A stretch of 48,803 nucleotides of DNA from Geotoga petraea (GTDB lineage Bacteria > Thermotogota > Thermotogae > Petrotogales > Petrotogaceae). Both the position numbers and the translations under genes were made by a program. The notes under the pieces are model-generated. The model was not told where the DNA came from. It saw only the letters and a list, made by a program, of their open reading frames with translations, and searched no databases. Shown here piece after piece: positions 1 to 48,803 of the stretch (within the stretch, counting starts at the first letter, position 1; each line of letters begins with the position of its first letter). Location: positions 1 to 48,803 of the forward strand of contig NZ_FMYV01000010.1 in assembly GCF_900102615.1 (NCBI RefSeq), given 5' to 3'.

Positions 1-252
1 CATTTCTCCGAGAGTTCCTTTCACTTTTTTACTTGTATATCCATTTCGGTAGTTATCTTTTTCTTCTGTTCTATCGTATTTTTCGTATCCTAGTTCTTCA
101 TCTAATTCAGCTTCTAACATTTCTTCTAATATCGTTCCTGATATCTCTTTTAGAAATCTGGTTACATCTGGTATTGTTTTTAATCCTTCTTTTTTGATCA
201 ATTCTTTGAAAAATGCTCTTTTTTCTCTTCTTTTCCTTGTTTCTTCTTTCAT
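1..252 (-). CDS. IS256-family transposase, N-terminal part (cut by window edge)
   Basis: Reading leftwards from an ATG at 252 gives 84 codons with no stop, running off the window. The protein opens with a charged stretch and then shows the hallmark start of Mutator/IS256 transposases: an ILEEMLEAELDEELGY segment followed by an R-N-G-Y motif and KKVKGTLGE. A strong ribosome binding site (AAGGAGGTGT) lies just upstream at 261-270. The DDE catalytic region is outside the window, so whether the gene is intact cannot be judged. It would catalyse cut-and-paste movement of its own element. Family assignment is confident; the exact IS is unknown. Confidence 0.85.
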   Translation of the reverse strand, partial: MKEETRKRREKRAFFKELIKKEGLKTIPDVTRFLKEISGTILEEMLEAELDEELGYEKYDRTEEKDNYRNGYTSKKVKGTLGEM

Positions 253-333
253 TTTAAAAAACACCTCCTTTGGTTTTATTTTACTACCAAATTCGGTGTT
301 TTTTTATTTTACACAAAATTTCTTATACTCTCG
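1..333 (-). mobile_element. End of an IS256-family insertion sequence
   Basis: The transposase start is followed by about 80 bases ending near GAGAGTATAAG (minus strand, about 323-333), next to TTTTGTGTAAAA, which resembles the terminal inverted repeats of IS256-family elements. The other end is outside the window, so the inverted repeat and the 8-9 bp target duplication cannot be checked. The boundary is approximate. Confidence 0.55.
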
Positions 334-354
334 TTGGAAATAACCCGAGACATT

Positions 355-387
355 AAAAAAAGAAGAGCTTTAGCTCTTCTTTTTTTT
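355..387 (-). terminator. Rho-independent terminator after the MATE gene
   Basis: A-rich stem GAAGAGC / GCTCTTC with a TTTA loop, flanked by A and T runs, so it could work in both directions. It overlaps the stop codon of the minus-strand exporter gene. Confidence 0.85.
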
Positions 388-1765
388 ATATTTCTTCAAG
401 ACTTTTATCATAATCTTCTACTACCCTATCTTTCCAATTACCAAATTTTATGAACAAGAATGATAAGAGCATCGCTGAAATATTACTAATAATCATAGCA
501 TAAAATACGCCTCTGAATCCCCAAGTCTCTGACATAATCAATATCAAAGGAACTCTTATTCCCCAAAGCCTAACCATATCTACGATAGTTGATTGTATAG
601 TATGACCTGTGCCTCTCAATGTACCCATAAATATATCCATCAAAGAAAAAAACGGTAGTGAAAACGAAACCAATTTAAAGAATGTGACTCCAACCTCTAT
701 TACTTCTGGATCATTTATAAAGAATTGAGTTATGTATTGCCCATAGAAAAATAGCAATACTGAAATGCCCAAAATTGTGCTAAAAGTTATTATTCCTGCT
801 TTTCTAACTGTTTCTACAGCTTTCTCTTTGTGATCAGCACCAACGAACTGTGCCACCATCGCACCAGTTGCCAAAGACATACCCGTAGCAAACATAACAA
901 CCATTGAGTTTATTCTATTTCCAACTCCATAACCACTAATTACAACTGGCCCAAATTGAGAAATAACACTTGTGATAATGGTAAAGCCAAAAGCCGTAAC
1001 AGCTTGCCCTAAAGAAGCAGGAAGTCCAATAGATAATACTTTTTTTATAAATCTGAAATCTGGTTTAAAATCTTTCAAATGAACTTTGAACCCCAACTTT
1101 CCAGAAAATAAAATATAAGCAAAAACACCCGCAAAAGTTCCTCTTGAGATAATTGTAGCTGCCGCAGCACCAATTACCCCCCAATCTATAACAAATATAA
1201 AAATAGGGTCTAAAATAATGTTGGTAACAACGGCAAAAAACATCAATTGAAGAGCTATTACAGAATTTCCCCATCCTCTAAATATACCTGCTATTAGTTC
1301 CATAGAAAATAAAAACGGCAAACCGAGGAGGATAACTCTTAAGTAAAATACCGCCAATTCATGTATATCTGGTTCTACTTGCATTATTGAAACCATAGAA
1401 TCAGATAATATCAAACCAACAACCATTATAATTGCAGAAATAAAAAACACAGTTATAATAGTTTGAGCTGCTGATTTTTCGGCATTATGTTTTTCTCCCA
1501 TGCCAGTATATTGTGCAACCATAGATGAACCAGCATGCGAAAAGCCTGAAGCAAGAGAAATGAAGACAAAAACTATTGGAAAAACTATAGTGGGAACCGA
1601 AAATTCCTTTGGCCCTAATTTTCCCAAAAAATATGCATCGGTTATGTTGTATATAGTTTGTAGCAAATTTGTTAATATAATCGGCCAAGCTAACATGAAT
1701 AGTCCCTTTGTAATAGGGACTTCGAAAACATTGACTTTCTCAGAAATTCTTCTTTCTTTAGGCAT
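386..1765 (-). CDS. MATE-family multidrug/cation exporter
   Basis: A 459-residue, strongly hydrophobic protein with the layout of twelve membrane segments in two related halves. The N-terminal half has the typical MATE opening (LAWPIILTNLLQTIYNITDAYFLGKLG) and the second half repeats the pattern (GLPASLGQ...GYGVGNRI). MATE proteins of this type export drugs or metabolites in exchange for Na+ or H+ at the inner membrane; the substrate cannot be told from sequence. The ATG at 1765 has a good ribosome binding site (AGAGGTGATTAA). It is a single gene with its own promoter, divergent from the dehydrogenase next to it. Confidence 0.9.
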   Translation of the reverse strand: MPKERRISEKVNVFEVPITKGLFMLAWPIILTNLLQTIYNITDAYFLGKLGPKEFSVPTIVFPIVFVFISLASGFSHAGSSMVAQYTGMGEKHNAEKSAAQTIITVFFISAIIMVVGLILSDSMVSIMQVEPDIHELAVFYLRVILLGLPFLFSMELIAGIFRGWGNSVIALQLMFFAVVTNIILDPIFIFVIDWGVIGAAAATIISRGTFAGVFAYILFSGKLGFKVHLKDFKPDFRFIKKVLSIGLPASLGQAVTAFGFTIITSVISQFGPVVISGYGVGNRINSMVVMFATGMSLATGAMVAQFVGADHKEKAVETVRKAGIITFSTILGISVLLFFYGQYITQFFINDPEVIEVGVTFFKLVSFSLPFFSLMDIFMGTLRGTGHTIQSTIVDMVRLWGIRVPLILIMSETWGFRGVFYAMIISNISAMLLSFLFIKFGNWKDRVVEDYDKSLEEI

Positions 1766-1799
1766 TTAATCACCTCTTTTTTGATTAGTTTCCCTAACT

Positions 1800-1827
1800 A
1801 TTATAACATAAGATTTTATTTTGTAAA
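1800..1827 (-). promoter_or_regulatory. Probable sigma70 promoter of the MATE gene
   Basis: On the minus strand TTTACA (1822-1827), a 16-base spacer and TATAAT (1800-1805), with the ATG about 35 bases downstream. Confidence 0.6.
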
Positions 1828-1851
1828 TATGGCTAATTAAAATTTAATTAC

Positions 1852-1880
1852 TTTTAATACCTAACTAAATTTGTTATAAT
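1852..1880 (+). promoter_or_regulatory. Probable sigma70 promoter of the dehydrogenase gene
   Basis: TTTTAA (1852-1857), a 17-base spacer and a perfect TATAAT (1875-1880), 28 bases before the ATG at 1909. Confidence 0.55.
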
Positions 1881-1908
1881 TAAAATGATAATCAATTGGA
1901 GGTGTTTT

Positions 1909-2895
1909 ATGAAATTACTATTTGATCACATGAAAACAGAATACTGGGATAAAAAATTGAAAGAAATAAAAGATGAAAACGAGGATTTAGAAATACTATT
2001 TTTTGATAGTGATGAAGATAAAAGAAAAAAACTAAAAGAAGCAGATGGTTTAATTGGAGGATTCTTAACAGAAGAAGAAATAGACATAGCAAAAAATTTA
2101 AAAATCATCTTCGTACCTTTCTCTGGGGTAAACACTCTACCTTCTGAAAAGCTTTTGGAAAGAGATATTATAGTTGCAAATTCAAAAGGGAATGGAAAAG
2201 TTGTAGCAGAAAGAGCCGTTAGTCTGACCATGTCATTACTTGGAAAAATCCCACATTTTCACAATGATATGAAAAAAGGAGTTTGGCACGGTTTTTCTGT
2301 TGGGGAGAAACCTCATCAATCTTGGGAAAGTATTATAGACAAGAAAGTGACAATACTTGGAACAGGCAGTATTGGAAAAAGTCTTGCTAAATACCTAAAA
2401 GCTTTTGATTGTGAAATAACAGGTTATAAAAATAGTTATAATGGCGAAAAAATTGAAAATTTTGATATTTTAACAACGGATTTTGAAAAAGCAATTGAAA
2501 AAGCTGAAATTGTATATATAGCCTTACCTTTAACAAATAATACAAGAGACACAATTAATAAAGACAATATTAATTTATTTAAAAACAAATATATAGTAAA
2601 TGTTGGCAGGGGACCAATTGTTAATGAAGAAGCTTTGTTCATAGGCATAAGAGATAATATATTAAAAGGTGCTGCAATAGATGTTTGGTACGATTATCCA
2701 ACTAAAGATGCAATGTACAAATTACCTTCCAAATATCCTATACATCTTTATGAAAATGTTATCCTTTCCCCACACGTTGCTGGATTTAACGAAAAAGCGA
2801 TTCAATACAGTGTTGATTGGTGCATTGATAATGTTAGAAATTATATTCAAAATGGAGAACCAAAAAACAGGGTAAATATGAAATTGAAATATTAA
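1909..2895 (+). CDS. D-isomer-specific 2-hydroxyacid dehydrogenase family protein
   Basis: The 328-residue protein has the two-domain fold signature: an N-terminal substrate domain, an NAD-binding GTGSIG motif (residues 151-156), the substrate-binding arginine in NVGRGP (R234) and the catalytic histidine in LSPHVAG (H289). The glutamate that normally partners this histidine (DVFxxEP) is replaced in DVWYDYP (Y263), so turnover or substrate may differ from textbook members. The start was placed at 1909 because GGAGGT lies 6 bases upstream; an ATG 24 bases earlier has no such site. It would interconvert a 2-oxoacid and a D-2-hydroxyacid with NAD(P)H. The substrate is unknown. Confidence 0.85.
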   Translation: MKLLFDHMKTEYWDKKLKEIKDENEDLEILFFDSDEDKRKKLKEADGLIGGFLTEEEIDIAKNLKIIFVPFSGVNTLPSEKLLERDIIVANSKGNGKVVAERAVSLTMSLLGKIPHFHNDMKKGVWHGFSVGEKPHQSWESIIDKKVTILGTGSIGKSLAKYLKAFDCEITGYKNSYNGEKIENFDILTTDFEKAIEKAEIVYIALPLTNNTRDTINKDNINLFKNKYIVNVGRGPIVNEEALFIGIRDNILKGAAIDVWYDYPTKDAMYKLPSKYPIHLYENVILSPHVAGFNEKAIQYSVDWCIDNVRNYIQNGEPKNRVNMKLKY

Positions 2896-2997
2896 AAAAG
2901 AAATCGCAGATTTCTGTTGTTAGATACTGGTTGTTAGTTGTTGGTAAAAACAAAGGCCTTTTAGTTGAAATTCTAATATAGTAAATTAACAATGTAG
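2896..2997. repeat. Intergenic hairpin plus TTGTTRG-type repeat
   Basis: A small hairpin (GAAATC-GCA-GATTTC, 2901-2915) is followed by TGTTGTTAG and GGTTGTTAGTTGTTGG. The same combination recurs across the window (see 16968, 26209, 44855 and 48355). No gene seen. Confidence 0.6.
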
Positions 2998-3027
2998 AAA
3001 AAAAGGAAAGCTTTCGCTTTCCTTTTT
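2998..3027 (-). terminator. Rho-independent terminator after lnt
   Basis: Stem GGAAAGC / GCTTTCC with a TTTC loop between A and T runs. It overlaps the stop codon of lnt and ends the minus-strand operon; it could also stop the converging dehydrogenase transcript. Confidence 0.9.
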
Positions 3028-4501
3028 ATAATATCGCAAATATCAAAGCTGCAATTAAAATCAAAAGTTTTAAAATTTCTTTTATATGAAAATATATAGT
3101 CTTTCCATCATTTTTGTTTATTTCAAAAGTTGTAATTTCCTCTTGAAAAGGAGCTATTGCTTTTACAACTCTACCGTACTTATCAACATGCCCCGTAAAG
3201 CCAGTATTAGATACCTGTACAAAATCTCTTCTGTTTTCAACTGCTCTAAAAATACCTTGGGTAAAATGCTGAGTTAATCCAGTTTTTGTCCCAAACCATC
3301 CATCATTAGTAATCGAAATCAACGCTTCAGCACCATTTTTTACCTGACTATTTGATATTTCTGAAAAATATGTTTCAAAACATATTTGAACTCCCAATTT
3401 ATCTCCATTAACGTCAAAAACTCCTGGTTCGCTTCCTCTTTCATAAAATCTCAGAAGTTTAAAAGAAGCAAAATTATCAAATATAAACTCATAAGGCAAA
3501 AATTCTGCAAAAGGGGTTAAACCTATTTTGTTATAGCTGTCCACCAAATTAGCTTGTTCATCAAAATACCATGCAGTATTGTAATATTCTCCAGCTTCGC
3601 TTTTTGGAAACCCAAGTATTACATCCTTACCAATATCTTTTACATTTATTTTAAAGGCATCATATACTTCATTTTTTGTTATATCTTCCATAAAAGTAGA
3701 TTCAGAAAATATCACAAGATCCGAATTTGTTTTTTCTGCTTGCCTTAATTTATCGGAAAAATCAACATAACTCTTCCATGAATTTATGTTGTATTTAATT
3801 TCCTGACTTTCATTTGTTTGTACAGCGGTTATTTTTAAGGGGTCTTTTTCTATATTCTCTATTGGAATAAATCTTTCTATGCTAAAATTCAAAATAAACA
3901 AAACTGATAAAACTATTGGCAGTTTATAAAACCAGTATTTTGATTTGTCAAATGCCAAAAAACTGTTTACAAAAACAATTAAAAAAGTTAAACCTAAATA
4001 TCCAAATATGCTTGCAAGCTGAATCAAACCAACATGATCCCAAATAGCATAACCAAGCGATCCTCCAGAAAAAGCAAGATCACCAAAATCTTTTAATATT
4101 TCAGCAGAAGTATAGGCAAACGAATAAAATAACACCTTGTTCCAGAAACTCGTTTCCCTAAATTTTCTGTTAAAAATCTCGGTTAACAACCATATCAACA
4201 AATAAGGTAAACTAAGTAACAAAATTTCACCTATAAACCCTAAAACACCCATAAAACTTGAATAAGAGCCCAATATATCTGGGATATTTTTGGAAAGCAC
4301 AGGCAATTGCCACCACAATGTTGTAAAAAGCATACTGAAGGCAAATATAAAGGTGTGCAAAAACCTATCCAAAGTTCTCTTGGAATTGTCCAAATTTTTC
4401 AAAAAGAAAATCAATGACCCCCATATCAAAAAAGAGAATAAATTACCTGGCATGGCCAAACCGGTTAACACACCAGACAATAAAGTTAATAAATAAATCA
4501 A
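3026..4501 (-). CDS. lnt: Apolipoprotein N-acyltransferase
   Basis: A 491-residue inner-membrane enzyme that moves an acyl chain onto the N-terminal cysteine of apolipoproteins, the last step of lipoprotein maturation before Lol sorting. Several membrane helices occupy about residues 1-205, followed by a nitrilase-type domain with the expected catalytic triad E267 (IFSESTF), K325 (YNKIG) and C374 (VQICFET). The start is a TTG at 4501, preceded by GGGGGA; no better start is seen. It lies 12 bases after the FtsX-type permease, so an ABC system of lipoprotein/lipid type and Lnt are probably co-transcribed. Length and motifs are normal for the family. Confidence 0.92.
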   Translation of the reverse strand: MIYLLTLLSGVLTGLAMPGNLFSFLIWGSLIFFLKNLDNSKRTLDRFLHTFIFAFSMLFTTLWWQLPVLSKNIPDILGSYSSFMGVLGFIGEILLLSLPYLLIWLLTEIFNRKFRETSFWNKVLFYSFAYTSAEILKDFGDLAFSGGSLGYAIWDHVGLIQLASIFGYLGLTFLIVFVNSFLAFDKSKYWFYKLPIVLSVLFILNFSIERFIPIENIEKDPLKITAVQTNESQEIKYNINSWKSYVDFSDKLRQAEKTNSDLVIFSESTFMEDITKNEVYDAFKINVKDIGKDVILGFPKSEAGEYYNTAWYFDEQANLVDSYNKIGLTPFAEFLPYEFIFDNFASFKLLRFYERGSEPGVFDVNGDKLGVQICFETYFSEISNSQVKNGAEALISITNDGWFGTKTGLTQHFTQGIFRAVENRRDFVQVSNTGFTGHVDKYGRVVKAIAPFQEEITTFEINKNDGKTIYFHIKEILKLLILIAALIFAIL

Positions 4502-4513
4502 AGTACGTCCCCC

Positions 4514-7375
4514 TTAGTCTTCTACACGCATTGATTCTGCTGCCTGAATTTTTGTTGTATTATACAAAGGAATGATTATTGAGGCAATTGAAACTGCATA
4601 CAAACCTATAGCTATATAAATCAAATTCATCCAAGGTATTATAAAAGGCATAGCCTCACCTATAAACACTGTATATATATTGTACGAACCTATTATTCCA
4701 GATAAAAGTCCGGATAATATCGCCAAGAAAATCATTATTGAATATTCAATAAAGAAGCTTTCAAAAACCATTTTATTATTAAAACCAATAGCCTTCAACA
4801 TCCCTATTGCACTGGTTCTTAAATCTATAGATTTTATAAATGTTATAGCAAGGCCAACAACTCCAACAATTAAACCAAAATACAAGAAAGAATTTATTAT
4901 AGAAAAAACTCCTTCAGTAGCATTGAGCCCAAAGTTAACAAGATCATCAACTAATACAAAAAAGTATTTGTTTTGTTTAAAAACATTTTCCAATTCTTTT
5001 CTAACATAATTTTCTTGCAACGTGAATATTTGACCGTTAAAAGATCCTTGTATAAATTGACTATATCCTTCAAAATTATCTGAAACTATTGGCCCCATTG
5101 TTATGGTGTTTATTACCTCTGGAATAATTGCTGCAACAGTGAAAGGTATTTTCATTTCAACGTTTTCTGATAATTCTGGCCTTTCTGTCATACTAAAAGT
5201 AGCATTTAATTTGCCTATTTCTATTTCTTGCCCTACTTTTACTTTTTCTTTCAATGAATTGTTTATCGATTCGGGAAAGGCTATATAGTTTGGATTGTTT
5301 TTAATCTCTTGCCAAACTTCCCGATCTGACATGTTTTTCATATAATCCATTTTTTCTTTCACTTTTATGTTGTTAACATCAAAGAACTCGTCAGAACCTA
5401 TCATCAAAGGAAAATATTCATTATCTGCATTGACCAATGTCGAAGGAACATAATAAAAATTAGCAGCTTCCTCAACGTATTTTATTTCTTTTATTTGAGA
5501 CTTATCAGATTTTGTGGATAATAAAGGAACGGGAATATTAATTACTGCTCCATCAAATCCAGCAAAAAGCTCGTCTCTTGATCTATTCATCTGTGTTCTT
5601 TGAATATTCGGGATTATTGTGGAAATAACTATTAAAAACAGAACTATTGAATATAAAATTATTATTAAGGATACATCGCCCTTCTTTTTTGATGGATAAG
5701 ATGTGGATATATTTACTATCGCTTTATTTATCTTGAAAATATTTAGAAGTTTTTTTATTCCAAGTATTATGAAATCAAAATCGTACAAAAATATCACAAC
5801 ACTGGATATTATCATAACAAAACTTTTCGCTCCTATGAATATATAATCTTCAGATGGAATCAAAATTGTAGATAAAAAAACTGCAAAATAAGCTATGTTA
5901 ATAAAAATCTTTTTGTCCATCAATTTTTTAAAGATCAAAGGAAGTAAAAGAGCGAATGTGCTAATCAAAAAATATATAACTGAATAATTGAAATTCAAAA
6001 GCCAGGAAACCAATAAAGAAATAATCAAATATCCTGCCAGATATGTCTTTGTTCTTGATTTTGATTCTTGTTTTATACCTTTTATTGCATTTACAATATT
6101 CATATTTGAAACATTATAAGAGTAAAAATATATAAATATTGTCGGTATTAAAAAGCCGGCTATTCCAGATATTATGAAAGACTCTGGCCTCACAAAAAAT
6201 TCGTTAATCTGAGGAAAATAAGAGAACAATTCAAAATTAGATAGTGATTCACTAAAACCACTTATCTGTTCAAAGGTAAATCTGGATAACAGATAACCAG
6301 ATATCAACCCCAATGGAACTGAGAAAAGATTATAAAAAACTCCCTCAAAAAAGATCATTCTTCTTATCTTATCTTTTTTAAAACCAATAGCCCTCAACAC
6401 ACCCATTTCTTTTTTTCTTTGGTTCATTAGCATGGAATAAATACTTATCATGAGAATTCCACCTGCTAAAAAAGAAAATGATGATAGGGCCAAAAATATA
6501 GCAGAAATTTCTCCAGAAGATAGCATCTCTCTCTGCCTTTTTTTTGGAAAAACTACACTTAATCCATCTATAGATTCTTCTAAGCTTTCTATCTCGGCAA
6601 AAATTTGCTCTTGATTTTCAAAATCATCTAAATTTATCAAATATTGATTTGGCTTTGAACCAGTAGCCCTTAAAAGATTGGCAGCCTTTCTTTCGTTTAA
6701 AATGACTGCACCTCGCTGTGATTCTGAATTTCTACCTCTATAGTTCAACAGTCCTTTTGAATTGATTATATCCCTTATCTCGTATTTGTTGGGGAACAAT
6801 ATCGTGGCAACATTTGCTGAATCAAGAATTTGTATAACGTCACCAACTTTAACCTCTAAATTATCCGCCAAATCTTGTGTGATGATTGCCTGATTTGGGC
6901 CAAGAGGTTCTGAATATATTTCGTTGTAAAATTCACTATTTTTATATTTTTCGAAAGGGAACCCAAACACTGCTACATTTGTAATATCAGAAAAATTAAG
7001 TTGTTGAATTTGTCCTTCTTTTAAAACAGGGTACATCTTATAATAAACAGGCAAGATATTTTCATCATCGACATCTTGCTTTATTTTAGATAAAGCCTCA
7101 TCTACCTTATCTTGCTCTATCCCATCTACATTTACAACGGCATCTATTTTATAATAAAATTTTTCTATATTTGTGTTGACAAAGTTGTTGTATGTGTCGT
7201 TGATACCCATTGCTCCAATTATAAAAGACGTACCAATCATAGTTCCAAGTAAAATAAGAAATGTTTGTGTTTTTTTTCTAAAAATATTTTTAAAGGATAT
7301 TTTGGTAATGAGCCTGTCTTTCAACAAGAAGAGGAATATCAACAAAACTAAGAATATAAATATATAAGCAACCAT
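4514..7375 (-). CDS. FtsX/MacB-type ABC transporter permease with two FtsX domains
   Basis: This 953-residue membrane protein has an N-terminal anchor, a large extracytoplasmic domain, an FtsX-type four-helix block (about 280-420, with the coupling-helix motif MGVLRAIGFKKDKI), a central group of hydrophobic helices, a second extracytoplasmic domain and a C-terminal FtsX block (about 835-945, GMLKAIGFNN). Such permeases act as mechanotransmitters or extract lipids and lipoproteins rather than carrying solutes. Its start overlaps the ATPase stop by one base (TAATG), and lnt follows, so it is surely the membrane partner of that ATPase. A role in envelope lipid or lipoprotein handling is an inference from neighbours. 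Confidence 0.88.
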   Translation of the reverse strand: MVAYIFIFLVLLIFLFLLKDRLITKISFKNIFRKKTQTFLILLGTMIGTSFIIGAMGINDTYNNFVNTNIEKFYYKIDAVVNVDGIEQDKVDEALSKIKQDVDDENILPVYYKMYPVLKEGQIQQLNFSDITNVAVFGFPFEKYKNSEFYNEIYSEPLGPNQAIITQDLADNLEVKVGDVIQILDSANVATILFPNKYEIRDIINSKGLLNYRGRNSESQRGAVILNERKAANLLRATGSKPNQYLINLDDFENQEQIFAEIESLEESIDGLSVVFPKKRQREMLSSGEISAIFLALSSFSFLAGGILMISIYSMLMNQRKKEMGVLRAIGFKKDKIRRMIFFEGVFYNLFSVPLGLISGYLLSRFTFEQISGFSESLSNFELFSYFPQINEFFVRPESFIISGIAGFLIPTIFIYFYSYNVSNMNIVNAIKGIKQESKSRTKTYLAGYLIISLLVSWLLNFNYSVIYFLISTFALLLPLIFKKLMDKKIFINIAYFAVFLSTILIPSEDYIFIGAKSFVMIISSVVIFLYDFDFIILGIKKLLNIFKINKAIVNISTSYPSKKKGDVSLIIILYSIVLFLIVISTIIPNIQRTQMNRSRDELFAGFDGAVINIPVPLLSTKSDKSQIKEIKYVEEAANFYYVPSTLVNADNEYFPLMIGSDEFFDVNNIKVKEKMDYMKNMSDREVWQEIKNNPNYIAFPESINNSLKEKVKVGQEIEIGKLNATFSMTERPELSENVEMKIPFTVAAIIPEVINTITMGPIVSDNFEGYSQFIQGSFNGQIFTLQENYVRKELENVFKQNKYFFVLVDDLVNFGLNATEGVFSIINSFLYFGLIVGVVGLAITFIKSIDLRTSAIGMLKAIGFNNKMVFESFFIEYSIMIFLAILSGLLSGIIGSYNIYTVFIGEAMPFIIPWMNLIYIAIGLYAVSIASIIIPLYNTTKIQAAESMRVED

Positions 7376-8043
7376 TATTGTTTCCTCAACTTTCCGCTTT
7401 CCATTAGATATATGGAATTAGAGAACTTAGTCACTTTTGGGTCATGTGTAACTATGATAAAAGACGTTCCCTTTGTTTCATTCAAATTTTTTATCAATTC
7501 CAAGATCTCATTACCTGTTTTTTTATCCAAAGCACCTGTTGGCTCATCGGCCCATACTATTTTAGGCTCGTTAATCAGTGCTCTTGCAATGGATACCCTT
7601 TGGGCTTCTCCACCACTTAAAGTCGATACATCAACATTCATTTTATCCTCGAGTCCAACTTTGATCAACAATTCTTTAGCTTTTTCTTCGGCCAATTTCT
7701 CTTTTTGTTCGTTTATAAGCATTGGTAATTTCACGTTCTCAATTACATTTAACACAGGTATAAGGTTGAAAAATTGGAAAATAAAACCCATATTTTTAGC
7801 CCTAAACTCAGTTACTTCATTATCTGATTTGTTGGTAATCTCGTAATCATCTATAAATATTTTCCCATGTGTGGGCCTATCAATACCCGATAAACAGTTT
7901 AAAAATGTTGACTTTCCAGAACCAGAAGGGCCAAGTATTGAAATAATTTCACCTTCATTCATTTCTACATTAACATTGTCTAAAGCTCTGACTTCTTTCG
8001 CCCTTTCTGTGTATATTTTAGATAAATCTTCAACTTTAATCAT
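7375..8043 (-). CDS. ABC transporter ATP-binding protein (LolD/MacB-like)
   Basis: 222 residues with all the ATPase motifs: Walker A GPSGSGKST (38-46), a Q-loop (FIFQFFNLIPVL), signature LSGGE (142-146), Walker B IVWADE (162-167) and the switch histidine in IIVTHD. The FFNLIPVLNV segment and short length match the LolD/MacB/FtsE-related subgroup that powers FtsX-type permeases. It is translationally coupled to the permease and sits 16 bases after the ROK-type regulator, which may control this operon. Confidence 0.93.
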   Translation of the reverse strand: MIKVEDLSKIYTERAKEVRALDNVNVEMNEGEIISILGPSGSGKSTFLNCLSGIDRPTHGKIFIDDYEITNKSDNEVTEFRAKNMGFIFQFFNLIPVLNVIENVKLPMLINEQKEKLAEEKAKELLIKVGLEDKMNVDVSTLSGGEAQRVSIARALINEPKIVWADEPTGALDKKTGNEILELIKNLNETKGTSFIIVTHDPKVTKFSNSIYLMESGKLRKQ

Positions 8044-8059
8044 ATCAATTCACCTCTAC

Positions 8060-9064
8060 TTATATATTGTCTATATACTTTATTACCCCGTTGACACATG
8101 CGCCTATCATGCTTGCTGGCACGTAATTAAACTCCGTAACCCTTATATCTACATTATCGTTATTTACATAAGTATATTTCTGAATTCTTTTTTTTAATTC
8201 CCTAAATGTAACTGCTGGATAGTTTATTATTTTCCCACCTATTATAACCTTTTCAAGGTTAAGTAGGTTTATAGCATAAGAAATGTTTAACGCAATTGTA
8301 TCTATTGTTTTTTCATAGTTTCTTTCAAAATCTATAAAGTGTTCGAATTTTACCTTTTCTCCAAAAATGTAATTGTGACCGATTTCCCCTGCAGAAAACG
8401 AAAAGCCCCTGTATATCTCGTCATTCAAAAGCAGACCTGAACCAATCCCTTCTTTAATCAAAATAAATATAGCGTTTTTTTTATCTTTCATATCCTCTGA
8501 TCTTATTTTTTCGGCTAAAATGGATAAGTTCGAGTCATTATCCAATATGATGTCATCATTCTTAATAAGAGAATTGTAGCTAAAATCTTTCCATTTTAAA
8601 TTTGGAGTGTCTTTTATTCTTTTGCTTCCTATGTCCACAATTCCTGGTATAGAATACGAAATATAAAAAAAGTCTTTATTCAACGATGAAATATAGCTTT
8701 TTACTATACTGTTTAATTCGTCAAAAGAATCAGGAGTTGGAATGGTTTTTAACAGATCAACTGTTCCATCAAAATAACCTTCTCCAAACATAGTGGTGTT
8801 TACGTCAATATCTACGACAAAAATTCTTAGCTTATTTTTGTTCACCATGAGCATTTCACTTTTTCTTCCATATTTGGACTCATTTATCTTGTTTGATTTA
8901 AGAATGAAATCATTAGCCATTAAATAATTTATAACACGCGTAATTGAAGAATTGCTTAAATTAGTATATTCAGATATCTCCTTTCTGGTAGTCTTATTGT
9001 TCAAAAAGATAAATTTTAGAGATTTTTTTATATTTTCTATTTTTGTATTTCTAACCTTATCCAT
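8060..9064 (-). CDS. ROK-family transcriptional regulator (NagC/XylR type)
   Basis: The 334-residue protein starts with a winged helix-turn-helix (about 5-65, TTRKEISEYTNLSNSSITRVINYLM) and continues into a ROK domain with a sugar-kinase-like core (FVVDIDVNTTMFGEGYFDG; GEIGHN). The usual zinc-binding CxCGxxGCxE motif after GEIGHN is absent: the segment reads YIFGEKVKFEHFID, without cysteines. Other ROK repressors respond to sugars; the ligand here is unknown, and loss of the zinc site hints at altered sensing. As first gene before the ABC pair and lnt it may autoregulate that operon. ATG 9064 has AAGGGG upstream. Confidence 0.82.
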   Translation of the reverse strand: MDKVRNTKIENIKKSLKFIFLNNKTTRKEISEYTNLSNSSITRVINYLMANDFILKSNKINESKYGRKSEMLMVNKNKLRIFVVDIDVNTTMFGEGYFDGTVDLLKTIPTPDSFDELNSIVKSYISSLNKDFFYISYSIPGIVDIGSKRIKDTPNLKWKDFSYNSLIKNDDIILDNDSNLSILAEKIRSEDMKDKKNAIFILIKEGIGSGLLLNDEIYRGFSFSAGEIGHNYIFGEKVKFEHFIDFERNYEKTIDTIALNISYAINLLNLEKVIIGGKIINYPAVTFRELKKRIQKYTYVNNDNVDIRVTEFNYVPASMIGACVNGVIKYIDNI

Positions 9065-9116
9065 TTATACATAGCCCCTTATTCAATAATGTCTTACAAA
9101 ACTATTTTACCATAAG

Positions 9117-9428
9117 TTATTTACCCAATTTTTTTAGCCTATCTGGATTCATGTGGTTTAAACAACATCCAGTCTCAAAAAGCCTTATTTCTGAGCCTAA
9201 TTTTTCTTCATATTCAACTATTTCATCGTGTTTTGAACATTTGTTGTCTTCTGTAAGATATTCACATCGATTCTTCTCATAATTCCATTGACCATAATAA
9301 CAGGGGTTTTGCTTACAACAATATCCACATTGTAAACATTCAGGGCAAATTTCTTCTTCATTCATTTTTTTCATCAATTCGTCAATATCTTCTATGTTAT
9401 CTAAATCTTCAAAATACATTTTTTTCAC
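9117..9428 (-). CDS. Small cysteine-rich protein (YkgJ-like metal/Fe-S binding)
   Basis: 103 residues with ten cysteines: C28, C31, C34, C37 and C38 form a tight CxxCxxCxxCC cluster, followed by C43, C55, C64 and a C88-C89 pair. The pattern resembles proteins described as YkgJ-like zinc- or iron-cluster-binding, whose function is not established. The N-terminal 25 residues are acidic. It is transcribed leftwards 52 bases before the ROK gene and may belong to the same operon. The ATG at 9428 has GAGGTG upstream, and a TATAAT-like box lies near 9465 on the minus strand. Confidence 0.7.
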   Translation of the reverse strand: MKKMYFEDLDNIEDIDELMKKMNEEEICPECLQCGYCCKQNPCYYGQWNYEKNRCEYLTEDNKCSKHDEIVEYEEKLGSEIRLFETGCCLNHMNPDRLKKLGK

Positions 9429-9576
9429 CTCGTAATTATATTAATAAAATTGTATCACTTTTAAATTATAATATTATTTATATTAAAAATAAATTAATAT
9501 CTATGTATCAATTAATTAAGAAATAAAAATTTTTAGTATGTTAGAATCAAAGTGTAATGAAAAAATTTAATAAGTA

Positions 9577-9656
9577 ACCCTTTCCTATATAACTTCGGAA
9601 ATATGGTCCGAGAGTCTCTACCAAACAACCGTAAATTGTTTGACTATAGGAAGGGG
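9577..9656 (+). ncRNA. Guanine-type purine riboswitch aptamer
   Basis: All the conserved blocks of the purine aptamer are present in order: TATAA, ATATGG, GTCTCTACC, CCGTAAA and GACTAT, with loop-closing helices around them. P1 is long: CCCTTTCCTATA (9578-9589) pairs with TATAGGAAGGG (9645-9655). The specificity base in GACTAT is C, as in guanine/hypoxanthine sensors; adenine sensors have T there. It lies directly upstream of the purine synthesis operon, as expected for end-product control. Confidence 0.95.
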
Positions 9657-9731
9657 GTGCGGGTTATTAAAGCAGTCTAAACGACTGTTATAATTTGATT
9701 TTTTACAATGGCTATGTAAATAATGATTATA

Positions 9732-9779
9732 ATTACCCCACCTCTCTTCCTATCGAGAGGTGGGGTTAATTCTATTTTT
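9732..9779 (+). terminator. Riboswitch-controlled terminator/antiterminator
   Basis: CCCCACCTCTC (9736-9746) pairs with GAGAGGTGGGG (9755-9765), followed by TCTATTTTT. The loop and the end of the 5' arm carry CTTCCTAT (9746-9753), which is complementary to ATAGGAAG (9646-9653) in the P1 3' strand. When guanine stabilises P1 the terminator can form; without ligand the P1 strand can invade it. This predicts an OFF switch acting on transcription. Confidence 0.88.
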
Positions 9780-9792
9780 AGGAGGTTTTTAC

Positions 9793-10197
9793 ATGGCCAA
9801 AGTACTTGTTGTTGCTGGTAGTAAATCCGACGAAACTTTTGTAAAACAAGCACTGGATCTTTTCGATGAATGGAATATCGATTATAACTTTGAAGTTATG
9901 AGTGCACACAGAGACCTTGAAAAATTAACAGTTTACATCAAAAATTTAGATGATGATTACAAAGTAATAATAGCTGTTGCGGGTTTGGCCGCCGCCTTAC
10001 CTGGAGTTATCGCTTCTCTTTCTTCTCTCCCGGTTATTGGTGTCCCAAACGATGTCGGCCCTTTAAAAGGCGTAGATGCACTTCTTTCAATGGTTCAAAT
10101 GCCCAAAGGAGTCCCCGTTGCTACTATGGGAATTGGAAACCACGGAATGAAAAACGCTGCATACTTCACAAAGAGACTTTTGAAGGAGGGGAAATAA
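9793..10197 (+). CDS. purE: Phosphoribosylaminoimidazole carboxylase/mutase, PurE
   Basis: 134 residues, starting at ATG 9793 with AGGAGGT upstream. It has the phosphate-binding GSKSD (9-13), the catalytic AHR (H39), VIGVP and the class I-like ending LLSMVQMPKGVPVATMGIG. Where class I enzymes have GGAAHLPG, it reads GLAAALPG (A68 in place of histidine). No purK, needed to make the substrate of class I PurE, is in this cluster. It either rearranges N5-CAIR (with purK elsewhere) or carboxylates AIR directly. First gene of the pur operon, behind the guanine switch; its stop overlaps the purC start (TAATG). Confidence 0.92.
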   Translation: MAKVLVVAGSKSDETFVKQALDLFDEWNIDYNFEVMSAHRDLEKLTVYIKNLDDDYKVIIAVAGLAAALPGVIASLSSLPVIGVPNDVGPLKGVDALLSMVQMPKGVPVATMGIGNHGMKNAAYFTKRLLKEGK

Positions 10198-10904
10198 TGA
10201 ATTTATCAGATTTAAAATTCATGTACGAAGGAAAAGCTAAAAAATTATACGAATATGATGAAGATAAAACGCTAATATACTACAAAGACGACGTAACTGC
10301 TAATAATGGAGAAATGAAAGACAACATGAAGGGAAAAGGTAATATAAACAAGAAATTTTCAGTTTACTTTTTTAAAATGCTCGAAGAAAAAGGCATAGAA
10401 ACTCATTTTGTTGAGGATGTTGATGAAAATTCATTTATAGCAGAAAAAGTAGACATAATTCCTTTAGAAGTTATAGTTAGAAACTATGCCGCAGGGAGCT
10501 TTTGTAGAAGATACGGTGTTGAAAAAGGTATGAAACTTGAATTTCCTTTAGTTGAATTTTCTTTAAAAGATGACACTCTTGGCGATCCAATGATTTCAAA
10601 AGATGCAGCTTTGGCAATAAAGCTAACTGATGAAAAAACCATTAATTATCTTAAAGATCAAGCCCTCAAAATTAACAAAATTTTGAATAATTATTTTTTA
10701 GAAAAAAACATAATTTTAGTCGACTATAAATTGGAATTTGGTATTAAGAATGGAAAAATAATTCTCGCTGATGAAATATCCCCGGACACATGTAGATTTT
10801 GGGATTCTAAAACAAAAGAATCTTTAGATAAAGATGTATATAGAGAATCAAAAGGCAACTTGGTAGACACTTACAGCTCTCTAACAAGGAGGCTGGGTCT
10901 ATGA
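10197..10904 (+). CDS. purC: SAICAR synthetase, PurC
   Basis: 235 residues, normal for the family. It joins aspartate to CAIR using ATP. The N-terminus MYEGKAKKLYEYDEDKTLIYYKDDVTANNG is the classical PurC opening, and the catalytic/ATP-binding signatures EVIVRNYAAGS, DPMISKDAA and ADEISPDTCRFWD are intact. It begins within the purE stop codon and ends with a 4-base overlap with purS, so translation is coupled. Confidence 0.97.
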   Translation: MNLSDLKFMYEGKAKKLYEYDEDKTLIYYKDDVTANNGEMKDNMKGKGNINKKFSVYFFKMLEEKGIETHFVEDVDENSFIAEKVDIIPLEVIVRNYAAGSFCRRYGVEKGMKLEFPLVEFSLKDDTLGDPMISKDAALAIKLTDEKTINYLKDQALKINKILNNYFLEKNIILVDYKLEFGIKNGKIILADEISPDTCRFWDSKTKESLDKDVYRESKGNLVDTYSSLTRRLGL

Positions 10905-11164
10905 ATAAATTCGACTTTGAGGTGAAAATATCTTTAAAAAAAGGTATTTTGGATACACAAGGGATGGCTACAGAAAAAGTTTTAAAAAGAATGGGGTATA
11001 ACATAAATTCGATAAATTTTGGAAAAGATATAAAATTTAGTCTTGAATCAAAAGATGAAAATAGTGCAAGAAAAATTGCTGAACAAATAGCACACGGGGT
11101 TCTTACAAACCCTGTGTTAGAAACTTACGAGTTAAATATAATCAAACCAGAAGGTGAAAATTAA
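10901..11164 (+). CDS. purS: FGAM synthase subunit PurS
   Basis: 87 residues matching the small dimeric PurS subunit (FEVKISLKKGILDTQGMATEKVLKRMGYN), which bridges PurQ and the small form of PurL. Its presence agrees with the short PurL further down. The start overlaps purC by four bases and the stop overlaps purQ by one. Confidence 0.95.
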   Translation: MNKFDFEVKISLKKGILDTQGMATEKVLKRMGYNINSINFGKDIKFSLESKDENSARKIAEQIAHGVLTNPVLETYELNIIKPEGEN

Positions 11165-11838
11165 TGCCTAAAATAAAAGCTGGTGTAATTGTTTTCCCAG
11201 GGTCTAATTGCGATAGAGACGCGGGATTTGCACTTGAAAAAATAGGTTTTGATTACGATTATATTTGGCATGATTTTGAAAAGGTTTTAGATTATGATTT
11301 TTTATTTTTGCCTGGTGGGTTTTCTTATGGAGATTATTTAAGAGCTGGGGCATTGGCAAAGTTTTCTCCAGTTATGAAAAATGTTGAAAAATTCATTGAA
11401 AACGAAAGAGGTCTTGTGCTTGGTGTTTGTAATGGATTTCAGATACTTACAGAATCAGGAATATTAAAAGGTGCTCTTTCGCAAAATGAAAAGATGAAAT
11501 TCATTTGTGATGATGTTGATGTTGAAATAAAAAATAGAAAATCTCCATTCACAAAGTATATAGAAAAAGAAACTTTGGAAATACCAATTGCCCATATGGA
11601 CGGAAATTTCAAAATAGAAGAAAAAGATTACAAAGAACTTAAAAATAATGATCAAATTGTATTTGAATACAAAGATAATCCAAACGGTTCATATAAAAAT
11701 ATTGCTGGAATAATGAACGATAAGAAAAATGTCCTCGGTATGATGCCTCATCCAGAGAGAAATGCTGTCAAACTTCTGGGAAATGGAGATGGAGCTTCTA
11801 TCTTACTTTCTATTAGGAGGTTTTTAGAAAATGAATAA
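11164..11838 (+). CDS. purQ: FGAM synthase glutaminase subunit PurQ
   Basis: 224 residues with the class I glutamine amidotransferase triad: the nucleophile C89 in VLGVCNGFQ, and the His-Glu pair in MMPHPERN. It releases ammonia from glutamine for PurL. The N-terminal VIVFPGSNCDRDA is typical of PurQ. It overlaps purL by 8 bases, inside which the purL ribosome binding site (AGGAGG) lies. Confidence 0.97.
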   Translation: MPKIKAGVIVFPGSNCDRDAGFALEKIGFDYDYIWHDFEKVLDYDFLFLPGGFSYGDYLRAGALAKFSPVMKNVEKFIENERGLVLGVCNGFQILTESGILKGALSQNEKMKFICDDVDVEIKNRKSPFTKYIEKETLEIPIAHMDGNFKIEEKDYKELKNNDQIVFEYKDNPNGSYKNIAGIMNDKKNVLGMMPHPERNAVKLLGNGDGASILLSIRRFLENE

Positions 11839-14005
11839 GACAATAGGCACAACAGAACTGGCTATTGCATTAGGATTATCCGAAGAAGAATTCAATTTGA
11901 TCAAAGATAAATTAGGCAGAGAACCAAATGAGTTCGAAACATATCTTTTTTCAGCACAATGGTCTGAACACTGTGGTTATAAACATTCAAAGAGTTTACT
12001 AAAAAAATTACCAGTTAATATAGAAGATGAAAACGCTGGATATATAAAAATCGATGAAAACGCAATCGTTTTTAAAGTCGAAAGCCATAATCACCCAAGT
12101 GCAGTAGAACCTTATCAAGGGGCTGCAACGGGGATTGGTGGTATAGTTAGAGATGTTCTGGCTATGGGGGCAAGGCCTATAGCTCTTTTAGATTCTTTGA
12201 GATTTGGTGATCTCAAAGACCCAATATCTAAAAATATTTTCGAAGGTGTTGTCCACGGGATTAGTGGATATGGAAACTCTATAGGTGTTCCAACGGTAGC
12301 TGGAGAAACTTACTTCAACAAAACATATTCCACAAATCCTCTGGTTAACGTAATGTGTGTAGGAATAGCTAAAGAATCAGAATTAACTTACTCAAAAGCA
12401 AAAGAACACAACAAATACTTTGTTTATTTTGGTGCTAAAACTGGAAGAGACGGAATCCACGGTGCTTCTTTTGCATCAAAAGAATTATCCGGGAAAGATG
12501 ACAGGCCATCTGTACAGGTTGGGGATCCATTTTCTGAAAAAAATCTAATTGAAGCAACATTAGAAGTTTTAAAAATACCAGGTGTTTTGGCAAGCCAAGA
12601 TATGGGGGCAGCAGGATTATTAAGTTCTTCATCAGAAATGGCTTACAAAGGTAACCTTGGTTTTGAATTATATTTAGACCAGGTCCCAATTAGAGAAGAA
12701 AATATGAAACCCTGGGAAATGATGCTTTCTGAATCACAAGAAAGGATGCTTTTTCTTATAGAACCTGGAACTGAAAAACAGATTAAAAAAATTGCAGATA
12801 AATATTTTTTAGAAATGTCCGTAATCGGAAAAACTACTTATGAAAGAAACATGAAAGCATATTTTAATCGAGAAGAACTCTGTAATTTGTCTCTTGAACA
12901 TTTGGTAAACGCTCCAAATTTAGTCATAAAAGCAGAAACCCCTAACTATTTCTATGTTCACAGAGCAAGAAAAAATCCAAATATAACCAAACACCCTAAA
13001 ATGATATTCTCAGAACTTTTAAAACATCCAAACATAGCTTCAAAAGAATGGGTTTACAAACAATATGATTACAAAGTTGGAAATAGCACCGTTATAACTC
13101 CAGGGAATGCAGACGCTTCTGTAATATGGATTAAAGGTAGCGATAAAGGAATAGCCATGACCATAGATGGAAATGGCCCTATGACGTTCTTAAACCCCTA
13201 CGAAGGTAGTAGAAATATTGTTTTTGAAGCCGCAAGAAACCTTGTATCTGTTGGAGCTACCCCGAAAGGGGTCACAGATAACATGAATTTTGGAAATCCA
13301 GAACAATTAGAAGTGGTTTGGCAATTTGAACAGTCTATAAAAGGTATATCTTCTGCTTGTAGAGAACTGGAAACTCCAGTAACTGGAGGGAATGTTAGTT
13401 TTTACAATGAATCAGGAGATTCTGCGATTTACCCCACACCTGTCATTGGTATGGTTGGGGAAGTAAAAAATATAAACAATATAATGACTATGGATTTCAA
13501 ATTTCCATCAGATTTAGTTTACCTCGTTGGAAAAACAACTATAAACAGAGATTACTTAGGTGGAAGTTTGTACCAAGAAATAGCTGGAGATTTTATCGGT
13601 GGAGAAGTAGACAAAGTTAGAACTCTTTTCGAACTCGGGCTTCATAAATCAATATTGAAAATAATAGAAGAAAACATTGCTAATGCCGTACATGATGTTT
13701 CAAAAGGTGGAATAGCAATTGCCCTTGCTGAAATGGCTATAAAAGGTCAAAAAGGGTTTAAAGGTTTAGTTGGTGAAAACAACGAAGAATTCTTTGGCGA
13801 GAATCAATCGAGATTTATAGTCACAGTTCCAAGTGAAAATAAAGAAGTATTTTTGCAAACTATGTCAAAAATGAAAATGGAATACAAAAAAATTGGTAGA
13901 GTTCTTCCAGAAGAATATGGTTTTGATTGTGGTTTTGGAAAAGTGGATATGGAAGAGATGAAAAAATATTATTATGATTCTATTCCAAATGCTATGGAGG
14001 ATTAA
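11831..14005 (+). CDS. purL: FGAM synthase small-form PurL
   Basis: 724 residues, the length of the small PurL that needs PurS and PurQ. It carries the ATP/substrate signatures SHNHPSAVEPYQGAATGIGG and DMGAAGL, and a second AIRS-like half (TGGNVSFYNE, HDVSKGGIAIALAEMA). It uses ATP and ammonia to turn FGAR into FGAM. Fourth step of the pathway; purF starts two bases after its stop. Confidence 0.97.
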   Translation: MNKTIGTTELAIALGLSEEEFNLIKDKLGREPNEFETYLFSAQWSEHCGYKHSKSLLKKLPVNIEDENAGYIKIDENAIVFKVESHNHPSAVEPYQGAATGIGGIVRDVLAMGARPIALLDSLRFGDLKDPISKNIFEGVVHGISGYGNSIGVPTVAGETYFNKTYSTNPLVNVMCVGIAKESELTYSKAKEHNKYFVYFGAKTGRDGIHGASFASKELSGKDDRPSVQVGDPFSEKNLIEATLEVLKIPGVLASQDMGAAGLLSSSSEMAYKGNLGFELYLDQVPIREENMKPWEMMLSESQERMLFLIEPGTEKQIKKIADKYFLEMSVIGKTTYERNMKAYFNREELCNLSLEHLVNAPNLVIKAETPNYFYVHRARKNPNITKHPKMIFSELLKHPNIASKEWVYKQYDYKVGNSTVITPGNADASVIWIKGSDKGIAMTIDGNGPMTFLNPYEGSRNIVFEAARNLVSVGATPKGVTDNMNFGNPEQLEVVWQFEQSIKGISSACRELETPVTGGNVSFYNESGDSAIYPTPVIGMVGEVKNINNIMTMDFKFPSDLVYLVGKTTINRDYLGGSLYQEIAGDFIGGEVDKVRTLFELGLHKSILKIIEENIANAVHDVSKGGIAIALAEMAIKGQKGFKGLVGENNEEFFGENQSRFIVTVPSENKEVFLQTMSKMKMEYKKIGRVLPEEYGFDCGFGKVDMEEMKKYYYDSIPNAMED

Positions 14006-14007
14006 CT

Positions 14008-15378
14008 ATGTTGATGGAGGAATGTGGAGTTTTTGGAACTTATTTAAAAGAAGGTAATATAGCTCCTTCATACGTTGTTGAAGGGCTTATGGCTTTGCAA
14101 CACAGAGGTCAAGAAGCAGCAGGAGTTTCTTATACAAAAGGCGAAAAAATAGAGAGCTTTAAAGAACTTGGAACAGTTGGAGCTATTTTCAATAAAAAAA
14201 CCCTTTCAAATATGAAAGGGAAAATATCTATAGGGCATGTAAGGTATTCTACAAAAGGTACTCCCGATATCACTGGTGCACAACCATTTACAGCAAATTA
14301 CGCTAATTCATCTTTCTCAATAGCCCATAACGGTCAGATAGAAAATTCAGAAAAACTGAAAAACGAACTGGAGAAAAAAGGGATCATTTTTTTGACGGAC
14401 TCCGATACAGAAATTGTTTTGCACTTGTTGGTTTCTAAATTAAGAAAATCTCCAGATAAGTGGACGTTAGAAGAAATTTCAAAAATAATATTCGAAAATA
14501 TTGGCCCATCATACTCACTAATCATAATGTTTAAAAACAGAATGATAGCAATAAGAGATAAAAAAGGATACAGACCTCTTTCTTTTTATGAAGACGAACA
14601 CGGATATTATTTTTCTTCAGAAGATTGTGGTTTAAGATTTTTATCTCCAAACATGAAAAAGATAAGAGACGTAAAACCTGGAGAAGCAATCGAAATTACT
14701 GAAAAAGGTGTTAAAAATGTACAGTATGAAACGCAAAAATACAGTCATTGTTTTTTCGAACATGTGTATTTTTCAAGACCTGATTCAAATGTTTTCGGAA
14801 GAAATGCTCACCAAATGAGAGAAAGAATGGGAGAACAATGTGCGATAGAAAATCCTGTTGATGCAGACATTGTAGTTCCTGTTATGGAATCTGGACTTTC
14901 TGCAGCTATGGGATATTCAAAAATGTCTGGAATCCCTGTTGAAATGGGGTTGATCAGGAACAGATATATTGGGAGAACTTTCATACACCCAGAACAAACA
15001 GAAAGAAAAATAGGCGTAAAAAGAAAGCTAACCCCAATATACGAAGTGATAAAAAACAAAAGGATAATTTTGGTGGATGACTCAATAGTTAGGGGAACTA
15101 CAATGACAGAAATAGTAGATTTGCTAAGGCAGTATAGAGCCAGAGAAGTTCATGTTAGAATATCTTCTCCTGCAGTAGTCTCAACATGTAGTTGGGGAGT
15201 AAATATTCCAGATAAAAAAGAATTAATAGCCAGTCAAAAGAATGTCAAACAAATTGAAAAACACATAAACGCTGATTCTTTGGGATATCTATCTTTAAAA
15301 GGCGTAAGAAAAATACTGAACTTTGATCATGAAAATTATTGTTTACATTGTTTTATAAAAAATAATTTGGAGGAATAA
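14008..15378 (+). CDS. purF: Amidophosphoribosyltransferase PurF (propeptide and Fe-S type)
   Basis: 456 residues. It commits PRPP to purines by adding the amide nitrogen of glutamine. A five-residue propeptide (MLMEE) precedes the catalytic Cys6, which becomes N-terminal after self-cleavage. The glutaminase domain (6-230) is followed by the PRPP loop VDDSIVRGTT (356-365). C248, C394, C445 and C448 (CLHC) fit the four 4Fe-4S ligands of Bacillus-type PurF, which make the enzyme oxygen-sensitive. ATG 14008 is preceded by ATGGAGG, 7 bases away. Confidence 0.96.
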   Translation: MLMEECGVFGTYLKEGNIAPSYVVEGLMALQHRGQEAAGVSYTKGEKIESFKELGTVGAIFNKKTLSNMKGKISIGHVRYSTKGTPDITGAQPFTANYANSSFSIAHNGQIENSEKLKNELEKKGIIFLTDSDTEIVLHLLVSKLRKSPDKWTLEEISKIIFENIGPSYSLIIMFKNRMIAIRDKKGYRPLSFYEDEHGYYFSSEDCGLRFLSPNMKKIRDVKPGEAIEITEKGVKNVQYETQKYSHCFFEHVYFSRPDSNVFGRNAHQMRERMGEQCAIENPVDADIVVPVMESGLSAAMGYSKMSGIPVEMGLIRNRYIGRTFIHPEQTERKIGVKRKLTPIYEVIKNKRIILVDDSIVRGTTMTEIVDLLRQYRAREVHVRISSPAVVSTCSWGVNIPDKKELIASQKNVKQIEKHINADSLGYLSLKGVRKILNFDHENYCLHCFIKNNLEE

Positions 15379-15380
15379 GC

Positions 15381-16340
15381 ATGAATTATTCTGAAAGTGG
15401 CGTAAATATAAAAGAAGCAGATGAAATGGTTAATGAAATCAAATCATATATAGGACAAAATATAGGATTATACGGGGGACTATTCCCAATATACAAATAT
15501 TTAAAAGATTATGAAAAACCTGTTCTTGTTTCTTCGACCGATGGCGTTGGGACTAAAATGATTCTTTTAGAAAAAGAAAATCGAATGGATATCGCAGCAC
15601 AAGATCTAATAGCTATGAATGTCAACGATTTAGTTTGCATGGGAGCAAAACCTTTGTTTTTTATGGACTACTACGCTACTGGAAAACTAAAAAAAGAGCA
15701 GGCGAATATTTTTATAAAATCTTTATCAAAAATCTTAGAAGATATTGATTGCGAGTTACTCGGAGGGGAAACCGCCGAACTACCTGGATTATTCAACAAA
15801 TCTTCTGTAGATGTTGGTGGATTTGTGGTTGGAATAGTTGAAGAAAATAAAATTTTAAAATTCCAAAATGTAGAAGAAAACGACATTGCCATAGGAATAT
15901 CTTCTTCCGGAATTCACAGCAATGGTTATTCGTTGGTTAGAAAATTATTGGATGAAGGATTAATAGAGTACAATCCAAAAATAATAGAACCAACAAAATT
16001 ATACGTAAAACAAACTCTGAAAATAACAGATTATATCCACGGAGCTGCTCATATAACTGGTGGCGGAATAGAAGGGAACTTGTCGAGAATTATTCCTAAA
16101 GGATTAGGAACAGAAATAGATTTCAACTGGGAAATGCCAAAAATTTTTGAAGATATTGCAAACTCTGGAGTAAAAATAAAAGAAATGTTCAATACTTTTA
16201 ACATGGGGATAGGTATGGTCTATATTTTACCAGAGAAAAATTTTAAAAAAGTAGAAGAAATTTTAAACGAATTTGATGAAAAAGTTATGTTTAAATCTAA
16301 AATTACAAAATCAGATAAAAAAGTGATGATCAAATATTGA
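15381..16340 (+). CDS. purM: AIR synthetase, PurM
   Basis: 319 residues. It closes the imidazole ring of FGAM with ATP to give AIR. Conserved blocks are present: SSTDGVGTKMILL, GGETAELPG, GISSSGIHSNGYSLVRKL and the Gly-rich HITGGGIEGNLSRI. GGAGG before the ATG at 15381 supports the start. Slightly shorter than the usual ~340 residues at the C-terminus. Its TGA overlaps the TTG start of purN. Confidence 0.96.
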   Translation: MNYSESGVNIKEADEMVNEIKSYIGQNIGLYGGLFPIYKYLKDYEKPVLVSSTDGVGTKMILLEKENRMDIAAQDLIAMNVNDLVCMGAKPLFFMDYYATGKLKKEQANIFIKSLSKILEDIDCELLGGETAELPGLFNKSSVDVGGFVVGIVEENKILKFQNVEENDIAIGISSSGIHSNGYSLVRKLLDEGLIEYNPKIIEPTKLYVKQTLKITDYIHGAAHITGGGIEGNLSRIIPKGLGTEIDFNWEMPKIFEDIANSGVKIKEMFNTFNMGIGMVYILPEKNFKKVEEILNEFDEKVMFKSKITKSDKKVMIKY

Positions 16341-16882
16341 AAAAAATAGTAATTATGGCTTCTGGCAACGGAAGCAATTTTGAAAATATAGTAAAAAAAT
16401 TGGGAAATCAAGTTGATATAGAACTTTTTAGTGAAAATAAAAATGCTTATGTAATTAAAAGAGCAGAAAAATTAAAGGTGAAAACCCATATTATAGATTT
16501 CAAATCTTATTATAGGGATGAATATGATGAAAAATTGTATAACCTTCTAAAAAAACAAACCCCTGAATTGATTGTTTTAGCTGGTTATATGAAATTACTA
16601 TCTCCCAAAATAGTAGATAAATTTAAAATCATTAATATTCATCCCTCTCTTTTACCCGCTTTTCCAGGTGTCAATTCAATTAAAAAAGCATATAATTATG
16701 GAGTAAAAATAACTGGTGTGACAGTTCATTGGGTTGATAATGGAATTGACACTGGGAAAATAATAGAACAAAAATCTTTAAAAATCGATAAAGGTATTTC
16801 ATTAGAAAAACTCGAGGAAAAAATCCATGAAATAGAACATGAAATTTACCCCTGTGTATTAAAAAAGCTGCTTGGCCTGTAA
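16337..16882 (+). CDS. purN: GAR transformylase, PurN
   Basis: 181 residues. It transfers a formyl group from 10-formyl-THF to GAR. The N-terminal KKIVIMASGNGSNFE and the catalytic block IHPSLLPAFPGVNSIKKAYNYGVKITGVTVHWVDNGIDTG are typical; the H, N and D of the active site are present. The start is TTG at 16337, overlapping the purM stop (TTGA); the next ATG would delete the conserved first strand. Last gene of the operon, followed by a terminator. Confidence 0.94.
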   Translation: MKKIVIMASGNGSNFENIVKKLGNQVDIELFSENKNAYVIKRAEKLKVKTHIIDFKSYYRDEYDEKLYNLLKKQTPELIVLAGYMKLLSPKIVDKFKIINIHPSLLPAFPGVNSIKKAYNYGVKITGVTVHWVDNGIDTGKIIEQKSLKIDKGISLEKLEEKIHEIEHEIYPCVLKKLLGL

Positions 16883-16932
16883 CTCAGCATTTTACGCCTA
16901 ACGCCTGTTGGAGTGAATGATAAAATCAATTG

Positions 16933-16967
16933 AGCACACTTGAAAAATCAAGTGTGCTTTTTATTTT
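16933..16967 (+). terminator. Terminator of the pur operon
   Basis: Perfect 11-bp stem AGCACACTTGA / TCAAGTGTGCT with an AAAA loop, followed by TTTTATTTT. Confidence 0.92.
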
Positions 16968-17057
16968 GAAAAAATATATAAACAATAGTAGAATATGAAT
17001 ATGTAAAAATTGTTTCACAATTTTTGTTATTGGATGTTGGTTGTTAGTTGTTAAAAT

Positions 17058-17109
17058 CTCCTCTGAATATATCAGAGGAGTGGACCACTTTATTGGTGGG
17101 GAGTTTAGG
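17058..17109 (+). repeat. Two-stem repeat, copy 1
   Basis: Stem 1 CTCCTCTGA / TCAGAGGAG, stem 2 ACCA / TGGT, then GGGGAGTTTAGG. Same architecture as the copies at 17271, 31511, 31582, 31646, 31719 and 48483, with changes in one arm matched in the other. Confidence 0.75.
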
Positions 17110-17122
17110 TACTTGGATAAAG

Positions 17123-17177
17123 ACAATGAAGAAATATAAAAACTCCAATACTTTTCTTTTTTATATTTCTTCATTGT
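17123..17177. repeat. 55-bp MITE-like element with perfect 20-bp terminal inverted repeats
   Basis: ACAATGAAGAAATATAAAAA (17123-17142) returns as its exact reverse complement at 17158-17177. The 15-base centre, read on the minus strand, carries GAAAAGTATTGGAG, which also lies next to the left terminal repeat of the 193-bp element at 45113-45305. It looks like an internally deleted member of that family. Confidence 0.7.
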
Positions 17178-17270
17178 TTAATACATTGTTGAAAACTTTT
17201 GTGTATGTCATGTCTACTAAACGAAGTGCATGGAGACAACCCATCAATCAATTTTCGAAGAAAATTAGAT

Positions 17271-17330
17271 CCCCTCTAAAATGGTTGTTAGAGGGGACGT
17301 GCGCAGCACAGGGGTGTTTTAGAGTTTTTA
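17271..17330 (+). repeat. Two-stem repeat, copy 2
   Basis: Stem 1 CCCCTCTAA / TTAGAGGGG, then GTGC / GCAC as stem 2, then GGGGTGTTTTAGAG. Nearly the same outer parts as the copies at 31511 and 31719, with a different second stem. Confidence 0.75.
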
Positions 17331-17386
17331 AAAATGCACTTAACCAACAACCTCCAACCAACAACAATATAAAGGAGTGATTCTTA

Positions 17387-19408
17387 GTGAAATACCCAAA
17401 GGCAAAAAAGGTTGACCAAGTAGATGATTATTTTGGTTATGAAGTTGAAGATCCTTATAGGTGGATGGAAAATGAGGATTCCGAAGACTTAAAAAAATGG
17501 ATTGAAGAAGAGAATAAATTGACTTTTGATTACCTGAAAAAAATTCCATTTAGAAATAAAATAAAAAAAAGACTAAAAGAGCTAAATTCAGCGACTACTT
17601 ACGGAGATAGTTTTTTAGCTGGAGATTACCTATTTTTCTATAAAAACGAAGCTGGAGAAAATCAACCAAAAATATATTTTCAAAAAGGCTTAGAAGGTAA
17701 TGAAGAATTGTTTTTTGATCCAAATGAATTATCAGATGATGGAACAGTTTCTGTAACTATAAGTAGTTTTTCAAAGGATAATAAATACATTACTTTTAAT
17801 ATCTCAGAATCAGGTTCAGATTGGCAAAAGATTAAAGTTATGGATATTGAAAACAAAAAAATGTTGGATGATGAATTGAAAAAAATAAAGATGACGAATG
17901 TTTCTTGGTTTAAGAATGGATTTTTTTATTCTGGATTTGATCACAGCGCAGAAACTTTGTCTGAAAAAAATAAAAATTTGAAAGTTTATTACCATATTCT
18001 TGGTACGAAACAAGAAGAAGATATGATGATTTATGAAGATGAAATAAATCCAGAAAGATTTGTTTTTGGCAATGTAACTCATAACGAAAAATACATGTTC
18101 ATCGAAACAACAGAAGGTACTTCTGGAAAAGAAGTTTTCATAAAAGATTTAAAAGAAAATTCTGAAGTTAAATTACTTTTCAAAGGTTTTGATTTTGAAT
18201 ACGATTATATTGGAGATATAGGGGATAGAGTCTTGTTCATGACAAATGAAGAAGCCCCCATGAACAAAATAATTCAAGTCGACCCAAAAACCATGGAAAA
18301 AAGTGATTTGATTCAAGAAACCATAAAATTTGATGAAGCCAGAGTTATTAAAAATCATATAGTCGTTAAATATATTGAAGATGTTAAATCAAAAGTTGTT
18401 ATTTTTGACTACAACGGTGAAAAAGTTGAAGAAGTAATTCTTCCTGACAAAGGGCTGGCCTATCACCTTCAAGGAGATGAAGAATCCGAAGAACTCACTT
18501 TTCATTTCACCTCTTTCACTTATCCAGTTTCAATATTCAGTTTTGACACCAAAAACAAAAAACTGAAAAAATTAAAACAATCTGAATCACAAATAAATCC
18601 AGAAGACTTTTCAACAGAACAAATTTTCTATAAAAGTAAAGATGGAACAGAAATCCCAATGTTCATAATAAAGAAAAAAGGATTAAAATTAAACGGCGAT
18701 AACCCAACTCTTTTATACGCTTATGGTGGGTTCAATATATCTTTGCCTCCTTTTTTTGATCCATTCAAAATATGGCTATTAGAAAACAACGGAATATTTG
18801 CAATGGCTAATATCCGTGGTGGTGGAGAGTATGGAGAAAAATGGCATAGAGGCGGAATGATGGACAACAAGCAAAATGTTTTCGATGACTTTATCTCAGC
18901 CGCAGAATATCTAATAGATAAAGGCTATACTTCAAAAGAAAAGCTTGCAATAGAGGGGAGGTCAAATGGAGGATTGTTGATTGGTGCTGTCATGAATCAA
19001 AGACCTGATCTTTTCAAAGTAGCTTTTCCAAGTGTCGGTGTTATGGATATGCTTAGATTCCAACATTTCACAATAGGTTGGGCCTGGAAAGTAGAGTATG
19101 GTAGCAGTGATAACAACAAAGAAGAATTTGAAAACTTGTATAGATACTCGCCTCTACACAACATAAGTGAAGAAAAAGATTACCCATCTACCATGGTTAT
19201 AACAGCAGATCATGATGATAGAGTGGTTCCAGCACATTCTTTTAAATACACAGCTACTTTGCAAGAAAAATATAAAGGAAGTAATCCAATACTTATTAGA
19301 ATAAACACAAAATCTGGACACGGTGCAGGAAGATCACTCGAAAAAACTATTGAAGAAAAAACAGATTTGTATTCTTTTATGTTTTTTGAAATGGGAGAAG
19401 AAATATGA
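17387..19408 (+). CDS. Prolyl oligopeptidase (S9A serine peptidase)
   Basis: 673 residues, close to the usual ~700. It cleaves short proline-containing peptides in the cytoplasm; no signal peptide is present. The N-terminus YFGYEVEDPYRWMENEDSEDLKKWIEEEN is a family hallmark; a beta-propeller region (about 70-400) is followed by the hydrolase domain with S526 (GRSNGG), D611 (DHDDRVVP) and H645 (KSGHG). Start: GTG at 17387 with AAAGGAGTGA upstream. It stands alone between repeats and a terminator. Confidence 0.94.
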   Translation: MKYPKAKKVDQVDDYFGYEVEDPYRWMENEDSEDLKKWIEEENKLTFDYLKKIPFRNKIKKRLKELNSATTYGDSFLAGDYLFFYKNEAGENQPKIYFQKGLEGNEELFFDPNELSDDGTVSVTISSFSKDNKYITFNISESGSDWQKIKVMDIENKKMLDDELKKIKMTNVSWFKNGFFYSGFDHSAETLSEKNKNLKVYYHILGTKQEEDMMIYEDEINPERFVFGNVTHNEKYMFIETTEGTSGKEVFIKDLKENSEVKLLFKGFDFEYDYIGDIGDRVLFMTNEEAPMNKIIQVDPKTMEKSDLIQETIKFDEARVIKNHIVVKYIEDVKSKVVIFDYNGEKVEEVILPDKGLAYHLQGDEESEELTFHFTSFTYPVSIFSFDTKNKKLKKLKQSESQINPEDFSTEQIFYKSKDGTEIPMFIIKKKGLKLNGDNPTLLYAYGGFNISLPPFFDPFKIWLLENNGIFAMANIRGGGEYGEKWHRGGMMDNKQNVFDDFISAAEYLIDKGYTSKEKLAIEGRSNGGLLIGAVMNQRPDLFKVAFPSVGVMDMLRFQHFTIGWAWKVEYGSSDNNKEEFENLYRYSPLHNISEEKDYPSTMVITADHDDRVVPAHSFKYTATLQEKYKGSNPILIRINTKSGHGAGRSLEKTIEEKTDLYSFMFFEMGEEI

Positions 19409-19415
19409 TATTTTC

Positions 19416-19447
19416 AAAAAGGGCGATTAATTAATCGTCCTTTTTTT
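19416..19447 (+). terminator. Terminator after the peptidase gene
   Basis: AAAAGGGCGATTAA / TTAATCGTCC with one G-T pair, followed by seven T. Confidence 0.85.
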
Positions 19448-19489
19448 AATGGTATAATTGAATAAACAACTATTATAGGAGTGACTTAG

Positions 19490-20938
19490 ATGATATTTTT
19501 TCTTTTTACTGATTGGAGTGCAATTTGGTATCTACTATATATAGTTTTTTCGACATCTATTCTCATAATGGAAAGAAAAAGGCCTGAAAAAACTATGATT
19601 TGGATAGTTATTTTTATAGTTTTTCCACTTGTGGGTTTAACGTTGTACCTTCTTTTTGGGAGAAACTGGAAAAGAGAGAAGAATAGGTTGAACATTCAAA
19701 CTGACGACTTAACAAAAGAATTATTCAACATATACAACACAAACTTGGAACTTGATAAATATAAACCTCTAACAAGTCTTTTTTCAAACAACAGTTATTC
19801 TCCTTTATACGGAAAAAATGAAATTAAAATCTACTATAAAGGTAAACAACTATTTGAAAATATTTTGAAAGATATAGATAAAGCAAAAAATCATATTCAT
19901 CTTGAATACTATATTTTTAGAGACGATGTCATAGGCGAAAAAATAATAAACAAACTAATAGAAAAATCAAAACAGGGAATAGACGTTAAAATAATCGCTG
20001 ATAAAATGGGTTCGGTTGAATTGAAAAGAAAAACGATCAAAAAAATGAGAAAAAATGGAATAGATTTCGTTTTTTACAGCTACGTATTTGCACCAATTTT
20101 AAGAGTGATAAACACGATGATTAACTACAGAAATCACAGAAAAATAATAGTTATAGATGGAGAGATTGGCTATACTGGTGGTTTCAATATAGGTGATGAG
20201 TATATTGAATCAAAAGAATTTGGGGAATGGCAAGACACTCACCTTCGCATTACAGGTGACTTTGTTTACGGACTTCAAGCGACTTTTTTGGATGATTTTA
20301 ACAGAATTAAAGAAATCATGAAAGATAAATTTTTTGAATTACAGAATCTACAAAGATATTTTCCCGAACATTTGGAAAACTTGCAAGATTTAAAAATGCA
20401 GCTTATAAAAAGCGGTCCAGATTCAGATAACCCGGCAATAATGGAAGGTATTATGAAAATGATCAGCATAGCCAAAAAAAATGTATACATCACAACGCCC
20501 TATTTTATTCCGACTGATCAAATTTTATCTGCCTTGAAAATAGCGATTTTTTCAGGTGTCGATGTTTCGATTCTAATGCCAAAAAAAATAGACCATAAAG
20601 TAGTCAGATGGGCTTCTATGACATATTTAGAAGAAATAATAGATGTGGGTGGAAAAGTTTACTTATACGATGAAAATGTTTTTCTACATTCAAAATCTAT
20701 AACAATTGATGGTGAAATATGTTCAGTAGGCTCCGCAAACATGGATGTAAGAAGTTATCTATTGAATTACGAATTAAACGCCGTAATATACGACGAAAAG
20801 ATCACCCAAAATATTGAAAATGACTTTATCAAAAAAGTTGAGAAAAGCGAAATCCTAACAAAGTATTATTTTGAAAGAAGAAGTCTCTTCACAAAATACA
20901 AAGAATCCTTGGCAAGAATTTTCTCTAACATAATGTGA
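19490..20938 (+). CDS. cls: Cardiolipin synthase (phospholipase D family)
   Basis: 482 residues. It joins two phosphatidylglycerols into cardiolipin at the inner membrane. Two N-terminal membrane helices (about 5-25 and 35-55) precede two PLD domains, each with an intact HKD motif: NHRKIIVIDG followed by GGFNIGDEY, and LHSKSITIDG followed by SANMDVRS. TAGGAGTGA precedes the ATG, and a TATAAT box lies at 19453-19458. The flavoprotein gene begins 15 bases downstream and may share the transcript. Confidence 0.93.
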   Translation: MIFFLFTDWSAIWYLLYIVFSTSILIMERKRPEKTMIWIVIFIVFPLVGLTLYLLFGRNWKREKNRLNIQTDDLTKELFNIYNTNLELDKYKPLTSLFSNNSYSPLYGKNEIKIYYKGKQLFENILKDIDKAKNHIHLEYYIFRDDVIGEKIINKLIEKSKQGIDVKIIADKMGSVELKRKTIKKMRKNGIDFVFYSYVFAPILRVINTMINYRNHRKIIVIDGEIGYTGGFNIGDEYIESKEFGEWQDTHLRITGDFVYGLQATFLDDFNRIKEIMKDKFFELQNLQRYFPEHLENLQDLKMQLIKSGPDSDNPAIMEGIMKMISIAKKNVYITTPYFIPTDQILSALKIAIFSGVDVSILMPKKIDHKVVRWASMTYLEEIIDVGGKVYLYDENVFLHSKSITIDGEICSVGSANMDVRSYLLNYELNAVIYDEKITQNIENDFIKKVEKSEILTKYYFERRSLFTKYKESLARIFSNIM

Positions 20939-20952
20939 TTGGGGGATATACA

Positions 20953-22398
20953 ATGTATGATGTTTTAATAATAGGAGCAGGTATAATTGGCGCTTCAATA
21001 GCAAGAGAATTGAGCAAGTACAATTTAAAAATAGCATTATTGGAAAAAACAAAAGATGTGAGCAACGGTGCTTCAAAAGCAAATAGTGGGATTGTTCACG
21101 GTAAATATGCTGCAAAACATGGAACACTAAAAGCAAAAATGTGTTCTGAAGGTAGAGAATACTTTCCTAAACTGGAAAAAGAACTGAACTTTGGGTATAG
21201 AAAAACTGGTGCTTTGGTCCTTGGATTTGAAAAAGAAGATTTAGAGCCCATAAAAGAGTTAAGAAATAATGGAATAAAAAATGGTTCTGACCCTGATTCT
21301 TTGAAAATATTAAAAGGTGAAGAAATTCAAAAAATAGAACCAAAAATAAATCCAGAAACAAAATACGCACTATATGATCCCGAAGTGGGGGTATGCTCTC
21401 CTTATGAATTGACGATAGCCCTCGCTGAAAATGCAATAAAAAATGGAGTCGAATTATTTTTAGAAAACGATGTTCAAAATATAAAAAAAGACGGAGATTT
21501 TTTTATCGTCGAAACCGACAAAGATTCTTTTCAATCAAAAATAGTTGTTAACTGTGCTGGGGTGAATTCAGATAAAATTGCTAAAATGGTTAATGCAGAC
21601 AACTTCAAAATACAGCCAAGAAAAGGGCAATATATAATATTTGAAAAAAATTCTGGTAAAAAGGTTAAAAACGTGGTTTTTCAGTTGCCAACAAAAAAAG
21701 GAAAAGGCGTTTTGGTAACTTCAACATACCACGGAAACTTGATGATTGGCCCAGATTCACAAGAAATCTTCAGTAGAGAAGACAAAGGAACAGACATTGA
21801 ATCGTTGAAATACATTGTGGATACCGCTAAAAAATCTGTCCCAGATATTTTAGATAACAAGATGATTAGGTCTTTTTCTGGATTAAGGGCAACTCCTGAT
21901 ACCGGTGATTTTATAATAGAAGAAAGCAACGTGGAGAATTTTATAAATGTTGGGGGAATTGAATCTCCAGGCCTGACTTCTTCACCAGCAATTGCAAAAA
22001 AAGTTAAGGACCTAATCAAAAATAAAATAAAATTGACTAAAAATAAAAACTTTGACCCCCAGAGAAAGCCAATAATCATAAAAAAGAATTTGAGTAATGA
22101 CGAAGTAAAAAAAAGACTCTTTATTGACTCATCTCCAGAAAAGATAATATGCAGATGTGAGCAAGTTACAGAAGGGGAAATTGTAGACGCTTTAAACAGA
22201 AATATCTTCATATCAACTTTAGATGGAGTAAAAAGAAGAACAAGAGCCGGAATGGGTTATTGTCAAGGGAATTTTTGTGGACCAAGAGTAAAAGAATTAA
22301 TTGCCAGAGAGAACAACATTCCAAAAGATAAGATAACAAAAAGCGATGGTTCTGCTGGCGATTTTGAAAGGTTCAAAAAGTTCCACGAATTAAAATAA
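20953..22398 (+). CDS. FAD-dependent oxidoreductase with BFD-like [2Fe-2S] domain (GlpA-like)
   Basis: 481 residues. An N-terminal FAD site (IIGAGIIGASIARELSKYN) leads a DAO-type domain like glycerol-3-phosphate dehydrogenase, and the C-terminus has a BFD-like domain with CRCEQV and GYCQGNFCGPRV supplying four cysteines. This layout matches the GlpA/LhgO-related flavoproteins of anaerobes, which oxidise glycerol-3-phosphate or 2-hydroxyglutarate. The usual partner genes glpB/glpC and glpK are not adjacent, so the substrate is uncertain. The start at 20953 preserves the FAD motif; a GTG 18 bases earlier overlaps the cls stop. Confidence 0.87.
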   Translation: MYDVLIIGAGIIGASIARELSKYNLKIALLEKTKDVSNGASKANSGIVHGKYAAKHGTLKAKMCSEGREYFPKLEKELNFGYRKTGALVLGFEKEDLEPIKELRNNGIKNGSDPDSLKILKGEEIQKIEPKINPETKYALYDPEVGVCSPYELTIALAENAIKNGVELFLENDVQNIKKDGDFFIVETDKDSFQSKIVVNCAGVNSDKIAKMVNADNFKIQPRKGQYIIFEKNSGKKVKNVVFQLPTKKGKGVLVTSTYHGNLMIGPDSQEIFSREDKGTDIESLKYIVDTAKKSVPDILDNKMIRSFSGLRATPDTGDFIIEESNVENFINVGGIESPGLTSSPAIAKKVKDLIKNKIKLTKNKNFDPQRKPIIIKKNLSNDEVKKRLFIDSSPEKIICRCEQVTEGEIVDALNRNIFISTLDGVKRRTRAGMGYCQGNFCGPRVKELIARENNIPKDKITKSDGSAGDFERFKKFHELK

Positions 22399-22413
22399 AT
22401 TGGGGTGAAAAAA

Positions 22414-23043
22414 GTGGCAAAATATTATGCAGTGAGAAAGGGTAGAAATCCTGGAATATATAACAATTGGTCTGATTGTGAGAAACAAGTTAAAGGATTC
22501 AAAGAGGCAGAATACAAGAGTTTTAAAACTAAAAAAGAAGCAGAAAATTACCTCAATAATATAAAAAATGAGAAAAACATCTCATTAAAAGATGGTTTAA
22601 CAGCCTATATTGACGGTTCCTATAACCACGAAAACAAAGAATACGGTTCTGGAATATACTTTGTAAAAAATGACCAAGAATATTTCTATTATTTCAAGGG
22701 GAATGATGAAAGATTCATCAAAAGCAGAAATGTCGCCGGCGAACTCATGGCAGCTATCTGGATAATGAAATATTGCATAGATAAAAATATTAAAAAATTG
22801 AACTTATTCTATGATTATGCTGGAATAGAAAAATGGGCAATTGGTGAGTGGAAAACCAACAAAGAACTAACAAAACTATACAAACAACTTTATGATTCTA
22901 TAAAAGATAAATTAGAAATAGATTTTTTTAAAGTTGAGGCTCATTCTGGAGATGAAAAAAACGACATAGCAGATAACCTCGCCAAAAAATCTCTACAAGA
23001 AAATAAAATTGAAAATCTCGCAATTGATACTATTAAGCTATGA
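22414..23043 (+). CDS. rnhA: Ribonuclease H1 with N-terminal caulimovirus-type (viroplasmin) domain
   Basis: 209 residues. It removes RNA from RNA-DNA hybrids. Residues ~3-45 form the hybrid-binding viroplasmin domain (KYYAVRKGRNPGIYNNWSDC), followed by an RNase H fold with D, E and D in YIDGSY, GELMAA and FYDYAGI, and a late D in NDIADNLAKK. GTG at 22414 was chosen because GGGGTGA lies 5 bases upstream; a GTG nine bases earlier lacks a ribosome binding site. Coupled by a 4-base gap-free layout to the next gene. Confidence 0.9.
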   Translation: MAKYYAVRKGRNPGIYNNWSDCEKQVKGFKEAEYKSFKTKKEAENYLNNIKNEKNISLKDGLTAYIDGSYNHENKEYGSGIYFVKNDQEYFYYFKGNDERFIKSRNVAGELMAAIWIMKYCIDKNIKKLNLFYDYAGIEKWAIGEWKTNKELTKLYKQLYDSIKDKLEIDFFKVEAHSGDEKNDIADNLAKKSLQENKIENLAIDTIKL

Positions 23044-23081
23044 CAGAAAATATAAATAATTCAAACAAAGGGATGATAAAA

Positions 23082-23519
23082 ATGATATTATTGAAAGAAA
23101 TAAACGAAGAAAACTTTTCCAAAATAGTCAAAATGCAAAAACAAGAATATGTTTCACCAAATGTTCTTTCTATTGCACAAGCTTATTTATTTCCAAAAGC
23201 AAAACCAAGAGCAATATATAACGAAAAAAATGAACTGGTTGGTTTTGTTATGTACGGCCCTGAACCAGACCAAAACAATCAAATATGGATTTGGAGATTA
23301 TCTATCGATATCCCGTTTCAAGGAAAAGGATATGGAAGAGCTACTGTTAAAAAAGTCATAGAAAATGTTTTAGAAGAATATCCAGAAGAAAAACAACTTT
23401 GGCTTAGTACAAATCCAAATAACGAAAGAGCTATTAACCTATATACCAGTTTAGGATTTAAAGATACTGGAAAAATAGTTTACGACAATGAAAGTGTTTT
23501 CTTATATAACTTGAAATAG
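23082..23519 (+). CDS. GNAT-family N-acetyltransferase (diamine/spermidine acetyltransferase-like)
   Basis: 145 residues. The acetyl-CoA binding motif A is clear (LSIDIPFQGKGYGRATVKKVIE), followed by NPNNERAINLYTSLGFK. Overall it resembles BltD/PaiA-like polyamine acetyltransferases, but the substrate is not proven. Start at 23082 has AAAGGGATGA upstream; an in-frame ATG at 23040 overlaps the rnhA stop but has no ribosome binding site. Confidence 0.85.
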   Translation: MILLKEINEENFSKIVKMQKQEYVSPNVLSIAQAYLFPKAKPRAIYNEKNELVGFVMYGPEPDQNNQIWIWRLSIDIPFQGKGYGRATVKKVIENVLEEYPEEKQLWLSTNPNNERAINLYTSLGFKDTGKIVYDNESVFLYNLK

Positions 23520-23547
23520 CCGAGTTTAAAAACTCAGCTATTTTTTT
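23517..23547. terminator. Bidirectional terminator between converging genes
   Basis: TAGC-x-GAGTT / AACTC-x-GCTA stem followed by seven T on the plus strand. The minus-strand small gene ends inside it. Confidence 0.8.
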
Positions 23548-23701
23548 CTTCGTGTCTCACTCCCATGCTTATTGTAAATAAACCTATTAAAAATATTAAA
23601 GTTTCTCCATATCCCCCTAAATTACTATTATCATCAACCAATATAAAACCCCCTATTAAAATTATTCCCAATCCCAACAAACATAATTTTATTCCTTTCA
23701 T
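23534..23701 (-). CDS. Small two-helix membrane protein, 55 residues
   Basis: Reading leftwards from ATG 23701 gives a 55-residue protein with two hydrophobic segments (about 4-22, LCLLGLGIILIGGFILV, and 35-46, TLIFLIGLFTIS) separated by a short polar loop, and a charged tail RHEEKNS. The ribosome binding site CGGAGGTGA is excellent, and a TATAAT box lies about 20 bases further upstream (about 23720-23725). Function unknown. The initiation signals make it likely to be real despite its size. Confidence 0.7.
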   Translation of the reverse strand: MKGIKLCLLGLGIILIGGFILVDDNSNLGGYGETLIFLIGLFTISMGVRHEEKNS

Positions 23702-23868
23702 GATCTCACCTCCGTATAAATTATAACTTAAACATAAAGTTAAATACCATACTAAAGTAATGTTTTTAACAATAAAGTTTAACTAATTATTATCTGCGAT
23801 TGATAAAGATATTTATATATAATCCCTTTTTATTGTAAGCATAACTAATCAGCTACATATATCGACAT

Positions 23869-23930
23869 TTTCAACAACAAAATCTTTTTGGTATAATAGT
23901 TGTCCTAAGCTAAACCTTTTCTTAAGGTTT
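23869..23930 (+). promoter_or_regulatory. Promoter and leader hairpin of the 5'-nucleotidase gene
   Basis: TTTCAA (23869-23874), a 17-base spacer and TATAAT (23892-23897); then a hairpin AAACCTT-TTC-TTAAGGTTT in the leader (23912-23930). Confidence 0.5.
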
Positions 23931-23955
23931 AATAAAAAATAAAGGGGGAAAAATT

Positions 23956-25866
23956 ATGTTCAGAAAGAAACTTTTGACTGTTTTTATCGGTATTCTTCTG
24001 ATAACAAGTTTAGTTTTTGCTGCAAATATTTCAAATCACAAACTTGCTATTTTTGGAACTACTGATTTACATCAGTACATTATGCCATATGACTATATGG
24101 GGGATCAACCAGATGAAGAAATTGGAATATCAAAACTTTATACATTGATAGAAGATGCAAGAAAAACCTACAATAACTCTTTATTATTGAGTACAGGGGA
24201 TATAATCCAAGGAAGTTTGGTTGGAGACTTTGAAGCAGAAGTGGAGCCTTTAAAAGGATTTGAATTTCAATCTGTAATCAAAGCTTTAAACGAAATGGAT
24301 TTTGATGCAATTACAATTGGTAACCATGAAACAACAGACTTCGGAATAGAATTTTTTGAAAGAGCTAAAAACAATTCTACATTCCCATGGATTTCAGCAA
24401 ATATAAAAAAGGTTTATGCTCCAAAAGAATATTTTGTTGAACCATATGTTATCGTTGAAAAATCTATTGATGGAATACCAATTAAAATAGCTATTATAGG
24501 TTTTACTCCACCACAGATAACTTCTTGGGGAAGAAGACATCTTGAAGGAGTTTTATATACAGAAGAAATAGTAGAACAAGCCAAAGCTTTTATTCCTTAT
24601 CTTGAAGACAAAGTAGATCTTATAATAGCAAACGCCCATACAGGGATATCAACAGAATCTATCGATTCTTATGACGCAAGAGAGAATGCTGCTTATTATT
24701 TATCTCAAATAGATGGTATTGATGCTATGGTATTGGGCCATCAACATGAGGTATTCCCCGGTGGATTTGAAGGTATTGAAGGTATAGACAATGAAAAGGG
24801 GACTATTAATGGAGTTCCAGCTGTAATGCCAGGTTCATGGGGATCTCATTTAGGTACAATTGAACTTGATTTATCTTACAATTGGGACACAGGAGAATGG
24901 AAAGTGGAAAATAGCAAATCCATGCTAACTGCTGTTGATGAATCAGTGGAATCACATCCATTAATAGAAAAAATAGTAAAAGATAAACACGAAAAAACAA
25001 TAGAATATGTCAGAACTCCAATTGGTGAAACAAAAATTGAAATAAACTCTTATCTTTCAAGAGTTATGGACAACCCTGTTACTCAAATAATAAATAACGC
25101 ACAAATTTGGTGGGCAGAAAGAGAGTTCAAAGGTACAGAATATGAAGACTTACCAATATTAAGTGCTGCTGCTCCATTTATAGCTGGTAGAGAAGGACCT
25201 GGATACTTCACCTCAGTTAAAAAAGATATAACTATAGGTTCTGTAACAGATATATACATTTATCCTAATACTATATATGTTGGTAAATTAAATGGAGAAC
25301 AAATCATTGATTGGTTAGAAAATGCTGGAAAAAATTTCAATCAAATTGACCTCAACACTAACCAAGTTCAACATATAGTGAACTACGATTTCAGAGCATA
25401 TAACTTCGATGTTATTGAAGGTATTGAATATGTTTATGACATTTCAAAACCTGTTGGCGAAAGAGTAGTAGAAGCTACTTATAATGGAAAACCATTAACA
25501 AAAGATATGGAATTCATAATCGTTACTAATAATTATAGAGGAAGCGGTGGTGGAGGATTCCCTCATATCGCTGAAAATATAATTCTTGAAACTACAGAAA
25601 TAAATAGAGAAGTTATCATAGAATATATTCAAAAGCAAGGAGTCGTTAACCCAGTTCCTACATACAACTGGTATTTAAAACCTCTAAATACAAGAGGAAA
25701 TTTAATCTTCAGAACTTCTCCTGACGCAAAAGAATATTTATCAGAAAAGGATATAGACGGATTAGATTTTGATATGATTAATTCTGATGGTTGGGGAATT
25801 ATAGAAGTTGAATTAGACGATTTAGAAGATTACTCATTAGAAAACCAAATGGAAGCTGTAAAATAA
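23956..25866 (+). CDS. Secreted 5'-nucleotidase / 2',3'-cyclic phosphodiesterase (UshA/CpdB-like)
   Basis: 636 residues. A signal peptide (KK then FIGILLITSLVFAANIS, cleavage after about residue 22) sends it across the inner membrane. The metallophosphatase domain shows all the metal-binding motifs: FGTTDLH, STGDIIQG, TIGNHE, NAHTG and LGHQHE. The C-terminal nucleotide-binding domain (about 340-560) has the family's YNWYLKPL region late. It would free phosphate and nucleosides from external nucleotides. The ribosome binding site AAAGGGGGAAAAATT is strong. Single gene with its own promoter and terminator. Confidence 0.9.
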   Translation: MFRKKLLTVFIGILLITSLVFAANISNHKLAIFGTTDLHQYIMPYDYMGDQPDEEIGISKLYTLIEDARKTYNNSLLLSTGDIIQGSLVGDFEAEVEPLKGFEFQSVIKALNEMDFDAITIGNHETTDFGIEFFERAKNNSTFPWISANIKKVYAPKEYFVEPYVIVEKSIDGIPIKIAIIGFTPPQITSWGRRHLEGVLYTEEIVEQAKAFIPYLEDKVDLIIANAHTGISTESIDSYDARENAAYYLSQIDGIDAMVLGHQHEVFPGGFEGIEGIDNEKGTINGVPAVMPGSWGSHLGTIELDLSYNWDTGEWKVENSKSMLTAVDESVESHPLIEKIVKDKHEKTIEYVRTPIGETKIEINSYLSRVMDNPVTQIINNAQIWWAEREFKGTEYEDLPILSAAAPFIAGREGPGYFTSVKKDITIGSVTDIYIYPNTIYVGKLNGEQIIDWLENAGKNFNQIDLNTNQVQHIVNYDFRAYNFDVIEGIEYVYDISKPVGERVVEATYNGKPLTKDMEFIIVTNNYRGSGGGGFPHIAENIILETTEINREVIIEYIQKQGVVNPVPTYNWYLKPLNTRGNLIFRTSPDAKEYLSEKDIDGLDFDMINSDGWGIIEVELDDLEDYSLENQMEAVK

Positions 25867-25879
25867 AACATAAATAATC

Positions 25880-25907
25880 AAAGGGGCCTATAAGGGTCCC
25901 TTTTTCT
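25880..25907 (+). terminator. Terminator after the 5'-nucleotidase gene
   Basis: AAGGGGCC / GGTCCCTT (one G-T pair) followed by a T run. Confidence 0.85.
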
Positions 25908-25915
25908 CTATTTTA

Positions 25916-26041
25916 TTATTGTTCTATATTTTTGTTTTGGACTACTTGGTTTATTTGAAATCGTTCTTTATTTGTATAAACTCTTGAATCTCTTTTAACA
26001 ATAGTTCCGTTTATATCAAAAAATACTGCTACATTTTTCAA
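25916..26041 (-). CDS. Possible small protein, 41 residues, HAD-motif-like start
   Basis: A TTG at 26041 preceded by GGAGGTGAAG opens 41 codons beginning LKNVAVFFDINGTIV. The segment FFDINGTI resembles motif I of HAD phosphatases, but the second aspartate is N and nothing follows that could complete the fold. It could be a functional microprotein or a leftover N-terminus. A TATAAT box (about 26070-26078, minus strand) lies upstream. Existence is moderately supported; function unknown. Confidence 0.45.
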   Translation of the reverse strand: MKNVAVFFDINGTIVKRDSRVYTNKERFQINQVVQNKNIEQ

Positions 26042-26080
26042 TTTCTTCACCTCCAAAATCATTTATTTTATTATAACATT

Positions 26081-26107
26081 AAAAAACGTCTGGTTCCCCA
26101 GACGTTT
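26081..26107 (-). terminator. Terminator on the minus strand
   Basis: Ten-bp stem AAACGTCTGG / CCAGACGTTT with a 4-base loop; on the minus strand it is followed by a T run. It lies just downstream of the Rpn remnant and would also stop read-through from hisF. Confidence 0.85.
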
Positions 26108-26113
26108 AAATAT

Positions 26114-26203
26114 TTAATTTTTGTTTTGATTCATTTCTTCTTCAAATTTTTTGATTTGTTCTATAGAAATTCCCATGGCTTTCGAAATTGTTTTTTTCTG
26201 CTT
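26114..26203 (-). pseudogene. Remnant of an Rpn-family gene (last ~28 codons)
   Basis: Minus-strand reading gives KTISKAMGISIEQIKKFEEE...NQNKN and a stop, almost identical to the C-terminus of the Rpn-like gene at 44248. Everything upstream is gone; at about 26204 the sequence passes abruptly into the ACCAACAACG repeat. A clear trace of a deleted gene. Confidence 0.8.
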
Positions 26204-26208
26204 TTACC

Positions 26209-26281
26209 AACAACGATTTTTCTGAAAGAAAAATCTTAACAACTATCAACAAACAACAGAAATAGCATCAGCTATTTCTAA
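26209..26281. repeat. Hairpin repeat, 50-bp exact copy of 48537-48586
   Basis: Contains the hairpin GATTTTTCT-GA-AAGAAAAATC followed by AACAACTATC and AACAAACAACA. The same 50 bases recur before the rRNA terminator. A second hairpin (AGAAATAGC-ATCA-GCTATTTCT) follows and runs into the hisF stop. Confidence 0.8.
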
Positions 26282-27023
26282 TTTCAATTCCCTTTTTAAT
26301 CAACTCTTTTTTTAATCCTTTTGGTGTGAACTTCCCATAATGAAAAATTGACGCTGCCAGTGCTGCATCTGCTCCAGCTTCAAAAGCATCAACAAAATGC
26401 TGAACTTCACCTGCTCCCCCAGAAGCTATAACAGGAATATTGACAACAGAAGAAATAATTCTTATAAGTTCTAAGTCATACCCAGTTTGAACGCCGTCTG
26501 TATTCATCGAAGTTAAAAGAATCTCTCCAGCACCAAGATCTTCACATTTTTTTGCCCAATCAACTGCTTTCAAATCTGTCTTTATTTTTCCGCCGTCTAT
26601 AAAAACAAAATAATCACCATCAATTTTCTTTGCGTCTATAGCTATAACAAGATTAGCACTCCCCAACAAATCGGAAGCTTCTTTAATAACATTTGGATTG
26701 TTTACCGCAGCTGAATTGAGAAACACTTTATCCGCACCTGATTTTATTATTTCAACAATATCTTTTGTCGACTTGATGCCGCCTCCCACTGTAAAAGGTA
26801 TAAAAATATTCTCTCCTATCTCTTTTGCAAGTTCTTTTAAAGTAGCCCTCTTTTCATTAGTCGCAGTTATATCCAAAAAGACAATCTCATCTATTCCATT
26901 TTTCTCGTATTCTCTCGCCTTTTCTATGGGGTCTCCAGCATCTTTTAAGTTTTTGAAATTTACACCTTTTACAACTCTATTATCCTTAATATCCAGTGCA
27001 GCGATTATTCTTTTAGATAGCAT
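26268..27023 (-). CDS. hisF: Imidazole glycerol phosphate synthase cyclase subunit, HisF
   Basis: 251 residues, a TIM barrel that closes the imidazole ring using ammonia from HisH. MLSKRIIAALDIKDNRVVKG is the typical start; catalytic aspartates lie in ALDIKD (D near 11) and in TSMNTDGVQTGYD. The start at 27023 has GGAAGTGAT upstream and overlaps hisA by 11 bases; an in-frame ATG 36 bases earlier would add an untypical tail. Last gene of this his cluster: hisI/hisE, which usually follows, is not here; a repeat and a dead gene follow instead. Confidence 0.95.
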   Translation of the reverse strand: MLSKRIIAALDIKDNRVVKGVNFKNLKDAGDPIEKAREYEKNGIDEIVFLDITATNEKRATLKELAKEIGENIFIPFTVGGGIKSTKDIVEIIKSGADKVFLNSAAVNNPNVIKEASDLLGSANLVIAIDAKKIDGDYFVFIDGGKIKTDLKAVDWAKKCEDLGAGEILLTSMNTDGVQTGYDLELIRIISSVVNIPVIASGGAGEVQHFVDAFEAGADAALAASIFHYGKFTPKGLKKELIKKGIEIRNS

Positions 27024-27699
27024 CAAAATCACTTCCAAAAAGCTCTTTTGAATTTTCATAAAGGGCTTTCCCAGTTACAGCCCCATAAACCCCCCATTCA
27101 CTCAAAAGGTCTAAATCCCTTTTATCTTTTATCCCACCAGCATAAATAACTCTTTCATCACCCCAAAATCTATCTATCTTTTCTATCCCAGAAAGAGTTC
27201 CATCTTTAGAAGTATCAGTAATAATGAATCTGTCTGTAAATTCTTTAAATTTATCAAAAGACTCTTTCAGTGTGTATTCTGATTTTTCGAGCCAACCTTT
27301 AGTCATAATGTTTTTACCAGAAAAATCAAGACTAATAGTTATTCCATCAAAATCATTGGTAACTCTTTTCAAAAAGTCTATGTCATAAGCAGCAGTGGAA
27401 ATAATCACGTTATCAACACCAATCTCATAAGCTTTTTTAACGCTATCATAATCTCTGTAACCACCGCCAGTTTGAATTTTAATCCCCACATTTTTTTTGA
27501 TATCTTTCAAAACATCCAAAATCTGAGGTGAACCCTCAAATGCCCCGTCAAGGTCTATAACATGCAGATAATCAAAATGTTTTGACAACTTTTTTGCTAT
27601 ATCAACTGGTTCTCCGTATATCTTGTAATCATCTTTTTTACCCTTTAAAAGTCTGACAACCTTTCCATTCATAATATCTATAGCGGGAAATATTTTCAT
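27013..27699 (-). CDS. hisA: ProFAR isomerase, HisA
   Basis: 228 residues, a TIM barrel isomerising ProFAR to PRFAR. MKIFPAIDIMNGKVVRLLKG and the catalytic aspartates in PAIDIM (D8) and TDTSKDGTLSG are present. It overlaps hisF and starts one base after hisH. Slightly shorter than the ~240 average. Confidence 0.95.
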   Translation of the reverse strand: MKIFPAIDIMNGKVVRLLKGKKDDYKIYGEPVDIAKKLSKHFDYLHVIDLDGAFEGSPQILDVLKDIKKNVGIKIQTGGGYRDYDSVKKAYEIGVDNVIISTAAYDIDFLKRVTNDFDGITISLDFSGKNIMTKGWLEKSEYTLKESFDKFKEFTDRFIITDTSKDGTLSGIEKIDRFWGDERVIYAGGIKDKRDLDLLSEWGVYGAVTGKALYENSKELFGSDFDAI

Positions 27700-27700
27700 A

Positions 27701-28276
27701 TCACAACCTCCTAAAATTATCTAATAACTTTAAACCATTTTTCGAAGATTTTTCTGGATGAAATTGAACCCCAAAAACATTGTCTTTTTGAACAGCAGAG
27801 ACAAAATCATATTCTCCATAATTTGTTTTTGAAATGGCGTAATTCGATTTATTCAAAAAATAAGAATGAACAAAATAAAAATATGATTCATCTTCTATTC
27901 CTTTAAAAAGCCTATTATCCCTTTCAACAAAAACCTTGTTCCACCCCATATGAGGTGTTTTTATATTTTCGAATCTCTCTATTTTCTCTTTTATAACAGA
28001 CAACCCTTCTTCTTTTCCCTCTTCACTACTTGAAAACAGGATTTGAAATCCAAGACATATCCCCAAAAAAGGCTTTCCCTTGTCTATGTGTTCGAAAATA
28101 TAACTTTTTATACCAGACAATTCTTTCATGGCTTTATCAAAAGAGCCCACACCGGGGAAGATAATCTTATCTGCCTTTTTAATATCTTCCAATTTAGAGC
28201 TTACAATTCCTCCAACAGCTTTTTGTACATTGGAAACATTCGCTATTGGAGGATCTATAATAACAATATTTTGCAT
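27701..28276 (-). CDS. hisH: Imidazole glycerol phosphate synthase glutaminase subunit, HisH
   Basis: 191 residues. A class I glutamine amidotransferase feeding ammonia to HisF; it shows IIDPPIANVSNVQKA, the nucleophile in GICLGFQILF, and FGVQFHPEKSS with the catalytic His and Glu. It begins immediately after the hisB stop, with its ribosome binding site (AAAGGGATG) inside hisB. Confidence 0.95.
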   Translation of the reverse strand: MQNIVIIDPPIANVSNVQKAVGGIVSSKLEDIKKADKIIFPGVGSFDKAMKELSGIKSYIFEHIDKGKPFLGICLGFQILFSSSEEGKEEGLSVIKEKIERFENIKTPHMGWNKVFVERDNRLFKGIEDESYFYFVHSYFLNKSNYAISKTNYGEYDFVSAVQKDNVFGVQFHPEKSSKNGLKLLDNFRRL

Positions 28277-28807
28277 TTAAATCATCCCTTTTGTACTAAC
28301 TATCTTTTCTGATTGTCCTGTAGCTTCTTTGAGTGCCATCCCCAGTGATTTAAAACCACCTTCTATGATGTGGTGGGCATTTATACCAGATAATTGTTTA
28401 ATGTGTATTGTTGCTGGTAGATTTGAGGACAATGCATTTATAAACTCTCTGAAATTACCTATTTCAAAACCCTTTTCCTCTTCTTTTATATCAAGCTCTA
28501 TTGTAGAATAAGCCCTCGAAATATCAACAGCTGCCAAAATCAAAGCATCATCCATCGGAACTATCTTTGTTGAAAATCTGTTGATTTTTTTGTCAGATAT
28601 TTTTTCTCTCAAAAATTGTGCTGTAGTGATAGCTGAATCTTCCCATAAATGGTGAATCAAGTCAAAATCAGCTTTAAAACTAACATTTAACCCCATATAA
28701 TAAAATAATGTCTTCATCATGTGAGAAAAGATCTTGTCTTCACACTGTATAATCAATTCATCATTTTCTATAATTTCTATATCAGTTTCAAGGGTTTTCC
28801 TTCTCAT
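28277..28807 (-). CDS. hisB: Imidazoleglycerol-phosphate dehydratase, HisB
   Basis: 176 residues, somewhat short (usually 190-200). The two metal-binding blocks are there: [15 protein letters not shown] and [20 protein letters not shown], plus [16 protein letters not shown]. The N-terminal third is divergent and compact ([15 protein letters not shown] in place of FLDHML), but the metal ligands remain, so it is probably active. No phosphatase domain is fused. Overlaps hisD by four bases. Confidence 0.9.
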
Positions 28808-29928
28808 TTTCTCACCTCCATAGACTTTCTATGTTGTGGCATATTCTCAATCTCTGCAAGCCTAATACCAAGCTTTCTGTTATTCATATAATCCTCTTTA
28901 TCCATCTTTGCAACGCTCATAACTCTCATAAAATCAAAAACAGATAAAACAGATCCAAACCTTGCTGAATTTCCAGTTGGTAAAACATGGTTTGTCCCTA
29001 TAAAATAATCCGCCGAAGGAACAGGAGTATAGTCGCCAAGATAAACAGCCCCAGCGTTGTAAACCAAACTCAACAAATATTCGGGATCTTCCGTCATGAT
29101 TTCCAAATGCTCAGGTGCTATTTCATTTGCTCTATCCGCACATTTTTCCAAATCATCTTCCAAATATTTGACAACATCATCTGATTCTATAGAATCATAT
29201 ATTTTTTTAGAATTGGTAACCAACCAAGCTTTTGAATCCTCACCATGCTCTTTTTGAGACAACAAATCGTTCAAAATATACTCTGGGTTGGCATTCTCGT
29301 CTGCAATAACGCATATTTCCGAAGGCCCAGCAAGAGAGTCAATCCCAACATCTCCAAAAACCTGTCTTTTAGCCTCGTTGACAAACTTGTTCCCAGGGCC
29401 AAAAATCTTATCCACTTTTTCCATCCCAATTCCATAAGTCATTGTAGCTATAGCCTGAATACCACCGACTTTGTAAATTTCTTTAATTCCAAGTTTTTTG
29501 GCAATATACAAAATATATTCGTTGATCTTTCCATCTTTTGGCGGGCTTACAAGGACTATCTCTTTCACCCCAGCTATAATAGCTGGAATAGCAGTCATCA
29601 TAACTGTAGAAGGCAAAGGCTTACCACCAGGTATATACAGTCCAACTCTTCTTATAGGTCTCTTAACAAGACCAAACAAAGAGTTGTTGTCCTTATACAT
29701 CATGTCTTTCAAAACTTCTTTTTCATGGTATCTCTTAATCCTTTCAATCGTTTCATCTATTATTTTTTTGTCTTCATCTGGTATAGAATTTATGGTTTCG
29801 TACTCGTCTTCACTAACCAAAATATCTCCTTCATAATCGTCAAATTCTTTGGAGTATTTCTTCAAGGCTTCCATTTTATTTTCTTTCAAATCATCCAATA
29901 TTTCAGATACATATTTTTGTAAATTCAT
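28804..29928 (-). CDS. hisD: Histidinol dehydrogenase, HisD (short N-terminus)
   Basis: 374 residues against ~430 in typical HisD; the missing part is the N-terminal arm. Catalytic and zinc-site regions are kept: [51 protein letters not shown] and GTNHVLPTG. It makes the last two oxidations from histidinol to histidine. Four-base overlaps on both sides show tight coupling with hisG and hisB. hisC, often next in related clusters, is absent here. Confidence 0.94.
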
Positions 29929-30539
29929 ATAGAAACCTCCTTCAAATTTTTTATAATCTCTTTGATCTCTTTGTTCTTTCTCTTCATAGAAATTCTGTTG
30001 ACTATCAACACAGAGCTAATATCCTTAATATTTTCGATCTCTTTCAATCCATTTTCTTTCAGTGTTCGTCCTGTATCCACAATATCCACTATGGCATCAG
30101 CAACTCCCGTTTTAACAGCCAGCTCTATAGCCCCGTGCAGTTTAATGGTTTTCACTTTCACGCCTATAGAATCAAAAAACTTTTGGGTGATATTCGGAAA
30201 TTTCGTTGCAATTGTGTAGCCTTCCATCTTTGAAACGTCTAAATCCTTCTCTTTTTCAACTATCACACTCATCCTACACTCCCCAAAAGGGAGCTTCAAA
30301 GGAATATAAACATCGTTATTTCTCTCGAGAACTACATCCAAACCACAAATGCCTATATCAATTCCATTTTCAACATACACTGGAACATCAAAAACTCTGG
30401 AATAAAAAAAGCTGTAATCATCGTTTATATTTGTGAGTTTTCTTCCCTCTGGTTCTTTTATTTCTATACCACTTTTAATGAAATACTCTTTAGATTTATT
30501 CAAAAGTCTTCCAGATGGAAGAACTATATTCAAACTCAT
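29925..30539 (-). CDS. hisG: ATP phosphoribosyltransferase catalytic subunit, short HisG
   Basis: 204 residues, the short form lacking the C-terminal regulatory domain, which requires HisZ. Typical features: [10 protein letters not shown] near the start, [10 protein letters not shown], and the PRPP-binding region [19 protein letters not shown]. First committed step of histidine synthesis. Overlaps hisZ by four bases and hisD by four. Confidence 0.95.
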
Positions 30540-31324
30540 TTCTCTCTCCTCCTTAAAATCTCTTCAATCAAATTCAAGTCTATGGCCATCCCACAAGATT
30601 TTTCATTGTTTATAAAATAATTCCCACCATTAACTATCGCATAACCCAACTCATCTGTGTAAAGTTCAAAAACCAAATCATCATAATAATTCATATATTT
30701 CAAAGTCCCATAATCCACAAAAATGTTGTCTTTATCGAATTTTTTCAAAATTTCATTTATAGGTTCATAATTTGTCTTATTCTCTCTGTAGTTTATAATT
30801 TCATCTATCTTCACTTTTACTTCGTCAGAAACTTTCAAATTATCAAAATACTCAATATCCCTTTTTTCCAAAGCCTTAAAAAACTCTTTCTTATCCAATT
30901 CGTTCTCATTTATTATCTTTTCAAACTTTTTTATAGAACTAAGATCGATATAGAAATTCTCAATCCCCAAAAGGTTCATAAAATCATAAAGCAAATTCAA
31001 AATTAACTCTTCAGGGTTCTCTATTCCTATTATTTCTATACCCAGTTTCAATTTAGAATTTATCCCATCATTCTCTTTTGTTATGTAGAAAAACTTTTCT
31101 TCTATACTGGCTTTTTGTTCGCTGATAATCCAAGAAGTCACATCTGGGTTCAAAAGATAAAAATCTTTCCCGTCTGAAAATTTTAATCCACTTTCAATGT
31201 TCTCATTGTACTTAACAATAGAATCAGGAAAAAATTCCCAAAAACCAACGCTGATAAGATGATTTCTCAACACACTCAATATATTAAAAATTTTCTTTGA
31301 TCTGCTAAAAATATCCTTTTCCAT
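30536..31324 (-). CDS. hisZ: ATP phosphoribosyltransferase regulatory subunit, HisZ
   Basis: 262 residues, a divergent, shortened relative of histidyl-tRNA synthetase without its tRNA-charging motifs. Assignment rests mainly on position before short HisG and on the class II-like pieces (FSDGKDFYLLNPDVTSWI near motif 2, and GYAIVNGGNYF...CGMAIDLNLIEEILRRR near motif 3). It should let the short HisG be inhibited by histidine. The ATG at 31324 has GGGAGGTGT upstream; the reading frame extends 37 codons further but through the leader terminator, so that part was excluded. Confidence 0.82.
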   Translation of the reverse strand: MEKDIFSRSKKIFNILSVLRNHLISVGFWEFFPDSIVKYNENIESGLKFSDGKDFYLLNPDVTSWIISEQKASIEEKFFYITKENDGINSKLKLGIEIIGIENPEELILNLLYDFMNLLGIENFYIDLSSIKKFEKIINENELDKKEFFKALEKRDIEYFDNLKVSDEVKVKIDEIINYRENKTNYEPINEILKKFDKDNIFVDYGTLKYMNYYDDLVFELYTDELGYAIVNGGNYFINNEKSCGMAIDLNLIEEILRRREK

Positions 31325-31346
31325 AATTACACCTCCCAATTGATAT

Positions 31347-31380
31347 AAAAAAAACCGGTCACGTAAAAAAACGCGACCGG
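31347..31380 (-). terminator. Leader terminator (attenuator) before hisZ
   Basis: On the minus strand CCGGTCGCGT pairs with ACGTGACCGG (ten pairs, one G-U) around a T6 loop and runs into eight T. It sits between the leader peptide and the hisZ ribosome binding site, the position of an attenuator. Confidence 0.9.
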
Positions 31381-31440
31381 CATCATTATTGATTAAATCA
31401 GTACACCAAAAATTGGCGTGCTGAGATGCGGCCACGCCAT
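31381..31440 (-). promoter_or_regulatory. GC-rich structured leader of the his operon
   Basis: In an AT-rich setting this segment can form two exclusive hairpins on the minus strand: GGCGTG with CACGCC, or TCAGCACGCC with GGTGTACTGA (one mismatch, one G-U). Such alternatives, upstream of a terminator and inside a short reading frame, are what ribosome-mediated attenuation needs. Confidence 0.6.
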
Positions 31441-31484
31441 GTATGATGCATATTATTTATTTTTAAAATCATTCTATTAAACAT
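31398..31484 (-). CDS. Putative his leader peptide, 28 residues
   Basis: Reading leftwards from ATG 31484, with AAAAGGAAT upstream, gives 28 codons ending in ...NNMHHTWRGRISARQFLVY. It contains tandem His codons (CATCAT) and its stop lies between the alternative hairpins and the terminator. Known his leaders carry longer His runs (seven in enterics), so two codons give only modest sensitivity. An internal ATG at the MHH is also possible. Inferred to be a regulatory peptide rather than a functional protein. Confidence 0.5.
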   Translation of the reverse strand: MFNRMILKINNMHHTWRGRISARQFLVY

Positions 31485-31510
31485 ACCTATCATTCCTTTT
31501 ACTTTTTATT

Positions 31511-31572
31511 CCCCTCTGAAATGATCGTTAGAGGGGTGTCAGTGAAACTGACGGGGTGTTTTAGAGTTTCTG
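31511..31572 (+). repeat. Two-stem repeat, copy 3
   Basis: Stem 1 CCCCTCT / AGAGGGG (loop includes ATGATCG), stem 2 GTCAG-TGAAA-CTGAC, then GGGGTGTTTTAGAG. The copy at 31719 is almost the same, with a few base changes. Confidence 0.85.
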
Positions 31573-31581
31573 AATTTAATT

Positions 31582-31630
31582 CTCCTCTTAATGTGTAAGA
31601 GGGGTGCTGCTCTTTGCAGGGAGTTTAGAC
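31582..31630 (+). repeat. Two-stem repeat, copy 4
   Basis: Stem 1 CTCCTCTTA / TAAGAGGGG, stem 2 CTGC / GCAG, then GGGAGTTTAG. Confidence 0.8.
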
Positions 31631-31645
31631 TTTAGCTTTTTTATT

Positions 31646-31696
31646 CTCCTCTAAATGTTTTAGAGGAGTCCCTGTGAAACAGGGGAGGAGTTTAGG
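31646..31696 (+). repeat. Two-stem repeat, copy 5
   Basis: Stem 1 CTCCTCTAA / TTAGAGGAG, stem 2 CCCTG-TGAAA-CAGGG, then GAGGAGTTTAGG. Relative to copy 3, both arms of each stem have changed together. Confidence 0.85.
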
Positions 31697-31718
31697 CCTT
31701 TTGTTTTTGTTTTTTAAT

Positions 31719-31785
31719 CCCCTCTGAAATGACCATTAGAGGGGTGTCAGTGAAACTGACAGGGTGTTTTAGAGTTTCTGAATTT
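31719..31785 (+). repeat. Two-stem repeat, copy 6
   Basis: Near duplicate of copy 3, including the flanking TTTCTGAATTT. Confidence 0.85.
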
Positions 31786-31806
31786 ATATTTTTCCAACAA
31801 CAAACA

Positions 31807-31893
31807 ACAAACAACCAACAACAAAAATTGTGAAACAATTTTTATAATGTCATTCTGAGCGACGATTTTTGGAGTCGAAGAATCTCAGGTTTT
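31807..31893 (+). repeat. 87-bp direct repeat, left copy
   Basis: Identical to 32017-32103 apart from one base (T31875 against C32085). It joins an AACAACCAACAAC tract, an AAATTG-TGAAA-CAATTT hairpin and the widespread TGTCATTCTGAGCG...GAAGAATCTC motif. Confidence 0.9.
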
Positions 31894-32016
31894 AATGTTT
31901 TTCCTCCAACAGCAAATTTTAATACTGTCATCTCGACCTTGCTTTTGTCACTCTGAGCCTGTCGAAGAGTCTATTTTATAACTAAGTAAAATTTGCTTCT
32001 CTTCTAACAACCAAAA

Positions 32017-32103
32017 ACAAACAACCAACAACAAAAATTGTGAAACAATTTTTATAATGTCATTCTGAGCGACGATTTTTGGAGCCGAAGAATCTCAGGT
32101 TTT
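32017..32103 (+). repeat. 87-bp direct repeat, right copy
   Basis: Second copy, 210 bp downstream of the first. Related, more diverged copies of the last part lie near 47235-47275 (opposite orientation). Confidence 0.9.
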
Positions 32104-32186
32104 TGCCTTTGATCTTTCCAACAACAAAAAACTATTAACAAACAACCGAGAAATTGCAACAACAATTTCTCTTAAATAATACCTCA

Positions 32187-32202
32187 AATAATTCGCCTTG
32201 TC
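32187..32202 (+). repeat. 16-bp direct repeat flanking the HipA-like pair (left)
   Basis: AATAATTCGCCTTGTC occurs here and again at 33469-33484, bracketing the two HipA-related genes. Confidence 0.75.
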
Positions 32203-32204
32203 GA

Positions 32205-32534
32205 TCATTTCATCTTTTCAAATTCATAATTATCTGTCATAATTTTACCTTTAGTTCTTGCAAGCAGCTCAAAATCATCATATTCTTTCAATCCATAACT
32301 TTTTAAAATTTCTTGTATATCGGGTCTTTTTTCATCTGGAAGTCTACTTTTAAAAAAAGCAAACATTTTATTATTTATAAATTTATTTCCCTTTGATTTT
32401 GCAAAGAAAATCTTTTTATTATTCTTTAAATAATTTTCATCATACTCAAACACATACCCTTCTGGGATTTTTTTTAAATACCCAACTGTTATTTTCTCTT
32501 TTTTTCCATTATGAACAACTCTTAATTCATTCAT
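32205..32534 (-). CDS. HipA N-terminal-subdomain-like protein (HipS-like)
   Basis: 109 residues corresponding to the N-terminal subdomain of HipA: VGYLKKIPEGYVFEYDENYL, then FFKSRLPDEKRPDIQEILKSYGL and DDFELLARTKG. In the three-part HipBST systems a free subdomain of this kind (HipS) neutralises the kinase HipT, so this may be an antitoxin. ATG 32534 was preferred because GAGGTGA is 7 bases upstream. It overlaps the kinase gene by 8 bases and lies after it, the reverse of the hipB-hipS-hipT order. No HipB-type DNA-binding partner is seen. Confidence 0.78.
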   Translation of the reverse strand: MNELRVVHNGKKEKITVGYLKKIPEGYVFEYDENYLKNNKKIFFAKSKGNKFINNKMFAFFKSRLPDEKRPDIQEILKSYGLKEYDDFELLARTKGKIMTDNYEFEKMK

Positions 32535-33417
32535 TATCAATCACCTCAATTAACTTATTTCTTCTATTAATTATTAATGTTTTTAAAAATTTTTTATAAA
32601 ATTCATCAATTATTTCTTTAGGTATATTATCCAGTATTTTTTCAATATTCTTATCATAAAGACTTTCTTTTAAATTATAACTGAAATTCATTAAAATATC
32701 TTTATAATGATTCTTAAGATATTTTACAATATCAAAATGTCTTCTTATATTTCTATCATTTAATTTTAATAATGATTTTGAATTACTAGATAAAACTGAA
32801 TTTTGATATCTTTTATCTTTATAAAATTGTTTAATTTTTTTATCTGTTAAGTTGAAACCTAGGGAGGGACTATGATCATATAAAGGAGCAAAAAAATATT
32901 CTCCTTCTTTGTTATATAACCCCCAATTACTATGATGTCTATCACTATTACCTATTAAAGCATCAAATAATATCATACTGATATAGTCTTCTATTAAATC
33001 TTCTCCATTCAAGTGTTCAAGTATTTCTAAACACAATTCAAAAGAATAATCCTTACCATTATTTTCATTTTTCATTGTATTAAAATCATAATTTGGGTAT
33101 TCATCCATAATAAATTTTACTATTTCAAAATACTCTATATTGGACTCTTTATCTTTAAAATTATAGCTTATTGATCCTACACTATCATTTAAATTAGCGA
33201 AATCATATTTAGCTACAGAAATATTTAATAACTCACCAATTTCATAGGCTATTTTTTCAGATACATGTTCCCTAGTATTAGGTTTTATAAACTTAAACAG
33301 AACTTCTTCTTTATTATTTCTAAACCAATATTTTTTATTTCTACCAGATGTAATTAGCCCTTTATCCAAATTCCATTCTTTATCATTTAAATTTATTATT
33401 TTATACAATTTAATCAC
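32527..33417 (-). CDS. HipA-like serine/threonine kinase (HipT/CtkA-like toxin candidate)
   Basis: 296 residues covering the kinase body of HipA without its N-terminal subdomain. Visible are the putative ATP lysine (VLFKFIKP, K42), a glutamate on the next helix (E54 in SEKIAYEIG), the catalytic GNSDRHHSNWG (D159, N164) and the metal-binding aspartate in APLYDHSPSLG (D181). HipA-type kinases stop growth by phosphorylating tRNA synthetases or related targets; the target here is unknown. Followed directly by the HipS-like gene, so the two form one module. Confidence 0.85.
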   Translation of the reverse strand: MIKLYKIINLNDKEWNLDKGLITSGRNKKYWFRNNKEEVLFKFIKPNTREHVSEKIAYEIGELLNISVAKYDFANLNDSVGSISYNFKDKESNIEYFEIVKFIMDEYPNYDFNTMKNENNGKDYSFELCLEILEHLNGEDLIEDYISMILFDALIGNSDRHHSNWGLYNKEGEYFFAPLYDHSPSLGFNLTDKKIKQFYKDKRYQNSVLSSNSKSLLKLNDRNIRRHFDIVKYLKNHYKDILMNFSYNLKESLYDKNIEKILDNIPKEIIDEFYKKFLKTLIINRRNKLIEVIDNE

Positions 33418-33468
33418 CTTTTATTTTTTATATTTTAATTATAGCATCTTTTTTAAAAAATAAATTAC

Positions 33469-33484
33469 AATAATTCGCCTTGTC
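33469..33484 (+). repeat. 16-bp direct repeat flanking the HipA-like pair (right)
   Basis: Exact copy of 32187-32202, located in the upstream region of the kinase gene. Confidence 0.75.
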
Positions 33485-33636
33485 AACTGAAAGGTTCCCT
33501 TCTTATTTCTATGAAATTGAAACCGTTAATAATTAAATGTTCTACAGCATCTTTTGTTTTTACCGACTCTATTTTCAAGTTAGGATATAATTATATTAGA
33601 TAGAAAATAATTCAAGAATGAAAGGAGGTGAATTTT

Positions 33637-33930
33637 ATGTATAGTTTATTAAAAAAGGTTTCAGAATATCCTAAAGCTAAAAATACTATTATCGGTTATC
33701 AAAAAAATAAATATATTAATTCCATATGGAAATTAATCTCTGAAAGCCGTCTAAAAAAGGAAGTTAAAGAAGATAAACCATATTTTACTAAAGATACTAA
33801 ACATAACATAGCTAAAATATACAATGATAAAAATAATAACTTGAGAACAACTCCAGATGAATCATTAAATAATAATCTCCAAAAAATAAAGCAACATAAA
33901 ACTAATTATAGATTCAATTTATTTAAATGA
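33637..33930 (+). CDS. Hypothetical basic protein, 97 residues
   Basis: Not recognised. The ATG at 33637 follows an excellent ribosome binding site (AAAGGAGGTGAATTTT), a TATAAT box lies at 33586-33591, and a perfect terminator follows the stop, so the gene is a neat single unit. The protein is rich in lysine and asparagine, with a charged, probably partly disordered second half (HNIAKIYNDKNNNLRTTPDESLNNN) and no membrane segment or cysteine. It is divergent from the HipA-like kinase. Confidence 0.65.
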   Translation: MYSLLKKVSEYPKAKNTIIGYQKNKYINSIWKLISESRLKKEVKEDKPYFTKDTKHNIAKIYNDKNNNLRTTPDESLNNNLQKIKQHKTNYRFNLFK

Positions 33931-33938
33931 TTACTAAA

Positions 33939-33971
33939 AAAATAACCTACCAAAAGGTAGGTTATTTTTAA
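33939..33971 (+). terminator. Terminator after the 97-residue gene
   Basis: AATAACCTACC / GGTAGGTTATT with an AAAA loop and a T run. Confidence 0.92.
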
Positions 33972-34309
33972 TATTATAAGTTCATAATATATTTCAAATG
34001 ATAACTCAATCTTGTTTTTTCAAGATCTCTTTTGAACTTGGATTTTTTAAGATTCATGATAAAAATCTATATTTTTTCTAAGCTATAGTTAATTATAAAA
34101 TATTTGATTCCGAGAGATGTTAAAATTTTTGATGTGAAAAAACTAAGAATAAGTTCTTTCAAATTCAATATCTTTATTGATTTGTCTTTGATCATATTCT
34201 ACAGAAAAGTTTTCAATATAATTGAAATAATCAATAGAATTAAACTGCTCTAAGGATTTAACTACAAAACCTAAAATATTCCTTCTATTAAAAAATCCTA
34301 AAAATAAGT
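33972..34309. other. Intergenic stretch without a supported gene
   Basis: Very AT-rich. A minus-strand frame (34143 to about 34290) encodes VKSLEQFNSIDYFNYIENFSVEYDQ-like residues but has no usable start or ribosome binding site; it may be a gene remnant. Nothing else is seen. Confidence 0.4.
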
Positions 34310-34346
34310 AGAAAGAGCTGGAGAAATTAATCTCCAAGCTCTTTCT
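34310..34346 (-). terminator. Terminator of the flagellin gene
   Basis: Long stem AGAAAGAGCT-x-GGAGA / TCTCC-x-AGCTCTTTCT; on the minus strand it is followed by ACTTATTTTT. Confidence 0.88.
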
Positions 34347-34387
34347 ATAACACAATTTATTAAAAAAGTTAAATTACTCTTCAAATA

Positions 34388-35767
34388 CTATCTTAATAAA
34401 GAAAGTACGTTTTGTGGTAATTGGTTAGCTTGTGCTAGCATAGCGTTTGAAGATTGTAATAAAATTTGATCTCTTGTGAAGCTCATCATTTCTTTAGCCA
34501 TGTCAACATCTCTGATTCTTGATTCTGCAGCTGTCAAATTTTCACTTGATACGCTTAAATTATTAATTGTATGTTCTAATCTGTTTTGAGTAGCCCCTAA
34601 TGATGATCTTTCTGAAGAAACTTTTTCAATCGCTGACTGTATGGTTGTTATAGCCTTATTAGCTCCATCTTGAGTTGTAAGATCTATACTATTTACCCCA
34701 AGAGCCGAAGCGTTCATGTTATCTATAGACAATTTAGTATTTTGATCTTGATTTGCTCCTATGTGGAATGTAGCTGCATTATTTGTTAATGTGAGAGTAT
34801 TAGTAGTACTATCAGCACCGTGATTAGTTTTTAAATCAAAATTAAACCCTCCAATGCTTACTTCTCCATTTGTAGCAGCTAATCCAGAGCCTATAACACC
34901 AGTAGCTGTTGTGGATGCATCTGGTCTTGTTACAGTAATATTAGCTGTAGTATTATCTACTGTTAACTTTAAAGAACCTTCAGCATCAATATTATGAGTA
35001 CTAAAATTCAAGTTAAATCCACCAAAATCAGTTAAATTTGCATTTAAAGCAACTCCATCTTGAGCTTCTATTAATGAGCCATCAGGATTATATATTTCAA
35101 GTGTAGCATCAGTACCTGTAACATTTTTTGCAACAACCGTATATTCACCATAACTAATTTCAGCACCTGCGGTTAGTGTATAATCTCCAACTCCACCTGA
35201 AGAAGCTATGCTGTTTCCTCCCATTGCAATAGTATCCGTACCTGATGTTGTCATTGTTATAGTATATCCACCATCTTCCATATTTTCGCCAGTAGCGGAT
35301 AAATTATATAGCTTAGCTGTATTTGCAGTTGAATTTATTTTATTTCCCATATCGCCATTTAATAGTTTCTTTGTATTAAATTCAGTAGTATCGGCAATAC
35401 GTGTAATTTCAGATTTCAATTGGTCAATTTCATCTTGCATAGCTCCTCTATCAATACTTACATTTGTATCATTTGCTGATTGAACTGCAAGCTCTCTCAT
35501 TCTTTGTAAAATAGAATGTGTTTCTGTTAAAGCACCTTCAGCAGTTTGAATTAAAGATATACCATCTTGAGCATTTCTTGTAGCTTGATCTAATCCTCTG
35601 ATTTGTCCTCTCATTTTTTCTGAAATAGCTAAACCAGCAGCATCGTCTCCAGCTCTGTTAATTCTTAAACCTGAAGATAATTTTTCTAATGATTTACCCA
35701 TTGATGTGTTTGCACTACCTAAATTTCTCCATGCATTTAATGCATTCAAATTATGATTAATTCTCAT
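34388..35767 (-). CDS. fliC: Flagellin
   Basis: 459 residues. The N-terminal D0/D1 part (MRINHNLNALNAWRNLG...KSLEKLSSGLRINRAGDDAAGLAISEKMRGQI) and the C-terminal part (SSLGATQNRLEHTINNLSVSSENLTAAESRIRDVDMAKEM...LPQNVLSLLR) are textbook. The middle (about 150-360) is a Gly/Thr/Asn-rich variable domain exposed on the filament. The start at 35767 has CGGAGGTGTAGTT upstream. Driven by its own sigma28 promoter and probably under CsrA control; fliD lies directly upstream. Confidence 0.96.
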   Translation of the reverse strand: MRINHNLNALNAWRNLGSANTSMGKSLEKLSSGLRINRAGDDAAGLAISEKMRGQIRGLDQATRNAQDGISLIQTAEGALTETHSILQRMRELAVQSANDTNVSIDRGAMQDEIDQLKSEITRIADTTEFNTKKLLNGDMGNKINSTANTAKLYNLSATGENMEDGGYTITMTTSGTDTIAMGGNSIASSGGVGDYTLTAGAEISYGEYTVVAKNVTGTDATLEIYNPDGSLIEAQDGVALNANLTDFGGFNLNFSTHNIDAEGSLKLTVDNTTANITVTRPDASTTATGVIGSGLAATNGEVSIGGFNFDLKTNHGADSTTNTLTLTNNAATFHIGANQDQNTKLSIDNMNASALGVNSIDLTTQDGANKAITTIQSAIEKVSSERSSLGATQNRLEHTINNLSVSSENLTAAESRIRDVDMAKEMMSFTRDQILLQSSNAMLAQANQLPQNVLSLLR

Positions 35768-35772
35768 AACTA

Positions 35773-35808
35773 CACCTCCGTGTTTTTGTATTTTGCCATT
35801 CCTTTGGC
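35773..35808 (-). promoter_or_regulatory. Two CsrA-type sites in the flagellin leader
   Basis: The ribosome binding site itself reads ACACGGAGGTGT, an ACGGA within a small hairpin. About 20 bases upstream, GCCA-AAGGAA-TGGC presents AAGGA in a loop. Two ANGGA hairpins, one over the Shine-Dalgarno site, match the arrangement known for CsrA control of Bacillus hag. Confidence 0.65.
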
Positions 35809-35853
35809 TTTTTATTTTTAATTTTTTGCCCTTGGCAAAGGGTTTCATAAATA

Positions 35854-35880
35854 TTATCGTTCTATTTTTTTATAACTTTA
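35854..35880 (-). promoter_or_regulatory. Sigma28 (FliA/SigD) promoter of flagellin
   Basis: On the minus strand TAAAGTTA, exactly 11 bases, then AACGATAA. The consensus is TAAAGTTT-N11-GCCGATAA. Confidence 0.85.
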
Positions 35881-35899
35881 GAAAAATCTATAAATTAAT

Positions 35900-37759
35900 T
35901 TATCCGCCTAATCTGCTCATCATAAAAGACATTTGAGAATTCATATTACTAATCGCCTTTTCCATCGCTGAAAACTGTTGTACATATCTTAGTTCTTTTC
36001 TTTGCAGCTGATCCAGTAAATCGGTTAATCTTCCAGCGGTATCCCTCATTTGGATACCTATAGTACCATTTGTACCAGCTATGTTGTCTATATATCCTCC
36101 AAATTTAGTGTATTCATATGATGTGTCTTTTAAATCAGTTATGATTCCCTTGTTATATCTAGTTTTACCTCCGATTTCATAAGAAGTATTATTTGCGAAT
36201 AATTTATATACGTCTTCAAAATTATTTGAAAGGGCATCCTTTAATTTGTTTTCATCTATAGAAAGAAGACCTTTTATAGTATTATCATAATTATCTCCAA
36301 CATCTCCAGAAGATATACCAACCTGACCTAAAGAAGTGTATTCCGGCATTGTGTCATCTGAATTTGTTGTATCCCAATCTAATGTTTTATAAGCTATAGA
36401 TCTCATCTGATAAAATATTCTTTCTAAATTTCTATCTCCTTTTAATGTTCCTTGCATTTTTTGTTCATCTGTCATTTCTTCTTCTGGTATGTCAGTTAAT
36501 TTTTCCTCATGTAATTTTTCGTATATGTACTCCATAGTTTCGTTATATTTATCCACAAACCCCTGTATATTTTCAACTGCCTTATCTGTATCTTGGGTTA
36601 CTTCTACAGCTATTTTTTCTGTAGAGGTGTTGTTAACGTTAATACCAGTGTTATTATAATCAAAACTATTATCCCAAGATGTCAGAGTTGTAATAGGAGT
36701 GGTATCAGAAGAACTATTATATATTTCTATTTCTGCTTTTTGTCCTTGATTTATCGTTTCAGAGCCACTCATTCCTAATTTGTTCAATAAATTTGTAGTG
36801 GTATCATCTGTTACATTTAAACCAACTGGGCCTGTTTCAATGTTTCTTATTGATATATTTTTTGAATTGTTATCAAAAGAAGCAAAAACTCCAGCTTCTG
36901 AATTGTTGACCTGGCTAATGAACCCACTCAAAGTTGTGTCTTGATTAACTGTAATATCTGTTCCATTTATATTTATGGTACTCTCTGCTGTGATATCTAT
37001 TAAATTAGATAATTTCATTGAAGAATAGTCTATTACATCTGAAGAACTCTCAAAGGTACTTGTACCTGTGTCATATGTTGAAAAAGCCATATCAAAAACT
37101 TCCGCAAAGTTGGAAGTATCAGAAGCATTTCCCAAAGAAATGTCTTGTATAGCGTTTGTACCCGTGTTGTCTGAAATAGATAATTTCCCATCTACTAAAT
37201 CTGCCTTTAATTCATTTCCTGAATCACTATCAATTTGATCAATTATATCTTGAATTGTCGTTGTGTCATCTATATTTAATACAAATGATTGATCAGCTCC
37301 ATCATTATAGTTTATTGTGTATGTTCCAGTTTCTGGAGTTATATTTTGATCCATATCTATAAATTTTGTATTATTTGCGATTTTAGAATAATCAAAACCA
37401 ACAGAGTTTTGAAAAGTCATGTTGGATGAAGATGCTGTTTGATTTACTTTTACGTAAAAGTTTGAATCCAGAGATGTTGGATTGGCTGTAGTTTTTAGTA
37501 CATTTTCATTTGATGATGTCGCTGTTTTTGGATTTAGATTTGATTGAAATCTCATTTTTAGAGCTTCGTCCCAAAATTCTTCTAATTTATCGTCAACTTC
37601 CATCCAAGATTTTTGTTGTAAAGCTAAATCATTATATTTTTCTTCAACTCGTGTTAATGGCTGTCTTTCAGCTTTCATCAAAGCATCTATCATAGCTCCT
37701 GTGTCCATGCCAGATGAGATACCGAGCATTTGGAAATTACCTAAATAACTGTTATCCAT
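35900..37759 (-). CDS. fliD: Flagellar filament cap protein, FliD
   Basis: 619 residues. It caps the growing filament and folds flagellin monomers. The N-terminal MLGISSGMDTGAMIDALMKAERQPLTRVEEKYNDLALQQKSWMEVD is the FliD signature, and the C-terminal coiled coil (DLLDQLQRKELRYVQQFSAMEKAISNMNSQMSFM) is intact; the middle carries Thr/Asn-rich beta domains. ATG 37759 is 8 bases after GGAGG; a GTG three codons earlier is too close. It lies between two sigma28 promoters, one for itself and one for flagellin. Confidence 0.95.
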   Translation of the reverse strand: MDNSYLGNFQMLGISSGMDTGAMIDALMKAERQPLTRVEEKYNDLALQQKSWMEVDDKLEEFWDEALKMRFQSNLNPKTATSSNENVLKTTANPTSLDSNFYVKVNQTASSSNMTFQNSVGFDYSKIANNTKFIDMDQNITPETGTYTINYNDGADQSFVLNIDDTTTIQDIIDQIDSDSGNELKADLVDGKLSISDNTGTNAIQDISLGNASDTSNFAEVFDMAFSTYDTGTSTFESSSDVIDYSSMKLSNLIDITAESTININGTDITVNQDTTLSGFISQVNNSEAGVFASFDNNSKNISIRNIETGPVGLNVTDDTTTNLLNKLGMSGSETINQGQKAEIEIYNSSSDTTPITTLTSWDNSFDYNNTGINVNNTSTEKIAVEVTQDTDKAVENIQGFVDKYNETMEYIYEKLHEEKLTDIPEEEMTDEQKMQGTLKGDRNLERIFYQMRSIAYKTLDWDTTNSDDTMPEYTSLGQVGISSGDVGDNYDNTIKGLLSIDENKLKDALSNNFEDVYKLFANNTSYEIGGKTRYNKGIITDLKDTSYEYTKFGGYIDNIAGTNGTIGIQMRDTAGRLTDLLDQLQRKELRYVQQFSAMEKAISNMNSQMSFMMSRLGG

Positions 37760-37764
37760 TTCAT

Positions 37765-37780
37765 TCACCTCCGTGTGAAT
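37765..37780 (-). promoter_or_regulatory. CsrA-type hairpin over the fliD ribosome binding site
   Basis: TTCAC-ACGGAG-GTGAA: a perfect 5-bp stem displaying ACGGA, with GGAGG being the ribosome binding site itself. Confidence 0.65.
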
Positions 37781-37795
37781 TTTCTTTTCATTATT

Positions 37796-37822
37796 TTATC
37801 GTCTCATTACTATTATACTTTA
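37796..37822 (-). promoter_or_regulatory. Sigma28 promoter of fliD
   Basis: On the minus strand TAAAGTAT, 11 bases, GACGATAA, about 40 bases before the ATG. Confidence 0.82.
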
Positions 37823-37830
37823 TTTATAAG

Positions 37831-37858
37831 TAAAAATCCCCAACTAAAGTTGAGGATT
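37831..37858 (-). terminator. Terminator of the accessory operon
   Basis: AATCCTCAACT / AGTTGGGGATT on the minus strand, followed by TTTTTA, just after the stop of the 99-residue gene. Confidence 0.8.
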
Positions 37859-38156
37859 AAATGGTTTTTCCATTTTTTTCTAATTCCAGTATTAGTTTTA
37901 TTATGAATCTTTCAATATTTTCGTATTTTCTGTAGTTATCTGGCAGGTGATCACGAATGACTTTTTCAATAAATCTTAGTTTTTTATTTTTTCTTGGAAT
38001 ATTATATTTTTCAGCAAACCAGTTTATGAATCTAAGAACTTCATATTTATCGTATCTTTTTAGTAATACATCTCCATATTTTTCTCTATTTTCTAAATAA
38101 GAGAATGTATAGTCTTTGAATATCAAATCTCTTTGAGTATATTTTTTAAAATCCAT
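37857..38156 (-). CDS. Hypothetical protein, 99 residues
   Basis: Not recognised. A soluble, basic, helix-rich protein with aromatic residues (DLIFKDYTFSYLENREKYGD, FINWFAEKYNIPRKNKK). ATG 38156 has AAAGGAT upstream. It is the last gene of a five-gene minus-strand array from 41680 and is followed by a terminator; its 13-base gap to the gene before suggests co-transcription. Confidence 0.65.
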   Translation of the reverse strand: MDFKKYTQRDLIFKDYTFSYLENREKYGDVLLKRYDKYEVLRFINWFAEKYNIPRKNKKLRFIEKVIRDHLPDNYRKYENIERFIIKLILELEKNGKTI

Positions 38157-38169
38157 ATTATCATATCCT

Positions 38170-38832
38170 TTATTTTATTTTTCTAGAAATTTCTTTCAAA
38201 CTGTCGCTAATTTCAAATAAAGGGTCTTTTGAATGAATTCTTATATCTTTAAATTCATTAGTATCTAATAAAAATTCTGATTCATACTCTTTACCAATAA
38301 TGTCTTTATATTCTACATTTACTTTGAACTTAATAAAGTTTGGTTTAAAAATATTCTTAAATAAAAATTCTCTTTTTTCATTTGGCATAAAATTTTTAAC
38401 ACCATTTCTGAAAAATTCTAAGTCATTCAATAAGTCATTTTTATTATCGAAAATAGGTATTTTTTTTGATAAAATCACCTTTAGATCATAAGCAACACCT
38501 TTACCTTTGTTTTCAACAACTATAGCAAATGGTCCTTGTCTTTGTTTATCATAATCTAAATATACCAAAATATTTGGTTTTATTTCATTTTCTATGATTT
38601 TTTGGTTTAAATCTATTAGCTTTTTATTATCTTTTCTTTGTAAGTGCGTAATGATTAGTAAAATTACAGTGGCAAAAAATGCTGCCCAAGAAGACAAGTT
38701 CCCAAAAATATCCCAAAACCCTTTATCAATATTTAGTTTTATCGTATCTCCAATTAAAATAGAATTAGATCTGAAGTTCTCTAAAAATTTGAAAAACCTA
38801 TCTATTATTGTATTAAATGAATTTATAACAAT
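38170..38832 (-). CDS. Membrane-anchored hypothetical protein, probable ATT start
   Basis: From ATT 38832 the frame gives 220 residues: an amphipathic N-terminus (VINSFNTIIDRFFKFLENF), a single membrane helix (about 48-62, WAAFFATVILLIITH) and a cytoplasmic beta-rich domain (IKPNILVYLDYDKQRQGPFAIVVENKGKGVAYDLKVIL). No ATG, GTG or TTG exists upstream of TTG 38697, which lacks a good ribosome binding site, whereas a strong GGGGGGAGGG lies at 38841-38850 just before the ATT. A start at 38697 would give 175 residues beginning right before the helix. Function unknown; the beta domain resembles those in other small membrane proteins of defence loci only in general style. Confidence 0.55.
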   Translation of the reverse strand: MVINSFNTIIDRFFKFLENFRSNSILIGDTIKLNIDKGFWDIFGNLSSWAAFFATVILLIITHLQRKDNKKLIDLNQKIIENEIKPNILVYLDYDKQRQGPFAIVVENKGKGVAYDLKVILSKKIPIFDNKNDLLNDLEFFRNGVKNFMPNEKREFLFKNIFKPNFIKFKVNVEYKDIIGKEYESEFLLDTNEFKDIRIHSKDPLFEISDSLKEISRKIK

Positions 38833-38858
38833 AAATATAACCCTCCCCCCTCAATATT

Positions 38859-39689
38859 TTATTTTGACAATATTTTTTCTAAAATATCCATTTCTTTTAT
38901 TTCAAATTTTTTGTAGTCTTTATTTTCAAGCCATATTTGTCCATCTTTGTCTTTTTTTATATTTCTTTTGATGTTTTGAAAATTCTTTTTAGAAATTATC
39001 GAGAATTTTGAATTTTCATTTATGTTATATATAACTATTAAAAAATCATAATTAATGACTTCATTATATATTTTGTTGATTTGAACAGCTGTATTTTCTC
39101 TTACCGCTCTAACAAATAATTTTTTATTTTTTGTATTTTTCTTTTCAATAATAATGACATTATCTTCATTTTCTCCATAAAAAGTAATTTTTTCAACGTC
39201 TTTTAAATATTTAGAATTATTTATTTTACCTATTAATTCCTTCAGCCCTTGATTTCTTGTTTTAACCTTTGTTTTTACCTTTTTACTCATTTTAAGAAAG
39301 ATTGAAATAAGATCTTGAAATACTAAATCTAAATTATAACTCAATACTTTTTTGCTGTATTTTTCCCTACTTATAGAATGTGCGTAAAAATTTCTTATAA
39401 ATGAAAAATAATTTTCTAACTTGTTTTTTCCTTCTAAAGGATAAAAAGTAATTGGATAATTCAAATTTTTATTAAAAGAATATATATTTTCTAAAATTAA
39501 ATCACTAATTATTTGTTTTTGATTAATAAAATCCATTATGCTATAGATTTTTTCTATAGTATTTCTTTTCTCACCAATTATTTTAGACAAAGCACTTGTA
39601 TAAGTATTATCTTGTTTAAAAAAATTTTTTAATTCTTCATTATCAAAATGCATTTTCATTTGAGTTAGATTACTGGCATACTTTTTCAT
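38859..39689 (-). CDS. HEPN-like protein, 276 residues
   Basis: Residues ~20-140 are helical and contain FSFIRNFYAHSISREKY: R99-N-x-x-x-H104 is the Rx4H motif with a polar residue after R that marks HEPN ribonuclease domains. Residues ~165-270 form a different, beta-rich domain (ENEDNVIIIEKKN...KLFVRAV...NYDFLIVIYNINE). HEPN proteins often cut RNA in toxin-antitoxin and antiphage systems; this assignment is from the motif alone. ATG 39689 lies inside the preceding gene (20-base overlap), so the two are coupled. Confidence 0.6.
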   Translation of the reverse strand: MKKYASNLTQMKMHFDNEELKNFFKQDNTYTSALSKIIGEKRNTIEKIYSIMDFINQKQIISDLILENIYSFNKNLNYPITFYPLEGKNKLENYFSFIRNFYAHSISREKYSKKVLSYNLDLVFQDLISIFLKMSKKVKTKVKTRNQGLKELIGKINNSKYLKDVEKITFYGENEDNVIIIEKKNTKNKKLFVRAVRENTAVQINKIYNEVINYDFLIVIYNINENSKFSIISKKNFQNIKRNIKKDKDGQIWLENKDYKKFEIKEMDILEKILSK

Positions 39690-40020
39690 TATTTAGCTTA
39701 TACTCTACAAGCTCATAATCATAATTTGTTATATTATATTCTTTAATGAAATATCCCATTATTTCAATCAAGATCTCTTCTGATTTATTAATTAATATAT
39801 CTAATAATGCCCCTCCATAATCTCTTTTAAATACATCTTCTTTTATTATAAAAAGAATTTCATTTATAGATTTACTACTATAAATACATTCAATAAAATC
39901 ATTATCAATTGATATATTTAATAAATCGTTTAAATAAAAAGAATGATTATAAATTTTATATTTTAAATAACATCTTTCCTGTGCTGTATTTACAAAGTCT
40001 TTTTTGGGGTTAATCTTCAT
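39670..40020 (-). CDS. Hypothetical protein, 116 residues
   Basis: Not recognised. Acidic and helical (NSFYLNDLL... is typical of its style: FIECIYSSKSINEILFIIKED, GGALLDILINKSEEILIEIMGYFIKEY), with two cysteines and no membrane segment. ATG 40020 has AAAGGGGGT upstream. It overlaps the HEPN-like gene by 20 bases, so its protein may bind or restrain that partner, as small upstream genes do in toxin-antitoxin pairs; this is inference. Confidence 0.65.
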   Translation of the reverse strand: MKINPKKDFVNTAQERCYLKYKIYNHSFYLNDLLNISIDNDFIECIYSSKSINEILFIIKEDVFKRDYGGALLDILINKSEEILIEIMGYFIKEYNITNYDYELVEYKLNNEKVCQ

Positions 40021-40144
40021 ACTTAACCCCCTTTCATTTTTTCTTTTTTCATATTATTTTCATTAAAATATTCATTATTATATAACTCATAAATTTCTAA
40101 ATAAGCTATGATTCTTTATTATTAAATATGTTACTTGTGTAAAA

Positions 40145-41680
40145 TCAATATTTATAGATCGATCTTTTTACTGATTTAAAAATACCCTTTTTATTTTTAA
40201 CCTTAATATCTTTTGGGCAGAGGTAATATCTAACATTATTTTTTCTATTGATTATTACTTTTTTCCCCATCGATAAGAAATCATATATTAGTACTTCATC
40301 ACTATAAGGAATAACCCACCATTTTCTCAAATAAAAAAGATTTTTATTATCAAAATTATAATACATTTTATTATCTTTTGATAAATACATTATATTCAGA
40401 TAGTCTAAAGCTTTTCTAATAAATATTTTTTGAGATGGTGAGTTTTCTGTAACATTGTAAAAATTATTATTCTCATTTAGTGATTTAGCAATTGATTCGT
40501 CTGGATGATTTTTGTAATTTGTGCCAGAAGAAACTATAAAATTCATATTTTTCTCTTCAGAAAATTCATAATTATAATTATTTTTTGAGCCATGGTGAGG
40601 TATTTGAATGATATATATATTCTTCCAATATCTTTTGTATATATTTTGAATATTTAAATTTTCTTTTTTTATATTTCCATCACCAGTATATAGACACCCA
40701 TGTTTTCCATTATTAGGCTCTAATTTTTTAATTCTTTTATGGAGGAAGTATAATCTTTCATTTTGATTTAAGTATTTCAATGTTTTAAAGTTTTTAACTT
40801 TGCTTTTATACTTCTTCTCATTTAAAATAAGTCTATCAAAACAAATTGTGATTTTTCTGATATTTATTTTTTCTTTTCCAGAATATAAAAACATAGATGA
40901 ATCATTCAAATTTTTAAAAAATTCTTTATACACATCTATTATTTTTTCAATATTTTCTTTGTAATTTTCTGGGATCAATATATCTATGTCTTTTTCCTTT
41001 AATCTACTGCTGATTTTACTATAATATTCTTTACATTTATGATTATAAAGACTATAAACCCATAAATTAGAATTTTTTGAAGATTCACTAATGTTTTGAC
41101 TAATATTAATTTTTAAAAACTTTTTATCATATACTTCAATTTTATTTTTATACTCTGATAATAAATTAGAAAAATCAATCCCTTCTTCAAAAAAAGGTTC
41201 TTTGCGATTTTCCTCATAATAATCAGGGTGTTTTTTTATTATTGTTATGTTATTTAATTTTTCAATTGTTTCTTCATTAAAATTGTAATTTTGTAAATAT
41301 TTATAATTTTTTAGTTGATCATAATAACTATAATTTAAAAACTTGACTGATTCATAGTTACTATGAATCAAACTATTTGATACTTCTATTATGACTTCTT
41401 TCTTTAACAAATACGGAATTATAATCATTTTTATTTCTGATTTTTGTAATAATTTTTCTATACCACTAATATGGTCATTATGAAAATGCGATATAAAAAG
41501 AATATCTATTGTTTTTGAATTGAAATTATTTATGCTTTTTTCTAATGCTTTTTTGTTATTAGAACCACAATCATAAACAATGTTGAATTCTTTTCCATCA
41601 TCAAATTTCAGTTTTTCACTGTAAAATGCTCCTTGCCCAACTGGCCAAAAAATCCTTTCCACTGATTTTATATATTTCAT
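40145..41680 (-). CDS. Metallo-beta-lactamase-fold protein, ComEC/Rec2 type, 511 residues
   Basis: The metal-binding pattern is complete: HFHNDH (65-70), TGDGN (TGD at 332-334), PHHGS (H362, H363) and NHPD (H392). The start VERIFWPVGQGAF matches the free ComEC-like MBL proteins, which have no membrane domain. A long insert (about 110-320) separates the first motifs from the rest. Such enzymes are nucleases or phosphodiesterases and recur in antiphage loci. ATG 41680 has GGGAGGAT upstream. First gene of the five-gene array; 124 bases separate it from the next. Confidence 0.8.
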   Translation of the reverse strand: MKYIKSVERIFWPVGQGAFYSEKLKFDDGKEFNIVYDCGSNNKKALEKSINNFNSKTIDILFISHFHNDHISGIEKLLQKSEIKMIIIPYLLKKEVIIEVSNSLIHSNYESVKFLNYSYYDQLKNYKYLQNYNFNEETIEKLNNITIIKKHPDYYEENRKEPFFEEGIDFSNLLSEYKNKIEVYDKKFLKINISQNISESSKNSNLWVYSLYNHKCKEYYSKISSRLKEKDIDILIPENYKENIEKIIDVYKEFFKNLNDSSMFLYSGKEKINIRKITICFDRLILNEKKYKSKVKNFKTLKYLNQNERLYFLHKRIKKLEPNNGKHGCLYTGDGNIKKENLNIQNIYKRYWKNIYIIQIPHHGSKNNYNYEFSEEKNMNFIVSSGTNYKNHPDESIAKSLNENNNFYNVTENSPSQKIFIRKALDYLNIMYLSKDNKMYYNFDNKNLFYLRKWWVIPYSDEVLIYDFLSMGKKVIINRKNNVRYYLCPKDIKVKNKKGIFKSVKRSIYKY

Positions 41681-41896
41681 TTCCCATCCTCCCTGCTTGT
41701 TATATTTTTATTTTATATTATTTTCAATTTTCAATCAAATTATATGTTAATTATTTAATTAATTTTTGTTGTATTTCTGTTATTGTTTGTTTAGATAGAT
41801 ATCTAAATATTTTCATTTTAAAATTAAAAACATAACTACAAAAGAAATCATATTTTTGGTTGACTATTATTTTTTAAGTTTTTTATTCTTGAATCT

Positions 41897-42807
41897 GCTA
41901 TAAGGTTTCAAATGGTTTTTCAATTAATAACAATACTGTAGAAGAAGAATGGCTATATCATAGACCAAAAGGAAGAGAAGCAAGAATTTTTGAAAGAAGT
42001 AACGGAGAATTTATTAGAGGTAAAGATTTCAGTGAAGGGAAAGATGTTGAAGATAAAACTAAACCTAATACCCTTTTTTTATCTTCTTTATCTCAGTGGA
42101 ACAGTAAAACCGCTAAAAGAATTTTAGAAAGCATTAAAAATATTAACATTTTAAATACTTCTACAGCTATAGGACCTTTTATTACTATTGATTTAATAGA
42201 AAAAGGTGAAATTACAAAAGATGATGTTTTAGATTTTTTAAAACTATCGGACTTTGGTATTAATGATTTTAGCATTGAAAATAAAGAACTTGATTTCTCA
42301 AAATTACCTAAAGGTATCCAAGAGTTAATAAAAAATTCTAATCCTGATGAATTTAAAATACCTGATAAATATTATTCCACAAAGATAAATCCAGTTCATT
42401 TTTCTTATGATAAAAATGAAAAATCGAGTGTAGTTTTAGATTTTGAAAAAGAAGAATCTGAAGGTACTAAAAGAGGTTGAGTTTTATTAATAGATGAGTT
42501 AGATACAAGTATTCATCCTTTATTATTAGATAAAATTATAGATCTTTTTAATTCAGAATATAATAAAAATAAAGCTCAGTTAATTTTTTCTACTCATAAC
42601 ACAAGAATTTTAAAAAATCAAACTTTGAACAAAGATAATATATGGTTCGCTACAAAAAATAAATATGGAGTGTCAGAACTTTTTTCATTATTAGAAATCA
42701 AGAATGTTAGAAGATCTGGTAACTTTGAAAATGAATACTTATCTGGAAGATATGGGGCTATACCTTATATTAATGATATTTTAGACAGAGTTGATGTTGA
42801 TGAATAA
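41897..42807 (+). pseudogene. Decayed AAA15/OLD-type ATPase (RloA/AbiLii-like)
   Basis: The frame reads SINNNTVEEEWLYHRPKGREARIFERSNGEF, typical of the middle of abortive-infection ATPases, then ends at TGA 42478-42480 and continues in the same frame with VLLIDELDTSIHPLLLDKI (Walker B) and LIFSTHNTRIL. The N-terminal part with Walker A is missing, and about 15 residues that normally lie between SEGTK and the Walker B strand are deleted next to the stop. So it is truncated, has an internal deletion and has a nonsense codon. Its partner gene (RloB-like) is not present. Confidence 0.85.
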
Positions 42808-42812
42808 ACGAA

Positions 42813-42845
42813 AAGCTATGATTTTTTATAATCATAGCTTTTTTA
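42813..42845 (+). terminator. Terminator after the ATPase pseudogene
   Basis: Perfect 11-bp stem AAGCTATGATT / AATCATAGCTT and a T run; still intact although the gene is dead. Confidence 0.9.
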
Positions 42846-42929
42846 TATTTTTATTGATATTTTTAAAATTTTTCTATTCTTAGGTATTTCTATTTATTTA
42901 ATTATCTATCTAAATAAAAAATTTAATCC

Positions 42930-43508
42930 TTATCTTTTTTCTATTATATCTTCTGGATTCAATATTTTTAAATATTGCAAAAGATCACCTTTTTTATATT
43001 CTTTGTCTATAAAAATATAATTATGCTTTTCATAAAAATTTCTTAAATATGGTATATTTTTGCATTCAACTAGAATGCCTCTTCCGGCTATTTTTTCTTG
43101 CCCTTCTTTTATTTTAAAATGTGCTTTTTCAATTAGTTCATCTCCAGATATTTTAGATCTAAATTTGTCATTCTTACCTAATTGCCCTATTAAAAAAACT
43201 GGTATATTTTTTTCTCTTGGATTTGAAAAACCTGTTAGTTTTTTAATTTTGGTTTTGCTAATACCTTTATCTATATTTAATGTTTTTTGAGATAAAGTAA
43301 AATATCCTAAGATTTTTATTTCTGAAATATGATCAAAAGTTTTATCTTCAATTACAAAATAAGTCCTAGCCAATCCTTGAATTTCATATCTTATCGCTTG
43401 CTTTTTTAAAAAATAATCAATATCTTGTTTTTTTTCACATAAAAAATTAGAGATAAGTGAGCTTGTTAAATCTTCACTTATCTCTAGTGCTTCTTTAAGT
43501 AGGAGAAT
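42930..43508 (-). CDS. GNAT-family acetyltransferase, toxin-like, apparent ATT start
   Basis: The frame opens without any ATG/GTG/TTG at ATT 43508 (LLLKEALEISEDLTSSL...CEKKQDIDYFLKKQAIRYEIQGLARTYFVIED), which is where relatives I recall begin, and gives 192 residues. Later parts are GNAT-like: IPVFLIGQLGKND and the acetyl-CoA region GRGILVECKN...LRNFYEKHNYIFID. Starting at the first TTG (43373) would remove the first 45 residues. It overlaps the 60-residue gene before it by 25 bases, the layout of a GNAT toxin-antitoxin pair. Either a rare start codon, a frameshift fusion, or a toxin disabled by start loss. Confidence 0.6.
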   Translation of the reverse strand: MLLLKEALEISEDLTSSLISNFLCEKKQDIDYFLKKQAIRYEIQGLARTYFVIEDKTFDHISEIKILGYFTLSQKTLNIDKGISKTKIKKLTGFSNPREKNIPVFLIGQLGKNDKFRSKISGDELIEKAHFKIKEGQEKIAGRGILVECKNIPYLRNFYEKHNYIFIDKEYKKGDLLQYLKILNPEDIIEKR

Positions 43509-43666
43509 TGTTTTCTGAATCTCTTTATACCTTCCTCGTATTTTTCTTTTTTGATAACATTTGGATCGGTTTTTAATGATTTTGGATTCTCAAAAGCTTT
43601 CTCTAAAGAATTCAATTCTCTCTCTGTTTTTATTCTAAAATCTTTATAAAAAGAAGATGTAGCCAT
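43484..43666 (-). CDS. Small antitoxin-like protein, 60 residues
   Basis: The protein (SSFYKDFRIKTERELNSLE then KAFENPKSLKTDPNVIKKEKYEEGIKRF) resembles the short proteins that precede GNAT-type acetyltransferases in many Firmicutes and act as antitoxins. ATG 43666 has AAAGGGGG upstream. It overlaps the acetyltransferase frame by 25 bases. The assignment depends largely on that context. Confidence 0.6.
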   Translation of the reverse strand: MATSSFYKDFRIKTERELNSLEKAFENPKSLKTDPNVIKKEKYEEGIKRFRKQFSYLKKH

Positions 43667-43854
43667 AATAATACCCCCTTTAAGTAGCTAAATTTTTAAG
43701 TATTTCACATATAACTACATTGAAATTATACATCGGTTATATTTCTTATACGTTAATTTTATATAAAACTGATAATAAAATCTCTATCTAGTGTTGATGC
43801 CAAGCGAAAAGTTTACCACTAAGGTAAAAAATAAAGATTTTTAAATATATAAGG
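43667..43854. other. AT-rich intergenic stretch
   Basis: Upstream region of the GNAT pair. A TTTACC-ACTA-GGTAAA hairpin lies near 43813-43829. No gene seen. Confidence 0.4.
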
Positions 43855-43998
43855 CTATACCTTATTTATTGCATGCACATATCCTTTTTTTGTACTAGGT
43901 CTTTTTGGTAATTTATATTTTTCTGAGTATTCTTTTTCTTCTATTTCTTGAATACTTTTTTCTGAATTATTTTTTTATTCTATTATGTAAATATCATG
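43855..43998 (-). pseudogene. Remnant of an AAA-ATPase-like/PD-(D/E)XK gene (C-terminus)
   Basis: Minus-strand reading HDIYIIE, a stop, then KNNSEKSIQEIEEKEYSEKYK matches the last nuclease part of the intact gene at 45564 (NDIYIIELKK...KSIQQIKQKEYSEKYKK). A stop codon replaces the catalytic LK, and the remainder is lost. Confidence 0.8.
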
Positions 43999-44000
43999 GC

Positions 44001-44092
44001 TTGTATAATTTTTTATTTTTAGAGATATAATTTAATTAGGTTTTTGTTAAAAAACTCCGCACTTATTTTTATATGCGAATGTTTCTAACAAG
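44001..44092 (+). repeat. Promoter-plus-hairpin module, copy 1
   Basis: TTGTAT, 19 bases, TATAAT (44026-44031), then TTTTTGTTAAAAA, a CTCCGCA...TGCGAA hairpin and TGTTTCTA. A diverged copy with the same order lies at 48244-48333. It looks transcribed but contains no gene; it may encode a small RNA or be an element end. Confidence 0.45.
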
Positions 44093-44212
44093 CAGGGGTT
44101 ATATGAAATATATAGAAGCATCTTTCAGAGTAAAAACTTTTAATATATCAATGGAAGAATAACTTAGTTTTACCTTCTCAACATGTTCAAGGTAACCTTA
44201 GCCTCTGTTATT

Positions 44213-44243
44213 CTAAAAAAGCCCCCTTTTTAAAAGGAGGCTG
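44213..44243 (-). terminator. Terminator after the Rpn-like gene
   Basis: On the minus strand GCCTCCTTTT / AAAAGGGGGC with a short loop and TTTTTT. Confidence 0.85.
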
Positions 44244-44247
44244 TTGA

Positions 44248-44850
44248 TTAATTTTTCTTTTCTTTCATTTCTTCTTCAATTTTTTTGATTTGTTCTATAG
44301 AAATTCCCATAGCTTTCGAAATTACTTTTTTATCAACTTTTTCTTTCAATAAATCTTTAGCTGCTTCTAATTTACCTTGTTGAATACCTTGTTGTATCCC
44401 CTGCCTTATGGCTTCTTCTTTTTCTTTAATATATTTCTTTGCAAAACTTTCATACATTTCTTGCACCTCCTCATAGTGCTTTATCTCTTCTTCTATATCC
44501 GTGTCTGTTTTTTCTGATAATATTTTTATAAATCCATAAAAATGACTTCTGAATTTTTCTTTTTCTGTTTCTTCAAATTGTTCAAATATTTCTCTTGATT
44601 TTTCTAATACTTCCAATATATCTTTGTTTTCTATCTTTTTGTCTAAATATAACAATGTTCCCATCGCATTTTTTAATCCTAATAATTTTTCTTCTTCTAT
44701 TTCGTTTAGTTCTATTTTATGGTATTTGAAGTTCGGTATCAGTTCTTTGAAATTTTCTGATTCTTTTATTTTTTGTTTTAGTTCTATTGGTGGTGTCCAT
44801 TTCTTTTCTCCATCATAGAATAGTATCGGTATTTTATTAAGAATTATTTT
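44248..44850 (-). pseudogene. Truncated Rpn-family nuclease gene (N-terminus lost)
   Basis: The reading matches the C-terminal two thirds of Rpn/PDDEXK-type recombination-promoting nucleases: PILFYDGEKKWTPP, then an acidic helical part and the Gln-rich coil RQGIQQGIQQGKLEAAKDLL with the ending KAMGISIEQIKKIEEEM. The N-terminal nuclease domain (about 100 residues) is missing: upstream of ~44850 the frame runs into TTGTTGG repeats, which supply a spurious start at 44898. Unlikely to be functional. Confidence 0.8.
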
Positions 44851-44854
44851 AAAA

Positions 44855-45070
44855 AAAATAATTCTGTTGTTGGTTGGAGGATGGAGGTTGTTAGTCATAA
44901 AATGCTCCGCATTTTTGTTGTTGGTTTATTGTTGTTTGTTTTTGGTTTACTATATTTTTTTAAAATGTTTTTTTCTAACAACTAACAACCAGCATCTAAA
45001 AACAGAAATCTTTGATTTCTTCTCTTCCAACCATAAACCTTCAACAGAAATCATTTTATGATTTCTACCC
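44855..45070. repeat. Repeat block with four variable hairpins
   Basis: TTGTTGG/AACAACC tracts alternate with hairpins AAAATGC-TCC-GCATTTT (44898), AGAAATC-TTT-GATTTCT (45003) and AGAAATCAT-TTT-ATGATTTCT (45046), each with a different stem. No gene is seen from 44855 to 45563. Confidence 0.7.
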
Positions 45071-45112
45071 TTTTGATCTAGCGAAGAGTTCTATTTATTA
45101 TTTAGACATAAA

Positions 45113-45305
45113 ATAATGAAGAAATATAAAAATGAAAAGTATTGGAGTTTTACTGAGTGAGACAATATAAAAATTGATGTTGAAAAACACGGATGTTTTT
45201 CATGCGAATTTATCCATGGATGGATAATATGAGCTGTACATCAATTTTATTGTTGAACGAAGGTTAAAAAACGACCTACTTTGAATTTTTATATTTCGTA
45301 ATTGT
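45113..45305 (+). repeat. 193-bp element with 20-bp inverted ends and inner stems
   Basis: ATAATGAAGAAATATAAAAA (45113-45132) and, reversed, ACAATTACGAAATATAAAAA (45286-45305) form near-perfect terminal inverted repeats, related to those at 17123. Inside, ACAATATAAAAATTGATGT (45162-45180) pairs with ACATCAATTTTATTGT (45237-45252), enclosing hairpins TGAAAAACA-CGGA-TGTTTTTCA and TTATCCA-TGGA-TGGATAA. It could fold as one branched RNA or DNA cruciform. No coding potential. Confidence 0.65.
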
Positions 45306-45339
45306 TTTTTCTAATAAATTTTCTTTGAAAATTAACTGA

Positions 45340-45500
45340 AGAGACCCTTACGACTCACTTTGTTCGCTCAGGGTGACATATTTTATAGTTTTAACGTTTT
45401 ATTAACTAACAACCAACAACAATAAACAAGCAGCTGAGAAATTGTAAAACAATTTCTACTAAGAACCTTTGACAAGCTCAGGGTGACATTATGTTTAACC
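45340..45500. repeat. TGTCACCCTGAG-type repeats and a TTGTTRG/hairpin tract
   Basis: Two inverted TGTCACCCTGAGC elements (about 45345-45381 and 45464-45491, both minus-oriented) flank an AACAACC tract with a GAGAAATTG / CAATTTCT hairpin (45432-45453). Confidence 0.65.
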
Positions 45501-45563
45501 TATAAAGAGACTTGATGAAAATAATCCCTAAAATATTTATTACTTTTTTTACAGGCTTTATTT

Positions 45564-47075
45564 TTATAATTTTTCGGTTATGTAATTTGTAATATTTCTT
45601 TTGGTTGTATCGATTTCTATACCTATTATCGTAATTGATTTTTTGTATTTTTCTGAGTATTCTTTTTGTTTTATTTGTTGAATGCTTTTTTCTGGCTTAT
45701 CTTTTTTTAATTCTATTATGTATATATCATTTTCAAATTCTAATTCTATATCACTTTTTCCAAGATTACCTGGAACTTCAGCTTTTGCTTTTAATCCACA
45801 AGCCCAGAATATTGTTAGTATTATACTGTGATACCAGCTTTCTTTTTCTTGAAATAGATTGTAGGGGATTTTATTGAATATTGTTTTTATTTCTTCGATT
45901 ACTTTTTCAATATTTTTGTTTTGGAGTGATATTATTATATTTTGTTTTAGATTTTCTTCAGAAATATTGAATGTTTCTTCTAATAACAATTCTGACATAC
46001 TCTCTTTTACTTCTCTATTTGGATAGTCTACTAAAAAACCTAAGTATTCTTTTTTATCTTTAAACGTTAAATACCCAGATTGAATAAGGTATATTATTGG
46101 TGGAGCATTTTCTATTTCATAAGTTGTAAGTTTTGATTCATCTATGTATTTATTAGTTATATCTTCTAATTGAATTTTATGTTTTTTGATGTATTCAGAC
46201 AAATATTGAGGAGTTCCAGTTTCTATCCAATAATTTTTGAATTCTTTGTCTTGGAAAAAATGTAATATTGAGAATGGATTATACACAAAATTTTTTCCAT
46301 CAAAAGAAAATCCATTATAATTTTCTTTAATTTTTTCGAGTAATTTTTCATTATCTATGTTTAATTCTTTTGATGTTTCGGATATAAAATCTTGAAAATA
46401 ATATTCAAGTTCATTTTGTGTTACCCCCATCATTTGGGAATAGTTTTTATTTGTTGTAATATCTCTCAAATTATTTAATGTTGAAAAAATACCTGTTTTT
46501 GTTAATTTTGTTATTCCTGTCATGAAAGCAAATTTTATATATTGATCAGCTTCTTTTATTATTACGTAGAATTCTTTTAGTATATTTCTTATAGATTCAG
46601 CTTTTCCATCATTTATATGATTCAATATAGGTCTATCATACTCATCTATTAAAATTACTACATCTTTTTTAGAAGACAGTTTTTTTATTAATGTCCAAAA
46701 AAGCATTTTTAGGTTTTCTGTATCTGGTTCTATATTATTCTCTTCATAAATAGAAAGTATTTGATACTTAAGAGTTTCTTTTATTGTTTCTTCATTTGTT
46801 ATATCTATTTGTGCCATACTTAATCTTATAATTGGATATTTTTCCCATTCCCATTTGTCATAAATATATGTGTTTTTAAATAGCTCTTTTTCTCCAGAGA
46901 AAAGATAAAATAAAGTTGATACTGTCAGGCTCTTTCCAAATCTTCTGGGCCTTGATATGAATATAGGTACTCCATTTTTTGCAAGTTCGTATATATATTT
47001 TGTTTTGTCTATGTATACATAATTATTTTCTATTATGTTTTTGAAGTCCTGTTTACCAATTGGAAATTTTTTCAT
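45564..47075 (-). CDS. AAA-ATPase-like protein with C-terminal PD-(D/E)XK nuclease domain
   Basis: 503 residues, full length for this large family. The N-terminal KFPIGKQDFKNIIENNYVYIDKTKYIYEL is its hallmark; Walker A-like RPRRFGKSLTVSTL and Walker B VVILIDEYDRPI follow; the end holds a PD-(D/E)XK pattern (GKSDIELEF, YIIELKK). Many near-identical copies occur per genome in anaerobes and Thermotogota, and their function is not established; mobility or defence has been suggested. AAGGTGATAAT precedes ATG 47075, and a tRNA 3'-end lies just upstream. Confidence 0.88.
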   Translation of the reverse strand: MKKFPIGKQDFKNIIENNYVYIDKTKYIYELAKNGVPIFISRPRRFGKSLTVSTLFYLFSGEKELFKNTYIYDKWEWEKYPIIRLSMAQIDITNEETIKETLKYQILSIYEENNIEPDTENLKMLFWTLIKKLSSKKDVVILIDEYDRPILNHINDGKAESIRNILKEFYVIIKEADQYIKFAFMTGITKLTKTGIFSTLNNLRDITTNKNYSQMMGVTQNELEYYFQDFISETSKELNIDNEKLLEKIKENYNGFSFDGKNFVYNPFSILHFFQDKEFKNYWIETGTPQYLSEYIKKHKIQLEDITNKYIDESKLTTYEIENAPPIIYLIQSGYLTFKDKKEYLGFLVDYPNREVKESMSELLLEETFNISEENLKQNIIISLQNKNIEKVIEEIKTIFNKIPYNLFQEKESWYHSIILTIFWACGLKAKAEVPGNLGKSDIELEFENDIYIIELKKDKPEKSIQQIKQKEYSEKYKKSITIIGIEIDTTKRNITNYITEKL

Positions 47076-47096
47076 ATTATCACCTTATTCATTTCG

Positions 47097-47129
47097 AAAG
47101 TCGGGGTTCAAATCCCCTGGGTGTTACCA
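47097..47129 (+). other. tRNA 3'-end fragment (possible attachment-site scar)
   Basis: GGGG-TTCAAAT-CCCC forms a T-arm with the TTCAAAT loop, followed by TGGGTGTTA and CCA, the acceptor strand with encoded CCA. No D-arm, anticodon arm or 5' acceptor strand lies upstream; instead the start of the AAA/PD-(D/E)XK gene is there. This is what integration into, or deletion of, a tRNA gene leaves behind. The amino acid cannot be told. Confidence 0.6.
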
Positions 47130-47155
47130 AAAATTAAAATCAATAAAATTATATC

Positions 47156-47275
47156 ATAGATTTCTGTTGTTAGTTGTTAGTGAGAAATTGTTTCACAATT
47201 TCAGATGGAAGTTGGAAGAGAAAACATTAAAACCTGAGATTCTCAACTTCAAAAACCGTTGATCAGAATGACAGA
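47156..47275. repeat. Mixed intergenic repeats
   Basis: TTGTTAG tract with GAGAAATTG-TTT-CACAATTTC hairpin (47180-47201), followed by a minus-oriented TGTCATTCTGATC...GAGAATCTC element (47232-47272) related to 31850-31888. Confidence 0.65.
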
Positions 47276-47383
47276 ATAAATAAAACTTTTATAAATGTAG
47301 TAAATATATTATTTATAAAATTATTTTTTATGAAATATATTTATAAAATTTGATTTTTTATGTTTTTAGTTATACAATTTAAA

Positions 47384-47389
47384 TATAAT
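47384..47389 (+). promoter_or_regulatory. Probable -10 box of the antitoxin RNA
   Basis: TATAAT 18 bases upstream of the first repeat unit; the -35 region is not obvious (TTTTTA near 47363). Confidence 0.45.
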
Positions 47390-47407
47390 TAAGTATTGCG
47401 GTGAAGC

Positions 47408-47527
47408 GGTGATCCCTACCAATACCAAAACGGGAAGTATAGCACGCGGTGATCCCTACCAACACCAAAACGGGAAGTATAGTACGTGGTGATCCCTACC
47501 AACACCAAAACGGGAAGTATAGATAGT
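47408..47527 (+). ncRNA. toxI: Type III antitoxin RNA: three tandem 40-nt pseudoknot repeats (ToxI-like)
   Basis: Three units (47408, 47448, 47488) start GGTGATCCCTACC and contain ACCAAAACGGGAAGTATAG. In each, GGTG can pair with CACC (TACC in unit 1, still pairing through G-U), and TCCC in the loop with GGGA downstream, an H-type pseudoknot. Exact 40-nt periodicity, a GC content well above the surroundings, a terminator right after and a ToxN-family frame next match type III systems, in which the repeat RNA, cut into units, wraps and blocks the toxin. The GGTGAT...CTACC string also recalls Pectobacterium ToxI. Confidence 0.85.
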
Positions 47528-47565
47528 AGCCGTAATACTTATTTTTATTTTAAAATTTATAAAAT

Positions 47566-47598
47566 GTGGAGGTTATTAAATTAATCTCCATTTTTTTT
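47566..47598 (+). terminator. Terminator between antitoxin RNA and toxN
   Basis: TGGAG-x-TTA / TAA-x-CTCCA followed by eight T. A leaky terminator at this spot is standard in type III systems and keeps antitoxin RNA in excess over toxin mRNA. Confidence 0.88.
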
Positions 47599-47608
47599 GA
47601 GGTGTTTT

Positions 47609-48112
47609 ATGGTAAGCAATCATTTGAAAATATAGATAATTAATGATGATTATTTTTTGTACTTATCAAAATTTGATAGTAGAATATATCATAATAAGAA
47701 TGGGAAAAGACCTTATTTGGGAATTTTTATTGATTTAAAAGATATCAAATATTTTGTTCCTATGGTATCTCCAAAAGAAAAACATAAAAAAATGAAAAAT
47801 AATATTGATTTTCATAAAATTGATGGAGGTAAATATGGGGCATTAAATTTTAATGCAATGATACCAGTTGGAAATAATGATTACAATCTAATGGATTTTT
47901 CTTCTTTAGCGGCACATAGAGTTAACCAAATGAATGATCAATTAAAATGGTTCCAACTAAATAAAGATAAAATTATTAAAAAAGCAAATAATATTAGAAA
48001 CAGATTTTTAAATAACTCATTACCTAAAACAATAAAAGAAAGATGCCTTAACTTTATTATTTTAGAAGATAAATTAAAAGAATGGATAAACCTCCCTAGA
48101 AATAATTATTAA
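47609..48112 (+). pseudogene. toxN: ToxN/AbiQ-family type III toxin with an amber codon at position 9
   Basis: From ATG 47609 (GAGGTG upstream) the frame gives 167 residues, the usual ToxN length, interrupted only by TAG at 47633-47635. Sequence: SNHLKI, stop, IINDDYFLYLSKFDSRIYHNKNGKRPYLGIFI, then YFVPMVSPKEKH and HKIDGGKYGALNFNAMIPV, matching the ToxN core. Relatives have tyrosine at the stop position (KFY), so one base change (TAT/TAC to TAG) explains it. ToxN is an endoribonuclease giving phage resistance. The product would be dead unless translation restarts (TTG 47657, losing 16 residues) or the stop is read through. Confidence 0.82.
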
Positions 48113-48243
48113 TATTTTAATTTCAGTTTTAATCTTGTTAGATTCCTGTTGATGATTTGAAGATACACGAACCAAAACCTTATAATAGGTACTTCTATAA
48201 AATTTTAAGACTTTGTATATAAGTTTTTACGGTATATTCTGAT
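48113..48243. other. AT-rich stretch, nothing recognised
   Basis: No gene, hairpin or repeat stands out between toxN and the promoter-hairpin module. Confidence 0.4.
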
Positions 48244-48333
48244 TTGCATAATTTTTTGGATTTAGCATATAATTATATTAGCATTTTTGTTAAAAATCTC
48301 CGCATATAATTTTATGTGCGGATGTTTCTACCA
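48244..48333 (+). repeat. Promoter-plus-hairpin module, copy 2
   Basis: TTGCAT, 18 bases, TATAAT (48268-48273), TTTTTGTTAAAAA, then the hairpin CCGCATA...TGTGCGG and TGTTTCTACC. Same order and spacing as 44001-44092. Confidence 0.5.
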
Positions 48334-48354
48334 AATATTTTTCACAAATTATCA

Positions 48355-48447
48355 GTTGTTAGTTGTTAGTTGTTGGTTGTTGGTTGTTGGTTATTAGTTG
48401 TTAGTTGTTGGTTGTTGGTTGTTTGTTGTTAGTTGTTGGTTGTTGGT
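48355..48447 (+). repeat. Heptamer minisatellite (TTGTTRG)n
   Basis: About 13 uninterrupted units of TTAGTTG or TTGGTTG, the longest such tract here. Shorter tracts on either strand border most hairpin repeats of the window. Confidence 0.9.
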
Positions 48448-48482
48448 AAAAAAGCTGAAAGCCTACTTGCTAAAAGCTAAAA

Positions 48483-48530
48483 CCCTAAACACCCCGCAAA
48501 AAGCAGCACCCCTCATTAAGAGGGCCCCAG
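48483..48530 (-). repeat. Two-stem repeat, copy 7 (minus orientation)
   Basis: On the minus strand CCCTC-TTAAT-GAGGG, then CTGCTTTTTGCGG and GGGGTGTTTAGGG. Somewhat eroded. Confidence 0.7.
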
Positions 48531-48536
48531 TTTACT

Positions 48537-48586
48537 AACAACGATTTTTCTGAAAGAAAAATCTTAACAACTATCAACAAACAACA
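48537..48586. repeat. 50-bp exact copy of 26209-26258
   Basis: Hairpin GATTTTTCT-GA-AAGAAAAATC with AACAAC-rich flanks, next to the rRNA terminator. Confidence 0.85.
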
Positions 48587-48616
48587 AAAAAGAGTCAACC
48601 TTGTGGGTTGACTCTT
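48585..48616 (-). terminator. Terminator of the rRNA operon
   Basis: On the minus strand AAGAGTCAACC / GGTTGACTCTT with a short loop, followed by TTTTTTG; it lies 11 bases after the 5S gene. Confidence 0.92.
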
Positions 48617-48625
48617 GAAGTATTG

Positions 48626-48739
48626 AAGGGGCGAAACCTACTCTTGCACACAATAAGTGTACTACCATCGGCATGAGTTGGCTTAACGGCCAGGTTCGGA
48701 ATGGATCTGGGTGTGTCCCATCTCATTATCCTCACCCCT
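48626..48739 (-). rRNA. rrf: 5S ribosomal RNA
   Basis: Minus strand begins GGGGTGAGGATAATG and contains the conserved CACACCCAGATCCATTCCGAACCTGG and GCCGATGGTAGTA blocks; the ends GGGGTG/CGCCCC pair. About 113 nt. Confidence 0.96.
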
Positions 48740-48767
48740 AATAACTAACTCACTAGTGCATAATTGT

Positions 48768-48803
48768 CCAAAGCCTCGGGCTATTAGTATCGCTCAGCTC
48801 AAT
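48768..48803 (-). rRNA. rrl: 23S ribosomal RNA, 3' end (cut by window edge)
   Basis: Minus strand reads GAGCGATACTAATAGCCCGAGGCTTTGGAC, the conserved 3' terminus of 23S rRNA; the rest lies beyond the window. About 28 bases separate it from the 5S gene. No tRNA in between. Confidence 0.9.

Follow-up and report, generated by a model that had tools for sequence, protein, structure and literature searches.

Locus layout and composition

The window analysed here is a stretch of 48,803 nucleotides. It contains a cluster of five open reading frames (ORFs) on the minus strand, which are listed with the associated features from upstream to downstream.

40145..41680, minus strand: putative MBL nuclease gene (511 aa), ORF
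40021..40144, minus strand: intergenic gap of 124 bases between the MBL gene and the four-gene unit, from the ORF coordinates
39670..40020, minus strand: small-protein gene (116 aa), ORF with a 20-base overlap with the 276-aa gene
38859..39689, minus strand: HEPN-like gene (276 aa), ORF with RNxxxH at residues 99-104
38170..38832, minus strand: membrane-protein gene (about 220 aa), inferred ATT start, first conventional start TTG 38697
37857..38156, minus strand: small-protein gene (99 aa), ORF
37835..37858, minus strand: intrinsic terminator ending the cluster, 10-pair stem, -11.9 kcal/mol, z -4.1

The five ORFs and their coordinates had been proposed in a sequence-only reading and were borne out. 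Given the local base composition, 11% of minus-strand codons would be stops. Even the shortest frame, with 99 aa, would thus stay open by chance with a probability of about 1e-5, and the other four with lower ones, down to 5e-26 for the 511-aa frame. The same reading described five tight genes. This holds for the last four, which are close-packed, but the MBL gene is set apart upstream by 124 bases. The overlap of the 116-aa and 276-aa genes is real and comprises positions 39670-39689, suggesting translational coupling of the 116-aa protein. The spacing from the 276-aa gene to the membrane-protein gene is about 26 bases if ATT 38832 is the start, and 13 bases separate the membrane-protein gene from the 99-aa gene. 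The terminator, read from 37858 to 37835, overlaps the last stop codon of the cluster. No terminator was found between the MBL gene and the four downstream genes, and promoter matches were not in excess of those in shuffled sequence.

The GC content was 20-23% across all five genes, whereas four conserved window genes had 31-36%. Upstream of fliD, the six relatives examined carried other genes, which in most of the six were core genes, and the five-gene cluster was absent there. The five-gene stretch looks like horizontally acquired DNA.

A ComEC-type MBL protein with two insertions and its family

The 511-aa protein matched PF00753 in Pfam with an E-value of 2.6e-9 and the ComEC model TIGR00361 in NCBIfam with 6.5e-10. 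In PADLOC, it matched LmuA, PDC-M48B and RTasMBL with E-values of 3e-11 to 3e-6 and modest scores; the MBL candidate PDC-M48B, compared at the MBL protein alone, had an E-value of 1.4e-10 and a low score. NF058524, the MBL of the 6A-MBL anti-phage system, reached 20 bits, under the cut-off of 220. The complete metal site seen in the sequence-only reading was confirmed, with HFHNDH at residues 65-70, TGD at 332-334 and HHGS at 362-365. Motif III was assigned to N259/S262.

A family alignment with Escherichia coli YcaI as control showed that the ComEC-type motif order is complete. The order VGQG, YDxG, H-x-[D/H]-x-D-H, N..S, TGD and HHGS is shared with the C-terminal nuclease domain of ComEC from B. 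subtilis and M. thermoacetica and with YcaI. Nuclease activity with Mn2+ has been reported for the ComEC domain (PMC8579336). Motif II has the form HxHxDH in the window protein and HxDxDH in 25 of 36 family members. In contrast to ComEC, no competence membrane channel is fused to the 511-aa protein, in which only MBL-type families of Pfam and NCBIfam scored above cut-off, and two extra insertions, one of about 130 and one of about 55 residues, flank the active site. The interval between motifs II and III is 194 residues compared with 60 in YcaI, and that between motifs III and IV is 75 compared with 20, whereas the IV-V intervals are similar, with 28 and about 26 residues. Long II-III and III-IV intervals occur family-wide, ranging over 163-243 and 38-84 residues, respectively. 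About 100 further residues at the C-terminus have no counterpart in the aligned relatives.

A role of the MBL protein on nucleotide signals or in counter-defence on mobile elements, resembling Apyc1 rather than a DNA nuclease, was considered very improbable. The Apyc1 model PF23023 matched weakly below its cut-off (E 0.0018), and family members are present in prophage contigs. However, the motif order, motif III with N259/S262 and the spacing from TGD to HHGS are all ComEC-like, and the best matches past the general MBL domain were ComEC and defence MBL models.

The nearest characterised relatives of the window MBL are protease-activated MBL modules. In the defence MBL nuclease HamM, two insertions obstruct the active site and a partner protease cleaves them (PMC12799240). 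HamM and its relatives, the trypsin-MBL modules in Hachiman, AVAST, Lamassu and DRT, combine a ComEC-like MBL with two insertions (PMC12799240), as does the window protein, whose insertions were likened to those of HamM by interval length against YcaI. The trypsin-MBL modules and the family of the window MBL are both defence-associated and have moved repeatedly between defence loci. The modules carry an adjacent or fused protease, whereas no trypsin-type active-site motif was found in the window or in the scanned neighbours of about 45 MBL family loci. By analogy, the two long insertions probably hold the MBL protein inactive until infection. If it is gated, the lack of a trypsin-type motif implies that it must be released by another route.

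The MBL family was defined by alignment with the motifs VGQGxF, YDCGS, SHF[DH]xDH, IPYL, W..PYN, N..S, TGD and PHHGS. Distant relatives with about 24-42% identity were detected by tblastn on plasmids of Hymenobacter, Tistrella, Pseudomonas, Lactococcus, Zymomonas and rhizobia. The scan of the genome collection yielded 80 loci, of which about the first 37 belonged to the family and came from many phyla. The viral-contig scan found family members on 16 contigs of viral or prophage type. Most members stand as lone genes. Their neighbours included hsdM/hsdS genes of type I restriction-modification (L061, L063), HsdR-like proteins (L058, L023), Cas3 (L049), AAA_13 with GmrSD (L059), HerA-type ATPases (L057, L072), nSTAND1-WD40 (L075) and NACHT (L022). 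In a genome of the same family as the window, a truncated MBL relic of about 50 residues abuts a SIR2-HerA pair.

Neighbourhoods were compared at 20 loci, with arbitrary stretches from the same 20 genomes as controls. The control neighbourhoods L078-L116 were dropped, as they appear to be one conserved unrelated locus. At E<=1e-15, the 73 MBL-family neighbours matched 144 PADLOC models and the 72 control genes matched 14; because models overlap and one neighbour may match many, this enrichment is an indication and no tally of systems. Given the frequent adjacency to restriction-modification, Cas3, GmrSD, SIR2-HerA or STAND genes, a defence role of the MBL family is likely. Genes with a hydrophobic-RNxxxH motif were also more common near MBL family loci, with 8 of 204 compared with 1 of 190 in the controls (Fisher P 0.024). 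One of the RNxxxH genes near MBL loci was confirmed as an LA2681-type HEPN, the rest being known from the motif alone.

The view of the cluster as a candidate defence system was therefore upheld in part: defence cargo is indicated by the 144 against 14 models, but the five-gene unit found no support. For the MBL gene, the neighbourhood search spoke against the five genes travelling together, scattered homologues with no conserved surroundings having been named beforehand as refuting: at none of about 60 other MBL family loci were relatives of the other four genes detectable. It is unlikely that the locus is one integrated five-gene system, in which an MBL DNase and a HEPN RNase would be the dual effectors of a sensor complex formed by the membrane protein and the two small proteins. 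The shared strand, the final terminator as the only one, and the uniformly low GC content are consistent with such a system. So is the recurrence of HEPN-motif genes near the MBL family, sometimes directly adjacent and co-directional (L067, L052, L037). Against it stand, besides the neighbourhood search, the 124-base gap, the mostly lone family members and the outcome for two of the recurring HEPN-motif neighbours, which showed no similarity to the 276-aa protein. Slightly less likely still is a single immune system of all five genes that would pair a HEPN RNase with a gated MBL DNase as effectors, both under the protease-free control of a membrane sensor and the translationally coupled small protein.

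The HEPN-like, small and membrane proteins

The Rx4H motif R99-H104 of the 276-aa protein, pointed out in the sequence-only reading, is present as R99-N-F-Y-A-H104. This is the RNxxxH form, which fits the HEPN motif Rx4-6H. It arises in just 0.7% of shuffles of the protein (P 0.007), and the looser R[NDH]xxxH occurred in 2 of the 41 window genes of at least 100 aa. At E<=1, none of the libraries Pfam, NCBIfam and PADLOC yielded a HEPN profile match, and PHROG gave nothing convincing. A single-sequence AlphaFold2 model, whose confidence (mean pLDDT 37) is too low to establish or refute a four-helix HEPN bundle, showed helices at residues 33-56, 61-74, 90-107 and 113-157. In this model, the motif lies near the end of one predicted helix and a long helix is next, as in HEPN domains. 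The C-terminal part has the predicted order beta-beta-beta-alpha-beta, which is restriction-endonuclease-like. The predicted element order is compatible with a HEPN domain combined with a restriction-endonuclease-like domain.

Searches revealed no credible homologues of the 276-aa protein in plasmids, phages, viral contigs or, with 8-mer patterns, in 84,980 genomes. Nor did any turn up in 103 genomes from its own phylum, in 398 from a second one or in 30 reached via MBL-type loci. Weak matches from these collections were checked and rejected as chance. An hhalign comparison with a pair of HEPN-like proteins encoded at related loci was likewise blank.

The motif could have arisen by chance in a protein that is no HEPN RNase; the protein would then act as a sensor or owe any activity to its endonuclease-like C-terminal domain. 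The missing profile matches, the blank hhalign comparison and the low-confidence C-terminal fold are in line with this explanation. It is nevertheless rather improbable, considering the rarity of RNxxxH among shuffles and the HEPN-like position of the motif relative to the predicted helices. From its sequence, the 276-aa protein is a possible RNA-cutting toxin.

In Tha, an anti-phage HEPN RNase of Staphylococcus aureus prophages, R265NSIMH270 is essential (PMC11087260). Tha and the 276-aa protein both have about 300 aa and a single RNxxxH motif (PMC11087260), but the HEPN part is C-terminal in Tha and the putative one N-terminal in the 276-aa protein, the gene context differs and no sequence relation was shown. 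HEPN-TM of phage-inducible chromosomal islands (Fillol-Salom 2022, as cited in PMC11087260), with a HEPN and a transmembrane part, was likened by name only; compared with it, the window locus has two more small genes plus the MBL gene.

For the 116-aa protein, PADLOC and NCBIfam gave no match, Pfam only one below threshold and PHROG only weak ones. Its single-sequence model was all helical, with a low confidence of pLDDT 52. HEPN-MNT toxin-antitoxin systems have a nucleotidyltransferase partner, to which the 116-aa protein does not correspond: no MNT family was matched in Pfam, NCBIfam or PADLOC and no GS/D.D nucleotidyltransferase-type motif was seen by eye. It may be a partner, antitoxin or regulator. 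A match of 28 residues in the viral contig L117 falls within an unrelated phage gene of 639 aa and was judged to be chance. Two weak matches in genomes of the same family were not upheld by tblastn.

The 99-aa protein resembled two phage families without an assigned function, PHROG 33929 (E 3e-6) and PHROG 32103 (E 2e-5). The membrane protein matched PHROG 9607 with an E-value of 2.6e-8. Its description as a one-helix protein agrees with a single hydrophobic segment, with the hydropathy peak at residues 46-64; a soluble domain follows the predicted transmembrane helix. The protein probably has about 220 aa and starts from ATT near 38832 behind GAGGGGGGAGGG, instead of having 175 aa from TTG 38697; its relatives likewise extend upstream of the position of the TTG. 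Two genomes from the phylum of the window contain relatives (E 5e-12 and 1e-7). One is located directly downstream of a DISARM DrmD-DrmMI operon (L126), the other follows a protein of 1099 aa that has a HEPN-like gene on its far side (L125). Weaker relatives in other bacteria, some of them Bacillota, lie outside clear defence loci, and one is in an SPbeta-like phage near aimR. A defence role can be suggested from the DISARM and HEPN-like neighbourhoods with less support than for the MBL family.

Two proposed units of putative defence cargo

The locus is best explained, with a probability of roughly one half, as acquired anti-phage cargo in which an MBL nuclease, standing alone and probably gated, lies in line with a separate four-gene HEPN-membrane abortive module; the two are possibly co-transcribed. 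The first unit would be a lone ComEC-type MBL nuclease with a complete metal site. Its II-III and III-IV insertions would keep it shut until infection, presumably by a phage, by analogy with the HamM pro-nuclease. Once opened, it would cut DNA. The second unit would be a close-packed abortive-infection or toxin-antitoxin-type module of four genes. Here, the small 116-aa protein, translationally coupled to the HEPN-like putative RNase, probably restrains it. The membrane-anchored protein would be an accessory and the 99-aa protein the remaining member. The independent movement of the MBL family favours two units rather than a single five-gene system. They may still be one, since they share a strand and just 124 bases, containing no terminator, separate the MBL gene from the unit downstream.

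The insertion-bearing MBL family is a more general finding than the five-gene unit. It looks like a branch of the gated ComEC-type nucleases lately shown to be defence effectors, one that is mobile and apparently does without a protease; its members occur, among others, in the tractable genera Escherichia, Pseudomonas and Lactococcus. The 276-aa HEPN-like orphan escapes the standard libraries and would, if confirmed, be one more hidden defence RNase.

MBL and HEPN-like genes at other loci

L132:4501-5492, 262-aa HEPN-like gene adjoining a truncated MBL relic
L064:6703-9260, tandem of two MBL genes, the first matching PF00753

A 42% identical relative of the L132 HEPN-like protein is encoded near the relative of the membrane protein in locus L125. 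The first gene of the L064 tandem is probably the strong match to PDC-M48B, the PADLOC candidate MBL model, in the set of proteins encoded near MBL family loci.

ATPase remnant, possible MBL relic and gene pairs around the cluster

41890-42807, + strand, AAA ATPase remnant, 5'-truncated
42930-43373 and 43484-43666, - strand, acetyltransferase-like gene and upstream 60-aa ORF
44088-44165, + strand, short stretch similar to the MBL gene start (aacaagcagg...ATGAAATATATA)
32205-33417, - strand, gene pair of 111 aa and 296 aa (DALIGNSDRHHSNW)

The ATPase remnant is split by an in-frame TGA (42478-42480), and both halves matched PHROG 5836 colinearly (E 9e-10 and 6e-30). The acetyltransferase-like gene matched PHROG 1758 (E 8e-27) and, with its upstream ORF, is a possible GNAT toxin pair. 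The MBL-start-like stretch is possibly a relic or a chance similarity. Judged by eye, the 111-aa and 296-aa pair looks HipA-like.

Type III toxin-antitoxin locus and surroundings of the island

47406-47522 and 47657-48112, + strand, repeat array followed by ToxN
48626-48739, - strand, 5S rRNA gene at the contig end

ToxN, identified by PF13958 (E 9e-37) and starting with TTG, is preceded by 2.9 copies of a 40-base repeat; no match to Rfam ToxI at gathering score was obtained. Flagellar genes lie on one side of the island and the 5S rRNA gene on the other.

What the first reader, a model, noticed from the sequence alone, without database searches (positions are those of the whole stretch)
47384..48112. 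Type III (ToxIN/AbiQ) toxin-antitoxin locus with three 40-nt pseudoknot repeats and an amber-interrupted toxin
Seen: three tandem 40-nt units that can each form an H-type pseudoknot, a hairpin terminator, then a frame of exactly ToxN length with a ToxN-like core and a single TAG at codon 9. Known: type III systems consist of promoter, repeat RNA, leaky terminator and endoribonuclease toxin. Unit length 40 and the sequence differ from the ToxI (36) and AbiQ (35) prototypes I recall, so the RNA may define a new subtype, perhaps in a phylum where such systems are little described. The lone TAG suggests recent silencing of the toxin, readthrough, or a phase-like ON/OFF state.
Basis: partly seen in the sequence, partly recalled or inferred. 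Interest (0 to 1): 0.85.

Follow-up and report, generated by a model that had tools for sequence, protein, structure and literature searches.

The report
Silenced ToxIN toxin-antitoxin locus
This is a bacterial toxin-antitoxin pair of a known kind, in which a small RNA normally holds an RNA-cutting toxin in check; here the RNA part looks intact but the toxin gene is interrupted by a stop signal, so the pair is most likely switched off, and it is of moderate interest because it was the only one found among the searched genomes of its bacterial group and its RNA has some unusual features.

Summary
In detail: three 40-nt units (47404-47523), a terminator hairpin and a ToxN frame (47609-48112) with one in-frame TAG at codon 9. 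Read through, the frame matches Pfam ToxN (136 bits) and its model matches AbiQ and three ToxN structures (Z 19-21). In 63 tested units (62 from relatives) both pseudoknot stems can form, and stem 2 covaries. By descent it is a type III ToxIN locus, most like those of Bacillota. It is the only PF13958 match in 103 held genomes of its phylum.

A new subtype by unit length is not supported: relatives' units run 34-42 nt with the same core. Phase switching has no support. Most likely the toxin was silenced recently. Two features set the RNA apart: its linkers lack the A-run seen in 68 of 68 measured relatives (the known type of ToxN cut site), and a 13-bp helix could close the array (at most 9 bp in 66 relatives). 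These may be decay, changed cut specificity, or an RNA kept without its toxin. Val53 stands where E. coli ToxN needs Thr52, but AbiQ aligns Leu there: inconclusive. Coverage, sister strains and expression could not be checked.

The parts
47350..47389 (+). Possible promoter of the RNA: TTGATT-17-TACAAT (47350-47378), and a second TATAAT at 47384-47389
   Evidence: First pair from the consensus scan, 9 of 12 matches; 14 promoter-like sites found in the region against 8.8 (sd 3.0) in shuffles, so weak. Second hexamer read from the sequence.
47390..47402 (+). 5' arm of a 13-bp helix that could enclose the whole array
   Evidence: Pairs with 47529-47541 in the minimum-energy fold; 8 of 5000 shuffles reach its score, segments chosen after the helix was seen; at most 9 bp in 66 relatives under a similar rule.
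47404..47443 (+). ToxI unit 1: stem 1 GGU (47408-47410)/ACC, stem 2 UCCC/GGGA
   Evidence: found by a profile built from relatives without the window, 13 bits.
47444..47483 (+). ToxI unit 2, same stems
   Evidence: 8 bits.
47484..47523 (+). ToxI unit 3, same stems
   Evidence: 8 bits.
47529..47541 (+). 3' arm of the closing helix, followed by a U-rich stretch
47566..47598 (+). Intrinsic terminator between RNA and toxin (10-pair stem 47566-47591, then T tract to 47598)
   Evidence: Only terminator-like site in 47100-48250; mean 0.5 in shuffles.
47599..47604 (+). Shine-Dalgarno-like GAGGTG before the toxin start
   Evidence: Read from the sequence.
47609..48112 (+). toxN, interrupted: TAG at codon 9 (47633-47635); 167 codons if read through; Val at codon 53
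   Evidence: PF13958 136.4 bits with 1 TAG inside; the frame from the TTG at 47657 alone 127.2 bits; PDB ToxN/AbiQ by sequence and by fold.

Best explanation
A type III toxin-antitoxin locus of the ToxIN/AbiQ family, probably acquired by horizontal transfer and most like those of Bacillota, whose toxin has been switched off recently by one amber stop at codon 9. SHOWN here: three near-identical units, each able to form the two stems of the ToxI pseudoknot, with covariation among relatives; an intrinsic terminator; and a ToxN frame, complete but for one stop, whose read-through model has the ToxN fold. INFERRED from the family's known biology: before silencing it worked as other ToxINs do. The RNA was transcribed through the repeats, with some transcripts passing the terminator to make ToxN; ToxN cut the precursor and was held inactive in a complex with the units; phage infection freed it to cut RNA and stop the cell. 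INFERRED for the present: ribosomes entering at the ATG release after an 8-residue peptide, so no folded ToxN is made (codon 9 lies in the first beta strand of the model, residues 8-11), while the RNA can still be transcribed.
For: Identity: PF13958 E 8.8e-37 for the frame from the TTG alone and 1.3e-39 with the stop read through; PADLOC AbiQ 1.9e-30; PDB ToxN 2xd0, 7d8o, 4ato and AbiQ 4glk by sequence; a model with pLDDT 90.7 and pTM 0.86 matching 4glk, 4ato, 2xd0 and 7d8o at Z 21.0, 20.3, 19.5 and 19.3 over 150-156 residues, rmsd 2.0-2.3, and CptN 4rmo at 13.0. RNA: 63 of 63 tested units can form both stems; swapping stem-2 partners among 17 distinct classes never reaches the observed pairing (0 of 2000), stem 1 in 10 of 2000; covariation score 0.288 against 0.151 shuffled (0 of 500 as high), and every slid version lower. 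Recent silencing: one stop only; 5.8% of single substitutions in the 158 codons after it would make a stop, so about 12 free substitutions would give an even chance of a second one. Transfer: 0 of the other 102 held genomes of the phylum has the family at E 0.001; the tree sets the toxin beside a Bacillota group (97/83).
Against: The stop is one codon in a draft assembly; neither reads nor a second strain could be checked. The toxin sits on a long branch (1.93 against a median of 0.26), and the tree tool warns that its place is unsure and lists no small supported set that holds it. It departs from 9 of 38 well-conserved columns where the relatives' median is 2, which could mean older decay; but other long-branched rows depart as much (L004 9, the Pectobacterium plasmid ToxN L005 8, L007 13, L028 and L029 14). 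Val at the position of Thr52 could be a second lesion: Thr52Val abolishes toxicity of E. coli ToxN (PMC8860590, passages). But 9 of 104 relatives have Ala, Tyr or Phe there, and AbiQ, an active RNase, aligns Leu there, so it settles nothing. Of 13 further columns that shuffled pair-count measures cover, two of the five measures (pairs changed on both sides, pair types) are not above shuffles (50 and 85 of 500). The relatives compared are the 80 nearest of 493 found, so the donor sample is selected. Promoter evidence is weak, and the whole RNA folds only slightly better than shuffles (z -1.58).
Confidence: 0.7

Rival explanations
1. The stop is a base-calling or assembly error, or a minority variant of the culture; the locus is an intact working ToxIN.
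For: One lesion only, in an otherwise open frame whose read-through model folds well; near-identical RNA units.
Against: No direct test was possible: coverage is unknown. A lone stop is also what selection against a toxin gives; 4 of 108 relatives have an early stop too, one of them TAG.
Confidence: 0.1
2. Toxin is still made at a low level, by amber readthrough or by restart at the in-frame TTG (47657).
For: The frame from the TTG alone still scores 127 bits to ToxN.
Against: TAG ends 2 of 34 long frames of the window as an ordinary stop. A restart product would lack residues 1-16, that is strand 8-11 and part of helix 13-20 of the model; no Shine-Dalgarno is visible before the TTG (read). 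Suppressor tRNAs of the whole genome were not searched.
Confidence: 0.08
3. The RNA is kept by selection without its toxin, as an antitoxin-only decoy that neutralises ToxN proteins arriving on plasmids or phages; the closing helix and the linkers without A-runs would make it a stable RNA that ToxN does not cut.
For: Units nearly identical although the toxin is broken; linkers lack the A-run that 68 of 68 measured relatives have; 13-bp closing helix. Precedent: phage PhiTE escapes ToxIN by expanding pseudo-ToxI repeats (PMC3475682, abstract and passages).
Against: If the stop is recent, the units need no selection to be still alike; linker and helix may predate the stop. The precursor is the preferred substrate and processing is thought to go with inhibition (PMC5086642, passages), so uncut RNA might inhibit less. 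No ToxN other than the window's and no other copy of the unit was found in the genome. No expression data.
Confidence: 0.07
4. A new type III subtype defined by the 40-nt RNA.
For: Linker and closing helix differ from the relatives measured.
Against: Unit length and pseudoknot core lie within the range of the relatives; the toxin falls in PF13958 well above the cut-off, and its CptIN match is far under that family's cut-off (16.4 of 90 bits).
Confidence: 0.03

Closest known systems
ToxIN of Pectobacterium atrosepticum, E. coli and Bacillus thuringiensis (PDB 2xd0, 7d8o, 4ato)
   Same: Order RNA repeats - terminator - toxin; H-type pseudoknot with two short stems; ToxN fold (Z 19.3-20.3); Arg at the Lys33 position, Ser and Lys at those of Ser53 and Lys55.
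   Different: Toxin interrupted at codon 9; Val at the Thr52 position; no A-run between units, where these ToxNs cut AA/AU, GAA/AU and AAA/AA (PMC8860590, passages); possible closing helix.
AbiQ/antiQ of Lactococcus (PDB 4glk)
   Same: Highest Z of the structural matches, tied within 1 with 4ato (21.0 and 20.3); PADLOC names the protein AbiQ; a hydrophobic residue at the Thr52 position in both.
   Different: AbiQ cuts A/AAA (PMC5086642, passages), a site the window's linkers lack; toxin interrupted.
ToxIN loci of Bacilli and Clostridia in genome contigs (e.g. L033, L081, L051)
   Same: Same repeat core; three profile hits is the commonest count (read from the list); units of 39 and 40 nt in L033 and L081; toxin identity up to 47% in the best segment (L051), 43% over 156 columns.
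   Different: Linkers with A-runs; in the ten loci printed the terminator follows the last unit almost directly (read by eye, not counted), against 42 bases in the window; toxin frames of these three open.
Pseudo-ToxI of phage PhiTE
   Same: ToxI-like repeats without a working toxin of their own (PMC3475682, abstract and passages).
   Different: There a phage counter-defence without toxin gene; here the toxin gene is present and broken.

Membership tests
Type III TA, ToxIN/AbiQ family | Toxin of the ToxN family by sequence | tested here: met
   PF13958 136.4 bits, cut-off 25, with one TAG inside; 127.2 bits for the frame from the TTG.
Type III TA, ToxIN/AbiQ family | ToxN fold | tested here: met
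   Model of the read-through protein, stop read as Tyr, pLDDT 90.7; four ToxN/AbiQ structures at Z 19.3-21.0.
Type III TA, ToxIN/AbiQ family | Tandem repeats upstream, each able to form an H-type pseudoknot, supported by covariation | tested here: met
   Folding itself was not measured.
Type III TA, ToxIN/AbiQ family | Intrinsic terminator between repeats and toxin | tested here: met
   47566-47591, a consensus match.
Type III TA, ToxIN/AbiQ family | Promoter before the repeats | tested here: inconclusive
   Consensus sites present but little above expectation (14 against 8.8, sd 3.0).
Type III TA, ToxIN/AbiQ family | A-rich cut site between units (usual; specificity varies between toxins, so I do not hold it to be defining) | tested here: not met
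   Longest A-run after stem 2 is 1 in both window linkers; 3 or more in 68 of 68 measured relatives.
Type III TA, ToxIN/AbiQ family | Active-site residues at the positions of Lys33, Thr52, Ser53, Lys55 | tested here: inconclusive
   Arg34, Ser54 and Lys56 present; Val53 in place of Thr52; 95 of 104 relatives have Ser or Thr there, 9 do not; AbiQ aligns Leu.
Working type III TA pair | Intact toxin reading frame | tested here: not met
   TAG at codon 9. It is a member by descent, not a demonstrated working pair.
Working type III TA pair | Toxicity, RNA processing, neutralisation, phage defence | not testable with these tools
   Needs experiments.
CptIN | CptN-type toxin by NCBI's curated model | tested here: not met
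   NF047359 16.4 bits against a cut-off of 90. The CptN structure 4rmo matches the model at Z 13.0, well below the ToxNs.

The most novel reading that the evidence does not exclude
The RNA outlived its toxin by selection: a closed, uncut triple pseudoknot that serves as a chromosomal antidote against ToxN toxins brought in by plasmids or phages. Or, short of that: a ToxIN lineage whose toxin, while alive, had moved its cut site from A-runs to another linker (GGGAAGUAUAG).
Probability: 0.1. Interest if true: 0.7.

Novelty: new member of a known kind. Interest (0 to 1): 0.36.

Why it matters
It is the only ToxN match among 103 held genomes of its phylum, so it records the arrival of such a system there and the loss of its toxin. 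If the unusual linkers and the closing helix predate the stop, they would show how far ToxI processing sites can drift; if the array is kept without the toxin, it would be a chromosomal ToxI antidote that can be tested directly.

Tried and rejected
New RNA subtype by unit length: rejected. Rfam: nothing at gathering threshold in the locus; six weak matches below threshold, the best the L20 leader at 25.2 of 58.7 bits, taken as chance. NCBIfam gave only a sub-threshold CptIN match for the toxin, no ToxN model. Leader hairpin before the array: 9 of 66 relatives at p 0.05 or below, the window 0.08; not a general feature. Closing helix in relatives: first with a 22-base trailer, best 8 bp, then with 44 bases, best 9 bp; the slices are not placed identically with respect to the units, so the comparison is approximate, and the window's segments were chosen after the helix was seen. 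The whole 219-base RNA folds only slightly better than shuffles (z -1.58, 14 of 200); that program cannot show pseudoknots. ToxI-like units in viral contigs: two exact patterns, 0 matches. CptIN in the own genome: no match, but the control rang nowhere, so no proof of absence. The unit in the family's 21 genomes with up to 3 mismatches: the window's three only. Annotated records: ToxN relatives in 75 plasmid and 2 phage records, none above 60% identity. Organism: no tool named it. PurL and HisF searches in the PDB did not decide it. Papers: none of the held library has both ToxN and Thermotog*; two have Thermotog* and 'type III toxin-antitoxin' (listing only); a search on interrupted ToxN listed 8 of 261 papers, none on point by title. 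The review says type III systems occur in 8 bacterial phyla (PMC5086642, passages); I did not see which eight, so I do not claim that the phylum is new to print.

Rows dropped before counts: of 108 relatives, 85 had a profile hit (86 of 109 loci with the window); 70 passed the unit filter, 68 of them with a measured spacing; 62 distinct units were aligned with the window's three; 63 were tested for pairing, two window units with the same stems being left out; 68 linkers were measured. Relatives with other repeat sequences, such as Pectobacterium (L005), fell out here. A looser linker slice that reaches into the loop gives the window an A-run of 3, relatives 3-7; the strict slice is. Toxin columns: 104 of 108 relatives had at least 120 open codons; the tree has 99 distinct rows, the window included. 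Early stops were counted only when fewer than 140 codons were open; L090 has a stop further down.

Full report
What was checked. Three units of 40 nt lie in tandem (47404-47523; TRF score 213, 96% matches), differing pairwise at 2-4 positions. A terminator-like hairpin lies at 47566-47591 (mean 0.5 in shuffles). The frame 47609-48112 has TAG as codon 9 and is otherwise open; 0 of 2000 shuffles of the 158 codons after it stay open.

The toxin. The frame from the TTG after the stop scores 127 bits to Pfam ToxN. With the stop read through, the whole-genome search gives 136 bits over profile positions 2-159 of 159, one TAG inside, and no other match in the genome. By sequence the nearest solved structures are ToxN of Pectobacterium, E. 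coli and B. thuringiensis and AbiQ (organisms as recalled or from titles). A model of the read-through protein from 30 aligned sequences is confident (pLDDT 90.7). It matches AbiQ and the three ToxNs at Z 19.3-21.0, CptN at 13.0, and MazF/CcdB toxins at about 6 (Foldseek lists the same five first). Codon 9 lies in the first strand, residues 8-11.

Is it dead? Only one stop is seen. In the 158 codons after it, 5.8% of single substitutions would make a stop, so about 12 free substitutions give an even chance of a second one and about 50 a 95% chance. Silencing is therefore recent compared with the divergence from the relatives found, if substitutions have been free since. TAG is an ordinary stop here. 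The Thr52 position holds Val. In E. coli ToxN, Thr52Val removes toxicity (PMC8860590, passages); but 9 of 104 relatives lack Ser/Thr there and AbiQ aligns Leu. I count this as inconclusive. Early stops are not unique to the window: 4 of 108 relatives have one before 140 codons, one TAG and the others TAA.

The RNA. A profile built from relatives' units, with the window left out, still finds the window's three (13, 8 and 8 bits). In 63 of 63 tested units both stems can form. Partners swapped among classes pair worse (stem 2: 0 of 2000 as good; stem 1: 10 of 2000). The MAFFT alignment has stem 2 out of register by a base in part of the rows, the window's among them. On it 90.3% of cells pair, against 83.4% in shuffles (0 of 500 as high), and the covariation score is 0.288 against 0.151 (0 of 500); all slid versions are lower. 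Two further measures are not above shuffles: pairs changed on both sides (50 of 500) and pair types (85 of 500). The outer stem-2 pair occurs as UA, CG, GC, UG, AU and GU. The window's stems are GGU/ACC and UCCC/GGGA.

What differs. Linkers: between stem 2 and the next stem 1, 68 of 68 measured relatives have an A-run of at least 3 (57 of 68 at least 4); both window linkers have 1. Known ToxNs and AbiQ cut A-rich sites (PMC8860590 and PMC5086642, passages). A cut at GAA/GU just after stem 2 would resemble the E. coli site GAA/AU; this is inference. Closing helix: 47390-47402 can pair with 47529-47541 over 13 bp, 8 of 5000 shuffles as good; in 66 relatives the best is 9 bp. The terminator starts 42 bases after the last unit; in the ten relatives printed it follows almost directly (read by eye).

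Where it came from. Of 103 held genomes of the phylum only the window's has PF13958 at E 0.001, of 21 in the family likewise. Of 493 relatives found in genome contigs the best 80 were kept; by title they are Bacilli, Clostridia and other Bacillota, one Mollicutes, one 'uncultured bacterium' and four Treponema. The tree puts the window beside 66 rows, 65 of them Bacillota (97/83), on a long branch, and warns that such a place is unsure. The review reports the ToxN family primarily in Firmicutes and Fusobacteria (PMC5086642, passages). The locus sits between an AAA-ATPase-like gene and a 5S rRNA gene, 48626-48739, probably of an rRNA operon cut by the contig end (contig length 48803). A piece resembling the 3' half of tRNA-Glu lies at 47089-47129; ARAGORN and Rfam do not report it. 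It would fit an old integration site nearby, which is not shown.

Verdict. A type III ToxIN locus by descent, the only one in the held sample of its phylum, with a probably recently silenced toxin and an intact array with unusual linkers: a new member of a known kind. The bolder reading, an array kept as an antidote without its toxin, is open and testable.

Noticed in passing
47089-47129: A stretch like the 3' half of a tRNA-Glu gene, from near the anticodon to CCA (32 of 41 bases as in the tRNA-Glu(CTC) of contig C4); ARAGORN and Rfam do not report it. Possible remnant of an integration site.
   Followed up: partly
48355-48447: 7-nt GTTGTTA/GTTGTTG repeats beside the 5S rRNA gene; a 20-base pattern gives 62 (partly overlapping) matches with up to 1 mismatch in the own genome, in clusters, one near the end of contig C4, and 0 in the 20 other genomes of the family; the reversed control gives 5.
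   Followed up: partly
44248-47075: Two neighbours of mobile or nuclease type: Rpn/Transposase_31-like (44248-44898) and AAA-ATPase-like with a PDDEXK_9 domain (45564-47075).
   Followed up: partly
40145-41680: Metallo-beta-lactamase-fold protein with matches to the PADLOC models LmuA, PDC-M48B and RTasMBL and, below cut-off, ComEC and RNase Z models.
   Followed up: no
9565-9666: Purine riboswitch (85.4 bits) upstream of genes that look like purine biosynthesis (names recalled).
   Followed up: no
L066, L099, L055, L095 (toxin frames): Relatives whose ToxN frame also has an early stop; L066 keeps three units of 22 bits each.
   Followed up: partly
L002:1501-2373: A Fusobacterium plasmid ToxN of 290 aa, longer at the C terminus than the other relatives aligned with it.
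   Followed up: no
L103, L102, L049, upstream of the array: Strong hairpins directly before the ToxI array in three of 66 relatives (p 0.01 or below).
   Followed up: partly
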